NCBI RefSeq assembly: GCF_030316895.1
Contig: NZ_JASZYV010000004.1
Span: 248,001-312,000, forward strand
DNA from: Variovorax dokdonensis
Lineage (GTDB): Bacteria > Pseudomonadota > Gammaproteobacteria > Burkholderiales > Burkholderiaceae_C
Direction: 5' to 3'
DNA length: 64,000 nt
The notes beneath the pieces are model-generated. The model ran no database searches and was not told where the DNA came from. It saw only the letters and a program-made list of their open reading frames with translations. The position numbers and the translations under genes were made by a program. Shown piece after piece: positions 1 to 64,000 of this stretch. Numbering within the stretch: the stretch's first letter is position 1; each line of letters opens with the position of its first letter.

Positions 1-143
1 GCGGGCGGCTGCTGGATCGTGTGGGCGCGCTGGCTGGGCGCGGGTTTGTTGAGGTCGACGTTGGCCTGCGCCGCGGCGGTTCCCGCCAGGGCCGCCAGCA
101 CGGCGGTCGATGCAAGAAGACGCAAGAAGCTCGTGGTCTTCAT
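1..143 (-). CDS. Partial secreted protein, N-terminus only
   Basis: Only the first 47 codons lie in the window; the gene runs off the left edge. It starts with MKTTSFLRLL and continues with an Ala/Leu-rich hydrophobic stretch ending in TAAAQA, a typical Sec signal peptide with cleavage expected after AQA. The visible mature part (NVDLNKPAPSQRAHTIQQPP) is Pro/Gln-rich. The start is supported by CAGGAG seven to eight bases upstream. It follows cti on the same strand after an 87-base gap. The family cannot be told from this fragment. Confidence 0.6.
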   Translation of the reverse strand, partial: MKTTSFLRLLASTAVLAALAGTAAAQANVDLNKPAPSQRAHTIQQPP

Positions 144-230
144 GGTGGTTGCTCCTGATGCTGATGTCCCAGCCCATGTTATCGCTCGACCGACCCACGC
201 CTCTGTAGGCGCAGGGCGACGCAAGATGGC

Positions 231-2600
231 CTAGCGGTTTTCCAGGCGGTTGTAGTCCAGGATGCCCGCGCTCAGCGGCTGGGCCTTGGCGTATGCGGCG
301 GCCAGCGCATCGCTGTGGGCCCAGAAGCGCGGGTCGGTGCGGCGCACCGCGAAGCGTTCCGCCAGCGCCGAGTAGTCCGCCTGCGATTTCAAGCCCGACA
401 TGGCCGCCACGAACGCGGGCAACTGAGTCGCAGGCACCCGATAGAACGCATTCGGGTAGCTGCCCAGAATGCCCGGCACGACGGTCAGCCGGTCTTCTTC
501 GGGTCGCAACTGCGCCTTCTCCCGCAGGAAATACGAGACCGATTCATGCCCGTTGTCGCGAAGCAGGCTGTACCAGTGCGTCGGCCTGCCGGGTTCGTCC
601 ACGGCGAGGATGGCCGCCTCGGCAGCCCATTGCAGCGCCGCGCCGCGTACGCCGGCAAGGCGCTGCAGTTGCTCACGCAGGGCCGGGTCGGGCTCGCCGT
701 CGATGCTCGCGAACTGGCCCGGAGCCAGCGGCTGCATGCGCTGCCGAAGCAGGTCGAGCAACTCGGTCTTGGCGTCGGCGGTCCGATAGCGGATGCCGCT
801 GTCCGCGTCGAAGCGCGCTGGGCCGCCGTAGACCTGCTCGCGGGTCGCCAGGCTGTCGCCGCGATACCAGGCATCGCGCACGGCCTCGCGCTGATCTCGC
901 GGCAGGAAGACGAGGAAGTTGAACTCGCCTTCCATGCGCAGGAAGTCCATGTACAGGCGCGAGTTGAGCTGATGGCCGACGTTGCCGTAGACGTCGTAGT
1001 TGGCCACCAGCAGGTAGTGGATGCGCTCGAGCAGCGGATAGCCGATCACCCACGCCGTCTTGGGCGTGTCGCCCACCAGGCCCTTGACCACACTCGCGCT
1101 GTCGAAGTGGCGCAGCACCGTGAGTGCGGCGTTGGGATTGCGCCCCTCGCCGTCCCAGACCATGGACAGGTCGAGTTGCCGGCCGCTCTGGGCCACGCGC
1201 TGGGTCAGCGCCTCGGACTTGAGCGCCAGATACGCCTTTTCCATGCGGGCGTATCGCCGCCAGGGCGCCAGCAGCCCGGTGTTGCTGCTGCCCGTGGGCA
1301 GGCGAAGCAGATCGGCCTCTTGCGACAAATGGGCCGCTAGCGACTCGTCGTAGGTCTGGGATGGCGCGAGGAAGAACACCCAGAAGCGATCGTCGATCAC
1401 GTCCAGCGCCAGCTGGCCGCGGCACACCGGCCCCTTGATGAAGCCCATGATGGTGAACTCCGCCTCGTCCAGCATGAAGGTGTAGCGCGCGCCCACGGGC
1501 AGCGCCGCGAACGTCTTGAAGGGGTTGGCCGCCGTCTGCGCGTCGTAGCCCGGCAGCGCCTCGACCTCGTAGGCCGGCGCCAGGAAGAGCGAGCGCCAGC
1601 GCGCCATGCGCGCATCGTCGAGCCGATAGGGCATGTGCGTCTTGGCGACGATGCTTTCGCGCTCGGGCACCAGCCGGTAGTAGACGCGGGCCACGCCGGG
1701 GTCGTCCACCGGCCGGCGCGCCGCCACTTCGCGCACCGGCTCGCCCGGCGGCGTGATCGAGCGCACGAGCTTGAAGTATTCGTGCCGCGCCTTCGCTGCC
1801 GCCTCGTCGAAGTAGAGGTGGGCCAGGAAAAGGTGCTCGTACGCGTAGCGCGCAAAGAGCTGCTCCTTCAGCGAATCGCCATTGAAGAAGCGCTCCCAGC
1901 GCGCCACATGCCGCCGCGCCTCGGGCGATGGCTCGGGCCGCGGCTCGGCCTTGGCCCCTTGCTCCAGCCAGAGCGTCATCAGCGCATGCTCGCCGCTGGA
2001 CAGACCTGGCAGGCCGAAGGGCATGCCGCCTTGCGGGTTGGCTTTCTCGTAGGCGTCGATCTGCGAACCGGCCGGGCAGCTTTGCGCACGATCAATGGAG
2101 AAGTCGATGTCGCCAGTGACCACGCCTTGGCTGGGCTGGGGATGCGCCTGCTTGAGCGCCAGCATCCGGTGCATCAGGCCCGCCGTGCGGCTGGCGTCGA
2201 CGCTCGTGTCCGCATGCTCGTTGAGCACGGGAAAGAAGCCCTTGTCCCGCCACTCGGATGCCTTGGCCGCATCGACGAACAAGCGCGAAGGCTCGGCAGC
2301 GACGAGCCGCGTTGCGTCATACACCGGCACCTTGCTGGCACCGCGCGCAATACCCTCCCAGCTCGTGGTCTTCAACTGGCACGGTGCGTCGTAGCAGGCA
2401 TGGCAGACCACGCAGCGCTTGTCGAGCAGCGGCTGGATCGAGCGGTCGTACGAGACCTCGTTGGCCATCGGCGCCGAGGCATGGTCGAAACGTTGAGGGT
2501 CGGCGGGGCCGAAGCGCTGGGTGAATCGATCGATGCCCACGCCGATGCCGGCGCAGGCACCGAGGATCAACAAGGCAAGCAGAAAAGGTAGGCGACGCAT
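231..2600 (-). CDS. cti: Fatty acid cis/trans isomerase (periplasmic, cytochrome-c type)
   Basis: Predicted periplasmic enzyme that turns cis unsaturated membrane fatty acids into trans isomers, stiffening the membrane against solvents and heat. The 789-residue length fits the Cti family. The N-terminus MRRLPFLLALLILGAC is a signal peptide and its LGAC could also act as a lipobox. Close to residues 60-75 lies CVVCHACYDAPC, containing the CxxCH heme-c attachment motif characteristic of Cti. No cytochrome-maturation gene is nearby. It is on the same strand as the upstream adenosyltransferase but 43 bases away, so it may be separately transcribed. Family assignment is firm; the activity is inferred from homology. 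Confidence 0.93.
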   Translation of the reverse strand: MRRLPFLLALLILGACAGIGVGIDRFTQRFGPADPQRFDHASAPMANEVSYDRSIQPLLDKRCVVCHACYDAPCQLKTTSWEGIARGASKVPVYDATRLVAAEPSRLFVDAAKASEWRDKGFFPVLNEHADTSVDASRTAGLMHRMLALKQAHPQPSQGVVTGDIDFSIDRAQSCPAGSQIDAYEKANPQGGMPFGLPGLSSGEHALMTLWLEQGAKAEPRPEPSPEARRHVARWERFFNGDSLKEQLFARYAYEHLFLAHLYFDEAAAKARHEYFKLVRSITPPGEPVREVAARRPVDDPGVARVYYRLVPERESIVAKTHMPYRLDDARMARWRSLFLAPAYEVEALPGYDAQTAANPFKTFAALPVGARYTFMLDEAEFTIMGFIKGPVCRGQLALDVIDDRFWVFFLAPSQTYDESLAAHLSQEADLLRLPTGSSNTGLLAPWRRYARMEKAYLALKSEALTQRVAQSGRQLDLSMVWDGEGRNPNAALTVLRHFDSASVVKGLVGDTPKTAWVIGYPLLERIHYLLVANYDVYGNVGHQLNSRLYMDFLRMEGEFNFLVFLPRDQREAVRDAWYRGDSLATREQVYGGPARFDADSGIRYRTADAKTELLDLLRQRMQPLAPGQFASIDGEPDPALREQLQRLAGVRGAALQWAAEAAILAVDEPGRPTHWYSLLRDNGHESVSYFLREKAQLRPEEDRLTVVPGILGSYPNAFYRVPATQLPAFVAAMSGLKSQADYSALAERFAVRRTDPRFWAHSDALAAAYAKAQPLSAGILDYNRLENR

Positions 2601-2643
2601 GGGCGCCTAGTTTGCATGGCGCTGCGTGGCTTTTCTTCAATCG

Positions 2644-3225
2644 TCAGGCGTCGTCGGCGTCCTGCTGTTGCTGGCGCGCCAAACGTTCGCTCTTCCAGTA
2701 CACGTCGTCGCCGCCGTCCATGCGGTTGAGGACGCGGGCCAGAACGAACAGCAGATCGCTCAGCCGATTGAGATAGCGACGCGGCGCATCGTTCACGGCA
2801 TCTGCGGCGCCCAAGGCGACCACGGCCCGTTCGGCGCGGCGCGCGACGGTGCGGCACACATGCGCCTGCGATGCGGCGCGATTGCCCGCCGGCAGAATGA
2901 ATTCCGCCAGCCGTGGCAGCGCGGCGTTGTGCTCGGCCAGCGCGGCATCGAGTTGCAGCAGCGCGTCGTCCTTGAGCAGCGTGTAGCCCGGCATTGAGAG
3001 CTCGCCGCCCAGGTTGAACAGCTGGTGCTGCACGTCCACCAGCAGCTCGCGCACGGCTGGCGGCAGCGTCTCGCACAGCAAGAGGCCGATGTGGGAATTG
3101 AGTTCGTCCACATCGCCCATGGCCGCCACGCGCAGGTGGTGCTTGGGAACGCGGGTGTTGTCACCCAGGCCGGTGGTGCCATCGTCGCCGGTGCGGGTGG
3201 CGATCTGCGTGAGTCGGTTGGCCAT
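2644..3225 (-). CDS. PduO-type ATP:cob(I)alamin adenosyltransferase
   Basis: Transfers the adenosyl group of ATP to cob(I)alamin to make adenosylcobalamin. The 193-residue protein begins MANRLTQIATRTGDDGTTGL, the ATP-binding N-terminal signature (TRTGDDGTTGLGDN), and carries the later family motifs FILPAGN, CRTVARRAER and YLNRLSDLLFVLAR. I chose the ATG directly before ANRLTQ because it has a GGAG upstream and places the TRTGD motif at the usual distance; an upstream in-frame start would add 16 poorly conserved residues. It follows the GNAT gene by 44 bases on the same strand. No B12-dependent enzyme is seen in this window. Confidence 0.92.
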   Translation of the reverse strand: MANRLTQIATRTGDDGTTGLGDNTRVPKHHLRVAAMGDVDELNSHIGLLLCETLPPAVRELLVDVQHQLFNLGGELSMPGYTLLKDDALLQLDAALAEHNAALPRLAEFILPAGNRAASQAHVCRTVARRAERAVVALGAADAVNDAPRRYLNRLSDLLFVLARVLNRMDGGDDVYWKSERLARQQQQDADDA

Positions 3226-3269
3226 GTGTCGATGTGCTCCTTCGATGCTTCTTGGATGCAGGCGGCAAC

Positions 3270-3746
3270 TCAAGAGCCGCCACGCGCAAGCGCCTTGCGC
3301 ATCAAGGCATTGTGAAGGGTCACGCCTCGGCGCACGGGCTGGCGTCGCTCCACCACCTGGAATCCGTGGAGGGCGAAGAACGGCTCGGCGGTGATGCTCA
3401 CGTCCGACGTCAGCTCGGTCAGGCCCAGGGCGGCCGCCTCTTCATGGATGCGCGCCATCAGCCGGGTGCCGATGCCGCGTCGCGGATGGGCACCGGAGAC
3501 GAAGAAGTGGTCGATGTAGCCATCCAGCTGAACGTCCGCATAGCCGACGATTTCACCGGCAAGCACGGCCACGAAGGGGCGAATGCGTTGGACGCGCTGC
3601 GCCCAAAGGTTCATGTCGAGGTCCGCCGGCGCCCATGCCTCGACTTGCTCGGCAGAGTAGTTGAGCGAGGCGATCTCGTGAATGGCGGTGAAGTACACAT
3701 GGAACAAGGCCGCTTCATCACCCAGCCTGAACCGGCGAATCTCCAT
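3270..3746 (-). CDS. GNAT family N-acetyltransferase
   Basis: A 158-residue single-domain GNAT protein. The acetyl-CoA binding segment is visible as GYIDHFFVSGAHPRRGIGTRLM, with the R-R-G-I-G-T pyrophosphate loop, and the C-terminal part has FFALHGFQVVERR, typical of motif B. The start has AGGAG seven bases upstream. It is downstream of the RidA gene on the same strand. The acetylated substrate cannot be deduced; the family includes both small-molecule and protein acetyltransferases. Confidence 0.85.
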   Translation of the reverse strand: MEIRRFRLGDEAALFHVYFTAIHEIASLNYSAEQVEAWAPADLDMNLWAQRVQRIRPFVAVLAGEIVGYADVQLDGYIDHFFVSGAHPRRGIGTRLMARIHEEAAALGLTELTSDVSITAEPFFALHGFQVVERRQPVRRGVTLHNALMRKALARGGS

Positions 3747-3849
3747 GACGTGCTCCTGCGGCAGCCGTGATCGATGACTGCGTGGTGTCGCAGGCGCAAA
3801 GGGCGCAACGCCCTTGCCTGCAACCTCGGAATCAGTCCGATCAGCCCGA

Positions 3850-4245
3850 TCAGTCTGGAATGACCGCCGTCGCCTCGATCTCGACCTTGGCGCGGTCCTC
3901 GATGAGCGCCGTCACCTGCACCGCCGTCATCGCGGCGTTGTAGCTGCCGATCAGTTCGCGAAACGCCTGGCCCACTTCGCGGCCCGCGGCGAGGTATTCG
4001 CGCTTGTCGGTCACATACCAGGTCATGCGCACGATGTGCTCGGGCTTGCCACCGGCCTCGCGCAGAACGTCGACGATGTTCTGCAGCGCCTGGCGCGCCT
4101 GCTGCGCGAAGTCGTCGCTGTGAAACACGCATTGCGCATCCCAGCCGATCATGCCGGCGATGTAGACCTGCCGGCCCCGCGCCATCACGCCGTTGGCATA
4201 GCCCTTGGGACGCGGCCAGCCTTCCGGAAGCAGCACTTGGGTCAT
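3850..4245 (-). CDS. RidA family (YjgF/UK114) enamine/imine deaminase-like protein
   Basis: A 131-residue RidA-superfamily protein. RidA enzymes hydrolyse reactive enamine/imine intermediates and release ammonia. Family features include VYIAGMIGWDAQ, the long helix DFAQQARQALQNI and a C-terminal strand segment DRAKVEIEATAV. The archetypal RidA arginine lies in an IRVTAV-type strand; here the corresponding position is less clear (KVEIEATAV), so a specialised subgroup is possible. Its place in the aminobenzoyl-CoA type operon is suggestive, because that pathway makes an enamine or imine that must lose ammonia. The start has AGGAG upstream. Confidence 0.85.
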   Translation of the reverse strand: MTQVLLPEGWPRPKGYANGVMARGRQVYIAGMIGWDAQCVFHSDDFAQQARQALQNIVDVLREAGGKPEHIVRMTWYVTDKREYLAAGREVGQAFRELIGSYNAAMTAVQVTALIEDRAKVEIEATAVIPD

Positions 4246-4279
4246 CTTGTGGTTCTCCTGTTCTTGCGATGTCTTGACG

Positions 4280-5428
4280 TCATTGCTGCGCGGCGTGCTG
4301 CTTGAGCATCTCGCGGGCGATGATCAGTTGCTGGACTTCGGTGGCGCCTTCGTAGATGCGCAGCGCGCGGATCTCGCGATACAGGCGCTCGACCGTCTGC
4401 TCGCTCACCACGCCCAGACCACCGAACATCTGCACCGCCGCATCGATCACCTGCTGCGCGCCTTCGGTGGCGGCCAGCTTGGCCATCGCGGCTTCGCGCG
4501 TCACGTTGCCGCCCTGGTCGCGCTGCCAGGCGGCGCGGTAGATGAGCAGTGCCGATGAGTCGATGGTCAGCGCCATCTGCGCCAGCTTGGCCTGCGTGAG
4601 CTGGAAGTCGGCCAGCGTCTGGTTGAACATCTTGCGGCTGGTGGCCCGCTGCATGGCCGCATCCAGTGCGCAGCGCGCGAAGCCGAGCGAGGCCGCGGCC
4701 ACGGAAGTGCGAAACACGTCCAGCGTGCGCATGGCCACCTTGAAGCCCTCTCCCGCCGCGCCGACGCGCTGCGAAAGCGGAATGCGGCAGTTGGAAAAGC
4801 GCAGCCGTGCCAGTGGGTGCGGCGCGATGACGTTGATGCGCTCGGCGATTTCGAATCCCGGTGCATCGGCCTCGACGATGAAAGCCGAGATGCCGCGCGC
4901 CCCCGGCGCCTCGCCCGTGCGGGCGAAGACGACATAGAAGTCGGCGATGCCGCCATTGGAGATCCAGGTCTTCTCACCGTTGAGCACCACGTGATCGCCT
5001 TCGACCTGGGCGCTGCACTGCATGGCGGCCACGTCGGAGCCGGCCTCGGGTTCGGACAGGGCGAAGGCGCTGATGGCCTCGCCGCGCATCACGCGCGGCA
5101 GGTAGCGCTCGCGCTGTTCGGGCGTGCCGGCCAGGCTGATCGCACCGGAGCCCAGCCCCTGCATCGCAAAGGCGAAATCGGCCAGGCCCGAATGGCGCGC
5201 CAGCGTCTCGCGGATCAGGCAGATGGCACGGGTGTCGATGGTGTCGCCCACCGCGTGCTCGAGCCAGCCGCCCTGCCCCAGCTTGCGCACCAGCGATTTG
5301 CATTCGGCGTCGACATCGGGGCCGTGATGGTGCGGCACGTGCTGAGCGGCCCAGGCGTCGAGCTCGAGCGCGAGCGAGCGATGGCGCTCCTCGAAAAACG
5401 GCCACTGCAGGTACTGTGTGTCACTCAT
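4280..5428 (-). CDS. Acyl-CoA dehydrogenase
   Basis: A 382-residue FAD flavoprotein predicted to oxidise an acyl-CoA thioester at the alpha-beta bond. Visible family signatures are [11 protein letters not shown] and KTWISNGG in the middle domain, and [16 protein letters not shown] plus [14 protein letters not shown] near the C-terminus; the Glu of YEGATE is the usual catalytic base. It lies 31 bases downstream of the crotonase and 34 bases upstream of the RidA gene, so all three are probably one transcript. Given the aromatic CoA flavoprotein upstream, the likely substrate is an alicyclic or ring-opened acyl-CoA in a beta-oxidation-like lower pathway; that role is inferred. AAGGAG precedes the start. 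Confidence 0.93.
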
Positions 5429-5459
5429 CTCGCTGGTCTCCTTGTCCTTTTTGAGCGCT

Positions 5460-6326
5460 TCAATTGCCTTCGAACTTGGGCTTTTGCTTCGCGACGAAGG
5501 CGTGATAGGCCCGCGAGAAGTCTTCGGTCAGCATGCAGATGGCCTGGGCCTGCGCTTCGGCCTCGATGGCCTGCTCCAGCGTCATCGCCCATTCCTGATG
5601 CAGCATGGTCTTGGTGATGCCGTTGGCGAAGGTCGGGCCGGCCACCAGGTCGGCCGCCAGGGCCTGCGCGACCGCCAGCACTTCCTCGGGCGAGGCCAGG
5701 CGATTGAAGAAGCCCCAGCGTTCGCCCTCTTCGCCGCCCAGTGAACGGCCGGTGTAGAGCAGCTCGCTCGCACGGCCTTGGCCGATGATGCGCGGCAGGA
5801 TGGCGCAGGCACCCATGTCGCAGCCAGCGAGGCCGACGCGATTGAACAGGAAGGCGGTCTTGCTGCGTGCGGTGCCGATGCGCATGTCGGACGACATGGC
5901 CACGATGGCACCCGCGCCGGCGCACACGCCGTCCACCGCCGCGATGATGGGTTGCGGGCAGGCGCGCATCGCCTTGACCAGATCGCCGGTCATGCGGGTG
6001 AAGGCCAGCAGTTCGGGCGCCTTCAGCCGCACCAGCGGCCCGATGATCTCGTGCACGTCGCCGCCGGAGCAGAAGTTGCCGCCCGCGCCGGTGACCACCA
6101 CTGCCTTCACGTCGGTGGCGTATTTCAGTTGGCCGAAGAAGTCGCGCAGCTCCGCGTACGAGTCGAAGGTGAGCGGGTTCTTGCGTTCGGGCCGGTTGAG
6201 CGTGATCGTGGCGACGCCGGCTTCGACCTGCAAAGCGAAGTGCGTCGGAACGTAGTCGGCCACCTGCTTGAAGTTGCCGGCGGCCAGCGCCGGATCGACG
6301 CGAGGTGTTTCGGTAGAGGTGCTCAT
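5460..6326 (-). CDS. Enoyl-CoA hydratase/isomerase (crotonase) family protein
   Basis: A 288-residue crotonase-fold protein. The two oxyanion-hole segments are present: [13 protein letters not shown] and [18 protein letters not shown]. Where typical hydratases have a catalytic Glu, this protein reads [20 protein letters not shown], with no obvious Glu but an Asp, resembling ring-opening or MenB/BadI-like members more than a classic hydratase. I chose the ATG before STSTETPRV because AGGA is correctly spaced; it overlaps the end of the MarR gene by four bases (ATGA), implying translational coupling. Probably acts on the alicyclic CoA product of the two-domain flavoprotein. Confidence 0.88.
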
Positions 6327-6856
6327 GCGTTGTCCTGTGGGCTTGGGTCGTGTTGGATCAGCTGCACGCGCAGCTCGCCGAGGTGGGCGTGAACCTGCTG
6401 CATGGCCTTGGCGTCCATGCTGGAGAACAGGTCGAGGATCCATTGCTCGTGGGCGGCGGCCATGGTCTCGAACAGACGCCGGCCCTTGGGCGTGAGGCGC
6501 ACGATCCAGGCGCGGCGGTCGGTGGGGCTGCTTTCGCGCGAGACGAGGCCTTCGCGCGAGAGCTCGTCGGTCAGGCCGGTCACGTTGCCGCCGGTGACCA
6601 TGAGGAACTTCGAAAGCGCCCGCATCTTCATGCCATCGGGATGGCGATAGAGCTGCGCCATGTAGTCGAAGCGCGCGAGCGAGATGTCAAAGCGGTCGCG
6701 CAGCCGCCGGCGAATCTCGGCTTCGATCTGCGTGGTGGTGGCCAGCATGCGCAGCCACAGCTTGAGCGCGGCATGGTCGCCACTGTGGGCGCGTCCTTCG
6801 AGGCCGAGTTCTTCGGCTTCGCTCAGCACGGCATGGGAAGGGTCGTTCTGTTTCAT
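6323..6856 (-). CDS. MarR family transcriptional regulator
   Basis: A 177-residue MarR-type regulator. The winged helix is visible as [22 protein letters not shown] (recognition helix) followed by [28 protein letters not shown], containing the DRR wing motif. It lies inside the catabolic operon, between the flavoprotein and the crotonase, a common location for CoA-thioester-responsive MarR repressors of aromatic pathways. It probably represses its own operon through the palindrome near position 9335. The ligand, likely an aryl-CoA, is an inference from family precedent. Confidence 0.92.
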
Positions 6857-6888
6857 GGCAATGGTCCGGTCGGTTTCTCCGGCGTTGT

Positions 6889-9255
6889 TCAGGTGCCCAG
6901 CGCGCGGTTGGCCTGTTCCAGCGCCGACAGGCCGGTGGCCTGCGCGGCGGCGGCGCGTTCGCGTTCCAGGTTGCGCTCCAGCTGCATCTTGGCGGCGCGG
7001 TACTGCTTGGGCCACGCCACGTCGGGGTAGCCGATCTTGGCCGATTCCATCAGCGTCCACGACGGATTGGCCAGGTGCGGCCGCGCGACCGCGCACAGAT
7101 CCGCGCGGCCGGCCGCGATGATGCTGTTGACGTGATCGGCCTCGGAGATCGCGCCGACGGCGATGGTCGGGATGCCGGCCTCGTTGCGGATTCGATCGGC
7201 GAACGGCGTCTGGAACATGCGGCCGTAGACGGGCTGCTCCTTCTTGCTGACCTGGCCGGACGAACAGTCGATCATGTCCGCACCAGCGGCCTTGAAGGCG
7301 CGAGCGATCTGCACGGCGTCGTCCGCGGTGATGCCGCCTTCGACCCAGTCGTGCGCCGAGATGCGCACGGACATCGGCAGATGCTGCGGCCAGGCTTCGC
7401 GCACCGCCTCGAAGACTTCGAGCGGGTAGCGAAGGCGGTTTTCCAGCGAGCCGCCGTATTCGTCGGTGCGCTGGTTGGTCAGCGGCGAGATGAAGGACGA
7501 CAGCAGGTAGCCGTGCGCACAGTGCAGTTCCAGCCAGTCGAAACCGGCCTCGACCGCGCGGTGCGTGGCTTGCACGAAGTCCTGCTTGACGCGCTCCATG
7601 TCGTCGCGCGTCATGGCGCGCGATACATCGCTGACGCCGTCCACGTACTGCTGGGGCGAAGCCGAGATCAGCGGCCAGTTGCCCGATTCCAGCGGCTGGT
7701 CGATGCCTTCCCAAGCGAGGCGGGTCGACCCCTTGGCGCCAGCGTGGCCCAGCTGGATGCCGATCTTCGCGTCGCTGTTGGCATGCACGAACTCGACGAT
7801 GCGCTTCCAGCCGTTGCGCTGCTCGTCGTTCCAGATGCCGGGGCAGCCGGGGGTGATGCGCGCGTCGGGCGAAGTGCAGGTCATCTCGACCATGACCAGG
7901 CCGGCGCCACCCATGGCGCGGGCGCCCAGGTGGACCAGGTGGTAGTCGGCGGGCATGCCCTCCACGCAGGAGTACTGCGCCATCGGCGAGACCATGACGC
8001 GGTTCTTGAGCGTCACGCCGCGCATGGTGAAGGGCGTGAACATGGGTGGCACGGCCTGCCGGGCGGCGCCGCGCGTGGTGCCGCTGCGGTCGGCCAGCCA
8101 GTCCTCGAACTCTTCCACGTAGCCCTTGTCGCGCAGGCGCAGGTTCTCGTGGCTGATGCGCTGGCTGCGGGTCAGCAGCGAATAGGCGAACTGTTCGGGC
8201 GGCATGTTGACGTAGCGGTCGACGTGCTCGAACCACTCGGTCGAATTGCGCGCCGCGTTCTGGATGCGCAGGACTTCCACGCTGCGCACTTCCTCGTAGT
8301 GCTGCAGGGCGGCGTCGAGGTCGTCCGGCGTCTTGCCGATGCAGCGCGCCAGTTCGATCGCGTCTTCCAGGGCCAGCTTGGTGCCCGAGCCGATGGAGAA
8401 ATGGGCCGTGTGGGCGGCATCGCCCATCAGCACGACGCGACGGTTGCGATGGTCCGCGTCGCGGTAAACCCAGCGCTTGCACACCACGCGCGGAAAGCGG
8501 ATCCATTGCGACGATCCACGCAGGTGGCCGGCATTGGAGATGAGCGGATGGCCGTCCAGGTACTTGGCGAAAAGCTTCTCGCAAAAGGCGATGGACTCCT
8601 CCTTCTCCATCTTGTCCAGGCCGGCGGCCTCCCACACGCGCTGCGGCGCCTCCACGATGAAGGTGCTGTGCGTGTCGTCGAAGCGATAGGCGTGGGCTTG
8701 GAACCAGCCGTGTTCGGTCTGCTCGAAGGCGAAGGTGAATGCGTCGAACAGCTTGGTCGTGCCCAGCCAGACAAACCGGCAGTCGCGCAGGTCGATGTCC
8801 GGCTCGTAGGTGGCGGCGTACTTGGCGCGGATGCGGCTGTTCAGGCCGTCGCTGGCAATGACGAGGTCGGCGTCAGCGTAGGCGGCGTCGTCCTGCACGT
8901 CGGTCTCGAACACCAACTCCACCCCCACCTGCTCGCAGCGCCGCTGCAGGATGTTGAGCAGGCGCTTGCGGCCGATGCCGCAGAAGCCGTGGCCGCCCGA
9001 AGTGAGCTTGTGGCCGCGGATGTTCACCTCCACATCGTCCCAGTGGTTGAAGGCGTCCAGGATTTCCGCCGCGCTATGCGGATCGGCCTGCTGCAGGTTG
9101 CCCAGGGTCTGGTCGGAGAACACCACACCCCAGCCGAAGGTGTCGTAGGGGCGATTGCGCTCGACCACCACCACCTCGTGCGCAGGGTTCTGGCGCTTCA
9201 TGAGCAGCGCAAAATACAGGCCGGCAGGGCCACCGCCGATGCAGACGATCTTCAT
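6889..9255 (-). CDS. Two-domain flavoprotein: aryl-CoA monooxygenase fused to OYE-type reductase (salicylyl-CoA 5-hydroxylase / 2-aminobenzoyl-CoA monooxygenase-reductase type)
   Basis: A 788-residue fusion. Residues 1 to about 390 form a class A flavin monooxygenase: [20 protein letters not shown] (FAD dinucleotide motif) and [20 protein letters not shown] (second FAD motif). From about residue 400 an Old Yellow Enzyme domain starts ([20 protein letters not shown]) with [20 protein letters not shown] and [10 protein letters not shown]. This architecture is known from 2-aminobenzoyl-CoA monooxygenase/reductase of Azoarcus evansii, which hydroxylates and reduces the ring, and from salicylyl-CoA 5-hydroxylases. 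The RidA, acyl-CoA dehydrogenase and crotonase neighbours favour an anthranilate-type pathway. No aryl-CoA ligase is in the window. The start is set by GGAGAG six bases upstream. Confidence 0.9.
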
Positions 9256-9323
9256 TCGCTCTCTCCAGGTCGCCCTGCGCCGGCCGCCGTCGTCAGGCGT
9301 AGAGCGCAAAAGCTTGCGGGTTA

Positions 9324-9345
9324 AATCATTCAGTCCTAAACGATT
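9324..9345. promoter_or_regulatory. Candidate MarR operator and promoter of the aryl-CoA operon
   Basis: A 22-base imperfect palindrome reading AATCATTCAGT then CCTAAACGATT, with 16 of 22 positions matching its own reverse complement. It lies about 70 bases upstream of the flavoprotein start. On the minus strand a near-consensus -10 box, TAGAAT (9348-9343), touches its upstream edge, so a bound repressor would block transcription. MarR regulators of aromatic operons use sites of this size and symmetry. Assignment to the operon's own MarR protein is inferred. Confidence 0.45.
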
Positions 9346-9475
9346 CTAGCGGCTCTGGTATTGCAGCGCCAGTGGTGGCCGTGGGGCAATGCGTTTCGAA
9401 ACGCTGCACGCTGAGCCTGTGGTTCGTAGAATGGCCGATCGCCGACGTCACGGCCGCCACGAGGAGACGCCTCTC

Positions 9476-10900
9476 ATGAATGCCCCCACCGCCATTTCGC
9501 ACCTGGTCCCCGAGTCGCATCAGCGCGAAGTCCCTGCGGCCCTCATCGATGCGCTCAAGTCGCGCTTTGGCGATCGCTGTTCCACGGCCATGGCGGTGCG
9601 CGAGCAGCATGGCCGAGACGAGTCGTCCTTCGACGCGCCGCCTCCCGCCGCCGTCATCTTTGCCGAAAGCACCGAAGACGTGGCCGCCGCCGTCAAGTTG
9701 GTCTCCGAGCATGCCGTGCCGGTCATTCCGTTCGGCGTGGGCTCCTCGCTGGAAGGCCATCTGCTGGCAGTGCAGGGCGGCATCAGCATCGACGTGTCGC
9801 GCATGAACAAGGTCCTGTCGGTCAATGCCGAAGACCTGACGGTGACGGTGCAGCCGGGCGTGACGCGCAAGCAGTTGAACGAAGAGATCAAGAACACGGG
9901 CTTGTTCTTTCCCATCGATCCGGGCGCGGACGCTTCCATTGGCGGCATGACGGCCACGCGCGCCAGCGGCACCAATGCCGTTCGCTACGGCACGATGCGC
10001 GAGAACGTGCTGGCGCTGGAAGTCGTCACCGCCAGCGGCGAAGTCATCCGCACCGGCACCCGGGCCAAGAAAAGCTCGGCCGGCTACGACCTGACGCGCC
10101 TGTTCATCGGCAGCGAAGGCACGCTGGGCGTGGTGACCGAGGTCACGCTGCGCATCTATCCGCTTCCCGAAGCGGTCTCCGCGGCCATCTGCTCGTTCCC
10201 GAGCATCGAAGCCGCCGTGCGCACCGTGATCCAGACCATCCAGTTGGGCGTGCCGATCGCGCGCGTGGAGTTGATCGACCACCACACGGTGCGGATGGTC
10301 AATGCCTACGCCAAGCTGGGCCTGCGTGAAGAAGCCATGCTGCTGATGGAGTTCCATGGCTCGCCGGCCGGCGTGAAGGAGCAGGCCGAGACGGTCCAGG
10401 AGATTGCCAGCGAGTTTGGCGGCAAGGCCTTCGAATGGGCCAGCACGCCCGAGGAGCGCACGCGCCTGTGGACCGCGCGGCACAACGCTTACTTTGCGGC
10501 GGTGCAGTCACGCCCGGGTTGCCGGGTGATCTCCACCGACACGTGCGTGCCGATCTCGCGTCTGGCCGACTGCCTGCTCGACTCCGTCGCCGAGGCCGAT
10601 GCCAGCGGCATCCCCTACTTCCTCGTGGGCCACGTGGGCGACGGCAACTTCCACTTCGGCTATCTGCTCGACCCCAATGCGCCCGAGGAGCGCATCACGG
10701 CCGAGAAGCTCAACCATGCGCTGGTTTCGCGGGCGCTGGCGCTGGGCGGCACCTGCACCGGCGAGCACGGGGTCGGCCTGCACAAGATGGGCTTCCTGGT
10801 GGATGAGGCAGGCGCTGGCGCGGTCGACATGATGCGGACCATCAAGCGCGCGCTCGACCCGAAGAACATCATGAACCCCGGGAAGATCTTCAGCCTCTAG
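9476..10900 (+). CDS. FAD-binding oxidase, D-lactate dehydrogenase / glycolate oxidase GlcD type
   Basis: A 474-residue flavoprotein of the PCMH FAD-binding family, oxidising a 2-hydroxy acid such as D-lactate or glycolate. The FAD domain shows PFGVGSSLEGHLLA, DPGADASIGGMTATRASGTNAVRYGT and LFIGSEGTLGVVTEVTLR; the C-terminal cap ends with VGHVGDGNFHF, GTCTGEHGVGLHK and LDPKNIMNPGKIF. The ATG with GAGGAG about nine bases upstream was chosen. No GlcE or GlcF partner is adjacent, so a single-subunit D-lactate dehydrogenase (cytochrome) type is more likely than glycolate oxidase. It is divergent from the aryl-CoA operon. Confidence 0.88.
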   Translation: MNAPTAISHLVPESHQREVPAALIDALKSRFGDRCSTAMAVREQHGRDESSFDAPPPAAVIFAESTEDVAAAVKLVSEHAVPVIPFGVGSSLEGHLLAVQGGISIDVSRMNKVLSVNAEDLTVTVQPGVTRKQLNEEIKNTGLFFPIDPGADASIGGMTATRASGTNAVRYGTMRENVLALEVVTASGEVIRTGTRAKKSSAGYDLTRLFIGSEGTLGVVTEVTLRIYPLPEAVSAAICSFPSIEAAVRTVIQTIQLGVPIARVELIDHHTVRMVNAYAKLGLREEAMLLMEFHGSPAGVKEQAETVQEIASEFGGKAFEWASTPEERTRLWTARHNAYFAAVQSRPGCRVISTDTCVPISRLADCLLDSVAEADASGIPYFLVGHVGDGNFHFGYLLDPNAPEERITAEKLNHALVSRALALGGTCTGEHGVGLHKMGFLVDEAGAGAVDMMRTIKRALDPKNIMNPGKIFSL

Positions 10901-10910
10901 GAGAGGCGTC

Positions 10911-10945
10911 AGGCTCCCGCCGGCGACATCGCCGCAGGCGGGCCT
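10911..10945. terminator. Hairpin between two convergent genes, possible bidirectional terminator
   Basis: CCCGCC pairs with GGCGGG, with an inner GGCG/CGCC stem around ACAT and an outer AGG/CCT pair. It lies in the 52-base gap between the oxidase stop and the end of the opposing lipoprotein gene. There is no clear U tract, so Rho-independent action is uncertain. Confidence 0.35.
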
Positions 10946-10952
10946 GCAAGCC

Positions 10953-11831
10953 TTACTTCTTCGGGCGCGGCGCGCTGGTTTGCTGCGGCGTTGCGCCACC
11001 GTCCACGCCCAGTCGGCCACCGCCACCGAGGCCCTGGCCGCGCACCGTTTGCGCTTGATACTGGCGCAGCGAACGGACCATCTGGTTGTAGGCATCCATG
11101 AATGCCGCTGAGATGACCTTGCCCTGCGCCGTATTGGTATAGCCCCCTGCCCCGCCAGCCGCCGTACCGCCGAACAGGGCGCCCATCGCGCCGAAGTCCG
11201 TCTTCGAGGCACTGCCCTCGGAGGCCGCGACCTGCACGCCCGACCGGTTGTCGATCAGCGTCAGCATGGCGCTGGCTTCCTTCGTCTGCACGCTGCCGCC
11301 CAACGCGCCCAGCACGCCGCTGTAGCGTCCACCGACAAGGCCTGCCAGTGAAGCCGCACCGCCGCCGGCGTTGTTGTTGGCAAAGACGATCTCGGGCGAC
11401 ATGCCGTAGTCGGACGCCACCATCTGCCCCCGGCCGAAGTTGCTGCCCTGGCGCATCTCGCCCGACTGCGCCAATGCGCGTTCGCGGCTCATGGCGTTCA
11501 TGCCGGCGGCGCCACGTTCCACGACGATGAAGCAGTTGGATTGCTGGATCAGCAGGCGCAGGAGGTTGGACGTCGGCGGCAGGCGGTATTCGTTGCGCAG
11601 GATCGTGTACCAGCCGGCCTGCTGGTTCTCGATGAGCGACACGGTGCCCAGCGATTCGGGGCATCGTTCGAGTGCCCCGCTGGCGTTGTCGCTCGCGGCG
11701 CCGGCCGCGCTGCCGGTGGCCATGGTCTTGGCGCTGGCGCTGCCCATCTGCATGTCGGTGGTTTCGCAGCCGCTCAAAAGCACAGCCGCAGACAATGCTG
11801 CGGCCGTCGCCGCCCACAAGTTGGTCTTCAT
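10953..11831 (-). CDS. CsgG/HfaB-like outer-membrane lipoprotein
   Basis: A 292-residue lipoprotein. The N-terminus MKTNLWAATAAALSAAVLLSGC ends in a lipobox (LSGC). The body resembles the CsgG/HfaB family: NCFIVVERGAAGMNAMSRERALAQSGE is the characteristic segment that follows the first strand, and the C-terminal part has VISAAFMDAYNQMVRSLR. CsgG proteins form secretion pores for curli subunits, but many proteobacterial homologues sit alone without a curli operon, as here. The middle is Gly/Ala rich. The start at MKTNLW is set by GGAGGGCGAG directly upstream; a longer start lacks a ribosome binding site. Confidence 0.75.
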   Translation of the reverse strand: MKTNLWAATAAALSAAVLLSGCETTDMQMGSASAKTMATGSAAGAASDNASGALERCPESLGTVSLIENQQAGWYTILRNEYRLPPTSNLLRLLIQQSNCFIVVERGAAGMNAMSRERALAQSGEMRQGSNFGRGQMVASDYGMSPEIVFANNNAGGGAASLAGLVGGRYSGVLGALGGSVQTKEASAMLTLIDNRSGVQVAASEGSASKTDFGAMGALFGGTAAGGAGGYTNTAQGKVISAAFMDAYNQMVRSLRQYQAQTVRGQGLGGGGRLGVDGGATPQQTSAPRPKK

Positions 11832-11933
11832 CTCGCCCTCCAGGGAATGCACACTTTGGTGTACATCGGAGCATAGGGCGCCGCCATACCGCAGGCCAGT
11901 GCGCTTAAGGCAGATGGGCTGCCTGCAATCGCG

Positions 11934-12893
11934 CTATGTCATTCGGCGGATTCGCTCGATCAAGCCGTTGAGCGCATCGAGGGAGCCGAAATGGATGGCC
12001 AATTCGCCGCTCTGCTCGGTCTGGCCGTTTCGGCGCGTGCGCTTCTTGATGCGGACCTCCACCTCGGCGGTGAGCAGGTCGGCGAGCTCCTCTTCCACCC
12101 GCAACAGGTCGCGCGACTTCTCGCCTTCGCCACGGCCGGGGCGGGGCGAGGACGTGAGGTTGAATTCGGCGGAAAGCTTCTTGACCAGCGCCTCGGCTTC
12201 GCGAACCGAGAGCTTGCGCGCGACGATCTGGTTGGCCGCCGTGATCTGCGCCGCCTTGTCCAGCGCCAAAAGGGCGCGGGCATGGCCCATGTCGACATCG
12301 CCGGCCATCAGCATGTCCTGCACCGGCGCGGCGAGGTTGAGCAGACGCAGCAGGTTGCTCGCGGCGCTGCGCGAGCGGCCGACCGATTGCGCGGCCGATT
12401 CATGCGTCATGCCGAACTCGCTGACCAGGCGCTGCAGGCCCTGGGCTTCTTCCAGCGGATTGAGGTCTTCGCGCTGGATGTTCTCGATGAGCGACATGGC
12501 CGCCGCGGCCTCGTTGGGCACGTCGCGCACCAGCACCGGCACTTCGGCCAGGCCAGCGATGCGCGCAGCCCGGAAACGCCGCTCGCCGGCGATGATTTCG
12601 TACTCGGCGTTCTTGGCGCGCGCCGATTCATCGTCGAGTCGGCGCACCAGGATCGGCTGCATGATGCCCTGGGCCTTGATGCTCTCGGCCAGCTCGTACA
12701 GGGCGCCTTCGTCCATGCGGGTGCGAGGCTGGTAGACGCCTGGCACCATCTTGTCCAGCGACAGCGTATTGGGCTGCTGCGCCGCCGCCCCAGCGCCCTC
12801 GCCCGACGCTTGCGCCTCGGAATCCGTGCGCGCAGCCGGCCCCAGCAGTGCTTCGAGCCCGCGGCCCAGTCCCTTGGGTTTCTTGGTGACCAT
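11934..12893 (-). CDS. parB: Chromosome partitioning protein ParB
   Basis: A 319-residue ParB. It starts MVTKKPKGLGRGLEALLG, the usual conserved N-terminus, then has the CTPase/ParB box with YEIIAGERRFRAARIAGL and SLIENIQREDLNPLEEAQGL, the helix-turn-helix (MTHESAAQSVGRSRSAASNLLRLLNL), and a C-terminal dimerisation domain. It binds parS, slides as a CTP clamp, and with ParA segregates newly replicated origins. The two parS sites are 2.3 and 3.4 kb away. Unusually, a small hydrolase gene separates it from parA. Confidence 0.97.
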   Translation of the reverse strand: MVTKKPKGLGRGLEALLGPAARTDSEAQASGEGAGAAAQQPNTLSLDKMVPGVYQPRTRMDEGALYELAESIKAQGIMQPILVRRLDDESARAKNAEYEIIAGERRFRAARIAGLAEVPVLVRDVPNEAAAAMSLIENIQREDLNPLEEAQGLQRLVSEFGMTHESAAQSVGRSRSAASNLLRLLNLAAPVQDMLMAGDVDMGHARALLALDKAAQITAANQIVARKLSVREAEALVKKLSAEFNLTSSPRPGRGEGEKSRDLLRVEEELADLLTAEVEVRIKKRTRRNGQTEQSGELAIHFGSLDALNGLIERIRRMT

Positions 12894-12911
12894 GAGTGTG
12901 TTGTCCGTTCT

Positions 12912-13463
12912 TCAGTTCTTGGGTGGGGAGGCCAGCAAGTCCTCGAGCAGGTGCCGGCCCTCGGACCAGTCGCCAAGGCCGGATTCGGCGTTGATGTGGC
13001 CCAGGGGGCCGGCGTCGATGTAGTTGGCGCCCCAATCTCGCGCCATGTCGCGCGAACGCTCGGCGCTGCAGAAGGGGTCGTTGTCGGCGGCGACCATGCA
13101 GGCCGCAAAGGGGAGTCGCTGCCGAATGATGGGTGCCCAGCCTGGAATCATCTGGCGAAGGTCGTCGCGCTCGGTGTCGCCGGGCGCCACCAGCAAGGCG
13201 CCGCGGACCTTGTGGGTCAGCCGCGAATGGGCAGCCCAGGCGGCCACGAGGATGCAACCCAGACTATGGGCCGCGAAGGCCACCGGCCGGCTGGATGCCA
13301 GAACGGCCTCTTCCAACTGAATCTGCCAGTCGCCGCGCAGGGGGCGCATCCAATCGTGCTGCTGCACGCGGATGTCGCCATGTTTCGCCTCCCAGCGCGA
13401 TTGCCAATGCTCGGGTCCGCTGTTCTGCCAGCCGGGCAGCAACAGCACCTGGACGTCACTCAT
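12912..13463 (-). CDS. RBBP9/YdeN family serine hydrolase (alpha/beta hydrolase)
   Basis: A 183-residue small alpha/beta hydrolase. It starts MSDVQVLLLPGWQNSGPEHW, typical of the RBBP9/YdeN group, has the nucleophile elbow AHSLGC, an acid-region segment VAADNDPFC and a C-terminal His in LGHINAESGLGDW. It is inserted between parA (49 bases upstream) and parB (18 bases downstream), all on the minus strand, and so is probably co-transcribed with the partition genes. The substrate is unknown, and no role in segregation is established. Confidence 0.9.
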   Translation of the reverse strand: MSDVQVLLLPGWQNSGPEHWQSRWEAKHGDIRVQQHDWMRPLRGDWQIQLEEAVLASSRPVAFAAHSLGCILVAAWAAHSRLTHKVRGALLVAPGDTERDDLRQMIPGWAPIIRQRLPFAACMVAADNDPFCSAERSRDMARDWGANYIDAGPLGHINAESGLGDWSEGRHLLEDLLASPPKN

Positions 13464-13512
13464 GCGCTATGGATTTTGTAGCAAGATGGTGCATTGCGGG
13501 AGCTCGGGAGTT

Positions 13513-14433
13513 CTATTCCGGCGACGCTTCCGACGCGGGCGCAGGCTCTGCAGCCGACGGCGCGACGGCCGGCGTGGGCGATGCACTGGATGGCGCCGCG
13601 GCCGGCGCCGAACCTGCTGCACCTGCCGCACCTGCCGCGGCCACGATCGGCGCCGGAGGCATCTTCACAATCATTTCCTGCGCGAAGGCGACGAATGCCT
13701 GGCTGCCTCGGGCCGATGGGTCGAAGGCCACGCCCGGCAAGCCGTAGCTCGGCGCTTCTGCCAGCCGAACATTGCGGGGAATGACGGTGTCGAAAACCTT
13801 CTCGCCGAAATGCGCCTTGAGCTGGTCGCTGACCTGCTGTTGCAGGGTGATGCGGGGGTCGAACATGACCCGAAGCAGTCCGATGATCTGCAGGTTCTTG
13901 TTGAGGTTGGCGTGCACCTGCTTGATGGTGTTGACCAGGTCGGTCAGCCCCTCGAGCGCGAAGTACTCGCATTGCATCGGGACGATGACGCCATGCGCCG
14001 CGCACAGACCGTTGAGCGTCAGCAGGCTCAAGCTGGGAGGGCAATCGATGAGGATGAAGTCGTATTCGGCGCCCACCGTCGCCAAGGCGGTGCGCAGGCG
14101 TTTCTCGCGCCGGTCGAGCTCCACCATCTCCACCTCAGCGCCCGCGAGTTCGCGGTTGGCGCCCAGAACGTCATAGGCGCAGTCCGCCTCCACCAGCCGT
14201 TCGGGCCGCACCCGCGCCTCGGCCACGGAGGCGGATTCGAGCAGCACGTCGTACACGCTCAGCTCGAGTTGGCGCTTGTCCACGCCCGAGCCCATGGTGG
14301 CGTTGCCCTGCGGATCCAGGTCGATCATCAGGACGCGCTGGCCCTGCCGCGCGAGGCCGGCAGCGAGATTGACCGTGGTGGTCGTCTTGCCGACGCCACC
14401 CTTCTGGTTCGCGATGCAAAAGATACGAGCCAT
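13513..14433 (-). CDS. parA: Chromosome partitioning ATPase ParA
   Basis: A 306-residue Soj/ParA ATPase. The deviant Walker A motif KGGVGKTTTTVN is near residue 11, followed by LMIDLDPQGNATMG and the switch motif DFILIDCPPSLSLLTLNGL. It drives origin segregation with ParB. Soj-type ParA proteins are usually about 255-265 residues; here roughly the last 45-50 residues are an Ala/Pro/Ser low-complexity tail, which looks like an added, probably disordered extension. Located 9 bases downstream of the LysE-type gene on the same strand. Confidence 0.97.
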   Translation of the reverse strand: MARIFCIANQKGGVGKTTTTVNLAAGLARQGQRVLMIDLDPQGNATMGSGVDKRQLELSVYDVLLESASVAEARVRPERLVEADCAYDVLGANRELAGAEVEMVELDRREKRLRTALATVGAEYDFILIDCPPSLSLLTLNGLCAAHGVIVPMQCEYFALEGLTDLVNTIKQVHANLNKNLQIIGLLRVMFDPRITLQQQVSDQLKAHFGEKVFDTVIPRNVRLAEAPSYGLPGVAFDPSARGSQAFVAFAQEMIVKMPPAPIVAAAGAAGAAGSAPAAAPSSASPTPAVAPSAAEPAPASEASPE

Positions 14434-14442
14434 GCGAATGCG

Positions 14443-15057
14443 TCAGTTGGAAATCGCGAGCTTGATGCCAAAGCCCACAAGGAAGATGCCGGCCAGCTTT
14501 TCGAGCGCTCCGGAGATCTTGGGATTGGCGCGGATGCGCTCCGCCAGGAAGTGGGACAGCAGCACGACGGACAAGGCGTAGATGAAGGTCAGAACCGCAA
14601 TGGTCAGCGCCATGAAGCCGAAGGTCCGCAGGCCTTGGTGCTGGCTCGGATCGATGAACAGCGGGAAGAAGGCCATGTAGAAGACGATGGCCTTGGGATT
14701 GAGCAGCGTGATGAAGAAAGCCTGCCTGAAATACTGCCGGGGCCGGATGTTCAGGACCGGCGCGTCGCCCGGCTTGGCACGGATCATCTTGAAGCCGAGC
14801 CAGGCGAGATAAAGCGCGCCCAGCCATTGAACCGCATGAAATGCCGTGGGATACGCAGCCAGGAGCGCAGCGACGCCAGCCACTGCAGCCCACATCAGGC
14901 ACTGGTCGCCAGCGATCAAACCGAAGGTTGCGCCCATCCCGGCTCGGATACCACCCTTCCCTGTCGAGGTGATCAGCGCCAGATTGCCCGGTCCTGGAAT
15001 AGCGAGGAAAACAACGATGGCGGCCACAAAGGCGCCGTAATCAGCAATGCCGAACAT
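14443..15057 (-). CDS. LysE/RhtB family amino acid exporter
   Basis: A 204-residue inner-membrane protein with about six hydrophobic segments. The first, FVAAIVVFLAIPGPGNLALI, carries the PGPG motif typical of LysE/RhtB translocators, and SPKAIVFYMAFFPLFID-like residues (LLNPKAIVFYMAFFPLF) mark the second repeat. It exports a neutral amino acid or homoserine-lactone type compound; the substrate is unknown. I chose the ATG of MFGIADYG; a GTG nine codons upstream is possible but also lacks a strong ribosome binding site. It lies between rsmG and parA in the housekeeping block. Confidence 0.88.
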   Translation of the reverse strand: MFGIADYGAFVAAIVVFLAIPGPGNLALITSTGKGGIRAGMGATFGLIAGDQCLMWAAVAGVAALLAAYPTAFHAVQWLGALYLAWLGFKMIRAKPGDAPVLNIRPRQYFRQAFFITLLNPKAIVFYMAFFPLFIDPSQHQGLRTFGFMALTIAVLTFIYALSVVLLSHFLAERIRANPKISGALEKLAGIFLVGFGIKLAISN

Positions 15058-15163
15058 GGGAAAGGCCGGTTTGGATGGGAGCACCCGAGTCTACGCGAGG
15101 CAGTCCGGACGCGGTGGCGCGCTCGGCGCTCATTGCGCCGCGCGGCTGAAATTTTGGTGTGGG

Positions 15164-15808
15164 TCAGCCCGAAATCGGGCGAATCCAGACGATGCAGCGC
15201 TCGGCGTCCAGGCCCGGAACGGTGAGCTGTTCCACGTGAAACACTTCGACGTCGGACGGAAGATCGGCGATTTCGTCCGTGGGCAATTTGCCCTTCATCG
15301 CCATCCAGCACCCACCCGGAGCGATGAGTTCCGCGGAGCCCCTGACAAAGTCGGTCAGCGACGCAAAAGCCCGTGAACAGACCACATCGAAGCGCCCACC
15401 CATCGTTTCGACGCGCGCGTGCCGGCCGTTGAGATGCGGCAGGTTCAACTCCGCCGACACCTGCCGGATGAACGCCGCCTTCTTGGCGACTGCATCGACA
15501 CACGTTACCGAGAGGTCGGGCCTCATGATCGCAATGACTGCGCCGGGAAGACCCGCACCCGAACCCACGTCCAGCAATCTCGCCGCGCCCGGACACTGCC
15601 GCTGGAGCGGGCCGACCACCGAGAGGCTGTCCAAAAGATGGTGGCTCAACACCTGCTCAGGAGAGCGCAGCGCCGTCAGGTTGTAAACCTTGTTCCATTT
15701 CAGGATGAGGTCGGCATACGCCTGGAGACTGGCACATTGAGCATCGCTCAAGCTCAAGCCCATCGCCTCTGCGCCCTGGCGCAGCAACGCATCGCGGTCG
15801 CCGCTCAT
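15164..15808 (-). CDS. rsmG: 16S rRNA (guanine-527 N7) methyltransferase RsmG
   Basis: A 214-residue SAM-dependent methyltransferase (former GidB). Key segments are [20 protein letters not shown] and [10 protein letters not shown] near the N-terminus, the SAM-binding [17 protein letters not shown], and [12 protein letters not shown]. It methylates G527 of 16S rRNA. Its ATG overlaps the mnmG stop by four bases (ATGA), the classical mnmG-rsmG arrangement. A parS site lies inside its 3' part, where it encodes VFHVEQ. Confidence 0.97.
15228..15243. other. parS site, one mismatch from the palindromic consensus
   Basis: TGTTCCACGTGAAACA matches the ParB consensus TGTTTCACGTGAAACA at 15 of 16 positions. 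It lies within rsmG, 2.3 kb upstream of parB. The consensus for chromosomal parS is very well conserved across bacteria, so recognition by the ParB encoded here is likely. Confidence 0.9.
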
Positions 15809-17778
15809 TGGGCTGCGACTTCAGAAGCAGCGGCCTTCTCTTGCGACGCAGGTTCGCCAGTGAAGGCGCGGTAGCCGCCCTTGCGCAGGTGAATCATCAG
15901 CAACGAGATGGCGGCCGGCGTCACGCCGGAAATTCGCGATGCCTGACCCAGGGTTTCGGGCCGATGCTTGGCCAGCTTCTGCCGGACTTCAATGCTGAGC
16001 GCAGCCACCTGGGAATAGTCCAAGTCGTCTGGCAGCTTGAGCTTTTCGAAGTGCGATGCCCGTTCGACCTCGTCCTGCTGGCGATGGATGTAGCCGGAGT
16101 ACTTGGCTGCGATCTCCAGTTGCTCGATCTCGACCTCACCCAGATTGGCCCCCTCTTCCGCCACGTACTTGCCGCCGTCCAGCGACATCAGTGCCGCGTA
16201 GCTCACACCCGGTCGGCGTAGCAGGTCGGCCAGGTTGTACTCGCGTTCGATGGCCTTGCCGAGTACCCGCTCCGACTCCTCCGCCGGCAGATTGCGCGGG
16301 TTTACCCAGATGGATTTGAGACGCTCTGTTTCACGTGAAACAGCGTCGCGCTTGCGCGAGAAAGCATCCCACCGGGCGTCGTCCACCAAACCGAGTTTCC
16401 GCCCGATCTCCGTCAGGCGCATGTCGGCGTTGTCTTCACGAAGTTGAAGGCGGAACTCGGCGCGGCTCGTGAACATGCGGTACGGCTCGGTCACCCCCTT
16501 GGTGATCAGGTCGTCGACCAGCACACCCAGATAAGCCTCGTCGCGCTGCGGCACCCAAGGTGCCTCGCCGCGAACTTGCAGGGCAGCATTGACGCCGGCG
16601 AACAGGCCTTGTGCCGCAGCCTCTTCGTAGCCCGTCGTACCGTTGATCTGCCCGGCAAAGAACAGGCCGCGGATGGCCCGCGTCTCGAAGTGACTCGTCA
16701 GCCCGCGCGGGTCGAAGTAGTCGTACTCGATCGCGTAGCCGGGGCGAAGGATGTGCGCTTGTTCCAGACCTGGAATCGAACGGACCAACGCGTACTGAAT
16801 GTCGAAAGGCAGGCTCGTGGAAATGCCGTTCGGGTAGTACTCGTTCGTACTGAGCCCTTCGGGTTCCAGGAAGATCTGATGGCTGTCCTTGTCGGCAAAC
16901 CGGTTGATCTTGTCCTCGACGCTCGGGCAGTAGCGCGGACCGACGCCTTCGATCTTTCCCGTGAACATCGGGCTACGGTCAAAGCCGGAACGGATGATCT
17001 CGTGCGTCTTCTCGTTGGTGTGGGTGATCCAGCAGGGCATCTGCTGCGGGTGCATGTCGGCCCGGCCCAGGAAACTGAACACCGGCATCACCGGGTTGGG
17101 GCTGCCCGGCATCCCGTCGCCCGGTTGTTCGGTGCACTTGGAAAAGTCGATGCTGCGGCCGTCCAGGCGCGGCGGCGTGCCCGTCTTCAAGCGACCTTGA
17201 GGGAGCTTGAGTTCCTTCAATCTTGCCGACAGGCTGACCGCCGGCGGATCGCCCGCCCGGCCAGCCTGATAGTTGTCCAGCCCCACGTGAATGCGGCCAT
17301 CCAGGAACGTGCCGGCCGTCAGAACCACCGCGCGAGCGCGAAAGGCGATGCCTACTTGCGTGACGGCGCCAACCACCCGATCGCCCTCGACCATCAGGTC
17401 GTCCACGGCCTGCTGGAAGAGGCTAAGGTTCGGCTGGTTCTCGAGACGGCGCCGAATGGCGGCCTTGTAAAGCACACGGTCTGCCTGCGCCCGAGTCGCC
17501 CGCACCGCCGGACCCTTGCTCGAATTGAGGATCCGAAACTGGATACCGCCCTCGTCCGTGGCCAGCGCCATGGCGCCGCCCAGAGCGTCGATCTCCTTGA
17601 CGAGGTGCCCCTTGCCGATCCCGCCGATCGACGGGTTGCAACTCATTTGCCCAAGGGTTTCGATGTTGTGAGTCAGGAGTAAGGTGCGCGCACCCATGCG
17701 CGCCGAGGCCAAGGCGGCCTCGGTGCCCGCGTGGCCACCGCCGACGACGATGACATCGAATTCTTCGGGATAGAGCAT
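15805..17778 (-). CDS. mnmG: tRNA uridine-5-carboxymethylaminomethyl modification enzyme MnmG
   Basis: A 657-residue FAD protein (former GidA) that with MnmE modifies the wobble uridine of several tRNAs. It starts [29 protein letters not shown] (FAD motif) and carries [39 protein letters not shown] and the C-terminal [16 protein letters not shown] and [17 protein letters not shown]. The start at MLYPEE matches the family; an upstream extension of 17 residues is unlikely, although no strong ribosome binding site is visible. It heads the minus-strand block mnmG-rsmG-lysE-parA-hydrolase-parB and contains a perfect parS. Confidence 0.97.
16327..16342. other. parS site, perfect consensus
   Basis: TGTTTCACGTGAAACA is an exact 16-base match to the universal parS palindrome, inside mnmG where it encodes part of [11 protein letters not shown]. 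Together with the copy 1.1 kb away in rsmG it marks the region where ParB loads. Chromosomal parS sites cluster near the replication origin, so this suggests oriC is not far away. Confidence 0.95.
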
Positions 17779-18112
17779 TGGAGAAGGGGCGCAAATGACG
17801 CTTGCGCTGCGGTTCAGGGGAACCGGCAATTTTAGCGCCCCACTGCCTGTTTCGCACGCAATTGCGTGGATCGCCCTTCATGCTGCCGGACGTCCATGCG
17901 GCATGAATGCTCAATCGTTCGCTATGCTTTTAATAGCAACGCGCGGGCGGCGGACGAAGCGTGCCGCCTTCTGCCGGTCACACCGGTCAAAACCTTCCAG
18001 TGGTTGCGGGTCACCTGGAGCACTTTCTGAACGCGCTGAGCCGGTGAGACCGCGGCGTCCCTGCCGCCGCGGACATCCCATGTTGCGCTGTGGATCAACA
18101 CGGGCGGCATGG
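17779..18112. other. 334-base intergenic region upstream of mnmG with one hairpin
   Basis: No credible gene is visible between mnmG and the small membrane protein. It must hold the mnmG promoter on the minus strand, but no clear -35/-10 pair stands out. Its only structure is a strong GC hairpin near 18050-18072. No tRNA or riboswitch fold was recognised. Confidence 0.5.
18050..18072. terminator. GC hairpin downstream of the small membrane protein gene
   Basis: CCGCGGCG pairs perfectly with CGCCGCGG around a seven-base loop. It starts about 40 bases past the stop codon of the small membrane protein gene on the minus strand. No U tract follows, so this may be a Rho-assisted pause or 3'-end stabiliser rather than a classical terminator. 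Confidence 0.35.
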
Positions 18113-18298
18113 CTAGTCGATCATCTTCTTGGCGGCACCGACCCCGAGGGCGGCGAGAACCACAAAGATCAGCGCCAGCACCAGGAACAGGCCGAACAGC
18201 AGCTTGGCGACGCCCGCCGACGCGGCGGCGACGCCCGTGAAGCCCAAGGCACCGGCAATGAGGGCAATGATCGCGAACACGATGGCGTACTTCAACAT
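18113..18298 (-). CDS. DUF1328 family small membrane protein
   Basis: A 61-residue protein beginning MLKYAIVFAIIALIAGALGFTG, followed by a second hydrophobic segment (LLFGLFLVLALIFVVLAAL) and a short basic/acidic tail (KKMID). Two transmembrane helices and the LGFTGVAAASAGVAK linker identify the DUF1328 family (YtjA-like), found widely in proteobacteria and of unknown function. AAGGAG sits upstream of the chosen ATG; longer in-frame starts lack this signal. Transcribed alone. Confidence 0.9.
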   Translation of the reverse strand: MLKYAIVFAIIALIAGALGFTGVAAASAGVAKLLFGLFLVLALIFVVLAALGVGAAKKMID

Positions 18299-18494
18299 GG
18301 ATCTCTCCTTGATCTTGAACATCGCAGCAGACGGATTCGCTGCGAGTGCATGCAAGCGTAGGCACGGGCTTTGTCCTGCCCCATCGGCACCGGACCCAAC
18401 GACCCGTAGGACAACGCCATCAGCCGCAAGTCGCTAGGATTTGCCCGGCGGGCAAAAGCCCCGCCCAAAACATCAACCAAAAGGACACTTGCGC

Positions 18495-19103
18495 ATGAAG
18501 CTCTACTACTCGCCCGGCGCCTGCTCGCTGTCGCCCCACATCGCACTGCTCGAGTCCGGCCTGCCCTTCGAGGCGGTGCTGGCCAGCACCAAGAGCCACA
18601 AGCTGGCCGATGGCACCGACTACTACGGCATCAATCCGCTCGGCTATGTGCCGATGCTCGAATTCGACGACGGCAGCCGCCTGCGCGAAGGCCCGGCCAT
18701 CGTCCAGTACATCGCCGACCAGGCGCCCGCGAAGAAGCTCGCGCCCGCCAACGGCAGCCTGGAGCGCTATCGCCTGCAGGAATGGCTCACCTTCACCGGC
18801 ATGGAGCTGCACCGCGGCTTCACGCCCCTGTTCAACCCCAACATGCCCGAGGAAGCCAAGGCCATGGCACGCGAGCGACTGGTCTCGCGCCTCAAGTGGG
18901 TCGACGCGCAGCTCGAGGGCAAGCAATACCTGATGGGCGACGATTTCACCGTGGCCGACGGCTACCTGTTCACCGTCACCAATTGGGCCAAGCCCATGAA
19001 CATCGATCTGTCCGGCATGCCGAATCTGCTTGCATACCGCGAACGCGTCGCGGCGCGCCCGGCCGTCCAACAAGCCATGAAATCCGAAGGCCTTCTCAAG
19101 TAG
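18495..19103 (+). CDS. gstA: Glutathione S-transferase, GstA type
   Basis: A 202-residue cytosolic GST. The N-terminal thioredoxin domain starts MKLYYSPGACSLSPHIALLE, where Cys10 and the adjacent Ser correspond to the beta-class catalytic pair, then NPLGYVPMLEFDDGS and EGPAIVQYIAD (glutathione-binding). The helical domain has FTVADGYLFTVTNWA, the conserved GST N-capping region. It conjugates or reduces electrophiles with glutathione. AAAGGA precedes the ATG. The next gene, an ene-reductase, is 64 bases away on the same strand, suggesting shared detoxification of electrophiles. Confidence 0.93.
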   Translation: MKLYYSPGACSLSPHIALLESGLPFEAVLASTKSHKLADGTDYYGINPLGYVPMLEFDDGSRLREGPAIVQYIADQAPAKKLAPANGSLERYRLQEWLTFTGMELHRGFTPLFNPNMPEEAKAMARERLVSRLKWVDAQLEGKQYLMGDDFTVADGYLFTVTNWAKPMNIDLSGMPNLLAYRERVAARPAVQQAMKSEGLLK

Positions 19104-19167
19104 GCCCGCGTCGAGGTTGTGCCGGCGCGCTTACGCTCCCCCACAACCTCGACAACAACAGGAAAAC

Positions 19168-20271
19168 ATGCCCTCTCTCTTCGATCCCGTCAAAGCCGGC
19201 GACCTCCAACTGGCCAACCGCATCGTCATGGCGCCGCTCACGCGCAACCGCTCGCCGAACGCCATTCCCAACGACCTCACGGCCACCTACTACGCCCAGC
19301 GCGCCACGGCCGGCCTGCTCATCACCGAAGCGACCGCCATCAGTCACCAGGGACAAGGCTATGCCGACGTGCCAGGCCTGTATGGCACCGAACAGCTCGA
19401 CGGCTGGAAGAAAGTGACCAATGCGGTCCACGCCAAGGGCGGCAAGATCGTGGTGCAGTTGTGGCACGTGGGACGCGTCTCGCACACCGAGCTGCAACCC
19501 GATGGCGGTCAGCCGGTCGCGCCTTCGGCCATCGCGGCCAAGACCAAGACCGTGCTCATCAAGGACGGCGTGCCCACGTTCGTCGAAACCTCCATGCCAC
19601 GCGCCCTCGATGCCAGCGAACTGCCCGGCATCGTGCACGCCTACCAGGCCGCCGCGCGCAACGCGGTCGAAACCGCGGGCTTCGACGGCGTCGAACTGCA
19701 TGGCGCCAACGGCTACCTGCTCGACCAGTTCCTGAAGACCGGCAGCAACAAGCGCACCGACGACTACGGCGGCAGCATCGAGAACCGTGCCCGCCTGCTG
19801 CTCGAAGCCACGCGCGCCGTGGTCGACGCCGTCGGCGGTGGCCGCACGGGCATCCGCCTGTCGCCCGTCACGCCGGCCAACGACGTGGTGGACGACGACC
19901 CGCAGCCGCTGTTCGAATACGTGGTGCGCCAGCTCGCCACGATGAACCTCGCCTACATCCACATCATCGAAGGCGCCACCGGCGGACCGCGCGAGATCGA
20001 CGATCGCCCCTTCGACTACGAGGCCCTCAAGACCGCCTATCGCGAAGCCGGCGGCAAGGGTGCCTGGATGGTCAACAACGGCTACGACAAGCCGCTGGCC
20101 GACGAAGCCGTGAAAGAAGGCGATGACCTGGTCGCTTTCGGCAAGCCCTTCATCGCCAACCCCGACCTGGTGCGTCGCCTTCGCGAGAACGCACCGCTCA
20201 ACGCGGTCGACAAGGCCACCATGTACGGCGGCGGCGCCAAGGGCTACACGGACTATCCGACGCTGGCCTGA
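19168..20271 (+). CDS. Alkene reductase of the Old Yellow Enzyme family (NemA-like)
   Basis: A 367-residue FMN-dependent ene-reductase. Signatures are [14 protein letters not shown] (FMN binding), [38 protein letters not shown] (His/Asn substrate-binding pair HGAN), [11 protein letters not shown] and [13 protein letters not shown]. It reduces activated C=C bonds or nitro-groups with NAD(P)H, a role compatible with the GST upstream. Start chosen at AGGAAAAC-ATG. Its last 19 bases overlap the 3' end of copA on the opposite strand. Confidence 0.93.
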
Positions 20272-22571
20272 TCGCCTGAAGGACGGCGGCTGCCGCTGCC
20301 CTCCTTCGTCCCCGACGGGCGCCAGCGCCGCAGCAGGAGCGCGTTGGACATCACGCTCACGCTCGACATCGCCATTGCCGCGCCGGCCACCACGGGGCTG
20401 AGCAGCCCGAACGCGGCCAGGGGAATGCCGGCCACGTTGTACGCAAAGGCCCAGAACAGGTTCTGCCGGATCTTGGCGACGGTGCGGGCCGACACCTCGA
20501 AGGCATCCGCCACCAATGACAGGTCGCCCCGCATGAGCGTGATGCCGGCGGCTTCCATCGCCACATCGGTGCCGTTGGCCATCGCCATCCCGACATCGGC
20601 CGCGGCCAGGGCCGGCGCGTCATTGGCCCCGTCGCCGACCATGGCCACCACGCGGCCCTGGGCACGAAGGGCACGGACCTCGGCCGCCTTGTCGCCTGGC
20701 AGCACCTCTGCGCGCACCTCCTGCGCATCGATGCCCAGACGCATGGCCATTGCCTCGGCAGCGCGGCGGTTGTCGCCGGAAATCATGACCACCCGCAAGC
20801 CCCGCGCTCGCAGCCGTGCGACAGCTTCGGCAGCACCGGGCTTGGGCTCGTCGGCAAAGGCGAGCAACGCGACCAATGCCGGCCGATCGGCCGCCTCCAA
20901 GCGCAACAACGCCGACACCGTGGCGCCTTGCGTGCCCAGCGGTCCAAGCAACGCGTCGCCGATCGGAACGCTCAGTTCCTCGCACCATCGCAGGCTGGCC
21001 AGCGCCCAGCGCTCGCCATTTGCCGAGGCAGTGCCACCGCTCACCCAGCCTTCCATGCCGCGACCTGCCACGGCGCGCAGATCGTGCGCCTGCGCCGCCG
21101 CGATTCCGGCGGCGTTGGCGGCATCGAGCACCGCCCGCGCCAATGGGTGGCTGCTGCCGGACTGCAGCGCCGCCGCCACTTCCAGCCAACGACGCGCATC
21201 GCCGTGCCCACCCAGTTCGTTCGCATGGATGTGCTCGCCCTGCGCCGACAGCAGCGCCGTCAATCGCGGATGGCCGACGGTCAGCGTGCCCGTCTTGTCG
21301 AAGGCCACGGTGTCGACGCGATGCGCGGTCTCCAGCGCCGCGGCGTCCTTGATGAGAATGCCTGCGCGCGCGGCCACGCCGGTGCCCGCCATCACCGAAA
21401 CCGGCGTGGCCAAGCCCAATGCACATGGGCAGGCGATCACCAGCACCGCCACCGCGTGAACCCAGGCGGATTCGGCATCCGCCCCGGCCAGCCACCACCC
21501 GAGCAGCGTGACCACGGCAATGCCGAGCACCACCGGCACGAACACCGCGGCCACCTTGTCGACCAGCCGCTGGATGGGCGCCTTGGCCGCCTGCGCGTCT
21601 TCCACCAGCCGGATGATGCGCGCCAGCACGCTTTCGGCACCCACGGCCCGCACCTCGACCAGCAGCCGGCCTTCCCCGTTGACCGAACCGCCTGTGACCA
21701 TGTCGCCCGTGGACTTGGGCACCGGAAGCGGCTCACCGGTGAGCATGGATTCGTCGACCGACGAGCTGCCCTCGGCCACCTGCGAGTCGGCAGGCACCCG
21801 CTCGCCGGGCAGCACGACCAGCCTGTCGCCGCCCAACAGTTCGCTCACCGGCACATCGCTCAACTTGCCATTGCGCGGATTCAGCAAGTGGGCCACTTCC
21901 GGCCGCAGCGCCTGCAAGGCACGGATGGCCGAGGTGGCCTGGCGCTTCGCGCGTGCCTCGAGCCACTTGCCGAGCATCACGAGCGCGATCACCACCGCCG
22001 ACGCCTCGAAATACAGATGCGGCGCGTGCCCTTCCGGAGCGCGCCACCAGAGCCACAGCGACAGCCCGAACGCGGCACTGGTGCCCATGGCCACCAGAAG
22101 GTCCATGTTCCCAGTGCCGGCACGCACCGCATGCCAGCCGGCGCGGTAGAAGTGCGCGCCCAGCCAGAACTGCACCGGAGCGGCCAACGCGAATTGCCAC
22201 CATGCCGGCAGCATCCAGTGCACGCCGAACGGCGCAAGCAGCATCGGCGCCACCAGCGGCGCACAAAGCAGCAAGCCTGCCGCAACGGGGCCGAAGCCGG
22301 TCCATGCCGAATCCGACCCTTCACCCGCTTCGAGACTCGACGCCTCGCGCGGCTCGTAGCCCGCATCGCGCACCGCACGGCGCAGCCGCGCCTGCAGTTC
22401 GTCGTCCGGCACGGCCATCACCCGAGCGCTCTCGGTGGCAAGATTGACGGATGCCTCCTGCACCCCGGGCACCTTGCGCAGGGCACGCTCCACGCGTCCC
22501 ACGCACGAGGCGCAAGTCATGCCGCTCACGCCCAGGTCGATCGGCTGAAGGGTTGCAGTATTGGTTGTCAT
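20253..22571 (-). CDS. copA: Copper-exporting P1B-type ATPase
   Basis: A 772-residue P1B ATPase that exports Cu(I) from the cytoplasm. It has one N-terminal metal-binding domain ([18 protein letters not shown]), eight expected membrane helices, the actuator motif [10 protein letters not shown], the transport motif CPC in [13 protein letters not shown], the phosphorylation loop [12 protein letters not shown], the HP motif in SSHPLARAV and the hinge [18 protein letters not shown]. It faces copZ-cueR across a 135-base region with two CueR-type promoters. The 3' end overlaps the ene-reductase gene. Confidence 0.96.
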
Positions 22572-22578
22572 GCCTGGC

Positions 22579-22609
22579 AGCGTATTCCTTCACATCATGT
22601 GAAGGTCAA
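22579..22609 (-). promoter_or_regulatory. CueR-type promoter and operator of copA
   Basis: Minus strand: -35 TTGACC (22609-22604), a 19-base spacer, and -10 TACGCT (22584-22579). The perfect palindrome CCTTCACATGATGTGAAGG (22587-22605) fills the spacer. An overlong 19-base spacer holding a dyad is the hallmark of MerR-family activated promoters, where the metal-bound regulator untwists the DNA. Confidence 0.88.
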
Positions 22610-22645
22610 GCCCTTGCATCGAAAATCCCGAACTGACGCATGGGC

Positions 22646-22676
22646 TTGACTCTTACATCATGTCAAGGTTGATACT
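22646..22676 (+). promoter_or_regulatory. CueR-type promoter of copZ-cueR
   Basis: -35 TTGACT (22646-22651), a 19-base spacer, and -10 GATACT (22671-22676). The spacer shares the core ACATCATGT with the copA operator, and CTTGAC/GTCAAG form an inverted repeat across it. The dyad is less perfect than the one at copA, so weaker activation or autoregulation is expected. Confidence 0.82.
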
Positions 22677-22706
22677 GGGTCGTTCCATTCTTCAAGGTCG
22701 GTACGC

Positions 22707-22904
22707 ATGAACCATCACGAAATACAGGTCAGCGGCATGAGCTGCAACCACTGCATCAATGCCATCAAGGACGCGCTGGCCGACCTCGATCCCCAGGCAC
22801 AGGTCCACGTCGACCTGCAAGGCGGCCTGGTCGTCGTCGATTCGGAACAGCCGCTCGAAGCTCTGCGCAACGCCATCGTCGAAGCTGGCTACGCCGTGCC
22901 ATGA
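22707..22904 (+). CDS. copZ: CopZ-like heavy-metal-associated copper chaperone
   Basis: A 65-residue HMA-domain protein. The metal-binding motif is GMSCNHC near residue 10, then CINAIKDALADLD and the closing VEAGYAVP, the ferredoxin-like fold of Atx1/CopZ. It presumably carries Cu(I) to CopA or CueR. The MSCNHC form differs slightly from the usual MTCxxC. Its stop codon overlaps the cueR ATG (ATGA), so the two are translationally coupled. Confidence 0.9.
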   Translation: MNHHEIQVSGMSCNHCINAIKDALADLDPQAQVHVDLQGGLVVVDSEQPLEALRNAIVEAGYAVP

Positions 22905-23344
22905 CCTCCAACATGCCAAGCTCCGACGCAACGCTGCTGATCGGCGACGCCGCGCGCCTGTCGGGCATCTCGGCCCGCATGCTGCGCCATTACGAGGACC
23001 TGGGCTTGCTGGGCGAGGTGCGCCGCAGCGAATCCGGGTACCGACGCTACAGCCTGTCGGACGTACACACCTTGCGCTTCATCAAGCGCTCGCGCGATCT
23101 GGGCTTCTCGATGGACCAGGTCACCGAACTGGTCGGCCTCTGGCGCAACCGGCGCCGCACGAGCGCCAGCGTCAAGCGCGTGGCGCAGGCGCACTTGCAG
23201 GAGCTGGAACAGCGCATCGCGGAAATGCAGGCCATGCAGCGCACGCTGGCCCACCTGGTGCATTGCTGCCATGGCGACCAGCGGCCCGACTGCCCCATCC
23301 TGGACGACCTGTCGCGCATCGACCCGCCAAAAGCCGAAGCCTGA
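22901..23344 (+). CDS. cueR: Copper-responsive MerR family activator CueR
   Basis: A 147-residue MerR-type regulator. The winged helix is IGDAARLSGISARMLRHYEDLGLL followed by RSESGYRRYSLSDVHTLRFIKRSRDLGFS. The metal-binding loop is HCCHGDQRPDCPIL, with Cys123 and Cys131 eight residues apart as in CueR Cys112/Cys120; this spacing identifies a Cu(I)/Ag(I) sensor rather than a mercury or zinc sensor. It activates the divergent copA and its own operon through the two 19-base-spacer promoters. Confidence 0.94.
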   Translation: MTSNMPSSDATLLIGDAARLSGISARMLRHYEDLGLLGEVRRSESGYRRYSLSDVHTLRFIKRSRDLGFSMDQVTELVGLWRNRRRTSASVKRVAQAHLQELEQRIAEMQAMQRTLAHLVHCCHGDQRPDCPILDDLSRIDPPKAEA

Positions 23345-23381
23345 GTCCGCCCGCCAACGGCGCCGCGGCTACCATCGACCC

Positions 23382-24140
23382 ATGTCCAACCAGCAACGCG
23401 TCCTGATCGCCGAAGACGAGTCCGGCATCGCGGACACCCTGCAGTACGTGCTCAAGAGCGATGGCTTCGTGCCCGTGTGGTGCTCCACCGCGCAGAAGGC
23501 ACTGGACAGCTTCGCCGCCGAACGGCCCGCCATCGTCATCCTCGACGTCGGCCTGCCCGACATGAACGGCTTCGAGCTGTTCAAGCGCCTGCAGGCCCTC
23601 ACGCGCAACGGCGGCGGCCCCGAAGTGCCCATGCTTTTCCTGACCGCGCGCAGCGACGAGATCGATCGCGTCGTCGGCCTCGAACTGGGCGCGGACGACT
23701 ACATCACCAAGCCCTTCTCGCCGCGCGAACTGCTGGCACGCGTGCGCACGATCCTGCGCCGCAGCGGCATGTCCGCGCAAGGCGCTCCGGCAACGCCGGC
23801 GCCCGCCGCGCCATCGGCGGCCGTCGAATCGCCCACGCCCTTCGCGCTGGACGACGAGCGCCGCCAGATCCGCTTCTATGGCCGCGCACTCGATCTTTCG
23901 CGCTACGAATTCGGCTTGCTGCGGCAGATGGTTCAGCGCCCGGGCCGCGTGTTCACCCGCGACGAACTGCTCGCCCTGGTCTGGGACGAGTCGAGCGAAA
24001 GCTTCGACCGCACCGTCGATGCGCACGTCAAGACCCTGCGCGCCAAGCTGCGCGAAGTGGCGCCGGGCATCGAGCCCATCCGCACGCTGCGCGGCGTGGG
24101 CTATGCACTCGCCGAAGACCTGCCGGCGAAGGCCCCATGA
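23382..24140 (+). CDS. creB: OmpR-family response regulator, CreB-like
   Basis: A 252-residue regulator. The receiver domain has the acidic pocket EDE (residues 11-13), phospho-acceptor Asp55 in VILDVGLPD, and KPF at the end; the C-terminal winged helix shows YEFGLLRQMVQRPGRVFTRDELLALVW and RGVGYALAED. An Ala/Pro-rich linker joins them. Pairing with a CreC-like kinase identifies the CreBC system, which in enterobacteria and Aeromonas (as BlrAB) responds to PBP4 inhibition or envelope stress. A CreB-type repeat is found at 28216. Begins 37 bases after cueR; no separate promoter is obvious. Confidence 0.85.
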   Translation: MSNQQRVLIAEDESGIADTLQYVLKSDGFVPVWCSTAQKALDSFAAERPAIVILDVGLPDMNGFELFKRLQALTRNGGGPEVPMLFLTARSDEIDRVVGLELGADDYITKPFSPRELLARVRTILRRSGMSAQGAPATPAPAAPSAAVESPTPFALDDERRQIRFYGRALDLSRYEFGLLRQMVQRPGRVFTRDELLALVWDESSESFDRTVDAHVKTLRAKLREVAPGIEPIRTLRGVGYALAEDLPAKAP

Positions 24141-24162
24141 CGCGGCTCGCGCATTCCGCCTG

Positions 24163-25632
24163 ATGCCCCGCCCATCCGCACGCAGCGGCGCCCTTTCGCA
24201 GCGCACCCGCATCTTCATCGGCATCCTGCTGATCTACTTCGCGGGCATCGGCGTGTTGCTCTACCGCGTGGTGTCGGACATCGATCCGCGCTACCGCGAA
24301 TCGGCCGAGGAATCTCTGGTCGAGGTTTCCCAGCTCATGGCCAGCCTGGTCGAACAGGATGTGATCGCCGGCGCGATCCACACCAGCCGGCTCGAATCCC
24401 TGTTTCGATCGGCCTACGCGCGCGAGTTCTCGGCGCAGATCTACAGCCTGCACAAGACGCGGGTGGAACTGCGCATGTACGTGGTCGACCGCAACGGGCG
24501 CGTGATCTTCGATTCCACCGGGCGCGACACGGGCGCCGACTATTCGCGCTGGGCCGACGTGCGCCGTGGCCTGGCCGGCCAATATGGCGCACGCACCACG
24601 CGCGACATTCCCACCGACCCGCACACCTCCGTCATGTACGTGGCTGCGCCCGTGCGATGGGGCGACGAGATCGTGGGCAGCGTGAGCGTGGGCAAACCGG
24701 TGCAAAGCTTCGGCCAGTTCGTGCAGGATGCGCGCGCCCGCACGCTGGCCGTGGGCGTCGGGTCGGCCATCGCCCTGCTGCTGCTGGCGCTCATCGTGTC
24801 GGTGTGGCTGGTGCGGCCCTTCGGCCTGATGTCCGACTACTGGCGCTGGATGCGCCGCCAGCGCGAATTCAATCTCGGACGCATGACGCGCCGCGCCGTG
24901 GACACGCTGCGCGGCGGCCTGCGAGAGATCCGCGATTCGCTGGCGGGACGAAGCTACGTGGCCGACTACGTGCAGACCTTCACGCACGAGATCAAGAGCC
25001 CGCTGTCGGCCATTCGCGGCGCCGCCGAGCTGCTGCAGGAGCCGGGCATGAACGAGGCCGAGCGTGCGCACTTCCTGGCCAACATCAGCAACGAGACCCA
25101 GCGCATCCAGGACATCGTCGACCGGATGATGCAGCTCACCGCCCTCGAAACCCAGCGCGCGCTGGACCGCAGCGAGATGGTGGCCCTCGGCCCGCTGCTG
25201 AACGAAGTGGCCGCCGCCTCGCAGGGCGCGGCCTCCCAGCGGCAGATCCGCCTGCATGTGGCGATCGACAGCAACGCGCGCGTGGAAGGCGATCCTTTTC
25301 TGCTGCGCCAGGCGCTGACCAATCTGGTCGACAACGCCATCGACTTCTCGCCTTCCGATGCGGAAGTGGCGCTGGCCCTGCATGTCGGCCCGCGCGAGGC
25401 ACGCATCACCGTTCGCGACCACGGCCCGGGCATTCCCGACTATGCGCGCGACCAAGTGTTCGAGAAGTTCTATTCGCTGGCGCGGCCGCACAACAGCAGG
25501 CGCAGCACCGGCCTCGGCCTGGCCTTCGTCAAGGAGATCGCGACCCTGCACCGGGGCCGCATCGAACTGGCCAACGCGCCTCGCGGTGGAGCCATCGCCA
25601 CGCTCACGCTGCCGCTGCTGGCGCCCGGCTGA
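24163..25632 (+). CDS. creC: Sensor histidine kinase, CreC-like
   Basis: A 489-residue membrane kinase. A first helix (IFIGILLIYFAGIGVLLY, about residues 17-34) precedes a periplasmic Cache-like sensor domain of about 160 residues, then a second helix (SAIALLLLALIVSVWLV). The H box is YVQTFTHEIKSPLSAIRGAA with His275, followed by N box LVDNAIDFSP, G1 DHGPGIP and G2 STGLGLAFVKEI. Starts 22 bases after creB. The creD gene that usually follows creC is absent; instead PBP1A is convergent, 33 bases away. Confidence 0.88.
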   Translation: MPRPSARSGALSQRTRIFIGILLIYFAGIGVLLYRVVSDIDPRYRESAEESLVEVSQLMASLVEQDVIAGAIHTSRLESLFRSAYAREFSAQIYSLHKTRVELRMYVVDRNGRVIFDSTGRDTGADYSRWADVRRGLAGQYGARTTRDIPTDPHTSVMYVAAPVRWGDEIVGSVSVGKPVQSFGQFVQDARARTLAVGVGSAIALLLLALIVSVWLVRPFGLMSDYWRWMRRQREFNLGRMTRRAVDTLRGGLREIRDSLAGRSYVADYVQTFTHEIKSPLSAIRGAAELLQEPGMNEAERAHFLANISNETQRIQDIVDRMMQLTALETQRALDRSEMVALGPLLNEVAAASQGAASQRQIRLHVAIDSNARVEGDPFLLRQALTNLVDNAIDFSPSDAEVALALHVGPREARITVRDHGPGIPDYARDQVFEKFYSLARPHNSRRSTGLGLAFVKEIATLHRGRIELANAPRGGAIATLTLPLLAPG

Positions 25633-25665
25633 AGCCGCGCGCCAGCGACTCGCGCAGGCCGGCCC

Positions 25666-28134
25666 TCAGCGGAAGAGATCCAGGATGCTCTTGCGGCGTT
25701 CGGCATTCGCCGGCGGTGGCGCAGGTGCCACCACCCCCGCCTCAGCGGGCATGTTGCTGCCGAAGCCCGGCACCGAGCCCGGTGCGACGGTCTGCCAACC
25801 CGAAGGCGAGAAAGGCGCTGAACCGCTGCTGTCCACACCCAGGCTGGCCACCGCACGGCCAGGCGGGTAGTCGTCGTAGTACCACTCGCCGTCGAGCATG
25901 GCCACGCCATCGGGCGCCTGCGACTTGGCCACCGGCACGCCCTTGAGGGCCGTCTGCATGTAGGACGTCCACACCGGCAGGCTCAGGCTGCCTCCGGTCT
26001 CGCCGCGCACGCCGAGTTGTCGCGGGTTGTCGTAGCCGATCCAGGCGATGCCCACCATGCTGGGCTGAAAGCCCGCGAACCAGGTGTCGTACGAATCATT
26101 GGTCGTGCCGGTCTTGCCGTACAGGTCTTCGCGGCGCAGCGTGCGGTAGGCGCGCGAGCCGGTGCCGTTCTTGACCACGCTTTGCAGCAGCGAGCGCATG
26201 ATGAAGGCATTGCGCGCCGGAATCGCGCGCATCGATTCGTCCAGCGCCGGCTCGTCGGCCTGGAACAGCACCTGCGCGTTGCGCTCCACCACCTTGGTCA
26301 CGAGCAAGGGCGTGACGCGGTAGCCGCCATTGGCGAACACGCTGTAGGCCACCGCCATCTGCATCGGCGTGACCGAACCCGCGCCCAGCGCCATCGGCAG
26401 GTAAGGCGGTTGCTTGTCGGCGTCGAAGCCGAAGCGCGTCACCCAGTCCTGCGCGTAATTGGTGCCAATGCTTTGCAGCACGCGGATAGTCACCATGTTC
26501 TTGGACTTCTGCAGCGCCTCGCGCAGCGTCATGGGTCCTTCGAAGCCGCCGTCGTAGTTCTTGGGCTCCCAGGGCTGGCCGCCGGTGGTGGCGCGGTCGA
26601 AGAAGAGCGGGCCGTCCTCCACCACCGTCGAAGGCGCGAAGCCTTTTTCGAGCGCGGCCGAATAGATGAACGGCTTGAAGCTCGAACCTGGCTGACGCCA
26701 GGCCTGCGTGACGCGATTGAACTGCCCACGCGCGAAATCGAAACCGCCCACCATCGCCTTGACGGCGCCGGATTGCGGGTTCATCGCGACGAAGGCGCCT
26801 TCCACCTCGGGCAGCTGCACCACTTCCCAATCGCCCTTGGCGTTCTTGACGATGCGCAAGATGGCGCCACGCGCCACGCGCTGGCGCGCATCGGCACGCG
26901 AAGACAGGCCTCCCTGCACCAGCCGCAGCCCGGCGCCATCGATGGTCACCGTGCTGCCGTCGCGCCGCGCCAGCTCGAGCTTCTTCGGCTCGGCCTTGAG
27001 CACCACGGCCGATTCCACCTGCTCGTCGCCCGGGTGCGCGGCCAGGGCTTCGTCGACGGCGTCGTCCACATCATCGGGCGCATCCGGCAGCGACACGGTC
27101 TGCTCCGGGCCGCGCCAGGGTTGGCGGCGTTCGTAGTCCAGCAAGCCGTTGCGCAAGGCCTGCCAGGCCGCAGTCTGGTCCTTCGAGTCGATGGCGGTCG
27201 TCACCGTCAGGCCGCGCGTGTAGGCGCTTTCGCCGTACTGCGCGACCATCTGTTGGCGCACCATCTCCGCCACGTATTCGGCATGCAGGCGGGGCGCGTC
27301 GGAATCGGCGCGCAGCTTGAGCTTTTCCTGCCGCGCCAGCTCGGCCTGCTCATGCGTGATGAAGCCCAGCGATTCCATGCGCTCGATGACCCACAGCTGC
27401 CGCGCGCGGGCGCGGCGCGGGTTGACCACCGGGTTGTTCGCGCCGGGTGCCTTCGGCAGGCCGGCCAGCATGGCGGCCTCGGCCACGGTGATGTTCGCAA
27501 TGGGCTTGCCGAAGTAGGCCTCGCTGGCCGCCGCGAAGCCGTAGGCCCGCTGGCCCAGGTAGATCTGGTTCAGGTAGATGGTGAAGATCTGGTCCTTGGA
27601 AAGCTCATCCTCCAGGCGCAAGGCAATGATCGCCTCGCGCAGCTTGCGGCTGAAGGTGCGCTCGGGCGTCAGGTAGACGTTCTTCGCCACCTGCTGCGTG
27701 ATGGTGGACGCGCCCTGGTTCAGCCCATGCAGCGTGTTCGACACGATGGCACGCATCAGGCCTACGGTGTCGATGCCGCCATGCTCGTAGAAGCGCGCGT
27801 CCTCGGCGGCCAGCACGGCGTTGCGCATCACCATGGGAATCTGGTCGAGCGGCACCAGTTGCCGGCGCTCCTCGCCGAACTCGCCGATGGTGACGCCATC
27901 GGCCGTCAGCACGCGGAGCGGCAGCTTGGGCTGGTAGTCGGCCAGTTGCCGCACATCCGGAATGCTGGGATAGACGAGCGTCACGGCCACGCCCACCAGC
28001 AGCACGCCAGCCAGCGCCGAGCCGCCGACGATCAGCGCGATCCAGCCCCACACCCCGCGCGGAAGGTGCCATCTGCGTGCGCCGCGGGCGCGTCCGGTCT
28101 TCGAGTTCTTCTTCGATCTGTCTTGCTGAGCCAC
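25666..28134 (-). CDS. mrcA: Penicillin-binding protein 1A (bifunctional glycosyltransferase/transpeptidase)
   Basis: An 822-residue class A PBP that polymerises and cross-links peptidoglycan. One transmembrane helix (IALIVGGSALAGVLLVGVAV) precedes the GT51 domain with AAEDARFYEHGG, GASTITQQVAKN, RKLREAIIALRLE and LNQIYLGQRAYGFAAASEAYFGK. The transpeptidase domain has the active-site SSFK (PGSSFKPFIYSAALEKG), SKN (QKSKNMV) and KTG (GKTGTTNDSYDTWFAG). A GTG start with AGGAG seven bases upstream is preferred over a TTG 19 codons earlier. Convergent with creC and divergent from the exosortase cassette; a CreB-type repeat lies upstream. Confidence 0.95.
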   Translation of the reverse strand: MAQQDRSKKNSKTGRARGARRWHLPRGVWGWIALIVGGSALAGVLLVGVAVTLVYPSIPDVRQLADYQPKLPLRVLTADGVTIGEFGEERRQLVPLDQIPMVMRNAVLAAEDARFYEHGGIDTVGLMRAIVSNTLHGLNQGASTITQQVAKNVYLTPERTFSRKLREAIIALRLEDELSKDQIFTIYLNQIYLGQRAYGFAAASEAYFGKPIANITVAEAAMLAGLPKAPGANNPVVNPRRARARQLWVIERMESLGFITHEQAELARQEKLKLRADSDAPRLHAEYVAEMVRQQMVAQYGESAYTRGLTVTTAIDSKDQTAAWQALRNGLLDYERRQPWRGPEQTVSLPDAPDDVDDAVDEALAAHPGDEQVESAVVLKAEPKKLELARRDGSTVTIDGAGLRLVQGGLSSRADARQRVARGAILRIVKNAKGDWEVVQLPEVEGAFVAMNPQSGAVKAMVGGFDFARGQFNRVTQAWRQPGSSFKPFIYSAALEKGFAPSTVVEDGPLFFDRATTGGQPWEPKNYDGGFEGPMTLREALQKSKNMVTIRVLQSIGTNYAQDWVTRFGFDADKQPPYLPMALGAGSVTPMQMAVAYSVFANGGYRVTPLLVTKVVERNAQVLFQADEPALDESMRAIPARNAFIMRSLLQSVVKNGTGSRAYRTLRREDLYGKTGTTNDSYDTWFAGFQPSMVGIAWIGYDNPRQLGVRGETGGSLSLPVWTSYMQTALKGVPVAKSQAPDGVAMLDGEWYYDDYPPGRAVASLGVDSSGSAPFSPSGWQTVAPGSVPGFGSNMPAEAGVVAPAPPPANAERRKSILDLFR

Positions 28135-28215
28135 TGAGGCACTCCTCGCCAACTTCGATGGGAACGGATCATCCGTTCCCTGCTGAAGCAAGTATGAAGT
28201 CCTGCCCCGGTCAAC

Positions 28216-28231
28216 TTCACACAGTTTTCAC
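28216..28231 (+). promoter_or_regulatory. CreB-type tag, TTCAC-N6-TTCAC
   Basis: TTCACACAGTTTTCAC is an exact match to the cre/blr tag (two TTCAC direct repeats separated by six bases) recognised by CreB of E. coli and BlrA of Aeromonas. It lies in the intergenic region between mrcA and the VIT/VWA gene, oriented toward the latter and 115 bases from its ATG. A creB homologue is encoded 4 kb away. A palindrome GAGTTCCCGAACTC (28244-28257) follows and has no assigned role. Confidence 0.65.
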
Positions 28232-28345
28232 ACAGGCCGACGCGAGTTCCCGAACTCTTCCTACGCCCTTCGCACGCGGACGCAACAGTGCCGTCCGGGA
28301 GAGGCGCACATCCCGTGCGACCACCATCGAGAAGAAGGACCCCTC

Positions 28346-30403
28346 ATGCCATCGCACCGCCGTGCCCGCCAGCTCTGGATCGTGACCCTGATGCTGGCCA
28401 TCGCGTGTTTCATCCTGTTGCTGACCCAACCGGCGCAGGCGCAGGATCTGCCGCGCCAGAAGACCGAAAGCCCCTATTTCCAGGTGCGCGGCGGCGATGC
28501 CTCGCTCGACCGCCTGCCGCTCAAGTCGACCGACGTCGATGTGCAGATCGCCGGCCCGATTGCACGGGTGCGGGTCACGCAGGCCTATCGCAACGAAGGC
28601 ACCCGCACCCTGGAGGCGAGCTACGTTTTCCCGGGCTCCACCCGCGCCGCGGTGGATGGCCTGACCATCCGCCTGGGCAACCGGCTCGTGGAAGCCACGA
28701 TCCGTGAAAAGCAGCAGGCGCGCCGCGAATACGACGAGGCGCAGAAAGAGGGCAAGACCGCGGCACTGCTGGAGCAGCACCAGCCCAACGTCTTCCAGAT
28801 GAAGGTGGCCAACATCCTGCCTGGCGACGAGGTGCGGGTGGAGTTGCGATACAGCGAACTGCTGGTCCCCGAAGACGGCCAGTACCAGTTCGTCTTTCCT
28901 ACCGTGGTCGGGCCGCGCTACAACAGCCCCGCATCGGAGAACGCGCAAGCCAGGTGGGTCGCGCAGCCGATCCTGCGCGCAGGCGATCCACCCACCGCGC
29001 GGTTCTCGATGAAGGTGGGCATCGACACGCCTGTGCCGATCGCCACGTTGCGCAGCCGCACGCATGCGGCGGACATCGCGCACGAGACCGGGTCGCGGCA
29101 TGCACAACTGACGCTGGGTCCGGACGCCAACGCGGCCAATCGCGACTTCGTGCTCGACTTCAGCCTCGCCGGCGCCGCCATGCAGACCGGCGTGATGCTC
29201 TATCCCGGCCAAGGCCCCGACGCGGAGAACTTCTTCCTTGCGATGGTGCAGCCGCCCGCCTCCGTGCCCGCCCAGTCGGTGCTGCCGCGCGAATACATCT
29301 TCGTGGTCGACATCTCCGGCTCGATGCACGGCTTCCCGCTCGACACGGCCAAGACCATGCTCAACCGCCTGATCGGCGGCCTGCGACCCAGCGACACCTT
29401 CAACGTGATGCTCTTTGCCGGCAGCAACGAGATGCTGTCGCCACGCTCGGTGCCCGCGACCCGCGCCAACATCGACCGCGCGGTGCAGATGCTCGGGCAG
29501 ACGCGCGGCGGCGGCAGCACCGAGCTGATTCCGGCCTTGCGCGAGGTCTACCGCTATCCGCGCAGCGAGCAGGTCTCGCGCACGGTGGTGGTCGTGACCG
29601 ACGGCTACGTCACTGTGGAGCGCGAAGCCTTCGAACTGGTGCGTCGCAACCTGTCGCAAGCCAACGTGTTCGCCTTCGGCATCGGCAGCTCGGTCAACCG
29701 GCACCTGATCGAAGGTCTGGCCCGCGCAGGCATGGGCGAGCCCTTCGTCATCACCGACCCGGTGCAGGCCGAACGCGAAGCGGCGCGCTTTCGCCGCATG
29801 GTCGAATCGCCTGTGCTCACGCAGGTCAAGGCGCGCTTCGAAGGCCTGGATGCCTACGATGTGACGCCGCAAGCCCTGCCCGACGTGCTGGGCAATCGTC
29901 CGCTCGTCGTCTTCGGCAAATGGCGCGGCAAGCCGCAGGGCCGCCTGGTCATCGATGGCAAGAGTGCCCAGGGCCCGTGGCGCGAATCTCTTGCCATCGG
30001 GAGCGACAACGTCAAGCCCGATGCCACGGCCCTGCAAAGCCTCTGGGCGCGCCACAAGGTCGCAGAGCTGGAAGACCAGGCCGCACTGGAAGGCGGCGAC
30101 GCGTTGCGCGAACCCATCACGCAGATGGGGCTGCGCTATCGCCTGCTCACCTCGCACACCAGCTTCATCGCGGTCGACCACGTCGTGCGGGCCAGCCCGG
30201 CGGACGGCAGCACGCGCGTCGACCAGCCCCTTCCGCTGCCGCATGGCGTGAGCGAGCTGGCCGTGGGCGACGCGAGCGGCGGCGTCACCGTGCCAGGCAC
30301 ACCGGAGCCCGAAACGCTTGGCGCGATGGCGCTCGTGCTGTCGATGCTGGCCATGCTGCATCGGCGCGCACGGCGCCGCGATCCGCGTCGATTCACCGAA
30401 TGA
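28346..30403 (+). CDS. VIT and VWA domain surface protein with PEP-CTERM-like sorting tail
   Basis: A 685-residue exported protein. An N-terminal signal segment (IVTLMLAIACFILLLTQPAQAQ) precedes a VIT domain (about 45-175, with ASYVFPG and FQMKVANILPGDEVRVELRY) and a VWA domain starting near 316, whose MIDAS motif is D322-I-S-G-S, with conserved Thr/Asp further on. The C-terminus has PEP at 653-655, a hydrophobic helix (TLGAMALVLSMLAML) and a basic cluster (HRRARRR), the three-part layout of an exosortase sorting signal. The exosortase gene follows after 34 bases. Related VIT/VWA proteins are known as dedicated targets of proteobacterial sortases. AGAAGGA precedes the start. Confidence 0.87.
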   Translation: MPSHRRARQLWIVTLMLAIACFILLLTQPAQAQDLPRQKTESPYFQVRGGDASLDRLPLKSTDVDVQIAGPIARVRVTQAYRNEGTRTLEASYVFPGSTRAAVDGLTIRLGNRLVEATIREKQQARREYDEAQKEGKTAALLEQHQPNVFQMKVANILPGDEVRVELRYSELLVPEDGQYQFVFPTVVGPRYNSPASENAQARWVAQPILRAGDPPTARFSMKVGIDTPVPIATLRSRTHAADIAHETGSRHAQLTLGPDANAANRDFVLDFSLAGAAMQTGVMLYPGQGPDAENFFLAMVQPPASVPAQSVLPREYIFVVDISGSMHGFPLDTAKTMLNRLIGGLRPSDTFNVMLFAGSNEMLSPRSVPATRANIDRAVQMLGQTRGGGSTELIPALREVYRYPRSEQVSRTVVVVTDGYVTVEREAFELVRRNLSQANVFAFGIGSSVNRHLIEGLARAGMGEPFVITDPVQAEREAARFRRMVESPVLTQVKARFEGLDAYDVTPQALPDVLGNRPLVVFGKWRGKPQGRLVIDGKSAQGPWRESLAIGSDNVKPDATALQSLWARHKVAELEDQAALEGGDALREPITQMGLRYRLLTSHTSFIAVDHVVRASPADGSTRVDQPLPLPHGVSELAVGDASGGVTVPGTPEPETLGAMALVLSMLAMLHRRARRRDPRRFTE

Positions 30404-30437
30404 GCTTTCACGAATCCACACACCAAGGCAGATCGCC

Positions 30438-31355
30438 ATGAACCTTTCCCGACTCGCCGCGCAGCATCCCCGCCTGTTCGACGGCTGCCTGCACATCGAC
30501 CGCCTGCCGCCATTGCTGTGGCTGGCACTTCAGGCCGCGGCGCTGCTGCCGACCTGGCTGTGGATGGCACGCCGTGCCACCGACGGCTCGGACGATCCGC
30601 TGGGCCTGCTGGCGTTGTCGGCGCTGGGCCTGCTGGTCTGGCGCGAACGCCGCGCCTTGCGCGCGGCGCCGGTGCTGGGCTGGATGGCCGCCGCAGGCAT
30701 CGCCACGCTGGCTGCCACCGCCATGCGCAACGGACTCGGGCCGCTGCCCGCATGGCCGCCGCTGGTCAGCGCGCTGGCCGCGGTGCTGGCGCTGGCCGCC
30801 GGCCTGCTGGCATTGCTGCCGCGCCGGGTCGCCGCGGCGCCTGTGCTGGGGCTGGCGGTGCTGGCGCTTCCGCTGCTGGCCTCGCTGCAGTTCTACGCCG
30901 GCTATCCGCTGCGCGTGGTGTGCGCGGAGGCCAGCCGGCTCTTGCTGTCGCCATGGTTCTCGCACGTGCAGCGCGAAGGCTCGAGCCTGCTGGTCGATGG
31001 CCTGCCGGTGATCGTCGACGCGCCCTGCTCCGGTGTCCAGATGGCCTGGTTCGGCTACTTCGTCGCCTGCAGCGTGGCGTTGTGGTGCGGGCTGGGCAAT
31101 CGCGCTTTCATGGCGCGCCTGCCGGTCGTCGGCGCCCTCGTGCTGGTGGGCAACATCGTGCGCAACAGCCTGCTCATCGGGCTGGAGGGCGCCGGCATGG
31201 CGCCATCGCCGGCCATGCATGAAGCGGTGGGGCTGGCCATGCTGGCACTGGTGTGCGCCGTGGTCGCGTTCGCAATGACACCGCGCACCGAACGCCGCAG
31301 CTCGGCCTCGATGGTCGACCTGACGCCGCAACCCGTCTCATCGCGCCAGGCCTGA
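30438..31355 (+). CDS. Exosortase (XrtA-like family) dedicated to the adjacent VIT/VWA protein
   Basis: A 305-residue integral membrane protease/transpeptidase with about eight hydrophobic segments. The catalytic residues of the exosortase family are in place: Cys197 in VDAPCSGVQM, Arg242 in NIVRNSLLIG and His261 in SPAMHEAVGL. Exosortases cleave PEP-CTERM tails and probably attach the protein to the envelope. It is between its presumed only substrate and an EpsI-like gene, with no exopolysaccharide genes nearby, which suggests a one-substrate system. Confidence 0.9.
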   Translation: MNLSRLAAQHPRLFDGCLHIDRLPPLLWLALQAAALLPTWLWMARRATDGSDDPLGLLALSALGLLVWRERRALRAAPVLGWMAAAGIATLAATAMRNGLGPLPAWPPLVSALAAVLALAAGLLALLPRRVAAAPVLGLAVLALPLLASLQFYAGYPLRVVCAEASRLLLSPWFSHVQREGSSLLVDGLPVIVDAPCSGVQMAWFGYFVACSVALWCGLGNRAFMARLPVVGALVLVGNIVRNSLLIGLEGAGMAPSPAMHEAVGLAMLALVCAVVAFAMTPRTERRSSASMVDLTPQPVSSRQA

Positions 31356-31373
31356 TCGCAAGACGCCACACCC

Positions 31374-31964
31374 ATGTTCAACCCACCTTTGGTTCCATTC
31401 ATGCGCAACTTGTTCGCCAACCGCTTTCTCCACCGCGCCGCGCACAAGGCGCTCTTCGCCGGCCTGATGCTCGTGTGCGTGCTGTGGTCGTCCGTGCATG
31501 CCTGGGTGTCGGCACCTGCGCCGGTCGCAACGCGCACGCACATCGGCGCCGAATGGCCCACGCAGTGGGATGGCGCGCCGCTGCGGCCCCTCGCGCTCGG
31601 CGATGTCGAGCAGCGCTTTGCCCGGCAGTTTCCCGGTGCCATGACCCGCATGACCGATGGCCGCCGCACGATGGTGATGCGCCGCGTCGACACACCCACC
31701 CGCATGCTGCACCCCGCCACCGACTGCTACCGCGCTCTGGGCTTCAAGGTGAGCGACGAGCGGCTGGTGCAGGACGCCCAGGACCGCCGCTGGCGCTGCT
31801 TCACCGCCGGAAAGGACGGCATGCCGACCCTGTCGGTCTGTGAGCGCATCGAGGATGCACAGGGCCACGCCTTCACCGACACGTCTGCCTGGTACTGGTC
31901 CGCCGTACTCGGCGATTCGACCGGCCCCTGGCAGGCCGTGACGGTCGCCGCGCCGGCCACCTGA
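31374..31964 (+). CDS. Exosortase-associated EpsI-like protein
   Basis: A 196-residue protein with one N-terminal membrane segment (KALFAGLMLVCVLWSSVHAW). The middle segment LHPATDCYRALGFKV resembles the HxxxxCY...GW region of EpsI proteins that accompany exosortases, and two more cysteines follow (RWRCF, SVCERI). Only 18 bases separate it from the exosortase. Resemblance to EpsI is by pattern only; EpsI is often fused to or next to exosortases and its biochemical role is unclear. Convergent with the AraC gene. Confidence 0.6.
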   Translation: MFNPPLVPFMRNLFANRFLHRAAHKALFAGLMLVCVLWSSVHAWVSAPAPVATRTHIGAEWPTQWDGAPLRPLALGDVEQRFARQFPGAMTRMTDGRRTMVMRRVDTPTRMLHPATDCYRALGFKVSDERLVQDAQDRRWRCFTAGKDGMPTLSVCERIEDAQGHAFTDTSAWYWSAVLGDSTGPWQAVTVAAPAT

Positions 31965-31973
31965 TTCGCGCCC

Positions 31974-31988
31974 GCCGGGTCGCCCGGC
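31974..31988. terminator. Short hairpin between convergent genes
   Basis: GCCGGG pairs with CCCGGC around TCG in the 30-base gap between the end of the exosortase cassette and the end of the AraC gene. It could terminate transcription from both sides, but it has no U tract. Confidence 0.3.
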
Positions 31989-31994
31989 CTCGAT

Positions 31995-32945
31995 TCAGGC
32001 GGCGCGCCGGAACTCGCTGGGGCTCTCGCCCGTGAAGCGCCGGAACGCGCGGCTGAAGTGCGAGAGGTTGCCGAAGCCGCAGGACAAGGCGATGTCGGTC
32101 ACGCCCCGGTGCGCCTGCGTCGGATCGCGCAGGGCCGCCGCGCAGGCCGTCATGCGCTCGCCCAGGATGTAGGCATGCAGCGTGTCCTCGCCGTCGGCGA
32201 AGGCGTTGTGAAGGTGCCGCTTGCTGCAGTTCAGGGCCAGGGCGATGCTGTCGATCGACAGCCCCGGATCGCCCAGGTGCCGCGCCACGTGCGCGCGGAT
32301 GCGATCGCGCAGCGCCTCCCGCTGGGTCTGCCCGGTCTGCTGCCCGCTCACCTCCATCAACGACAGGCGTACCAGCTGCACGATGAGCTCGCCCGCACCG
32401 CGCGCCGCCTGCTCGCTCATGTGCGGCAGCTCCTGGTAGGTGTTGCGCATGGTCTCCAGCGCCACGCGCGAGATGCCGCTGGCGCCGCCCACGCGGCGCG
32501 CCATCAGCGCATCGAGCGGCAGGCCCGGCATCGCCAGCTGCGCCTTGGGCACCATGACGATCAAGTGGTCGGTGCGCTCGGGGTTGGCCACCATGTATTC
32601 GCGCGTGGTGTCGTAGATGGTCCAGCCGCCCTCGCGCACCGCCGCCTCCCGCCCGCGCTGCGCCACCGCCGCACTGCCCTGCCAGGGCGCGACGATCTTG
32701 AGGTAGGCCTCTTCGCTGTGGCGCGCCATGTCGGCGCTGCGCAGCACGCGGTGGCGGGTGGCCTCCAGCCGCGTCAGGATCACGTCGCCAGCGCGCGAGG
32801 CCGCGATGTGGCCTTCGAACTGGCCATCGTCGCCATACAGGTCCGACTCCAGGCCGTCGAAGTGGCGCGCGATCCACTCGCGCCACTGCGCGCCGCGCTC
32901 GCGCTGCGGAATGGGGTCGGTGCTCAGAAGCGTGGAAGCTTCCAT
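31995..32945 (-). CDS. AraC family regulator with AraC-type ligand-binding domain (FeaR-like)
   Basis: A 316-residue regulator. The N-terminal two thirds resemble the ligand-binding domain of FeaR/NahR-neighbour type AraC proteins (RQ-rich core with MARHSEEAYLKIVAPWQGSA). The C-terminal AraC DNA-binding domain has two helix-turn-helices: DPGLSIDSIALALNCSKRHLHNAF and GVTDIALSCGFGNLSHFSRAFRRFTGESPSEFR. GAGGAG precedes the ATG. It is divergent from the Liv-type ABC operon ending in an aldehyde dehydrogenase; FeaR controls aromatic amine and aldehyde oxidation in E. coli, so a similar effector is plausible but unproven. Confidence 0.9.
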   Translation of the reverse strand: MEASTLLSTDPIPQRERGAQWREWIARHFDGLESDLYGDDGQFEGHIAASRAGDVILTRLEATRHRVLRSADMARHSEEAYLKIVAPWQGSAAVAQRGREAAVREGGWTIYDTTREYMVANPERTDHLIVMVPKAQLAMPGLPLDALMARRVGGASGISRVALETMRNTYQELPHMSEQAARGAGELIVQLVRLSLMEVSGQQTGQTQREALRDRIRAHVARHLGDPGLSIDSIALALNCSKRHLHNAFADGEDTLHAYILGERMTACAAALRDPTQAHRGVTDIALSCGFGNLSHFSRAFRRFTGESPSEFRRAA

Positions 32946-33043
32946 GAGTTGCTGCTCCTCGAAGTGGATGGCGCGGTCACAAATGAACACGATTGTCCGG
33001 CCCGCGCGGGCCCTGAGCGCCGCAGGGTTAACCCCGAGCGCCA

Positions 33044-33076
33044 TGCACGCAGCGTCAAGTCCTTGTGCACGCCGCG
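33044..33076. promoter_or_regulatory. Direct repeat, candidate AraC-protein operator
   Basis: TGCACGCAGCG (33044-33054) and TGCACGCCGCG (33066-33076) are direct repeats with one mismatch, 22 bases apart centre to centre, close to two helical turns. AraC-family activators bind such tandem half-sites just upstream of -35. They are 74-106 bases from the ATG of the divergent substrate-binding gene, and a possible -10 (TACGAT) lies about 30 bases downstream. Confidence 0.4.
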
Positions 33077-33149
33077 CAAAGCAGCCGACCGCCCTTGTTC
33101 CTACGATGCCGCGACCGGCTCCGTGCAGGCCGGAACGAGGAGACACGCC

Positions 33150-34373
33150 ATGACCCATTCGAACCCCCGCCCATCCCGCCAGCAGCCCACCCGTCGGCGC
33201 GTCATCCAGGGCGCCGCGGCAGCCCTGGGCGCGGCCGGCTTCGCGCCGCAGTTGTTCGCGCAGAGCGCGCCGGTCCGCATCGGCTATGCGATTGCACGCA
33301 CCGGCCCGTGGGCCGCGGGTGCGCAGGTCAGCCAGGAACCCAACTACCTGCTGTGGGCCGAGCAGGTGAACGCCGCAGGTGGACTGGACGTGAAGGGCGC
33401 CAAACGCCAGATCGAACTGCAGGGCTACGACGATCGCAGCGAGACCGAGACCTGCGTGCGCACCTACCAGAAGCTCATGGGCAGCGACAAGGTCGATCTG
33501 ATACTGCCGCCGTGGGGCTCGGGTGCGAACTTCGCCATCGCTCCGCTGGCCAACCGTGCCGGCTACCCGATGCTCGCGCCCACCGCCTTGTCGCGCAAGC
33601 TGATCGACATGCAACTGCCCTACTTCTTCTCGCTGCTGCAGCAGCCCGACAAGATGATGGGCGCGCTGGTCGACCTGCTGGTGGCCCAGAACGTCAAGAC
33701 CGTCGCCATCGTCTACATGGACGACCTTTTCGGGCTGGAGAACTTCGCGGCGCTCAACAACGCGCTCAAGAGCACTTCGATCCAGGTGCTGGAGCGCAAG
33801 AGCTATCCGCTGGGCGTGAAGGACCTGGCGCCGGTGCTGCGCAGCATCCAGGACATGAAGCCCGACGCCTTCATCGGCATCACCTATCCGCCCGACACGC
33901 TGCTGGTGAGCCGCCAGTCGCGCGAGATCGGCTTCAACCCGGCCTACTTCTACGCCTCGGTGGGCACGGCCTTCCAGCTCTACAAGAACGTGATGCAGGC
34001 GAACACTGAGGGCGTGATTGGCATGGGCTCCTGGAACGTCAAGACCAGCGCGGGTGCCAAGGCCTACTTCGACGCGCACGTGAAGAAGTTCAACAAGGAG
34101 CCGGACCGCTGGGCCAGCGGCCATTGCTGGGCCGGCCTGGAGATCCTGCAGCAAGCGGTGGCACGCGCCGGGCTCGACCGCAAGGCCCTGCGCGACCTGA
34201 TCGCCAAGAACGAGTTCCAGACCATCCTTGGCCCGATCCGCTTCGAGGGCAGCGAGAACGCCTCGATCCCCGGCACCGTCAGCCAATGGCAGGGCAGCGA
34301 CTTCGAAGTGGTGTGGCCGCCGGCGCGCGCCACGGCCAAGCTGGTCGCCCCCAAGCCGGCCTGGAAGGGCTGA
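33150..34373 (+). CDS. Liv-type ABC transporter substrate-binding protein
   Basis: A 407-residue periplasmic-binding protein of the LivJ/LivK (type 1) family. The N-terminus has twin arginines followed by a hydrophobic stretch (RRRVIQGAAAALGAAGFAP) and ends in LFAQS, so Tat export is possible. The mature part begins PVRIGYAIARTGPWAAGAQ, then NYLLWAEQVNAAGGLDVKG, typical for these proteins. It is the first gene of a five-gene transport operon, with the AraC gene divergent. The ligand is unknown; the terminal aldehyde dehydrogenase hints at an aromatic compound. Confidence 0.93.
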   Translation: MTHSNPRPSRQQPTRRRVIQGAAAALGAAGFAPQLFAQSAPVRIGYAIARTGPWAAGAQVSQEPNYLLWAEQVNAAGGLDVKGAKRQIELQGYDDRSETETCVRTYQKLMGSDKVDLILPPWGSGANFAIAPLANRAGYPMLAPTALSRKLIDMQLPYFFSLLQQPDKMMGALVDLLVAQNVKTVAIVYMDDLFGLENFAALNNALKSTSIQVLERKSYPLGVKDLAPVLRSIQDMKPDAFIGITYPPDTLLVSRQSREIGFNPAYFYASVGTAFQLYKNVMQANTEGVIGMGSWNVKTSAGAKAYFDAHVKKFNKEPDRWASGHCWAGLEILQQAVARAGLDRKALRDLIAKNEFQTILGPIRFEGSENASIPGTVSQWQGSDFEVVWPPARATAKLVAPKPAWKG

Positions 34374-34438
34374 TACCGCCATCCCGCGCGGGCCAGCCAT
34401 GGTCCGCGCATCGCCCTCTTCGTCTTTCATCTCCTTCC

Positions 34439-35320
34439 ATGTCTTTCACCTCCTGGGCCGAGCTGCTCGCGGGCGGCCTGATCACCGGCGGCATCTATGC
34501 GCTGGTGGCCATCGGCCTGAACCTGCAGTACGGCCTCATGCGCATCATGAACATCTCGCACGGCGAGTTCCTGATGTTGGGCGCCTTCATCACGTGGTGG
34601 GCCAACACGGCGCTGGGCCTGTCGCCGATCCTGATGATGCCGGTGGCCTTCGTGCTGCTGGGCCTGCTGGGCGTCGCCATCCACGCGCTGTGCTTTCGCC
34701 AGCTGGCGGCGCGCGCGCCGAATGTGGACGTGTTCGAGGCGCGCAGCCTGATGGTGGGCTTCGGCCTCATGTTCGCGGTGCAGAACGCAGCCCTGCTCGC
34801 CTGGGGCGGCGACCTGCGCGGCTATGAATACCTGGCCGAGCCGGTGCAGCTGGCCGGCATGCGATTCACGGCCAACAAGCTGCTCATCTTCGGCGTCTCG
34901 CTGGTGCTTTGCGTGGCGTTCATCGCGCTGCTCAAGTTCACGCTGCTGGGCAAGGCGGTGCGCGCCCTCATGCAGTCGCCCACGGGCGCACAGCTCGTGG
35001 GCATCAACACGCGGCGCCTGCATCCGCTGATGTTCGGCGTGGGCCTGGGGCTGTCGGGCGTGGCCGGCGCGCTGTTGTCCACCACCTACGACATCAACCC
35101 GTCGATGGGCGAGCCCTACACCGTCACGGCGCTCATCGTCATCACGCTCGGCGGCTTCGGCTCCATCGTCGGCAGCCTGGCCGGCGGCCTGCTGCTGGGC
35201 GTGGTGGAAGCGCTGGGCATGCACTTTTCAAGTCCCTCGCTCAAGATGCTCCTGTCCTACGGCGTGTTCATCGGCGTGCTGCTGTGGCGGCCCAACGGCC
35301 TGTTCTCGAAGAAGCGCTGA
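34439..35320 (+). CDS. livH: Branched-chain amino acid type ABC permease LivH
   Basis: A 293-residue inner-membrane permease with about eight hydrophobic segments. It starts with AGGLITGGIYALVAIGLNLQYG and NISHGEFLMLGAF, both typical of LivH, and closes with TLGGFGSIVGSLAGGLLLGVVEAL and RPNGLF. It pairs with the LivM-type permease four bases downstream. Part of the operon whose substrate may be an aromatic or branched-chain compound. Confidence 0.93.
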   Translation: MSFTSWAELLAGGLITGGIYALVAIGLNLQYGLMRIMNISHGEFLMLGAFITWWANTALGLSPILMMPVAFVLLGLLGVAIHALCFRQLAARAPNVDVFEARSLMVGFGLMFAVQNAALLAWGGDLRGYEYLAEPVQLAGMRFTANKLLIFGVSLVLCVAFIALLKFTLLGKAVRALMQSPTGAQLVGINTRRLHPLMFGVGLGLSGVAGALLSTTYDINPSMGEPYTVTALIVITLGGFGSIVGSLAGGLLLGVVEALGMHFSSPSLKMLLSYGVFIGVLLWRPNGLFSKKR

Positions 35321-35323
35321 GCC

Positions 35324-36244
35324 ATGAACCACAAGATCCTCGCGACGCTGGCCGCCGCTGCCTTCGCCCTCGCCGCCGGCCTGCCGTGGGTGGCCAGCGA
35401 GTTCGTGCAATCGCTGGCGCTCGCCTGCCTGATGTACATCGCGCTGGCCACCAGCTGGTCGATGTTCTGCGGCGCCACGCGCTACCTGTCGCTGGCCACC
35501 TCGGCCTTCTTCGGCGTGGGCGCCTATTGCAGCGCGGTGCTGCTCGACGTGCTGCCCTGGCCACTGGTGATCGCCTGCGGCGCGTTGCTCGCGGCCGTCG
35601 TGGCGCTGGTGATGGGCGCGGCGGTGCTGCACCTGCGGGGCACCTACTTCGCGGTGCTCACCTTCGGCATGACCGAACTGATCCGCCATGCCGTCACCTT
35701 CGTCGAAAAGCAGATGTCGGGCACCGTGGGCCGCGTGCTGGCCGTGGTGCCGGAAGAGAACACCGTCTACTACACGCTCCTGATCATCGCGTCGCTCTCG
35801 GTCGGCGTGGCCGTGTGGGTGCGCGGCAGCCGGTTCGGCCTGGCGCTGGCCGGCATCGGCGCCGACGAGCAGCGCGCCCAGACACTGGGCGTGAACACCC
35901 GGCGCGCGAAGATCGCGGGCTTCGCGCTCACCGCCTCGTTCGCAGGCGCGGTGGGCGCGGCCATGGCGGTGCGCTGGACGTACATCGAGCCCGCCGCCGT
36001 GTTCAGCCCCTTCATCGGCTTCCAGACCGTGCTGATCGCGCTCATCGGCGGCGCCGCCAGCGTGGGCGGGCCGATCGCCGCGGCCATCGTCTTCAGCCTG
36101 CTGGCCGAGACGCTGCGCCTGCAATTGCCCTACGGCTACATGCTGGTGCTCGGGCTGCTGCTGGTGCTGTGCGTCATGTATCTGCCCGGCGGGCTGGCAT
36201 CGCTGTGGCAACGCCGCGCCACGGGCAGGGAGGCTGCGCGATGA
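35324..36244 (+). CDS. livM: Branched-chain amino acid type ABC permease LivM
   Basis: A 306-residue permease. LivM signatures are SLATSAFFGVGAYCSAVLL, RGTYFAVLTFGMTELIRH (LRGxYFA) and SRFGLALAGIGADEQRAQTLGVNTRRAKIAGFALTA-like residues near the second cytoplasmic loop. The stop overlaps the ATG of the ATPase gene by four bases (ATGA). Likely forms a heterodimeric channel with the LivH-type protein. Confidence 0.93.
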   Translation: MNHKILATLAAAAFALAAGLPWVASEFVQSLALACLMYIALATSWSMFCGATRYLSLATSAFFGVGAYCSAVLLDVLPWPLVIACGALLAAVVALVMGAAVLHLRGTYFAVLTFGMTELIRHAVTFVEKQMSGTVGRVLAVVPEENTVYYTLLIIASLSVGVAVWVRGSRFGLALAGIGADEQRAQTLGVNTRRAKIAGFALTASFAGAVGAAMAVRWTYIEPAAVFSPFIGFQTVLIALIGGAASVGGPIAAAIVFSLLAETLRLQLPYGYMLVLGLLLVLCVMYLPGGLASLWQRRATGREAAR

Positions 36245-36986
36245 GCGAAGTGCTGTTGCAGGCCGAACAGGTCTCGGTGCGCTTCGGTGGCCTCACGGCC
36301 GTCGACGCCGTCGACTGCACGCTGCGCGCGGGCGAGCTGGTCGGCATCATCGGCCCGAACGGCGCGGGCAAGACCACCTTCTTCAACGCGATCTCCGGCG
36401 TGCAGCCGCCGACCAGCGGACGGCTGCTCGTCGCCGGCACCGACCTGACCGGAAGCGCGCCGCACCACTTCGCGGCCCACGGCATCGCGCGCACATTCCA
36501 GACGCCGCGTGTCTTCCCCGACATGAGCGTGCGCGACAACGTGCGTTTCGGCATGCAGTTCGCCGGACGCGGCCGCCGCGCACCGGCGGGCCTGGCCAGC
36601 GAAGGCGAGATCCTCGCCATGCTCGGACTGGATGCGCTGGCCCACGAGGATGCCGGCGCCATCACGCCGTCGCAGCAGAGGCTGCTCGAGATCGGCATGG
36701 CGCTGGGCACCCGCCCGCGCGTGCTGCTGCTCGACGAGGTGGCGGCCGGCCTGACCGAAGCCGAGGTCGATGCCATGGCGCGGCGCATCCGCCGCCTGCG
36801 CGACGAATGGCAGCTCACCGTCGTGTGGATCGAGCATGCTGTGGGCACGCTGCTGCGCTACGTGGAACGCGTGCTGGTGCTCAACCAGGGCCGCAAGATC
36901 GCCGACGGCACGCCGGCAGAAGTGATCAACGACGCACAGGTCATCGAGGCGTACCTGGGCGACGAACTTGCGGAAGGGATCGACGC

Positions 36987-36990
<4 letters not shown>
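36241..36990 (+). CDS. livG: ABC transporter ATP-binding protein LivG
   Basis: A 249-residue ATPase. Walker A is GPNGAGKTT, the Q loop lies in ARTFQTPRVF, Walker B is RVLLLDEVAAGL, and the switch His is in VVWIEHAVGTLL. The C-loop signature is unusual: ITPSQQRLLEIGMAL instead of the LxYGxQRxLEIARAL form normal in LivG. This could lower ATPase efficiency or reflect a divergent subgroup. It overlaps the next gene by four bases. Confidence 0.92.
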
Positions 36991-37700
<710 letters not shown>

Positions 37701-37732
37701 ACCCTTTCCTTCCCCCAACGGAGACTCGTTCC

Positions 37733-39184
37733 ATGAGCAATCTTTCGATGCTGATCGGCGGCCAGCCGCGCGCGGCGTCCACCGGCGCCACCTTCACCCG
37801 CCGCAATCCGCTGGACGGCAGCGTCGCCACCACCGCGCCCGCCGCCTCCGCCGACGATGCCCGCGCCGCCGTCGATGCCGCGGCCGCTGCCTTTCCGGCC
37901 TGGTCTGCCCTCGGCCCCGGCGAGCGCCGCGCCTACCTGCAGAAGGCCGCGCATGCGCTGGAGGCCAAGGGAGCGGCCTTCGCCGACGCCATGGCGCGCG
38001 AGACCGGCGCCTCGGCCATGTGGGCCGGCTTCAACGTCCACCTGGCGGCAGGCATGCTGATGGAAGCCGCCGCCCTCACCACGCAGATCAACGGCGACGT
38101 CATTCCCTCCGACGTGCCCGGCAGCCTCGCGATGGCACTGCGCCAGCCGGCCGGCGTGGTGCTGGGCATCGCGCCCTGGAACGCGCCCGTCATCCTCGGC
38201 GTGCGCGCGGTGGCGGTGCCGCTGGCCTGCGGCAACACGGTCGTGCTCAAGGGTTCGGAGATCAGCCCCGCCACCCACGGCCTGATCATCGAAGCACTGC
38301 AGGAGGCCGGCCTGCCGGCAGGCGTGGTCAATTTCGTCACCAACGCGCCGGCCGATGCCGGCGCCGTGGTCGAGGCCATGGTGGCGCACCCGGCAGTGCG
38401 GCGCGTGAACTTCACCGGCTCGACCCGCGTCGGCCGCCTGATCGCGCAGACCTGTGCCAAGCACCTGAAGGCCACCGTCCTGGAACTGGGAGGCAAGGCA
38501 CCGCTGCTGGTGCTCGACGACGCCGACCTGGACGCCGCGGTGAATGGCGCCGCGTTCGGCGCCTTCGCCAACTCCGGCCAGATCTGCATGTCCACCGAGC
38601 GCATCGTGGTCGACGAGAAGGTGGCCGACGAATTCGTCGCCCGCCTCGCGGCGAAGGCCTCGGCCCTGCCGCTGGGCGATCCGCGCGAAGGCCCCGCGGT
38701 GCTCGGCTCGGTGGTGGACATGGCCACGGTGGAGCGCTGCAATGCGCTGATCGACGATGCGCTGGCCAAGGGCGCGACGCTCGTCACCGGCGGCAAGGCC
38801 GCCAACACGCTGATGCCGGCCACGCTGATCGACCATGTGACGCGCGAGATGCGCATCTACCACGACGAAAGCTTCGCGCCGGTCAAGGCCATCGTGCGCG
38901 TCAAGGGCGTGGACGAGGCGGTGCAGGTGGCCAACGACAACGAGTTCGGCCTGTCTGCCGCGGTGTTCGGCCGCGACACGGCACGCGCCCTGAACGTGGC
39001 GCGCCGCATCGAGTCGGGCATCTGCCACGTCAACGGCCCGACGGTCCACGACGAGGCGCAGATGCCCTTCGGCGGCGTCAAGGGCTCGGGCTGGGGCCGC
39101 TTCGGCGGGCGCGCCGGCATCGACGCCTTCACCGAGCTGCGCTGGGTAACCCTCCAGACGAGCGAGCGGCACTACCCGTTCTGA
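37733..39184 (+). CDS. Aldehyde dehydrogenase, vanillin/salicylaldehyde dehydrogenase-like
   Basis: A 483-residue NAD(P)+-dependent aldehyde dehydrogenase. The catalytic Cys is in FANSGQICMSTERIVV, a form typical of vanillin and salicylaldehyde dehydrogenases, the general base Glu is in LELGGKAPLLVL, and the cofactor-binding loop is NFTGSTRVGRLIAQ. The C-terminal MPFGGVKGSGWGRFGG is also conserved. It closes the Liv-type operon, which implies that the imported compound is, or yields, an aromatic aldehyde. The regulator divergent from the operon resembles FeaR, which in E. coli controls phenylacetaldehyde dehydrogenase. Confidence 0.9.
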   Translation: MSNLSMLIGGQPRAASTGATFTRRNPLDGSVATTAPAASADDARAAVDAAAAAFPAWSALGPGERRAYLQKAAHALEAKGAAFADAMARETGASAMWAGFNVHLAAGMLMEAAALTTQINGDVIPSDVPGSLAMALRQPAGVVLGIAPWNAPVILGVRAVAVPLACGNTVVLKGSEISPATHGLIIEALQEAGLPAGVVNFVTNAPADAGAVVEAMVAHPAVRRVNFTGSTRVGRLIAQTCAKHLKATVLELGGKAPLLVLDDADLDAAVNGAAFGAFANSGQICMSTERIVVDEKVADEFVARLAAKASALPLGDPREGPAVLGSVVDMATVERCNALIDDALAKGATLVTGGKAANTLMPATLIDHVTREMRIYHDESFAPVKAIVRVKGVDEAVQVANDNEFGLSAAVFGRDTARALNVARRIESGICHVNGPTVHDEAQMPFGGVKGSGWGRFGGRAGIDAFTELRWVTLQTSERHYPF

Positions 39185-39274
39185 AAACCCGGCGCAGGAC
39201 CCCGTCGGGCTGGCCGGGCGTTGCCGCGATGGTGCAAGATGCACATCCGAGCCACGAACGCCGCGCGCGAAGAA

Positions 39275-40648
39275 ATGAACAAGGTCCTGCGCCTAGCCCT
39301 CTACACGCTGCTTGCCCTGGTCCTCACCAGCGTCTTCGCCCTGGTGCTGATCGTGAAGTTCGCACTGGCGCCTTCGTCGGGCGAATGGTCCGAGCGCGTC
39401 AGGATCATCGGGCCGGTCGAAGCCGAGCTGGGCATGCCCACGGTGCTGCGGCTGGCCACCGTCTCCTGGTTCGCGCCCTGGCTGTCCGGCCATACGCTCG
39501 ACACCCGATTCGGCCCGGTGCTCCTGGGCTGGAACGCCACCAGCAAATCGCTGGTGATGACCTGCGCGCCCTGCCAATGGTCGGAGCCTGAGCTGGGCGA
39601 CAAGCCCATCGCGCTCGAAAGCTTCGAGATCACCGCCAGCCGCGACGTGGATTTGCTCACCGGCACGCTGCGCGCCACGCCGGCGGGCAGCCAGGCGGCC
39701 GGCGGTGCCACCGACCTGCGCGGCCGCTGGAACGGCCGGCTGACGCAAAAGGGCCTTTCGCTTTCCTTCGACGTGGGCAGCGCGCCCATCGCGCAGTGGT
39801 ACCAGTTGCTGGCCCCCGGCCTGCCCGAACTGCAGCGCGCCCGAATCTCCGGCACGGCCACGATACAGGCCAAGTTCTCGCTGCCCGAGCGCACTTACAG
39901 CGTCAAGCCGAGCCTGACCCAGTTCAGTGTTGAAGGTCTGGGCGTGACGTCCCTGATGGTGTCGCGCGCCGCCGCCTGCGGGCCCAGCGCCGGCCTGTCG
40001 GAAGGCAGCTGGGTGGCCAAGGCGGCATTGGGCGCGCTCGACCCGGAATACAAGGATCACCCGGGCTACGACCCGGCCAGCCTCATGGTGGCGTCCGAGG
40101 TGCAACCCGGCCTCAGCCCGGCCTCCGGCGAGAAGCCGGCGAAGAAGAGGAACGACAAGGCGGCGCCAAAGGCAGGCGCACCGGCCGCCGCCACGGGGGC
40201 GGGCGGGGCCGTTTCCGTCCGGCAGCCCGCGCCGCCGCCGACCCTGGACGAGCGCGTCGTGCGCCTATTGCTGCCACCGCTGCCCAACGCCGGCCAGCAG
40301 CGCCTGCGCGAGCTGCTGTACGTGGCAGAACTCGAACGCTCCCCGGGCAAGGACGGGCTGCTCGCAGGCTTCCTCGACATGGCCCCGTGGGGCGACAACA
40401 TCTGCGGGGCCGAAGCCGCCGCTCGGCGCTACTTCAAGCGCAGCGCCAACGGCCTCGCACCAGCCCAGGCGGTGTGGCTCGCCACCTTGCTCGACGATCC
40501 GGCAGGCCGCGTCGCCCGCTGGCAGTCCGAAGGCCAGATCGACCGGGAACGCGCCCGCCAGGTGGTGCAGGGCATGAAAGACGTCAACGGCGGACAGCGT
40601 GCCGCGCTCTACAGCACCCTGTCGCGCGCCAAGTTCCCGCCGCCGTGA
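39275..40648 (+). CDS. Degenerate GT51 (peptidoglycan glycosyltransferase-like) membrane protein
   Basis: A 457-residue protein with an N-terminal membrane helix (about 5-28). The C-terminal part (359-405: KDGLLAGFLDMAPWG, CGAEAAARRYFKRSANGLAPAQAVWLATLL) aligns with GT51 motifs 4 and 5. The catalytic motif EDxxFxxHxGfD appears only as ALDPEYKDHPGYDPASL (about 254-270), with Asp in place of the catalytic Glu, and no STITQQ motif is seen; residues 283-322 are instead Lys/Ala/Pro-rich. It is most likely a catalytically inactive relative. The family label is tentative. ATG at MNKVLRL chosen because it begins the anchor; a start 12 codons earlier is possible. Confidence 0.68.
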   Translation: MNKVLRLALYTLLALVLTSVFALVLIVKFALAPSSGEWSERVRIIGPVEAELGMPTVLRLATVSWFAPWLSGHTLDTRFGPVLLGWNATSKSLVMTCAPCQWSEPELGDKPIALESFEITASRDVDLLTGTLRATPAGSQAAGGATDLRGRWNGRLTQKGLSLSFDVGSAPIAQWYQLLAPGLPELQRARISGTATIQAKFSLPERTYSVKPSLTQFSVEGLGVTSLMVSRAAACGPSAGLSEGSWVAKAALGALDPEYKDHPGYDPASLMVASEVQPGLSPASGEKPAKKRNDKAAPKAGAPAAATGAGGAVSVRQPAPPPTLDERVVRLLLPPLPNAGQQRLRELLYVAELERSPGKDGLLAGFLDMAPWGDNICGAEAAARRYFKRSANGLAPAQAVWLATLLDDPAGRVARWQSEGQIDRERARQVVQGMKDVNGGQRAALYSTLSRAKFPPP

Positions 40649-41442
40649 GCGAACCCGGCTTGTCGGCGCAGCACGTCGAGGCGATCGAACGCGCCACGCT
40701 GGCCGCGGTGGCGCCGGAGGCGGTCGATGCGCTGCAGGACGACGCCGGCGCGAACTGGCTCCTGCCTTTCGACCCGGGCACGGTCGGCCGCGCGCACAGT
40801 GCCGTTCCCTTGTCCCATGACCGCGCCCCGGACGACGCGGCCGCGTGGATCGCGCAGGTGCAAGCCCGCTACGCCGCGCATGGCCTTCCGACCCGCTGGC
40901 GCCTGGCGGACGTTGCGGCCTTCGACGACCTGCGGCAAGCCCTGGGCGAACTCGGCTACCGGGGCGCCAAGCCGACCCTGACCCACACCGCCCTGGCGAA
41001 GGACGTGCTCGACGCCTTCCCGCTGCCAGGCCCGGACAGCGACATGGTGCGGCTGGACGATGCACCGGACGAGGGCTGGGCCCGCGTCTTTCTCGGCCCC
41101 GGATTCGACCCGGTCGACGCCGCCAGCCGAGTGAAGTCGTTGAGCCGCGGCAGCGGCAACCGCTTTGCCAGCGCACGGCTGGAAGGCAGGACCGTCGCGG
41201 TCGGTGCGCTTTCGGTTGCGCCGCAGTGGGCGGGGGTGCATGGCCTTCGCACCGAACAGGCGCTGCGCGGCCAGGGCCTGGCCGGTCGCATCCTCCGCGC
41301 CATGGCGTTCGAGGCCGTGCGCAGCGGCGTGCCACGGATCTTTCTCCAGGTCGAGGAAGGCAATGCGCCGGCGTTGGCGCTCTACCGCCGTGCCGGCTTC
41401 GACTTGGCCTGGCGCTACCGCTACTGGGCCCGGCCCGACTGA
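40645..41442 (+). CDS. GNAT family N-acetyltransferase
   Basis: A 265-residue protein. The C-terminal half holds the GNAT domain with GLRTEQALRGQGLAGRILRAMAFEA (acetyl-CoA loop RGQGLAG) and the final LQVEEGNAPALALYRRAGFDLAWRYRYW, characteristic of N-terminal-acetylating GNATs. It begins with GTG that overlaps the preceding stop (GTGA), so it is translationally coupled to the degenerate transglycosylase gene. Target unknown. Confidence 0.85.
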   Translation: MSEPGLSAQHVEAIERATLAAVAPEAVDALQDDAGANWLLPFDPGTVGRAHSAVPLSHDRAPDDAAAWIAQVQARYAAHGLPTRWRLADVAAFDDLRQALGELGYRGAKPTLTHTALAKDVLDAFPLPGPDSDMVRLDDAPDEGWARVFLGPGFDPVDAASRVKSLSRGSGNRFASARLEGRTVAVGALSVAPQWAGVHGLRTEQALRGQGLAGRILRAMAFEAVRSGVPRIFLQVEEGNAPALALYRRAGFDLAWRYRYWARPD

Positions 41443-41526
41443 AGCACCACGCTTGACGCGGCCGCGCCTCGTTCTGGTGCGCGCCGACGAGTCCGCTCGC
41501 CGCCCGCCGATGGCACATGTCTTGCG

Positions 41527-42633
41527 ATGCGTGCCTTCATGGACGCAGCCAATCCCACGGCGATCGAGATCGTCGCCCTGACCAAGCGCTATTCGGTCGA
41601 CATCGCCCCGGCGGTCGACCAGATCGACCTGCGGATCGCCAGCGGCAGCTATTGCTGCCTGCTGGGCCCCTCGGGCTGCGGCAAGAGCACCACCTTGCGC
41701 ATGATCGCCGGCCACGAGTCCGTGACGCAGGGCGACGTTCTGCTGGAAAACCGCAACATCACGCGGCTGCCCGCAGCGGCCCGCGGCACCGCCATGATGT
41801 TCCAGAGCTTCGCGCTCTTTCCCCACCTGTCCGCCCTCGACAACGTCGCCTTCAGCCTGAAGATGAAGGGCGTGGCCAAGGCCGAGCGGCAACGCCGCGC
41901 CGGCGCTTTGCTGGAACGCGTGGCCATGGGCCACCTGGCGCAGCGAAAGCCGGCCGAGCTTTCCGGCGGGCAGCAGCAGCGCGTGGCGCTCGCCCGTGCC
42001 CTGATCACCGAGCCCAGGGTCTTGCTGCTCGACGAGCCGCTGTCGGCCCTGGACCCCTTCCTGCGCGTGCAGATGCGCGCCGAGCTGCGCCGCTGGCAGA
42101 AGGAGCTGGGACTGACTTTCATCCACGTGACCCACTCCCAGGAAGAGGCGATGGCCCTGGCCGACACCATGGTGGTGATGAACCACGGCCTGATCGAGCA
42201 GGTCGGCTCGCCGCACTCGGTCTACAACCATCCGGCCAGCGAGTTCGTCGCGCGCTTCATGGGCGGACACAACGTGCTGGCAACGCCGGAAGGTCTCGTG
42301 GCGGTGCGCCACGACCACATGCAGATTGCCCTGGCGGCAGAAGGCGCGGCCACGCCGGGCTTGCCCGCGCAGATCACCGACATCGAATACCAGGGCACCT
42401 TCGTGCTGCTCGGCCTGATGCTGGCCGACGCACCGCCGGCCATGCAATCGGTCTCGGTGATGTTGCCGGAAGCCCGCTACCTGGCCCAACCCTTCGAACT
42501 CGAACAGATGGTGCGCCTGTCCTGGGCGCCCGAACACGCCCGAGTGCTCGGTCCTGGTGCACAGCGGCCCGCGCCGCGCGCCACCGTGCCGGCCAAGCCC
42601 CGACGCGACGAACTGGCAGCCATGGCGGCCTGA
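41527..42633 (+). CDS. potA: PotA-like ABC transporter ATP-binding protein
   Basis: A 368-residue ATPase. Walker A GPSGCGKST, Q loop MMFQSFALFPHLS, signature ELSGGQQQRVALARAL, Walker B RVLLLDEPLSALD, and switch His in FIHVTHSQEEAM. A C-terminal TOBE-type extension of about 120 residues follows. It belongs to the spermidine/putrescine class. It starts the second ABC operon. A second start four codons downstream is possible. Confidence 0.92.
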   Translation: MRAFMDAANPTAIEIVALTKRYSVDIAPAVDQIDLRIASGSYCCLLGPSGCGKSTTLRMIAGHESVTQGDVLLENRNITRLPAAARGTAMMFQSFALFPHLSALDNVAFSLKMKGVAKAERQRRAGALLERVAMGHLAQRKPAELSGGQQQRVALARALITEPRVLLLDEPLSALDPFLRVQMRAELRRWQKELGLTFIHVTHSQEEAMALADTMVVMNHGLIEQVGSPHSVYNHPASEFVARFMGGHNVLATPEGLVAVRHDHMQIALAAEGAATPGLPAQITDIEYQGTFVLLGLMLADAPPAMQSVSVMLPEARYLAQPFELEQMVRLSWAPEHARVLGPGAQRPAPRATVPAKPRRDELAAMAA

Positions 42634-42738
42634 GCGCAAAGGCACGCCGCCTCCGGCGCGCACGCCCTTGCCTGCCACACCCGAAAACCCTGTCCTTCCG
42701 ATCAACCAACCAACCCAACTCAACCGGAGGCTTCCTAC

Positions 42739-44013
42739 ATGTCCGACAACACGACCGATCCCAAGAACCAAGGCATCCAACGCCGCGCGCTGCTGCAAGG
42801 CACGGCGGGCATCCTGGCCACGGGCATCGCGCCTTTCGTGCATGCGCAGGAGAAGGTGGTGCTGCGCTACCTGGGAACGGCGGTCAACCAGGACAAGGCC
42901 ATCGCCGAGAAGTTCAAGGCCGACACCGGCATCGAGATCCAGTACGTGGCCGTCACCACCGATGACGTGACCAAGCGCGCGGTGACGGCGCCCAACAGCT
43001 TCGACCTGATCGACACCGAGTACTTCTCGCTCAAGAAGATCGTGCCCACCGGCAACCTCAAGGGCATCGACACCAAGAAGATCAAGAACGCCGACAAGAT
43101 CACCACGCTGTTCACCAAGGGCGAGGTCGGCGGCAAGAAGGTCGGCGACCAGGGCACCGCGCCCAAGAAGGTCATGTTCCTCGAAGGCGAGAAGAGCAAG
43201 AAGTTCAGCGCCACGCCCACGCAGTACATGACGCTGATCCCCACCGTCTACAACGCGGACACGCTGGGCATCCGGCCCGACCTGATCAAGCGCCCGATCA
43301 GCTCGTGGGCCGAGCTGCTCAATCCCGAGTTCAAGGGCAAGGCGGCGATCCTGAACATTCCTTCGATCGGCATCATGGACGCGGCCATGGTCGTGGAAGC
43401 CAAGGGCATCCACAAGTACGCCGACAAGGGCAACATGACCAAGGCCGAGATCGACCTGACCATCAAGACGCTGATCGAGGCGAAGAAGGCCGGCCAGTTC
43501 CGCGCCTTGTGGAAGGACTTCAACGAGTCGGTCAACCTCATGGCTTCGGGCGAGGTGGTGATCCAGTCGATGTGGAGCCCGGCCGTGACCGCCGTGCGCA
43601 CCAAGGGCATCGACTGCGTGTTCCAGCCCCTGAAGGAAGGCTATCGCGCCTGGGCCGCGGGCTTCGGCGTGCCGGCCACGCTGTCGGGCAAGAAGCTCGA
43701 CGGCGCCTACGAGTTCATCAACTGGTTCCTCGACGGCTGGGCCGGCGCGTACCTCAACCGCCAGGGCTACTACAGCGCCGTGCTGGAGACCGCCAAGGCC
43801 AAGATGGAAGCCTACGAGTGGGCCTACTGGATGGAAGGCAAGCCCGCCGCGCAGGACATCAAGAGCCCCAACGGCGACCTGCTGGCCAAGACTGGGTCGG
43901 TGCGCGACGGCGGCAGCTACGAACAACGCATGGGCGGCATCGCCTGCTGGAACGCGGTGATGGACGAAAACGAGTACATGGTGCGCAAGTGGAACGAGTT
44001 CGTTGCTGCATAA
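42739..44013 (+). CDS. PotD/PotF-like substrate-binding protein
   Basis: A 424-residue periplasmic protein. The N-terminus has twin arginines (QRRALLQGTAGILATGIAPFVHAQ), consistent with Tat or Sec export. The mature part starts EKVVLRYLGTAVNQDKAIAEKFKADTGIEIQYV, typical of type 2 binding proteins. Central motifs such as LIPTVYNADTLGIRPDLI and SIGIMDAAMV are seen in polyamine/opine-type binding proteins. The ligand is not determinable; polyamine, opine or amino-acid derivative are options. Located 105 bases after the ATPase gene. Confidence 0.88.
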   Translation: MSDNTTDPKNQGIQRRALLQGTAGILATGIAPFVHAQEKVVLRYLGTAVNQDKAIAEKFKADTGIEIQYVAVTTDDVTKRAVTAPNSFDLIDTEYFSLKKIVPTGNLKGIDTKKIKNADKITTLFTKGEVGGKKVGDQGTAPKKVMFLEGEKSKKFSATPTQYMTLIPTVYNADTLGIRPDLIKRPISSWAELLNPEFKGKAAILNIPSIGIMDAAMVVEAKGIHKYADKGNMTKAEIDLTIKTLIEAKKAGQFRALWKDFNESVNLMASGEVVIQSMWSPAVTAVRTKGIDCVFQPLKEGYRAWAAGFGVPATLSGKKLDGAYEFINWFLDGWAGAYLNRQGYYSAVLETAKAKMEAYEWAYWMEGKPAAQDIKSPNGDLLAKTGSVRDGGSYEQRMGGIACWNAVMDENEYMVRKWNEFVAA

Positions 44014-44073
44014 GCCACCCGCAGGCGTTGATCGCCTCGTTTTCTTGTTGCTTGTATGAACTGGTTTGATTGA

Positions 44074-44994
44074 ATGAGCGGTTCTGTCGGTTCGGGTCGG
44101 GGGGGTTCGTGGGAACCCGCGCAGGGGGTGGCGGCCTGGTGGCAGGCGGCGCCGTTTGCGCTCGTGTTCGGGGTGTTCTTCCTGCTGCCGCTCGCGCTCG
44201 TCGCGGTGGTGAGCCTGTGGAACTTCAACGAGTACGAACTGATCCCGGCCGTCACGCTGCGCAACTACTTCAGCATCTTCGAAGGCTGCTCGCGGCTCAC
44301 TGACAACGGCGACTTCTGCGTCACGCTGTCCACGTACCTCAGCACGCTCAAGTTCTGCCTCATCGTGTGGGCGGTGACGCTGGTGCTGGGCTTCGCGGTG
44401 GCGTATTTCCTGGCCTTCCATGTGCGCTCGGCCACGACGCAGACGGTTCTGTTCGTGCTGTGCACGGTGCCGTTCTGGACTTCCAACGTCATCCGCATGA
44501 TCTCGTGGGTGCCGCTGCTCGGACGCAACGGACTGGTCAACCAGAGCCTGATGGGCATCGGGCTGATCGAGCAGCCGATCGAATGGCTGCTCTTCTCCGA
44601 CTTCTCGGTCGTTCTGGCCTTCGTGCACCTGTACACGATGTTCATGATCGTGCCGATCTTCAACAGCATGATGCGCATCGACCGCTCGCTGCTCGAGGCG
44701 GCCAGCGATGCGGGCGCATCGGGCTGGCAGACGCTGTGGAACGTGGTGGTGCCGCTGTCCAAGACGGGCATCCTGATCGGCTCGATCTTCGTCATCACCA
44801 TCGTCATGGGCGATTTCGTCACCATCGGCGTGATGGGGGGCCAGCAGATTGCCTCGGTCGGCAAGATCATCCAGGTCCAGACCTCGTACCTGCAATTCCC
44901 GCTGGCCGCCGCCAACGCGGTGATCCTGCTGGCGGTGGTGCTGATGATCATCTGGGCACTCACGCGCCTGGTGGACATTCGCAAGGAGCTCTGA
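44074..44994 (+). CDS. PotB-like ABC transporter permease
   Basis: A 306-residue permease with about six hydrophobic segments. The EAA loop that contacts the ATPase is EAASDAGASGWQTLWNVVVPLSKTGI. Other conserved parts are TVPFWTSNVIRMISWVPLLG and FNSMMRIDRSLLEAAS. The N-terminus is Gly/Ser-rich (MSGSVGSGRGGSWEPAQG). Pairs with the second permease 7 bases downstream. Confidence 0.9.
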   Translation: MSGSVGSGRGGSWEPAQGVAAWWQAAPFALVFGVFFLLPLALVAVVSLWNFNEYELIPAVTLRNYFSIFEGCSRLTDNGDFCVTLSTYLSTLKFCLIVWAVTLVLGFAVAYFLAFHVRSATTQTVLFVLCTVPFWTSNVIRMISWVPLLGRNGLVNQSLMGIGLIEQPIEWLLFSDFSVVLAFVHLYTMFMIVPIFNSMMRIDRSLLEAASDAGASGWQTLWNVVVPLSKTGILIGSIFVITIVMGDFVTIGVMGGQQIASVGKIIQVQTSYLQFPLAAANAVILLAVVLMIIWALTRLVDIRKEL

Positions 44995-45001
44995 GCGCGC
45001 G

Positions 45002-45910
45002 ATGCCGGGACTGAAACACCACCACCTTCGCGAGCCGCGCCCGGCCGGCTTCTGGCCGCTGCTGATCGTCTTCGCGCTCTTTGTGCTGTTCCTCTACGGG
45101 CCGATGCTCACCATCTTCGTGCTGAGCTTCCAGGGCCCCGAGGGCGGCCTGACCTTTCCGCTTCGCGGCGTGTCGCTGCACTGGTTCCGCCAGTTGGCCG
45201 AAGGGCTCGGCACGGTGGACATCGGCTCGGCCTTCCGCCGTTCGCTGATGCTCGGCGCCGTGGTGATGCTGCTGACCGTGGCGCTGTCCGTGCTCGCGGG
45301 ACTGGCATACCGCAAGCGGCTTCGCGGCGGCGACGCACTCTTCTTCGTCACGGTGGCCAGCCTGATCATGCCGTCGATCGTCGTCTCGCTGGGCATCGGA
45401 CTGCAGTTCCGGCTGCTCGACACCGGCATCAAGGATGCATTGGGCGCACTGGGCGCCGAGGGCACGCTGGAGAACTACGGCACGGCGCTGGGGCTGCTGA
45501 CCTCCGCGCTGGGCGCGCACCTGACATGGACGCTGCCCTTCGGGCTGCTCATCATGTTCGCCGTCTTCAACCGCTTCAACCCAGCTTACGAAGAAGCCGC
45601 GCGCGACCTGGGCGCCACGCCCTGGCAAGCTTTCTGCCATGTCGTGCTGCCCTTGATCGGACCTTCGATCGTGGGCATCGGCATGTTCGGGTTCACGCTC
45701 AGCTGGGACGAGATCGCGCGCACGTCGCAGGCCATTGGCGACGTCAACACGCTGCCGCTCGAGTTGCAGGGCCTGACCTCCACCGTGACGACGCCCGCCA
45801 TCTACGCGCTGGGCAGCGTCACCACCATCGTCTCGCTGCTGGTGATGGGCTGCACCCTGGCGGCGGTGGCCTGGTTGCGCCGCCGATCCAGCGCCAGGCG
45901 CACGAGCTGA
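45002..45910 (+). CDS. PotC-like ABC transporter permease
   Basis: A 302-residue permease. The EAA loop is YEEAARDLGATPWQAFCHVVLPLIGPSI, and the C-terminal part has FTLSWDEIARTSQAIGDVNTLP, the DE motif conserved in PotC/PotI. About six membrane segments. Together with the PotB-like protein it forms the channel. The racemase gene follows after 5 bases, so the two are probably co-translated. Confidence 0.9.
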   Translation: MPGLKHHHLREPRPAGFWPLLIVFALFVLFLYGPMLTIFVLSFQGPEGGLTFPLRGVSLHWFRQLAEGLGTVDIGSAFRRSLMLGAVVMLLTVALSVLAGLAYRKRLRGGDALFFVTVASLIMPSIVVSLGIGLQFRLLDTGIKDALGALGAEGTLENYGTALGLLTSALGAHLTWTLPFGLLIMFAVFNRFNPAYEEAARDLGATPWQAFCHVVLPLIGPSIVGIGMFGFTLSWDEIARTSQAIGDVNTLPLELQGLTSTVTTPAIYALGSVTTIVSLLVMGCTLAAVAWLRRRSSARRTS

Positions 45911-45915
45911 GGTCG

Positions 45916-46647
45916 ATGTCCACACTGCTCGTCATCAACCCCAACACCTCCGTCACCGTGACGGCAATGCTGCAGCATCACGTCCATCAGGCGTTGGGCC
46001 CGACGGTGCAGGTGCGTACGCTCACGGCGCGTTTCGGCGCCACCTACATCGCCTCGGAAGCCAGCTACGCGGTCGCGCACCATGCGGTGCTCGATGCCTG
46101 GGCCGTGGCCGTCAGCCAGGGCCCCAGTCCGGACGCAGTGCTGATCGGCTGCTTCGGCGACCCGGGCCTGTTCGCGCTGCGCGAAGGCGCCGGTGTTCCG
46201 GTGGGGGGCCTGGCCGATGCGGCGTTCGCGGCAGCGGCACGCTACGGCCGATTCGCGATCGTCACCGGCGGCGAACGCTGGCGGCCCATGCTGGAGCGCC
46301 TGGCCGTCTCCCTGGGGCACGGCGCCGCGCTGGCCGGCATTCATACCGTCGCGCCTTCCGGCTCCGAACTGGCGGCCGAACCAGCCCGTGCGCGACGCCT
46401 GCTCACACAGGCCTGCCAGGAGGCAGCCGCCCGTTTCGACGCGCAGGCAATCATCCTCGGCGGCGCCGGCCTCGCGGGCATGGCCGAACAGATCGCACCG
46501 GAGCTGTCCCTGCCGGTGATCGACAGCGTCATCGCCGGCGCCCAATGGGCTGCCGAGGCCATGCAGCAGCCTGCGCAGAGGCATGCGAGCACCAACTTTG
46601 GCGTGACCTGGGACAACCTCTCCTGGGAAATGACTGCCCTGCGCTGA
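45916..46647 (+). CDS. Asp/Glu/hydantoin racemase superfamily protein missing one catalytic Cys
   Basis: A 243-residue protein starting STLLVINPNTSVTVTAMLQ, typical of hydantoin racemases. Active members use two cysteines, one in GCFGDPGL and one in ILGCAG-type motifs. Cys79 is present (IGCFGDPGL), but the second motif reads IILGGAGLAGM, with Gly183 where Cys is expected. A racemase of the two-base type would be disabled; a lyase/decarboxylase-like or isomerase activity is possible. As the final gene of the Pot-type transport operon it probably processes the imported compound. Confidence 0.87.
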   Translation: MSTLLVINPNTSVTVTAMLQHHVHQALGPTVQVRTLTARFGATYIASEASYAVAHHAVLDAWAVAVSQGPSPDAVLIGCFGDPGLFALREGAGVPVGGLADAAFAAAARYGRFAIVTGGERWRPMLERLAVSLGHGAALAGIHTVAPSGSELAAEPARARRLLTQACQEAAARFDAQAIILGGAGLAGMAEQIAPELSLPVIDSVIAGAQWAAEAMQQPAQRHASTNFGVTWDNLSWEMTALR

Positions 46648-46754
46648 GGTCGGCCCGCGGTGCGCCAGTGCCCATGTCCCGGGCACGGTTGCGCGGGCGG
46701 TGTCACCATCGATGTTCACCGCCTTGCAGATCGAACCCATGCCGGAGTCCACCG

Positions 46755-47654
46755 ATGAACCATGAACCGACCCAAGCCTCCCACGTCGAAACCGACCCCG
46801 TCGCGGCGCCACGCGGCATCGACCACATCGTGGCGGGCGTCTCGACCAGCGACGGCGACGGCGTGAAGCTCACCCGCGTGCTCAACCAGACGCTGCAGCA
46901 GCGCCTCGATCCCTTCCTGATGCTCGACGCCTTCGGCAGCGACAACCCGGGCGACTACATCGGCGGGTTTCCAAACCATCCGCATCGAGGCTTCGAGACG
47001 GTCACCTACATGATCTCCGGCCGCATGCGCCATCGCGACAGCGCCGGGCACGAAGGCCTGCTGCAAAACGGCGGTGTGCAATGGATGACCGCCGGCCGCG
47101 GCCTCGTGCACAGCGAACTGCCCGAGCAGGAAGAAGGCCTGATGGAAGGCTTTCAGCTCTGGCTCAACCTGCCGGCCAAGGACAAGATGCGCGAACCCTG
47201 GTATCGCGACATCCAGAGTGCCGAGATCCCCGAATACACGAGCGATGGCGGCGTTCATGTGCGCGTCATCGCCGGTCACAGCAACGGCGTGGCGGGCGCC
47301 ATGCAGCGCGAGCACACGCAGCCGCTCTATATCGACGTCACGATGCCACCTGGTAGCGAGTTCCGGCAGGCCCTGCCGCCCGATCACAACGCGCTGGTCT
47401 ATGTGTACCGCGAGTCGGTCTTCATCGGCAGCAGCGAGATTCCGACCAAGCGCATGGCCATCCTCGAAAACACGCCGCAATCCGATGGCGTGGCCCTGCG
47501 CGCGCCGGCCACCAACCACAGCCCGGCGCGGCTGCTGATGATCGCGGGCAAGCCTCTGCACGAGCCGATCGCACAGTACGGTCCGTTCGTCATGAACACG
47601 CGCGAACAGGTGATGCAGGCCGTCCACGACTTCCAGCAGGGGCGGCTGCGCTGA
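46755..47654 (+). CDS. Pirin family protein
   Basis: A 299-residue bicupin. The metal-binding N-terminal cupin shows DAFGSDNPGDYIGGFPNHPHRGFETVTYMISGRMRHRDS-like residues, including HPHRGFE and the later GLVHSE; these are the pirin His ligands. Many bacterial pirins are quercetinase-like or of unknown role. The chosen ATG is the first with the conserved N-terminus RGIDHIVAGVSTSDGDGVKLTR. Not obviously linked to neighbours; preceded by a 107-base gap. Confidence 0.9.
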   Translation: MNHEPTQASHVETDPVAAPRGIDHIVAGVSTSDGDGVKLTRVLNQTLQQRLDPFLMLDAFGSDNPGDYIGGFPNHPHRGFETVTYMISGRMRHRDSAGHEGLLQNGGVQWMTAGRGLVHSELPEQEEGLMEGFQLWLNLPAKDKMREPWYRDIQSAEIPEYTSDGGVHVRVIAGHSNGVAGAMQREHTQPLYIDVTMPPGSEFRQALPPDHNALVYVYRESVFIGSSEIPTKRMAILENTPQSDGVALRAPATNHSPARLLMIAGKPLHEPIAQYGPFVMNTREQVMQAVHDFQQGRLR

Positions 47655-47779
47655 GCCCGGCTGCCTTCACCCTTCTTTACCAAGGCGTGGCAGCAGACTC
47701 ACAGAACGGAAACCCGCGCCGACCAAACTGCATTCCAAGGGTTCCATGTCGGTAGCCCCACCCAAGGAAAGGAAGCTCC

Positions 47780-48331
47780 ATGTTCACACGTTCAAAGCGA
47801 CTGTTCTCCATCGGCCTGCTGGCCGGCGCGACCGCGCTGGCGGCTTCTGCGCAAACCACCACCGCACCGGCCGCCGCTCCGTCGGCGCCTGCGGCCACCG
47901 CTGCACCGGCGCATCCGGGCATGCACAAGGAACGCTTCGAGAAGATGCAGCAGCGTCGCGCCGAGAGGCTCGATGCACTGAAGGAAAAGCTCAAGCTCGA
48001 ATCCTCGCAGCAAACCGCCTGGAACAGCTACACGGACGCGCTCAAGCCCCCGGCCGCCGGTGAACGTCCGCAGCGCCTGAAGCGCGAAGACTTCGCCAAG
48101 CTCACCACGCCGCAACGCCTGGACGAGATGAAGAAGCGTCATGACCAGCGCGAGGTTGCGTTCGAAAAGCGTGCCACCGCCACCCGAAGCTTCTATGCGA
48201 CGTTGTCGCCGGAGCAGCAGAAGACCTTCGACGCGGAAACCCTGCGCTTCGGTCCTGGCGGCCAGCGTCATCACCGCCATCACGGCCCGGGCGGCCCGAA
48301 CGCGCCGGCTTCGATGCCCGAGAAGAGCTGA
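47780..48331 (+). CDS. Spy/CpxP-like periplasmic LTXXQ protein
   Basis: A 183-residue secreted protein. A signal peptide ([19 protein letters not shown]) precedes an Ala/Pro stretch, then helices with [29 protein letters not shown], the LTxxQ-type motif [14 protein letters not shown], and [10 protein letters not shown]. The helical LTXXQ repeats place it with Spy and CpxP, periplasmic chaperones induced by envelope stress. The C-terminus is His/Gly-rich (HHRHHGPGG), which may bind metal. Confidence 0.82.
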
Positions 48332-48377
48332 CGCAACGAGCGAGATGGCAGGGCGACCTGCCCTCGCTCCAACCATC

Positions 48378-48416
48378 GCAAGAGGCCGGCAGACGCGTAG
48401 TCCGCCGGCCTCTTGC
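48378..48416 (+). terminator. Strong hairpin after the Spy-like gene
   Basis: GCAAGAGGCCGGC (48378-48390) pairs perfectly over 13 bases with GCCGGCCTCTTGC (48404-48416) around a 13-base loop. It lies 46 bases past the stop codon. Only CTTGT follows, so the U tract is poor, but the stem is very stable and is the best terminator candidate here. Confidence 0.65.
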
Positions 48417-48509
48417 CTTGTAGGACGCCTGCGGCTGTGCCCAGGCCCTTCTTCGAACGCGGCGACTGTCCTACAGTGCGGGCGAGGTGCGCGCACTACA
48501 AAGGACGCT

Positions 48510-49307
48510 GTGCAAGCTACCACCGCCACTGAACCTCTTCCCGCCAACGATCCGGCACCACCTCGCTCCCTGAAGGTGATGACGGTCAACACGCACAAGG
48601 GCTTTGCCGCGCTCAATCGGCGCTTCATCCTGCCCGAGTTGCGGGAGGCCGTTCGCACGGTCGGCGCAGACCTGGTGTTCCTGCAGGAAGTGCTGGGCAC
48701 CCACAGCCGCCACGCCAGCCGCATCACCGACTGGCCGGAGGCACCGCACTACGAATTCCTGGCCGACAGCATCTGGCCGCAGTTCGCCTATGGCCGCAAC
48801 GCCGTCTATCCGCGCGGCCACCATGGCAATGCCCTGCTGTCGAAGTTTCCGATCGTCCACCACCGCAACCACGATGTCTCGATCGAAGGCCCCGAGCGCC
48901 GTGGCCTGCTGCACTGCGCGCTGGAACTGCCCGGGCGCGACCTGCAGGTCCATGCCATCTGCGTGCATCTGGGTCTGGCCGAAGGACATCGGCGCAAGCA
49001 GCTCGAGCTGCTGTGCAAGATCGTGGAGGCTGAAGTGCCCACCGAATCGCCCTTGATCGTCGCTGGCGACTTCAACGACTGGCGCGGTCGTGCGCACAAG
49101 GTTCTGGACGAGCGCATCGGGCTGCGCGAGGTGTTCCTGCATGCCTACGGGCGTGCTGCACGCACCTTTCCGGCCCACATGCCCTTGCTGCCGCTCGACC
49201 GCATCTATGTGCGCAACGCAGCCATCTTCGCGCCGCTGGCATTGCCGCGGCGCCCCTGGTCGCACCTTTCAGACCACGCCCCCTTGGTCGCGGAGATTCA
49301 ACTGTGA
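48510..49307 (+). CDS. ybhP: Endonuclease/exonuclease/phosphatase family protein (YbhP-like)
   Basis: A 265-residue EEP-fold protein. Motifs: [11 protein letters not shown] (Asn of the first strand), VFLQEVLG (catalytic Glu), [10 protein letters not shown] (catalytic Asp/Asn) and the final [11 protein letters not shown] (catalytic His). The GTG start has AAAGGA five bases upstream. It overlaps clsB by four bases (GTGA). Gene order ybhP-clsB-ybhN is the same as in E. coli, which supports a function in the phospholipid or envelope pathway; the actual substrate of YbhP is unknown. Confidence 0.9.
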
Positions 49308-50572
49308 AGCGAGGTTTCATCGGCCACGGCCAATGGGTGCCGGGCAATCAAGTCGTGTTGCTGGAGAACGGCGAGGAGTTCTATCCGCGCCTGTACGAAT
49401 GCATCGAAAAGGCACAGCGCGAGGTGGTGATCGAGACCTTCATCCTGTTCGAGGACGAGGTCGGCAAGGAACTCCACAAGGTGCTGATGGCGGCCGCCAA
49501 GCGCGGCGTCCGTGTGGATGTGCTGTTGGACGGCTTCGGCTCGCCGGATCTTTCGGTCGACTTCCTTCGCTCGCTGATGGATGCGGGCGTCAAGCTGCGC
49601 GTTTTCGATCCGGGCAAGCGGCTGCTGGGCCAGCGGCTCAACATGATCCGCCGCATGCACCGCAAGATCGTCGTCATCGACGGCGAGCGTGCCTTCGTGG
49701 GGGGCATCAATTTCTCGCACGATCACCTGCGCTCCTTCGGCCCCATGGCCAAGCAGGACTACACGGTGGAATTGACCGGCCCGATCGTCTCGCAGATCCA
49801 TCGCTTCGTCATTCATGCGATTGCGCTGGGCGCCAAGGGTCCGAGCTGGTTCCGCCGGCGCCTGCGCGCCACCGAGCCGGCCGATATCCAGGAGGCCGGC
49901 TCCGCCGAAGTGATGTTCGTCACCCGTGACAACCGCCGCCACACCGACGACATCGAACGGCACTACCGCGCCGCCATCCGCAGTGCGCGCAAGCGCATCG
50001 TGATCGCCAATGCCTATTTCTTTCCCGGCTATCGGCTGATCAAGGAACTGCGCCGGGCCGCCCGGCGAGGTGTCGACGTGCGGCTGATCCTGCAGGGCGA
50101 GCCTGACATGCCGATCGTCAAGACGGCGGCCAGCCTGCTCTATCACCACCTGCTTCACGCGGGCGTGAAGATCTACGAATACTGCGAGCGTCCCCTGCAC
50201 GGCAAGGTGGCGCTGGTGGACGATGTGTGGAGCACGGTGGGATCGAGCAACCTCGATCCGCTGAGCCTGTCGCTCAACCTCGAGGCCAACGTGATCGTGC
50301 GCGATCGCGAATTCAACGAAGTCCTGTGGAACAACCTCTCCGGGTTGATGGACGACAAGTGCCAGGTCATCGAAGCGGAGCAGTTGTCGACCGAATGGAG
50401 CGGTTGGCGCCTGGTGCGCAGCTTCTTCGTTTTCCACTTCCTGCGCTACTACCCGCGCTGGGCGGGCTGGCTGCCCCGGCATGCGCCGCGCCTTCAACCT
50501 CCAGAAGCGCAATGGCCTCAGCTGACGCGCACCGACGCCCAGTCTCAGCCGACGATCACCGAGCACGCATGA
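49304..50572 (+). CDS. clsB: Cardiolipin synthase B
   Basis: A 422-residue phospholipase-D-family enzyme. Two HKD motifs are visible: [20 protein letters not shown] and [22 protein letters not shown]. ClsB joins phosphatidylglycerol molecules into cardiolipin. It has a GTG start coupled to the upstream EEP gene and its stop overlaps the ybhN ATG (ATGA), so all three are translated together. No N-terminal membrane helices, as expected for ClsB/YbhO. Confidence 0.95.
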
Positions 50573-51603
50573 GCGCCGGGCTGGCCGAGCCGGACCGCGA
50601 GATGTCCGGCCGGCCAGCACCAGTTCCCGGCAAGCTCCGGCGCTGGGGGCGCCGCGGGCTGCTGCTGGTGTTCTTCGCTGCCATCGGCGGCCTGCTGTGG
50701 CGACAGGCCCGCACCATCGAATGGGGCCAGGTACTCCAGGCTGCCAGCGATCTGCCCTGGACCACGCTGCTTGCCGCCACCGCCATCGCAGCGGCCAGCC
50801 ACGCCCTGTACAGCACCTACGACCTGTTCGGCCGCCGGTTGACGGGCCACACGCTCGGCGCCGGGACGGTGATGGGCGTGACCTTCATCAGCTACGCATT
50901 CAACCTCAACCTGGGTTCGATGGTCGGCGGCATCGCCTTCCGCTACCGCCTCTACGGTCGGCTGGGGCTGCGGGCGCATCAGACCACGCGCATCCTGGGC
51001 ATGAGCCTGGCCACCAACTGGAGCGGCTACCTCCTGGTGGCGGGCACCGCGTTCTTCTTCTGGCCGCCGGAATTGCCCCCGAGCTGGAAGCTCGACAGCG
51101 GCGGTCTTCACATTGCAGGCGGCATCGGCCTGGTGCTGTCGGCGGCCTACGTGCTGCTGTGCGCCTGGTCGCATGGGCGCCGCTGGATCGTGCGAGGCCA
51201 TCGCATCGAACTGCCGGGCCTTCGCATGGCACTCGTCCAGGTGCTTGTCGCCAGCATCAACTGGTGCCTGATCGGCGCTGTCGTGTGGGTGCTGCTGCAG
51301 GGCCGGGTGGACTATCCACACGTGCTGGCGGTGCTGCTGTGCTCCGTCGTGGCCGGGCTCATCGTGCGGGTGCCGGGCGGGCTCGGCGTGCTGGAGGCCG
51401 TGTTCGTCGCCCTGCTGGACTATCGCGTTCCTCAGAGCGAATTGTTGGCGGCTCTGCTGGTCTACCGCGCCGTCTATTACCTGCTGCCGCTGTTGCTGGC
51501 TTCGCTGGCCTATGCGCTGACCGAAGTCAGGGCGCGCCGTCTGCGGGCGTCGGCGGCAGCCAGGGGCGCTGCAAGGGCAGCCGCCGTTCAGCGACGCGCT
51601 TGA
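50569..51603 (+). CDS. ybhN: Lysylphosphatidylglycerol synthase TM-like membrane protein (YbhN)
   Basis: A 344-residue inner-membrane protein with about seven to eight hydrophobic segments. The UPF0104/LPG synthase TM family is indicated by YAFNLNLGSMVGGIAFRYRLYGRLGL, TNWSGYLLVAG and the hallmark RVPGGLGVLEAVFVALLD followed by ALLVYRAVYYLLPLLL. It is at the end of the ybhP-clsB-ybhN operon. Similar proteins are thought to flip or transport lipids; the specific activity is not known. Confidence 0.9.
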   Translation: MSAGLAEPDREMSGRPAPVPGKLRRWGRRGLLLVFFAAIGGLLWRQARTIEWGQVLQAASDLPWTTLLAATAIAAASHALYSTYDLFGRRLTGHTLGAGTVMGVTFISYAFNLNLGSMVGGIAFRYRLYGRLGLRAHQTTRILGMSLATNWSGYLLVAGTAFFFWPPELPPSWKLDSGGLHIAGGIGLVLSAAYVLLCAWSHGRRWIVRGHRIELPGLRMALVQVLVASINWCLIGAVVWVLLQGRVDYPHVLAVLLCSVVAGLIVRVPGGLGVLEAVFVALLDYRVPQSELLAALLVYRAVYYLLPLLLASLAYALTEVRARRLRASAAARGAARAAAVQRRA

Positions 51604-51625
51604 GGCAGCCCGGCAACCAGGCGCT

Positions 51626-52804
51626 TCAGTCCAGCACCACCAAGCGCAGCAAGGTGATCTCGGAAGGCGCGCCGAAACGCTTCGGCGGCCCCCAGTAGCC
51701 GGTGCCTCGGCTCACGTAGATCCACATGTCCTGCAGGCGATGCAAGCCGGCGGTGAACGGCTGCTGCAACGGCACGAAGAAGTTCCAGGGAAAGAACTGC
51801 CCGCCGTGCGTGTGGCCGGACAACTGAAGTTGGTAGCCCGCCTCCACGGCCACCGAAGCGCTGCGCGGTTGGTGCGCCAGGAGCAGGCGCGTCCAGACCT
51901 GCGGCGGCGCGTCCTGGATGGCGGCGTGCGGGTCGCTCGCGTGCGAAGCGTCGAAATGCTCGGCGGTGAAGTCGGTCACGCCAGCCACCACCAACGCGCT
52001 CTCGTTGATTTCCTCGTCGGTCTGCGCGCCGTACACGTTGCGGGCATGCAGGACGACGTGTTCGTTCATCAGCACCGTCATGCCCAGCCGCTTCAATTCG
52101 TCGATCCAGGCGTGCGCGCCGGCGTAGTACTCGTGATTGCCCGTCACCACGAAGGTGCCGTGCCGCGTCTTGAGCTTGCCCAGCGGGGCGATGTGGCGGC
52201 CCAGTTCGGCCACGCTGCCGTCGACCAGGTCCCCGGTGATGGCCACCATGTCGGCGCCCAGCCGGTTCACCGATTCGACGATGCGCTCGATGTAGCGAAC
52301 GCGGATCGTCGGCCCGACGTGGATGTCGCTCAGTTGCGCGATCGTGAAGCCGTGCAGGCCGGCCGGCAACCGGGCGATCGGGATGTCGATCTTGCGCACC
52401 GTGGCGGTTCGCCGGGCGTTGAAATAGCCGATCACCGTGACCAGGCTGGCCAGCATGACGACCACGCCGGCGCTGAGCACCCGACGCGACTGCATGCCCG
52501 CAGGCGAATGAGCGGCCAGGGTGGTCCAAAGCCAGTCGCCGATCAGGAATACCTCGCGGAAGAGCGAAAAGACCAGCAGCGAAGAAAACCACCCCATCGA
52601 CACCAGGCCCAGCCACTGCAGCCACCTCGGGATCTGCTGACGCCGCGCCAGCAGCGGCAGGGGCATCGTCAGTGCCGACACGACCAACAACACCGCCAGC
52701 GCAGGCCAGGCGGTGCTGAGCTGAGCAACGCCGGGCAGCAGGCGAATGCCGAGCACGACGTGCAGCAAGACGACGAGAAGGGTGACCGGAGCGAAAAGTT
52801 TCAT
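51626..52804 (-). CDS. Membrane-anchored metallophosphoesterase (YaeI/YkuE-like)
   Basis: A 392-residue protein. About four N-terminal membrane segments are followed by a calcineurin-like phosphoesterase domain with AQLSDIHVG (DxH), AITGDLVDG (GDxxD), VTGNHEYYAG (GNHE) and LQLSGHTHGGQFFP (GHTHGG). Relatives (YaeI, YkuE) act on lipid or nucleotide phosphates at the membrane. It is convergent with ybhN, 22 bases away. The ATG at MKLFAP starts the first helix; no strong ribosome binding site is visible. Confidence 0.88.
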   Translation of the reverse strand: MKLFAPVTLLVVLLHVVLGIRLLPGVAQLSTAWPALAVLLVVSALTMPLPLLARRQQIPRWLQWLGLVSMGWFSSLLVFSLFREVFLIGDWLWTTLAAHSPAGMQSRRVLSAGVVVMLASLVTVIGYFNARRTATVRKIDIPIARLPAGLHGFTIAQLSDIHVGPTIRVRYIERIVESVNRLGADMVAITGDLVDGSVAELGRHIAPLGKLKTRHGTFVVTGNHEYYAGAHAWIDELKRLGMTVLMNEHVVLHARNVYGAQTDEEINESALVVAGVTDFTAEHFDASHASDPHAAIQDAPPQVWTRLLLAHQPRSASVAVEAGYQLQLSGHTHGGQFFPWNFFVPLQQPFTAGLHRLQDMWIYVSRGTGYWGPPKRFGAPSEITLLRLVVLD

Positions 52805-52957
52805 GGATTTGGCAAACAGGGCTGCCAGTATGCTGCACTGCAATATTTCTCGCAGTCAGCCAACTGCTTGCGAAGGTAAATAAACCCGCTTCGGAAGCAA
52901 AAATGGGGGTGCTTCCCCTGGTGGCCGAGCCAGTCACCACGCCGACGCGGCGTCGCC

Positions 52958-52979
52958 AGCGCCCGCGGCGGCGGGCGCT
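52958..52979. terminator. GC-rich hairpin downstream of the secreted hypothetical gene
   Basis: AGCGCCCGC pairs with GCGGGCGCT around GGCG. It begins 28 bases past the stop of the minus-strand secreted protein gene. No U tract. It lies in the 202-base gap before the phosphoesterase start; the rest of the gap shows no gene. Confidence 0.4.
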
Positions 52980-53006
52980 CGCATCTTCGTCAAGACAGGC
53001 AGGAGA

Positions 53007-53489
53007 TCAGAGCGCAGCCTGAGTCTGCACCGGCTGTCCGAGGTTCGAAGGCCACACGAACAGGGCCTTGGCCGAACCACCCTGCACCACATTCAGGCGC
53101 TGGATGAGCGTGAGCCCGTCCATCGTGGCTTCCACCGTGTAGGTGCCTGGCCGCAGCCGCGCCAGCAGGAAAGGCCCGTCGGCTCGCACATCCATCAACT
53201 GGAAATCGTTGTACGCATCGCGAACGCGCAGGCGCACGCCAGCCACCGCACTGCGCTCGCCTGCCTTGCCCTGATTGGCGGCGAACTGAAAGCTCGCAGC
53301 CCAACGGGGCGACACCATTTCCATGAACGCGCGCTCTTCGCCGCCACTGCCGCCGCACATGAATTCCACGCCTTGCGGCGTCATCTGGATGGACGGATTC
53401 TGGAAAACCGCGGCTTGGGCTGCGCCAACCGCACCAAGAACGGCCAGCGACAACGCCAGCGGCCGGCAGGAAGCAAGAAAACGGGTCAT
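53007..53489 (-). CDS. Secreted hypothetical protein with a carboxypeptidase-regulatory-like fold
   Basis: A 160-residue exported protein. A signal peptide (RPLALSLAVLGAVGAAQA) is cleaved after AQA. The mature part contains two cysteine-poor strands and a region VRDAYNDFQLMDVRADGPFLLARLRPGTYTVEATMDG that looks like a prealbumin/carboxypeptidase-regulatory beta-sandwich (PGTYTVEATMDG). One Cys is in FMCGGSGGEE. Function unknown. It is alone, flanked by the phosphoesterase and the AT-rich interval. Confidence 0.7.
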   Translation of the reverse strand: MTRFLASCRPLALSLAVLGAVGAAQAAVFQNPSIQMTPQGVEFMCGGSGGEERAFMEMVSPRWAASFQFAANQGKAGERSAVAGVRLRVRDAYNDFQLMDVRADGPFLLARLRPGTYTVEATMDGLTLIQRLNVVQGGSAKALFVWPSNLGQPVQTQAAL

Positions 53490-53688
53490 GAGAGCAACAA
53501 GAACAGTAGAGGGTGACCAAGCTTTAGCAAGAGCCGGGCAAGGCATCTCTTGTAACTAACTGGAAACGAATTCGCGACGGGAAAAACCCGTTGTCCCTCG
53601 GGCCGGAATCTCGAAAACCGGGCCTTCCCTTCGCGACGCGGTGTTGTTGCGATTCATCCAGTACGTGCCAATGCCACTTATGCCTATC

Positions 53689-53753
53689 ACTTGTTCTTAA
53701 GGTATTAATTCAAATTAGTAGTAGTAGTAGAGGTGGCCCCTGGCTGTGGAGAT
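53689..53753 (-). other. Candidate DnaA-trio unwinding element (oriC core)
   Basis: Read on the minus strand from 53753: ATCTCCACA (DnaA-box-like, 7 of 9 to TTATCCACA), a GC-rich spacer of about 12 bases (GCCAGGGGCCAC), then CTCTACTACTACTACTA (the CTA repeat), then an AT-rich stretch (AATTTGAATTAATACC). The order box, GC cluster, DnaA-trio, AT-rich DUE is the architecture described for bacterial unwinding elements, including that of B. subtilis. No sequence match to a known Burkholderiales oriC was checked. Confidence 0.45.
53716..53730 (+). repeat. Five tandem TAG trinucleotides
   Basis: TAG repeated five times, followed by AGG. It is the only trinucleotide run of this kind noticed in the window and sits next to the DnaA-box-like site, in the register expected for DnaA-trios. 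Slippage of a simple repeat is the plain alternative. Confidence 0.9.
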
Positions 53754-53863
53754 CGGTCTTTTCTTCAACGCATTCAAGGACTTGGCAACTTCTGACCACT
53801 GTGCGTAGCTCCGCTTCCGTGCTGTAGCGCCAACATGAACAAGATCGGGGTGCGCTTCCCGCC

Positions 53864-53872
53864 TGTGGACAA
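53864..53872 (-). other. DnaA-box-like site
   Basis: Minus strand TTGTCCACA, 8 of 9 to the DnaA consensus TTATCCACA, and in the same orientation as the box next to the trios. Confidence 0.5.
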
Positions 53873-53963
53873 GTGTGCGGTTGCTCAAAAACTGTCCCCA
53901 AAGTTGTGCTTTGACACCGCTTTCAGAACACGTTAAAGGGGCTTCGGGCGATGAGTTTTCCGC

Positions 53964-53980
53964 TGCTCAAATTTTGAGCA
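53964..53980. repeat. Perfect palindrome in the AT-rich interval
   Basis: TGCTCAAA and TTTGAGCA flank a single T, giving a 17-base perfect palindrome. It precedes an AT-rich stretch (TTTCTATTTAAAAATCAATA). It could be a regulator-binding site; its role is unknown. Confidence 0.75.
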
Positions 53981-54040
53981 TTCTGTAGTTTCTATTTAAA
54001 AATCAATAGGTTACAGACGTATTACAGAAAGCTCCTAAAG

Positions 54041-54049
54041 TTGTTCACA
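54041..54049 (+). other. DnaA-box-like site, opposite orientation
   Basis: TTGTTCACA, 7 of 9 to TTATCCACA and within the looser TTNTNCACA form. It lies at the right edge of the AT-rich interval. Confidence 0.35.
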
Positions 54050-54131
54050 GACTTACCCAAGGTTTTTGGGGAGAAGCCCGCGTCGATCGGCCGAGGCCCA
54101 GGCCCAGGCCAGGCCGATGCGCCTAGCCTGT

Positions 54132-55013
54132 TCAGGAACGGTGCACTGGCAGCGCATTGAGCGGAATGCGCAGGTAGGCCACTCCGTTCTCGTCCGCCGG
54201 TGGCAGCTGTCCGGCGCGCACGTTGACCTGGATGGACGGAAGAATGAGCGTCGGCACGTCGAGCGTGGCGTCGCGCGCCGTGCGAGCGGCCACGAATGCG
54301 TCTTCGCTGATGCCGTCGCGCACGTGGATGTTGCTGGCGCGTTGTTCGGCCACGGTGGTCTGCCAGCGCGGTTCGCGCGAGGCCGGCGGATAGTCGTGGC
54401 AGACGTACATCGTGGTCTGCGGTGGCAGGCTCAGCAGCTTGCGCATCGAGGCATAGAGCTGGCGCGCATCGCCACCCGGAAAGTCCGCTCGCGCGCTGCC
54501 GACGTCGGGCATGAACAGGGTGTCGCCCACGAAGACGCTGTCGTCCAGCAGATAGGCCATGTCGGCCGGCGTGTGGCCCGGCACCAGCATGGCGGTGGCC
54601 TCGACCTCACCGATCTTGAACACCTCGCCATCCTTGAAGAGATGGTCGAACTGGCTGCCGTCCGGCAGGAAATTTCGCTCCAGGTTGTAGAGCTTCTTGA
54701 AGGTGGCCTGCACGGTGCGGATGTTTTCGCCGATGGCGATGCGGCCGCCGAGCAGCGTCTGCACATGGCGGGCACCGGACAGGTGGTCGGCATGGGCATG
54801 TGTCTCCAGGATCCACTCGACTTGCAGGCCGTTCTTCCGCACGTAGTCGACCACCTTGTCGGCGGCCTCGGTGCTTGTGTGGCCGGACTTGAAGTCGTAG
54901 TCGAGCACCGGGTCGATGACGGCGGCGCTTCGCGTGGCGTGGTCCCAGACGACATAAGAGACCGTCCAGGTACGGGGGTCGAAGAAGCCTTGCGTGGTCG
55001 TCTGGGTTGCCAT
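54132..55013 (-). CDS. blh: MBL-fold persulfide dioxygenase-like hydrolase (Blh/ETHE1 type)
   Basis: A 293-residue metallo-beta-lactamase fold protein. The first motif is ETHAHADHLSGA (HxHxDH), then VPGHTPADM, FVGDTLFMPDVG and CHDYPP for the remaining metal ligands. ETHE1/Blh proteins oxidise glutathione persulfide to sulfite. It is divergent from an ArsR-type regulator and YeeE/YedE transporters, the typical bigR operon for hydrogen sulfide detoxification in Xylella and Agrobacterium. GGAGG sits five bases before the ATG. Confidence 0.93.
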   Translation of the reverse strand: MATQTTTQGFFDPRTWTVSYVVWDHATRSAAVIDPVLDYDFKSGHTSTEAADKVVDYVRKNGLQVEWILETHAHADHLSGARHVQTLLGGRIAIGENIRTVQATFKKLYNLERNFLPDGSQFDHLFKDGEVFKIGEVEATAMLVPGHTPADMAYLLDDSVFVGDTLFMPDVGSARADFPGGDARQLYASMRKLLSLPPQTTMYVCHDYPPASREPRWQTTVAEQRASNIHVRDGISEDAFVAARTARDATLDVPTLILPSIQVNVRAGQLPPADENGVAYLRIPLNALPVHRS

Positions 55014-55048
55014 GGAAACCTCCGGTGTCGCCGTTCAGTTGGTTGACG

Positions 55049-55074
55049 AATATTATATAAATCAACATAATATT
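55049..55074. promoter_or_regulatory. BigR-type operator with overlapping divergent promoters
   Basis: Perfect 8-base inverted repeats AATATTAT and ATAATATT separated by 10 bases. On the minus strand TTGCAA (55078-55073), a 17-base spacer and TAATAT (55055-55050) form the blh promoter. On the plus strand TTGACG (55043-55048) and TAATAT (55068-55073) have a 19-base spacing. A repressor here would block both genes. BigR is known to bind AT-rich palindromes of this sort. Confidence 0.85.
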
Positions 55075-55107
55075 GCAACCATACCTGTTTCTCGTTCACC
55101 CCTCGAC

Positions 55108-55431
55108 ATGAACCATCCCACAACCGCCATCGATCCGGAAGCCCTGCGCAGCGCCGCTGGCCAGGCCGTCGCTGCGCTCAAGGTGCTTGCCCACGAAGCC
55201 CGGCTGCTGCTGCTATGCCAGCTGTCGCAAGGCGAAATGTGCGTCAGCGACCTGGAAGCGACGCTGGGCATCCACCAACCCACCCTCTCGCAGCAATTGG
55301 GCGTGCTGCGCAGCGAAGGGGTCGTCCAGACCCGCCGCGAGGGCAAGAACATCTTCTACAGCGTGGCCGACCCCGCCCTGCTCGAAATCCTCGCCCTGCT
55401 CTACCGGCTCTACTGCCCCAAGGAGGAATGA
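55108..55431 (+). CDS. bigR: ArsR-family sulfide/persulfide-responsive repressor BigR-like
   Basis: A 107-residue winged helix: ALKVLAHEARLLLLCQLSQGEMCVSDLEATLGIHQPTLSQQLGVLRSEGVVQTRREGKN-like core with the HQPTLSQQL recognition helix. Cys45 in EMCVSDL and Cys103 in RLYCPKEE match the redox pair of BigR/SqrR, which forms a polysulfide bridge; a third Cys (37) is extra. It regulates the divergent blh and its own operon by the inverted repeat upstream. Confidence 0.92.
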   Translation: MNHPTTAIDPEALRSAAGQAVAALKVLAHEARLLLLCQLSQGEMCVSDLEATLGIHQPTLSQQLGVLRSEGVVQTRREGKNIFYSVADPALLEILALLYRLYCPKEE

Positions 55432-55865
55432 TGTCGATCGACTGGAACCACTTCACCCCCCTGGCTGCCCTGGTCGGCGGCGCACTCATTGGCCTGGCGG
55501 CTGCCCTGCTGGTGCTGCTCAACGGCCGCATCGCCGGCATCAGTGGCGTGCTCGGCGGGCTGCTTCGACCCATGAAGGCGGATGTCGCCTGGCGAATCGC
55601 CTTCGTTGCCGGACTGCTTGGTGCGCCGCTGGTGTACAGCCTGGTTGCGCCATGGCCCGAACCGCAGATCGACGCCGGATCCGGCGCACTGATCCTTGCC
55701 GGCCTGCTCGTGGGCATCGGCACCCGCTATGGCGCCGGTTGCACCAGCGGGCATGGGGTCTGCGGCATTTCGCGCATGTCGCCCAGGTCGCTCGTCGCCA
55801 CCGGCGCCTTCATGGTCGCTGGCTTCGTCACTGTCTACGTCGTCCGCCACTTGCTGGCGGCATGA
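55431..55865 (+). CDS. YeeE/YedE family sulfur transporter subunit (first)
   Basis: A 144-residue inner-membrane protein with about four hydrophobic segments. The family signature is GTRYGAGCTSGHGVCGISRMSPRS, whose Cys residues are thought to bind sulfur species. An AGGAGG overlaps the end of bigR; two ATGs are possible, the second preferred by spacing. Together with the following gene it makes a thiosulfate or persulfide sulfur channel like YeeE/PmpA. Confidence 0.92.
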   Translation: MSIDWNHFTPLAALVGGALIGLAAALLVLLNGRIAGISGVLGGLLRPMKADVAWRIAFVAGLLGAPLVYSLVAPWPEPQIDAGSGALILAGLLVGIGTRYGAGCTSGHGVCGISRMSPRSLVATGAFMVAGFVTVYVVRHLLAA

Positions 55866-55875
55866 GGAGTTCAAC

Positions 55876-56313
55876 ATGTACGTCATTGCATCGCTGATCT
55901 CCGGGCTGATCTTCGGGCTTGGGCTCATCGTCTCCGGCATGGCCAATCCGGCGAAGGTGCTGGGTTTTCTCGACCTGGCCGGGCCGTGGGATCCGTCCCT
56001 GGCCTTCGTCATGGGCGGCGCCATCGCTGTGGGTGCCGTGGCGTTTGCGCTGGCCGCCAAGCGCACGCGGACGTTGCTTGGTACGCCCATGCGCTTGCCT
56101 ACCGCCACCCAGATCGACCGTCGCCTGGTCCTGGGCAGCACCGTGTTCGGCATCGGCTGGGGCATTGCGGGCTTCTGCCCTGGACCGGCGCTCGTGGCCC
56201 TGGGGATGGGCAACACGAAGGCGGCCCTGTTCGTGGCGGCCATGCTGGCCGGCATGCTCGTCTTCGAGATGTTCGAGCATCGCGCGCGCACCGCTGCACT
56301 GGCGACCAAGTAA
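55876..56313 (+). CDS. YeeE/YedE family sulfur transporter subunit (second, DUF6691-type)
   Basis: A 145-residue inner-membrane protein with about four hydrophobic segments. The second-half signature is GIAGFCPGPALVALGMGN and SGMANPAKVLGFLDLAG. It complements the preceding subunit; related transporters in E. coli YeeE fuse the two halves. Begins 10 bases after it. Convergent with the next gene at 4 bases. Confidence 0.92.
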   Translation: MYVIASLISGLIFGLGLIVSGMANPAKVLGFLDLAGPWDPSLAFVMGGAIAVGAVAFALAAKRTRTLLGTPMRLPTATQIDRRLVLGSTVFGIGWGIAGFCPGPALVALGMGNTKAALFVAAMLAGMLVFEMFEHRARTAALATK

Positions 56314-56317
56314 GGCG

Positions 56318-57049
56318 TCAGGCCCGGGTGATGGCCTCCGCGAGCACGGCTTCGATCAAGTGCGCGCAGTTGCTCGTTCGCGTGGCTGCATCGATGGTTC
56401 GCGTGCCCATGTGGAGCGCCCAGACGGGCCGTCTGGCGTCGACGCAGACCGAGGTCTTCGCGCCGCGCACAGCGCGCCGCGAAAGGCGCAAGTCGAAGCC
56501 GCGCGCACGGGCGGCGCGCAGGAACGCCGCCGCGGGTTGTGCGGTCGCATCGCCGATGAAGTCGATGCGTCGTGGCGCCTTCTCGCCTTCGAGCGCCTGC
56601 TCGATGGTCCAGAGCTCGCCCAGTCCGTGAAGCGGATGGCAGCCACAGCCCAGGCCGCAGAACACAGGAATCCCGGACTGCTCGGCCAGCGCGCGCACGG
56701 TTGAAGGTGACAGCGCCATGCAGTCCATGGCGCCGTAGAGCCGGCCGAAAAGCCGGGCGATGGCGTGGAGTTCCTGCTTCGCCACGGCGTCGGTCTCGTC
56801 GAAGCGGATCAGCACGGCCTTGCCGCCAAGCGCCTCGATGGCCGCGTGCAGTGCCGAGCGCGCCTCATCCCAGCCGGGCGGGCGGACGAGGGCGACATGG
56901 GCCCCCTTGAGCAGAGGGGCGGGCTTCGCGTCCCCAGCATCCTTGAAACGTCGAGCGCGACCGAACAGCGCCTGCAGCTTCGATGCCGAAGCCAGCGAGT
57001 CGTCCAGCACAGGCGGCAGAAATGGGGTCTCCAGGTCGATCACCCCCAC
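56318..57049 (-). CDS. Degenerate aspartate/ornithine carbamoyltransferase-like protein
   Basis: A 243-residue protein (family members are about 300-330). The segment IPVFCGLGCGCHPLHGLGELWTIEQ corresponds to the OTC motif around HPxQ, and ALHMGTRTID to the HCLP region, but the carbamoyl-phosphate motif STRTR is replaced by LVRPPGWDEAR and the Gln of HPxQ by His. Hence probably no transcarbamylase activity. Five cysteines cluster in the CGLGCGC region and at the C-terminus. A predicted FNR-type promoter lies just upstream. GTG at 57049 or 57043 may be the start. Family assignment is tentative. Confidence 0.6.
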   Translation of the reverse strand: MGVIDLETPFLPPVLDDSLASASKLQALFGRARRFKDAGDAKPAPLLKGAHVALVRPPGWDEARSALHAAIEALGGKAVLIRFDETDAVAKQELHAIARLFGRLYGAMDCMALSPSTVRALAEQSGIPVFCGLGCGCHPLHGLGELWTIEQALEGEKAPRRIDFIGDATAQPAAAFLRAARARGFDLRLSRRAVRGAKTSVCVDARRPVWALHMGTRTIDAATRTSNCAHLIEAVLAEAITRA

Positions 57050-57077
57050 AAGCTACCCGCCGAGCCCCTGCCCGCTT

Positions 57078-57091
57078 TTGATGCCCGTCAA
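57078..57091. promoter_or_regulatory. FNR-type box, near-consensus
   Basis: TTGATGCCCGTCAA matches TTGAT-N4-ATCAA at 9 of 10 defined positions. Its centre is 29.5 bases upstream of a minus-strand TAGCTT (57055-57050), a good -10 in a class II FNR promoter. The start point would be near 57043, at or in the start codon of the carbamoyltransferase-like gene. Confidence 0.6.
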
Positions 57092-57230
57092 GAAATCAAG
57101 CGGAGGTGCTGCCTGGTCACCGTTGGTTTACCGAGCATTGACCCAGCGTTACCAAAACAGGGACGCTATTGCATGAAATGTCACGCACTGTGCCTAGCCT
57201 TCGATCCACGAACTACCGAGGAGCAGGCTC

Positions 57231-57953
57231 ATGGCCGAAGTGCAGTTGAACGCCACCCAGGACGACACCTTCGCGCAGCGGATCGCGCAGACCTTGCAGC
57301 TGTTGAAGACGAGCCTGCCCGTGCAACGCAAGCTGGTGCATGCCGGTGACAAGATCTACCGCGTCGGCCAGGCCTTCGGCGTGCTCCATGTCGTGAGCAC
57401 CGGCATGGTCAAGACGGTCAATCTTTCAGCGGATGGGCGCGAGCAGGTCGTGGGCCTGCACTTCAAGGGCGACTGGCTCGGCCTGGAAGGCATTGCCACC
57501 GGCCACTACACCTGCGACGCCGTGGCGATGGACACTGGCGAAGTCTGGTCGGTGCACTACGACGCGCTGGTCATGGCAGCGATGCGAGAGCCACGGTTGC
57601 TGCGGGCCTTGCACGACGCGATGAGCCGCCAGCTGGCGCGCGACCATGATTCGCTGCAATCGCTGTGCGCGCTGCCGACCGACGCGCGCGTGGCGAGCTT
57701 CCTGCACTACTGGGCGGACGCCATGGCCAAGCGCGGCTTGCGCACCGACCAGATCTCGCTGCACATGACGCGCGCCGAAATCGGCAACTACCTGGGCATG
57801 ACCCTGGAGTCGGTGAGCCGGGGTCTGTCGCGACTGGCGCGCAGCGACATCATCCGGTTCCTGGAGAAGGGCCGACGCGAGATCCAGATCCCGCAGGTCG
57901 AGGCGCTCGACAGTTTCGTGCGCCGCTCGATCGCCAGCACCACTACCGCGTAG
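57231..57953 (+). CDS. Crp/Fnr family regulator, Fnr-like DNA binding but no iron-sulfur cysteines
   Basis: A 240-residue regulator with an N-terminal cyclic-nucleotide-binding-fold domain and C-terminal helix-turn-helix. The recognition helix is MTRAEIGNYLGMTLESVSRGLSRL, with Glu, Ser and Arg in the FNR positions (ExxSR), predicting TTGAT-type recognition. FNR's N-terminal Cys cluster is absent, so it is not a [4Fe-4S] sensor and belongs with Dnr/NnrR/FixK-like members. GAGGAG precedes the start. Its 3' end overlaps the histidine kinase gene by 11 bases. Confidence 0.9.
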   Translation: MAEVQLNATQDDTFAQRIAQTLQLLKTSLPVQRKLVHAGDKIYRVGQAFGVLHVVSTGMVKTVNLSADGREQVVGLHFKGDWLGLEGIATGHYTCDAVAMDTGEVWSVHYDALVMAAMREPRLLRALHDAMSRQLARDHDSLQSLCALPTDARVASFLHYWADAMAKRGLRTDQISLHMTRAEIGNYLGMTLESVSRGLSRLARSDIIRFLEKGRREIQIPQVEALDSFVRRSIASTTTA

Positions 57954-59967
57954 CGTTCAGCACGGTCTCGATCGCCGTTTCCAGCTGCGCCCGCGTGTAG
58001 GGCTTGCGCAGCAGGGGCCAATGGCCGCGAGCGTCGGGCATCTCGCCTGAAAAGCCCGACAGCAGCAGCACCGGCAGATGCGGCATCTGCAAGCGCGCCT
58101 GCGCCGCCAACTCGTCACCACGCATTCCCGGCCCGAGGAGCACGTCGGTGACGAGGATGTCGATCGGCTGGCTGGCCAGCAGCCCGAGCGCTTCATGCGC
58201 GTTCGCACAGGACATGACTTCGCATTCGAGCGATGCCAGAAACGTGCGCGTCACCGCCATCACCTCGGGATCGTCCTCGACCAGCAGAACCCGCATGCCG
58301 CATGGCACGCGCGCGGGCGCATTGCTGTCCGAATCGGCCTCGGCACCGGTTGTCGCGCGCGGCAGATAAAGCGTCAGCGTGGTTCCAAGGCCTGGCGAAC
58401 TCGTCAGCTGCACGGCGCCGCTCGACTGGCGCGCAAAGCCGTACACGGTGGCCAGTCCGAGGCCGGTGCCTCGTCCGCTTTCCTTGGTGGTGAAGAAGGG
58501 TTCGAACGCGCGCTCCCGCACGGCCGGTGTCATGCCCGTGCCGTTGTCGGCGATCGAAATGACGACATAGCCATCCTTGTGCGCCACGCCCGCGAGCTCG
58601 GGCGGAAGCTCGGACGTCTGCGCGGGGCGGCAAGAGAAAGTCAGCGTTCCGCCTGCCGGCATCGCGTCGCGTGCGTTGATGGCCACGTTGAGCACGGAAG
58701 ACTCCAGTTGCACCGGGTCGGCCAGGCAATTCATGCCGGGCCGCAGGTCCAATCCGATGACGATGCGCGGATCGATGGTGCGCCGAAGCATGCCCGCCAG
58801 CGATTGCAGCAGGCCCGCCACGTCGACGACAGTCGGCTGCAGCACCTGCCGGCGCGAGAACGCGAGCAACTTGGCCGTCAGCTCGCCGCCGCGCTGCGCG
58901 GCCCGCGACGCCGCCGTGATCAGCGGTTGCGCAAGGGGATCCCCTTCGATGGCCGGAATCTCCTGCAGGATCTGCAGGTTGCCCGAGATCACCGTCAGCA
59001 GGTTGTTGAAGTCGTGCGCAATGCCGCCCGTGAGCTGGCCCACGGATTCGAGCCGCTGTGCATGCTTGAGCGCGTCTTCGCTGCCGATGCGCTGCAGCAC
59101 CGTCGCGACCATGTTGGACAAGGCCTCGAGAAAGCGGATCTCGTCGTCGCCGAAGCGATCGGGCCGCGCCGAGAAGGCGCAGGCCACGCCCATCGGCCGC
59201 CCCTGGTTGGCCAGCGGGGCCGCCACTTCGCTGGTCATGCCCGCATCCAGGTAGCGTCCGGGGATGGCGCAGTTGCCATCGGCCGCCGTCGCGGTGAACA
59301 GCATCGGCTTGCCGTCTTGCAGCACGCGCTGCGCCGCCGAACCCGGCTCGACGTCGAACACTTCGCCCACCGCCTCCAACGCCTGAACGCCACGCGATGC
59401 CGCCACGCGCCACTGCGCCCCGTTGGGCTGCAGCAAGCGGATCTGGAACAGCTCGATCTGAAGCGCATCGACCGCCGACTGCGCGGCCTGCGCCAACAGC
59501 GCATCGGGTTCGCGCGCATTGACCGCCAGGCGGCCGAACTGCGCCAGGCATTCCGCATAGCGGGCGCGCTGCAGCGCCTGCTTCACACGCGGGTATTCGG
59601 CCACGCTGCGGATCGCCGCCACCACGTAGGGCAGTCCATGGTCCTGCAGCGGGCTGAGCGCGATCTCGACCCGCACCGAGCTGCCGTCTTGTCGCCTGGC
59701 GACCAGGTCCATTTGCGTGCCCATCGGCCGGGGCCTGGGATGCGCGGCATAAGCGGCGCGGTAGGCGGCGTGCTGGGGGCGGACGGCGTCCGGCACCAGC
59801 GCATCGACGTGCAAGCCCGACAACGCCTCGGCCGAGTAGCCCAGCAAGTCGCAGGCGGCCGGGTTGGCCAGCTGGATGGCGCCTTGCTGGTCGACCACCA
59901 GCAGCGCATCGGGACTTGCCGCGAAGACCGACCGGAAGACCGCATCGTCGTCGAAGGCGGGCGGCAT
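57943..59967 (-). CDS. Hybrid sensor histidine kinase (PAS-GAF-HisKA-HATPase-REC)
   Basis: A 674-residue cytoplasmic hybrid kinase. PAS domain about 10-125 (SPDALLVVDQQGAIQLANPAAC), GAF about 140-290, HisKA with GGIAHDFNNLLTVISGN (His318), HATPase with NARDAMPAGG, DNGTGM and GRGTGLGLATVYGF, and a C-terminal receiver (VLLVEDDPEVM, phospho-Asp in ILVTDVLLG). No membrane segments. It overlaps the response regulator gene by one base (TGATG), so they are coupled and probably form one phosphorelay. The signal is unknown; the neighbours suggest redox or oxygen. Confidence 0.92.
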   Translation of the reverse strand: MPPAFDDDAVFRSVFAASPDALLVVDQQGAIQLANPAACDLLGYSAEALSGLHVDALVPDAVRPQHAAYRAAYAAHPRPRPMGTQMDLVARRQDGSSVRVEIALSPLQDHGLPYVVAAIRSVAEYPRVKQALQRARYAECLAQFGRLAVNAREPDALLAQAAQSAVDALQIELFQIRLLQPNGAQWRVAASRGVQALEAVGEVFDVEPGSAAQRVLQDGKPMLFTATAADGNCAIPGRYLDAGMTSEVAAPLANQGRPMGVACAFSARPDRFGDDEIRFLEALSNMVATVLQRIGSEDALKHAQRLESVGQLTGGIAHDFNNLLTVISGNLQILQEIPAIEGDPLAQPLITAASRAAQRGGELTAKLLAFSRRQVLQPTVVDVAGLLQSLAGMLRRTIDPRIVIGLDLRPGMNCLADPVQLESSVLNVAINARDAMPAGGTLTFSCRPAQTSELPPELAGVAHKDGYVVISIADNGTGMTPAVRERAFEPFFTTKESGRGTGLGLATVYGFARQSSGAVQLTSSPGLGTTLTLYLPRATTGAEADSDSNAPARVPCGMRVLLVEDDPEVMAVTRTFLASLECEVMSCANAHEALGLLASQPIDILVTDVLLGPGMRGDELAAQARLQMPHLPVLLLSGFSGEMPDARGHWPLLRKPYTRAQLETAIETVLNATR

Positions 59968-60701
59968 CAGTGCGTCTCCACGGGGAGCGTGAACATGTAG
60001 CCCGATCCGCGCACCGACTTGATCATCTGAGGGCCGGCGGGATCGACCTCCAGCTTGCGGCGCAGGCGCCCGATCTGCACGTCGATCGTGCGATCGAAGG
60101 GGCCGGCTTCCCGGCCGCGGGTGGCTTCGAGGAGAAAGTCGCGCGACAGCACCCGCCCCGGATGCGCCACCAGCGTACTGAGCAGGTCGAACTCGCCGCC
60201 GGTCAGCATCACTTCATGCTGCTGCGGATCGAACAGGCGCCGCGCGCTGCAGTCGAGCTGCCAGCCTGCGAACTTCATCGTCTTTCGCGTCGAGGCGGCG
60301 GCGCTTCCGGCGGCCGCTGCCTGCCCCGTCTCCAGCCGACGCAGCACGGCCTTCACGCGAGCGACCAGTTCGCGCAGCTCGAAGGGCTTGGTGACGTAGT
60401 CGTCGGCGCCCACCTCCAGGCCCGCCACCTTGTCCACCGAATCGCCACGCCCCGAGACGATGACCAGGCCGCAGCGCCAATGCTCACGCAGCCGGCGCGC
60501 AATGGCGAAGCCATCTTCGCCCGGCAGGCCCAGGTCGAGCAGCACCAGCGCAGGCGCATCCTGCGCCATCAAGGTCATCAGTTCGGCGCCGGTGTGAACC
60601 TGACTGACCCGGAAGCCGTGGGTTCCGAGGTAGCGGGCCAGAAGTTCGGTGATGTCGGCTTCGTCGTCGAGGACGGCCAGGTGAGTGGGGACTGGAATCA
60701 C
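59967..60701 (-). CDS. OmpR-family response regulator
   Basis: A 244-residue response regulator. Receiver: LDDEADI near residues 11-17, phospho-Asp56 in LVLLDLGLPGEDG, KPF. Winged helix: GGEFDLLSTLVAHPGRVLSRDFLLEATRGREAGPFDRTIDVQIGRLRRKLE-type with RGSGYMF at the end. GTG start (MIPVPTHLAV). Its gene precedes and overlaps the hybrid kinase by one base. Resembles the TorR/OmpR class. Target genes unknown; nearby stress genes are candidates. Confidence 0.9.
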   Translation of the reverse strand: MIPVPTHLAVLDDEADITELLARYLGTHGFRVSQVHTGAELMTLMAQDAPALVLLDLGLPGEDGFAIARRLREHWRCGLVIVSGRGDSVDKVAGLEVGADDYVTKPFELRELVARVKAVLRRLETGQAAAAGSAAASTRKTMKFAGWQLDCSARRLFDPQQHEVMLTGGEFDLLSTLVAHPGRVLSRDFLLEATRGREAGPFDRTIDVQIGRLRRKLEVDPAGPQMIKSVRGSGYMFTLPVETH

Positions 60702-60757
60702 CCGCCGATGTTAGGCCCCCGGCCGGCCGGACTACAAGCTGGCGTGCCCGGTGCCGC

Positions 60758-61354
60758 TCAGGCGGATGCGGCGGTCAGCTCGGGGCCGAGCCCGATGGGC
60801 GCCGGGACCCGGTTGACGATGCGGGTGAACAGCTGGCGGTACTCCTCCTCCGGCTCGGCGCCGGCCAGCGCGTCGCGATTGCTCAGGAAGGCGCGGTCCA
60901 GCTCGATCCAGTCTTCCTCGGTGAGCACCCGTTCGGCCAGGGGCAGGATCTCTCTTTCCTCCAGCGCCATGTGGGCCATGTAGAAGTCGACATAGCGCTC
61001 GATGGCCGTCTCGAACGGCTGGCGCCGCGATTCACCAAGCATCTCGAAGGCCAGGAGCGCGTGTTCGACATTGCGGATCTTGCGTTCGCCGCGCTCGTGG
61101 TCGTCGTCGAGCTTGTCGAGCAGCTCGCGAGAAATCGGCGTGCGCGCGCGCAGCTTGGGAAACAGCAGCGCCGATTCCTTGCGGTGATGCCGCTTCTCAG
61201 GAAACTCGTCCAAGTAGAAAAGCATGGCACGCAGCGTCTCGAAATCGGGCAAGGTCCCCTTGCGCCGATGCTCGGCCAGCAGCAATGGAATCGAGCGCAG
61301 CATGGCCGCCAACGCGGCGTGCTCGTCCCGGATGATCCTGATCGTCTCGCGCAT
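60758..61354 (-). CDS. Hemerythrin-domain (HHE) protein
   Basis: A 198-residue helical protein. Iron-ligand candidates are in IRDEHAALAAML, EKRHHRKESALLFPKL, DDHERGERK and YMAHMALEEREILP, matching the HHE cation-binding domain. Such proteins bind oxygen or NO or protect against redox stress. AAGGAG precedes the chosen ATG. It is divergent from a universal stress protein gene; an FNR-like box lies between. Confidence 0.9.
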   Translation of the reverse strand: MRETIRIIRDEHAALAAMLRSIPLLLAEHRRKGTLPDFETLRAMLFYLDEFPEKRHHRKESALLFPKLRARTPISRELLDKLDDDHERGERKIRNVEHALLAFEMLGESRRQPFETAIERYVDFYMAHMALEEREILPLAERVLTEEDWIELDRAFLSNRDALAGAEPEEEYRQLFTRIVNRVPAPIGLGPELTAASA

Positions 61355-61410
61355 GTCCGCTCCTTGTCTCTTGCATGGCTCAAGGATCACGCCGCCGGCA
61401 TGTTCGCACC

Positions 61411-61424
61411 TTGCGCTATGTCAA
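61411..61424. promoter_or_regulatory. FNR-like box, degenerate
   Basis: TTGCGCTATGTCAA matches TTGAT-N4-ATCAA at 7 of 10 positions. It sits between the hemerythrin and universal stress genes. A possible -10 (CATACT, 61446-61451) lies 28.5 bases downstream of its centre toward the universal stress gene, close to class II spacing. Confidence 0.4.
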
Positions 61425-61481
61425 ACCCCGTGCGGAACAGGCTCGCATACTGAAGCGCATCCCAAGACAAGGAGCCGCTTC

Positions 61482-62009
61482 ATGACCATCTATCAACGCA
61501 TCCTGGTTCCCATCGACGGCAGCGACACGTCGGCGATCGGCCTGCAGGAGGCCATCCGCCTGGCCAAGCTCACGGGTGGCAAGCTGCGCGTGATGCATGC
61601 GATCGACGACCTGTCCTTTGCCCTGGCGATGGACGCATATGCGGGCATGCCTGGGCAGTGGATGGACGAGCTGCGCCAGGAAGCGCACAAACTGCTCGCC
61701 CAGGCCGTCGGCACCGCCGCGGAAGCGGGCGTCCCGGCCGAAAGCGTCCTGCGCGAGCGTTTCGACGGCAAGATCGTCGACGCCGTCGTCGCCGAAGCAA
61801 CCAGCTGGCCGGCCGACTTGATCGTGCTGGGCACGCATGGCCGCCGCGGCCTCAGCCGGCTGATGATGGGCAGCGACGCCGAAAGCATCCTGCGCATGGC
61901 GCCCGTGCCGGTCTTGCTGGTGCGGCCTCCTGCGGAGGCGGCGCCGCAGGAAAAGCCGGCGGGCGTCAAGCACGTGAGCCTGGTCACCGGCGCGCTGAAG
62001 ATCGAATAG
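61482..62009 (+). CDS. Universal stress protein (UspA family)
   Basis: A 175-residue UspA-domain protein. It starts MTIYQRILVPIDGSDTSAIGLQEAIRLAK and has the ATP-binding motif LIVLGTHGRRGLSRLMMGSDAESILRMAPVPVLLVR (G-2x-G-9x-G-S/T form). The C-terminus has a 20-residue extension. AAGGAG precedes the ATG. A weak FNR-type box upstream suggests low-oxygen induction. It is convergent with a second universal stress gene. Confidence 0.93.
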   Translation: MTIYQRILVPIDGSDTSAIGLQEAIRLAKLTGGKLRVMHAIDDLSFALAMDAYAGMPGQWMDELRQEAHKLLAQAVGTAAEAGVPAESVLRERFDGKIVDAVVAEATSWPADLIVLGTHGRRGLSRLMMGSDAESILRMAPVPVLLVRPPAEAAPQEKPAGVKHVSLVTGALKIE

Positions 62010-62025
62010 CGCCGCCGGCAACGGC

Positions 62026-62469
62026 TCAGCGCACCACGAGCACCGGCAGCGTCGAATGCGCGAGCACTTCCTGCGTCTGGCTGCCCAGCAGCAGGCGGCG
62101 CAGGCCCTTGTGGCCATGCGAGGCCATCACGATCAGGTCGCACTGGTGCTTGCGCGCCGCTTGCAGCAGCACACGCGACACCTCGTCGCCGGAGATCGCG
62201 ACGGTCTTGGCATCGACCCCTTCGTCGCTGCAATGCCTGGCGGCTTCATCGAGCAACACCTGGGCCTCGCGCACGGATTGGCCTTCGGCAGCGCCGATTT
62301 CCTCGGCAGAAAAGCTCACCGCCCCTTCGAACAGACCCAGCCGATAGCGCGGCACCACATGCACCACCACCAGCCGCGCCTCGTGCGTGCGTGCAAGTCC
62401 GATGGCGCAGGCCACGGCGCGCCGCGACAGCTCGCTGTCGTCGGTGGCCACGAGGATCTTCTTGAACAT
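62026..62469 (-). CDS. Universal stress protein (UspA family)
   Basis: A 147-residue UspA protein starting MFKKILVATDDSELSRRAVACAIGLAR, with the ATP-binding motif LIVMASHGHKGLRRLLLGSQTQEVLAHSTLPVLVVR. Convergent with the preceding one at 16 bases. A perfect FNR box lies 37 bases upstream of its ATG, and the predicted transcription start would leave only a two-base leader, so leaderless or nearly leaderless translation is expected. Confidence 0.93.
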   Translation of the reverse strand: MFKKILVATDDSELSRRAVACAIGLARTHEARLVVVHVVPRYRLGLFEGAVSFSAEEIGAAEGQSVREAQVLLDEAARHCSDEGVDAKTVAISGDEVSRVLLQAARKHQCDLIVMASHGHKGLRRLLLGSQTQEVLAHSTLPVLVVR

Positions 62470-62505
62470 GCGTTTGCAGCCTAGGCCTGGCTGGCGGGCC
62501 GGGCC

Positions 62506-62519
62506 TTGATGCGGATCAA
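62506..62519 (-). promoter_or_regulatory. FNR-type box, perfect consensus
   Basis: TTGATGCGGATCAA is an exact TTGAT-N4-ATCAA match. Minus strand: centre 62512.5, then 29.5 bases later TAGGCT (62483-62478), a -10 box at exact class II spacing. The predicted start is near 62471, two bases before the universal stress ATG. The flanking GGG/CCC also lets it fold into a hairpin as a terminator of the upstream YoaK gene. Confidence 0.8.
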
Positions 62520-62525
62520 GCCCGG

Positions 62526-63302
62526 CTAGGCGTCCGAGCCGGGCCGCAGGCGCCGGGCCCAGCCCCGATAGCGTGTGAGGTCGTCCAGCATGGGCGGCAG
62601 CGAGAGCGCAAGCAGCAGCGCCGCCAGGGGCACCACGCAGACGAAGCCCAGATGCTTGAAGCCCAGCGCGCCGACCACGCCGCCGGCAACGAACATCCCG
62701 ATCAGGCCGCCGGCCATGCGCAACCGGTGGCGGTTGTGCCCGACGCGAGCCACCCCCGCCGTCGCGCGGCCGTTCCAATACAGCAACTTGCCGATCTCCA
62801 TGCCCAGGTCGGTGATGTTGCCCGTCATGTGCGTGGTCCGGACGCTGCCGCCGGAAGTCTTGGAGGCGACCGCGTTCTGCAGGCCCATGATGAACGAGAG
62901 CAGCAGCACCGTGAGCGGCACCGCGAAGGGCGTGCTCCAGTGCAGCGTGGCGGCGCCCACCAGGCCGAACGGAAAAAGCAGCGCGGCCTCCAGCAGCAAG
63001 GGCAATGCGTAGATGCCGCGAAGCTTGTGCTGCCGTGCCCAGTTCACGAGGATGGCGCACACGGCCGCACCGGTGGTGAAAGCCAGCAGCGCGCCGGATG
63101 CATTGAGCAGGAGATGGGTCTCGCCCAGCGCCAGGCCGTCCGCCCACTGCGACGCGAAGCCGGTCATGTGCGAGGTGTACATGTGCAGCACGAGAAAGCC
63201 GCCCGCGTTCACGGCACCCGCGTTGAAGGCCAGCAGAAGACCCAGCGTGCGATTGGTCGAAGGCGCCCGATGGCGGTGTGTGAGAAAGCGGATGCGTCGC
63301 AT
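62526..63302 (-). CDS. YoaK/DUF1275 family membrane protein
   Basis: A 258-residue inner-membrane protein with about six hydrophobic segments. The family signature is LGLLLAFNAGAVNAGGFLVLHMYTSHMTGFAS and MGLQNAVASKTSGGSVRTTHMTGNITDLG, both conserved in YoaK. Function unknown. An alternative start 12 codons upstream exists; the ATG at MRRIRFLTHRHRAP was chosen because it matches typical family N-termini and has AAAGG upstream. It follows the deaminase on the same strand. Confidence 0.85.
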   Translation of the reverse strand: MRRIRFLTHRHRAPSTNRTLGLLLAFNAGAVNAGGFLVLHMYTSHMTGFASQWADGLALGETHLLLNASGALLAFTTGAAVCAILVNWARQHKLRGIYALPLLLEAALLFPFGLVGAATLHWSTPFAVPLTVLLLSFIMGLQNAVASKTSGGSVRTTHMTGNITDLGMEIGKLLYWNGRATAGVARVGHNRHRLRMAGGLIGMFVAGGVVGALGFKHLGFVCVVPLAALLLALSLPPMLDDLTRYRGWARRLRPGSDA

Positions 63303-63477
63303 CGTCGAAGCCTTTGCGTCAACCTGCCGAGATGACATGCGCCGGAACGCAGCCCGGGAAGACCTTGTCGCAGCCGGCCGTCAGAAGCCTTTGAAAGTAC
63401 CTGGCGGGGTGCGCCTTCGCACTGTACAGCGGCCGGCATGGCCATGAAAAGGTGCCGAGCACATTGTTGGCGACGCC

Positions 63478-63996
63478 TCAGCGCTGCGCCCAGAAGGCGC
63501 GTTGCATCGCGATGGTTTCCTGCGCGATCTCCTCGACCGGCCCGATCAGCTCGACCGGCTTCTGGCAGTGGTCGAAGACATAGCGCGACGACACGCTCAT
63601 GGTGGGGTTCTCGGCGTGGTCGCCGGTTTCGGTGAGCAACTGCGCCTCGGTCATGCCGAACACCACGCGGCCGATGTTGGCCCAATAGGCTGTGCCGGCG
63701 CACATGCAGCACGGCTCCACCGCCGTGTAGAGCGTGCAGCTCCAGAGGAATTCGGGCGTGAAGTTGGTCGCCGCAACGCGTGCCAGCGTGGACTCGGCGT
63801 GGTTGACCGTGTCGATGTTGCATTGCTCCAGCAGCACGGTTTCGTTGTCCGGCCCCACCAGGACGGCGCCGAAGGGATGGTGGCCGAGCCCGATCGCGCG
63901 CTGAGCGACCTCGTTGGAGCGGCGCAGGTGGCGCAGCATCTGCTCGTGCGTCGGGCTGGGGTTGCGGTTGGCGACGTTGGCTTTTTCGTGAGACAT
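63478..63996 (-). CDS. Nucleoside deaminase, cytidine/deoxycytidylate deaminase family
   Basis: A 172-residue zinc deaminase. The zinc and catalytic motif is HAES (NHAESTLARVA), and the second zinc motif PCxxC is in TAVEPCCMCAGTAYW. The first part has GHHPFGAVLVGPDNE, typical of guanine deaminase / TadA-like enzymes. Substrate may be guanine, cytosine or another nucleobase; TadA itself is usually encoded elsewhere, so a purine/pyrimidine salvage role is more likely. The ATG is four bases from the window end, so upstream control is not visible. Confidence 0.88.
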   Translation of the reverse strand: MSHEKANVANRNPSPTHEQMLRHLRRSNEVAQRAIGLGHHPFGAVLVGPDNETVLLEQCNIDTVNHAESTLARVAATNFTPEFLWSCTLYTAVEPCCMCAGTAYWANIGRVVFGMTEAQLLTETGDHAENPTMSVSSRYVFDHCQKPVELIGPVEEIAQETIAMQRAFWAQR

Positions 63997-64000
63997 GGAT

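Follow-up and report, generated by a model that had tools for sequence, protein, structure and literature searches.

What does a CreBC two-component system control in a genome that has no creD? CreBC is widespread and tied to beta-lactam responses, and according to PMC4689548 little has been published on the function of CreD, its common target. In the locus studied here creB and creC stand beside a gene for PBP1A, behind which lies a VIT/VWA–exosortase–EpsI-like operon, and between the two is an exact copy of the cre/blr tag, TTCAC-N6-TTCAC. Is this tag a CreB operator? Which of its neighbours does it serve? And how did mrcA come to lie next to it?

The CreBC genes and the tag

The window, meaning the whole 64-kb stretch of DNA analysed, holds the following features up to the start of the operon:

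23382-24140, + strand: creB, OmpR-family response regulator (NF008296, 303.3 bits, cut-off 273)
24163-25632, + strand: creC, sensor histidine kinase (NF008312, 573.6 bits, cut-off 356)
25666-28134, − strand: mrcA-type PBP1A, GT51 plus transpeptidase (TIGR02074, 613.8 bits, cut-off 508.75)
28160-28180, no strand: perfect palindrome GGGAACGGATNATCCGTTCCC
28183-28198, − strand: degenerate CreB-type box TTCATACTTGCTTCAG with two mismatches, facing mrcA
28216-28231, + strand: cre/blr tag TTCAC-N6-TTCAC, TTCACACAGTTTTCAC, putative CreB operator of the cassette
28247-28271, + strand: second half-site group, TTC at 28247, 28258 and 28269 (11-bp phase)
28284-28289, + strand: candidate −10 element AACAGT, inferred; the VIT/VWA transcript is predicted to start near 28296

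The first-pass annotation had seen the exact tag between mrcA and the operon, with creB and creC homologues nearby; it had missed the degenerate box and the second half-site group. All that it named is there: creB and creC are adjacent, and both products exceed the curated cut-offs for orthologues (NF008296 and NF008312). The C-terminal stretch DRTVDAHVKTLRAKLR of CreB, which from its position we take to be the likely DNA-recognition helix, is a CreB-type match to DRTVDTHIKTLRAKLR of E. coli, and it is alike, with small changes, in 30 CreB proteins of linked loci. The PBP1A falls below the equivalog cut-off of NF008643; its GTG start at 28134 was chosen for the Shine-Dalgarno-like GGCGAGGAG, the reading frame being open to 28191.

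How rare is the tag? A pattern scan finds it once in the window and twice in the whole genome of 4,969,407 bases (4.97 Mb), the copy at 28216-28231 being the sole non-genic one; the other (L001) lies within a coding sequence that, by its translation, reads as aspartyl-tRNA synthetase-like. With up to one mismatch allowed, the window holds five matches against 1.82 expected. The window alone is weak evidence for the tag, which becomes strong because the tag is conserved in relatives. The sequence downstream has a recurrent layout too: across 37 loci (VIT identity below 80%) TTC peaks at +30..33, +41..45 and +52..53 from the tag, and −10-like motifs, from a list picked post hoc with the sequences already viewed, group at +56..60, +67..68 and +78..79 in 47 of 58 loci. 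As to the palindrome, a genome scan places its 19-base core at one site at up to two mismatches.

The exosortase Q cassette

Behind the tag lie three genes, with a fourth at a distance:

28346-30403, + strand: VIT/VWA protein (PF08487, PF13768) with the C-terminal PEP-CTERM tail TPEPETLGAMALVLSMLAMLHRRARRR, presumed XrtQ substrate
30438-31355, + strand: xrtQ, exosortase Q (NF012182, 351.6 bits, cut-off 270)
31374-31964, + strand: EpsI-like protein (NF033770, E=1.4e-8, positions 299-388)
39275-40648, + strand: displaced, degraded GT51-like fourth cassette gene (46-49% identity to the GT51 of the L003 cassette)

The tail of the VIT/VWA protein reaches 17.2 bits against TIGR02595 (cut-off 16) and has the features of a PEP-CTERM substrate, namely a PEP motif, a hydrophobic stretch and a basic tail; P[EQ]P recurs in 57 of the 60 homologue tails. 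The XrtQ translation shows the motifs DAPCSG, NIVRN and MHEAVG, and we take the exosortase active site to be Cys-Arg-His. The EpsI-like protein is matched by NF033770, the exosortase T model, over the C-terminal part of that model, and a profile search gave it no Pfam match. The GT51-like gene, missed by the first-pass annotation, does not show the first catalytic motif ED..[FY]..H.G, which was found in 56 of the 58 loci with a hit. In the literature searched, no paper turned up on exosortase Q and none that describes a CreBC–exosortase link, and a search for papers on the marine dedicated sortase was also without result. The first-pass annotation knew of no described CreBC-controlled exosortase.

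Conservation of the tag and its link to CreBC

If the tag matters to the cassette, relatives should keep it. Of 60 loci, 54 have it exact before the VIT/VWA gene and four have it with one mismatch, two being not assessable, so both TTCAC repeats passed the comparison among relatives that had been proposed for them. (L092-L095, with xrtQ fragments or no VIT hit, are excluded from the 60 loci, and L079 and L085 from the statistics on 58 and 37 loci.) The remainder of these loci holds one same-strand and two opposite-strand exact copies in 1,030,641 bp; with three other copies in all over 1.03 Mb, both strands counted, a chance match is ruled out. Spacers of 4, 5, 7 or 8 and the reversed pattern occur in 0 of 60 loci within 300 bp, whereas the shifted CTTCA and ACTTC repeats (41/60 and 22/60) overlap the tag and so are no controls. 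In the 37 diverged loci, the tag columns carry 2.15 bits of information against 0.085 upstream. Could the tag be a general feature of VIT/VWA genes? Among marine-sortase targets it is exact in 0/30 and at one mismatch in 1/30, which rules this out; this control (30 genes, L250 with just 184 bp upstream) bears on that question only.

The conservation reaches far. Of the 26 XrtQ-bearing genera of the host's family, 21 have the tag exact and 24 have it at no more than one mismatch, the remaining two being not judgeable, and it recurs in five genomes from four other families of the order. It is retained without an adjacent mrcA (Polaromonas and many others), without adjacent creD or mrcA (e.g. L012, L013, L015, L016, L050, L058 and L060), and with creBC distant or on a different contig. 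Additional tag sites turned up in a scan of 42 of the 46 XrtQ genomes: eight of twelve fall inside coding regions or upstream of genes that have no obvious connection. Some further genes near tags are envelope genes (murA-like, GT51, alpha-2-macroglobulin-like).

Does the cassette follow the regulator as well? XrtQ was found in 46 of 299 sampled genomes of the family, 45 of them with CreC (Fisher 2.8e-19, a p-value that ignores phylogeny), and CreC accompanies XrtQ in 13/14 named genomes and in 5/5 genomes of other families. Within ten mixed genera, CreC is present in 13/13 XrtQ-positive versus 5/14 XrtQ-negative genomes; the within-genus permutation (0.00085, genus table compiled by hand) is the only association test here that corrects for phylogeny. 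XrtQ occurs without CreC above cut-off in G104, whose assembly is 76% complete, and in the metagenome-assembled genome of L016; six genomes of the order whose XrtQ matches were weak (E 5.8e-5 to 6.7e-4) were left out.

The same box stands at creD. In 70 XrtQ-less genomes (the 72 with creD minus G003 and G021) the creD promoter has a box of tag form that is exact in 43, at one mismatch in 20 and at two or more in 7, and one is present at E. coli creD. Because the tag is conserved across genera and families, is common to creD promoters and precedes a cassette almost confined to CreBC genomes, it is well supported, by comparative evidence, as a CreB-type operator of the VIT/VWA–exosortase operon. 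Taken as a whole, the interpretation given in the first-pass annotation is partly supported.

Loss of creD and the position of mrcA

Is creD truly missing? As first noted, it is: a whole-genome profile search with PF06123 gave no match, the E. coli control being positive. All three same-genus relatives have creD, and it lies between mrcA and the tag. The tag thus appears to be an ancestral CreB operator of creD and cassette, with creD since lost from this genome, and mrcA would adjoin it because creD was lost from between them. The idea that the cassette may replace creD is supported as a pattern: among CreC genomes, creD is present in 72/74 without XrtQ versus 18/45 with it (G148, G118 and G027, with partial XrtQ, excluded). 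Since 18 of the 45 carry both, a strict one-for-one replacement is ruled out. Might CreBC have an exchangeable envelope-repair output, filled either by CreD or by a dedicated exosortase that comes with a VIT/VWA substrate and a peptidoglycan glycosyltransferase? The VIT/VWA protein would assume the job of CreD, which would therefore become dispensable and losable, and murA-like genes and, after the loss, PBP1A would be recruited; we entertain this tentatively, leaning slightly against it.

What of mrcA, which had been named as a possible member of the regulon? The tag persists without mrcA, which rules it out as an mrcA element, and creD intervenes in the three same-genus genomes; mrcA is thus a neighbour by deletion. 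The degenerate box is what keeps part of the claim alive. A box facing mrcA, with one or two mismatches and 17 bp from the tag, is present in 7/7 other creD-less, mrcA-adjacent loci examined, and a box lies 17-18 bp from the tag in 5/10 creD-bearing ones; the box at 28183-28198 is probably a remnant of the creD promoter. That mrcA captured this promoter and is now a real CreB target would fit these eight loci, but the box has two mismatches here and creD shields mrcA in the three relatives. PBP1A is moreover a housekeeping gene, expected to carry its own promoter. We regard the capture as possible and rather doubtful, and mrcA as a weak, derived candidate target, secondary to the cassette.

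Direction of control and the identity of the regulator

Would CreB switch the cassette on, and in answer to the cell wall? E. coli CreBC responds to carbon metabolism, and in Stenotrophomonas maltophilia CreBC represses creD and beta-lactams are without effect (PMC4689548), so that neither the sign nor the signal can be transferred to the cassette. Repression of the cassette, or a metabolic signal, nonetheless seems unlikely: activation of creD is known from E. coli, Aeromonas and P. aeruginosa, in the last of these by loss of PBP4 (PMC4689548, PMC2654508), the half-sites approach the −10-like element from its upstream side and reach as far as it, in what would be a usual activator layout, and some other tag-near genes are envelope-related.

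Could another OmpR-family regulator, of ColR type for example, read the repeat instead? Such regulators are usually many in genomes of this size, and tandem repeats spaced by one helical turn are their general binding sites. Against this, the published cre/blr tag (PMC3660660) has this half-site and this 11-bp period, creD is preceded by the same box, the cassette follows CreC even within genera, and the presumed recognition helix matches that of E. coli CreB; we consider a different reader very improbable. Least credible of all is that the tag serves the gene that diverges from it, creD or in this genome mrcA, while being near the VIT/VWA gene by incidental synteny: creD is divergent across the tag in 10/18 loci examined and those intergenic regions also hold a creD- or mrcA-facing box, but the tag is directed at the VIT/VWA gene in 54/54 exact loci with no exact opposite copy within 300 bp, it is kept without adjacent creD or mrcA, and a distant creD has its own box (exact in 4/10, one mismatch in 5/10, two in 1/10).

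A proposed CreBC-operated cassette

We return to CreB as the regulator of the cassette. Operator conservation, likeness to the creD box, near-dependence of the cassette on CreBC and its gene content are observed; we infer CreB binding, activation, the signal and a role for the sorted VIT/VWA protein. An envelope signal, probably from peptidoglycan, would lead CreC to phosphorylate CreB, which would occupy the tandem 11-bp repeats at 28216-28231 as a strong site and the phased repeats downstream as weaker ones. CreB would then control, most likely activate, the VIT/VWA–xrtQ–epsI operon; the VIT/VWA protein would be exported and its PEP-CTERM tail handled by exosortase Q. As the operon of relatives also encodes a peptidoglycan glycosyltransferase (GT51), the cassette would be an envelope-maintenance output of CreBC, beside or instead of CreD. 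Deletion of creD between mrcA and the operator would have left mrcA beside a decayed creD box. As a whole (operator, CreB control of the operon, creD deletion beside mrcA), this is the best explanation and, in our view, a highly probable one.

Why does this matter? In many environmental bacteria the conserved tag joins two systems that are poorly understood, one for stress and one for surface proteins. The comparative link gives each a test: CreBC would predict the conditions under which the exosortase operon is expressed, and from the creD-for-cassette pattern it seems that both outputs do related envelope work. For studies of exosortase function, a small operon with a predictable switch and its presumed substrate adjacent would be convenient.

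Comparison with known systems

How does the locus compare with what is known? Classic PEP-CTERM/exosortase systems (EpsH/XrtA and relatives) have many targets and exopolysaccharide genes. The present operon shares with them the exosortase (XrtQ), the PEP-CTERM tail on the target and the EpsI-like partner; unlike them, it has a neighbouring VIT/VWA target and a CreB box, and in relatives a GT51 gene. The dedicated sortase system of marine proteobacteria, with a VIT/VWA target, a sorting enzyme and a two-component system, has a convergent layout; going by the model names, we take TIGR03785 and TIGR03787 to be its kinase and regulator and TIGR03788 its VIT/VWA target. Our VIT/VWA protein reaches 421.4 bits against TIGR03788, under the cut-off of 551.65; unlike the marine system, CreB here is far below the TIGR03787 cut-off and the sorting enzyme is an exosortase. 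A CreB-labelled regulator of a Burkholderia biofilm operon was set aside because that operon, with a LysM/FecR gene, is a different one (PMC5192318). The locus also resembles CreBC/BlrAB of E. coli, Aeromonas and P. aeruginosa: CreB, CreC and the tag are the same, the same tag stands at creD in the host's family, and the E. coli creD promoter likewise has extra TTC repeats past the tag, about 10 bp apart. It differs from those systems in that creD is absent from this genome and the tag stands before an exosortase operon as the output.

The tag and its neighbours

The window carries one exact cre/blr tag (TTCAC-N6-TTCAC), a candidate CreB operator, as the first-pass annotation had observed. The genome (4,969,407 bases, 9 contigs) holds two exact tags, the second within an aspartyl-tRNA synthetase-like coding sequence. 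The surroundings are also as claimed, with the tag between mrcA and a VIT/VWA–exosortase–EpsI-like operon and with creB and creC, both exceeding NCBIfam cut-offs, nearby. The reported lack of creD holds for the whole genome, where a search throughout returned no CreD.

23382–24140 (+), creB
24163–25632 (+), creC
25666–28134 (−), mrcA-type PBP1A, on one side of the tag and transcribed away from it
28160–28180, perfect 21-bp palindrome GGGAACGGATNATCCGTTCCC, directly upstream of the mrcA start
28183–28198, mrcA-facing box
28216–28231 (+), exact tag
28247, 28258 and 28269, TTC half-sites downstream of the tag
from 28346, VIT/VWA, first gene of the three-gene operon, pointing away from the tag opposite mrcA
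from 30438, exosortase Q (xrtQ), second operon gene
31374–31964, EpsI-like, third operon gene
39275–40648, GT51-like homologue

The copA (minus strand) and cueR genes adjoin creB (20253–23344), a conserved arrangement that recurs in several relatives (L013, L015, L050, L060 and L095). The palindrome has no second genomic copy, even when two mismatches are allowed in its core; it might act as an operator or form a hairpin in the 5′ UTR.

Conservation of the tag

Is the tag kept in relatives? An XrtQ protein search gave 14 loci from named genomes (Variovorax, Xenophilus, Polaromonas, a Burkholderiales bacterium, and MAGs binned as Azonexus and Desulfobulbus), and an HMM search placed XrtQ over the cut-off in 46 of 299 sampled genomes of the family Burkholderiaceae_C, the window's included. 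Regions were fetched from the other 45 (45 regions) and from three genomes with XrtQ fragments (4 regions). Loci with a VIT/VWA match number 60 with the window; L092–L095, having no such match, were dropped, among them L093, with a tag adjoining creC, and L095, with one between creC and an xrtQ fragment. In 54 of the 60, VIT/VWA is preceded by an exact tag in the same orientation at no more than 450 bp (in 53 of them within 300 bp), and four more (L014, L065, L088, L090) have one mismatch; the other two are unjudgeable, the VIT/VWA match of L079 having no N-terminus and L085 being cut by a contig end. A lack of conservation in close relatives had been set beforehand as a refuting condition, and with the tag conserved to this extent that refutation clearly fails. 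Of the family's 26 XrtQ genera, 21 have the tag exact and 24 have it within one mismatch. The remainder of the loci (1,030,641 bp, window excluded) contains three exact tags, one of them on the same strand as the gene-linked tag, and none of the 60 has a spacer of 4, 5, 7 or 8 or the reversed pattern in the 300 bp before VIT/VWA. Among 37 loci whose VIT/VWA proteins are less than 80% identical (tag absence having excluded only the two unjudgeable loci), information content averages 2.15 bits over the ten tag positions and 0.085 over 42 positions upstream, with a consensus of about ACTTCACrCnGACTTCACACA. As a control we took the 30 best matches among marine proteobacterial sortase VIT/VWA genes, of the same class and chosen without regard to CreBC: none has an exact tag in the 450 bp preceding the profile start (one locus offering only 184 bp) and one has a tag with one mismatch.

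Genus g16 (L067, L071, L074) has two to three overlapping exact tags in tandem, making three to four half-sites 11 bp apart, about 260–320 bp upstream of VIT/VWA. Overlapping pairs are also seen in L056, L059, L063 and L066.

Downstream of the tag, extra TTC half-sites peak at +30..33, +41..45 and +52..53 in the 37-locus comparison, and in Polaromonas they form an almost continuous 11-bp ladder. Hexamers resembling a −10 element, from a motif list drawn up after the sequences were inspected, occur in 47 of 58 loci at +56..60, +67..68 and +78..79, again a spacing of about 11 bp, versus 7 in the upstream mirror stretch.

Why CreB?

The published cre/blr tag sits before creD and Aeromonas beta-lactamase genes (PMC3660660, PMC4689548). 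In E. coli K-12 an exact tag lies between creC and creD, beginning inside the end of creC, and is followed by further TTC repeats spaced roughly 10 bp. For family genomes with CreC and CreD and without XrtQ, 70 of 72 creD upstream regions were fetched: the tag, mostly 90–110 bp ahead of the CreD HMM start, is exact in 43, has one mismatch in 20 and has two or more in 7. Ten unlinked creD genes in XrtQ genomes (one with partial XrtQ) gave four, five and one (two mismatches), respectively. The probable recognition helix of CreB, at what we take to be its position, matches that of E. coli and is similar in 30 CreB proteins from linked loci.

The cassette also travels with CreBC. CreC is over its cut-off in 122 of the 299 family genomes and in 45 of the 46 with XrtQ (Fisher 2.8e-19), the sole exception, G104, being an assembly 76% complete. 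A within-genus comparison, meant to reduce the effect of shared ancestry, finds CreC in 13/13 XrtQ-positive versus 5/14 XrtQ-negative genomes of the 10 genera with both states, a contrast equalled in 0.085% of within-genus shuffles. The named XrtQ genomes have CreC in 13 of 14 (all except the MAG of L016). In an order-wide sample (Burkholderiales, 399 genomes), XrtQ matches with E <1e-36 occur in five genomes of four other families, one of them exceeding the cut-off. Each of the five has CreC and an upstream tag (four exact, one with one mismatch); six further genomes of the sample gave weak matches. In several XrtQ genomes creBC is distant or on a different contig, for example G005, G017, G105, G193 and G205; four of these five retain the tag, exact or with one mismatch, and G017 (L079) is unjudgeable.

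In two of the other-family loci, L198 and L199, an exact tag precedes genes for a VIT-domain-like protein, an XrtQ-like exosortase and an EpsI-like protein (about 7.5–11.3 kb, reverse complement). The VIT-domain-like protein has membrane helices at its N-terminus and ends in a VPEPE tail, and it and the exosortase seem to represent a different subtype.

Probable creD loss and the mrcA question

Does the cassette replace creD, as first proposed? CreD is present in 93 of 299 family genomes and, among CreC genomes, in 72/74 without XrtQ versus 18/45 with it (Fisher 1e-12; three partial-XrtQ genomes set aside). This phyletic pattern fits replacement, but not a strict one, as 18 genomes have both. 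In same-genus G122, G215 and G285, a minus-strand creD separates mrcA from the tag, so the ancestral order was probably mrcA–creD–operator–VIT/VWA.

The divergent neighbour across the tag is creD in 10 of 18 loci and mrcA in eight, the window included. In each of the eight mrcA loci a degenerate box facing the neighbour (TTCACAC..CCTTCGG or similar, 1–3 mismatches) stands at 17 bp from the tag; among creD loci it stands at 17–18 bp in five, at 28–48 bp in four and, as a best match, at 63 bp in L053. Boxes with two or three mismatches are individually weak, and the argument is their constant place. The inclusion of PBP1A in the regulon, advanced earlier as a maybe, has this box as its sole support and is a weak part of the proposal.

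Cassette content and other tagged genes

In 57 of 59 relatives (58/60 counting the window) a fourth gene, downstream of VIT/VWA, encodes a GT51 transglycosylase-domain protein that carries a membrane anchor. The window's homologue is displaced to about 7.3 kb beyond the operon, past genes named araC, branched-chain transporter and aldehyde dehydrogenase from reading translations rather than by family search. The motif ED..[FY]..H.G is kept in 56 of 58 GT51 genes (absent in the window and in L085, at a contig end) and is joined by GGST[ILV]..Q in just 33/58, so the second pattern is strict or its motif variable; the window gene has neither. In 57 of 60 loci the C-terminus of the VIT/VWA protein carries a P[EQ]P motif, a hydrophobic segment and a basic tail.

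A stricter tag pattern, applied to 42 of the 46 XrtQ genomes, finds 49 sites in 36 genomes versus 4 for the reversed pattern. Twelve lie at neither VIT/VWA nor creD. Three of them, all exact, directly precede a murA-like gene, in G096 (L268), G212 (L267) and G105 (L266), which suggests that CreB may control an additional MurA-type enzyme; the two products tested are above the NF006873 cut-off and below the TIGR01072 equivalog cut-off, and that of G105 is recognized by its first residues only. Another, exact, lies about 70 bp before a large alpha-2-macroglobulin-like ORF in same-genus G215 (L260), whose sequenced end has a sub-threshold Pfam match to bacterial alpha-2-macroglobulin MG3. The other eight are in coding sequence or ahead of genes without evident tie.

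Mechanism and known systems

The comparisons establish a conserved candidate operator, its likeness to creD boxes and a near-dependence of the cassette on CreBC. The central proposal, a CreB-controlled exosortase cassette, thereby gains strong comparative support (54/60 exact tags, creD boxes, CreC in 45/46). Phosphorylated CreB would bind the tag, with weaker phased half-sites leading from it toward the promoter, and would most likely activate the cassette. Literature searches on exosortases with CreBC, VIT domain or XrtQ found nothing relevant (most subscription journals being outside their scope), so within that reach the CreBC–exosortase link is undescribed, as the first-pass annotation had held. 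What might the signal be? Peptidoglycan stress is probable, because in P. aeruginosa creD is raised through CreBC upon PBP4 loss or cefoxitin (PMC2654508). PMC4689548 describes repression of creD by CreBC in S. maltophilia and a metabolic CreBC signal in E. coli, both of which speak against a simple transfer of signal or sign from one system to another.
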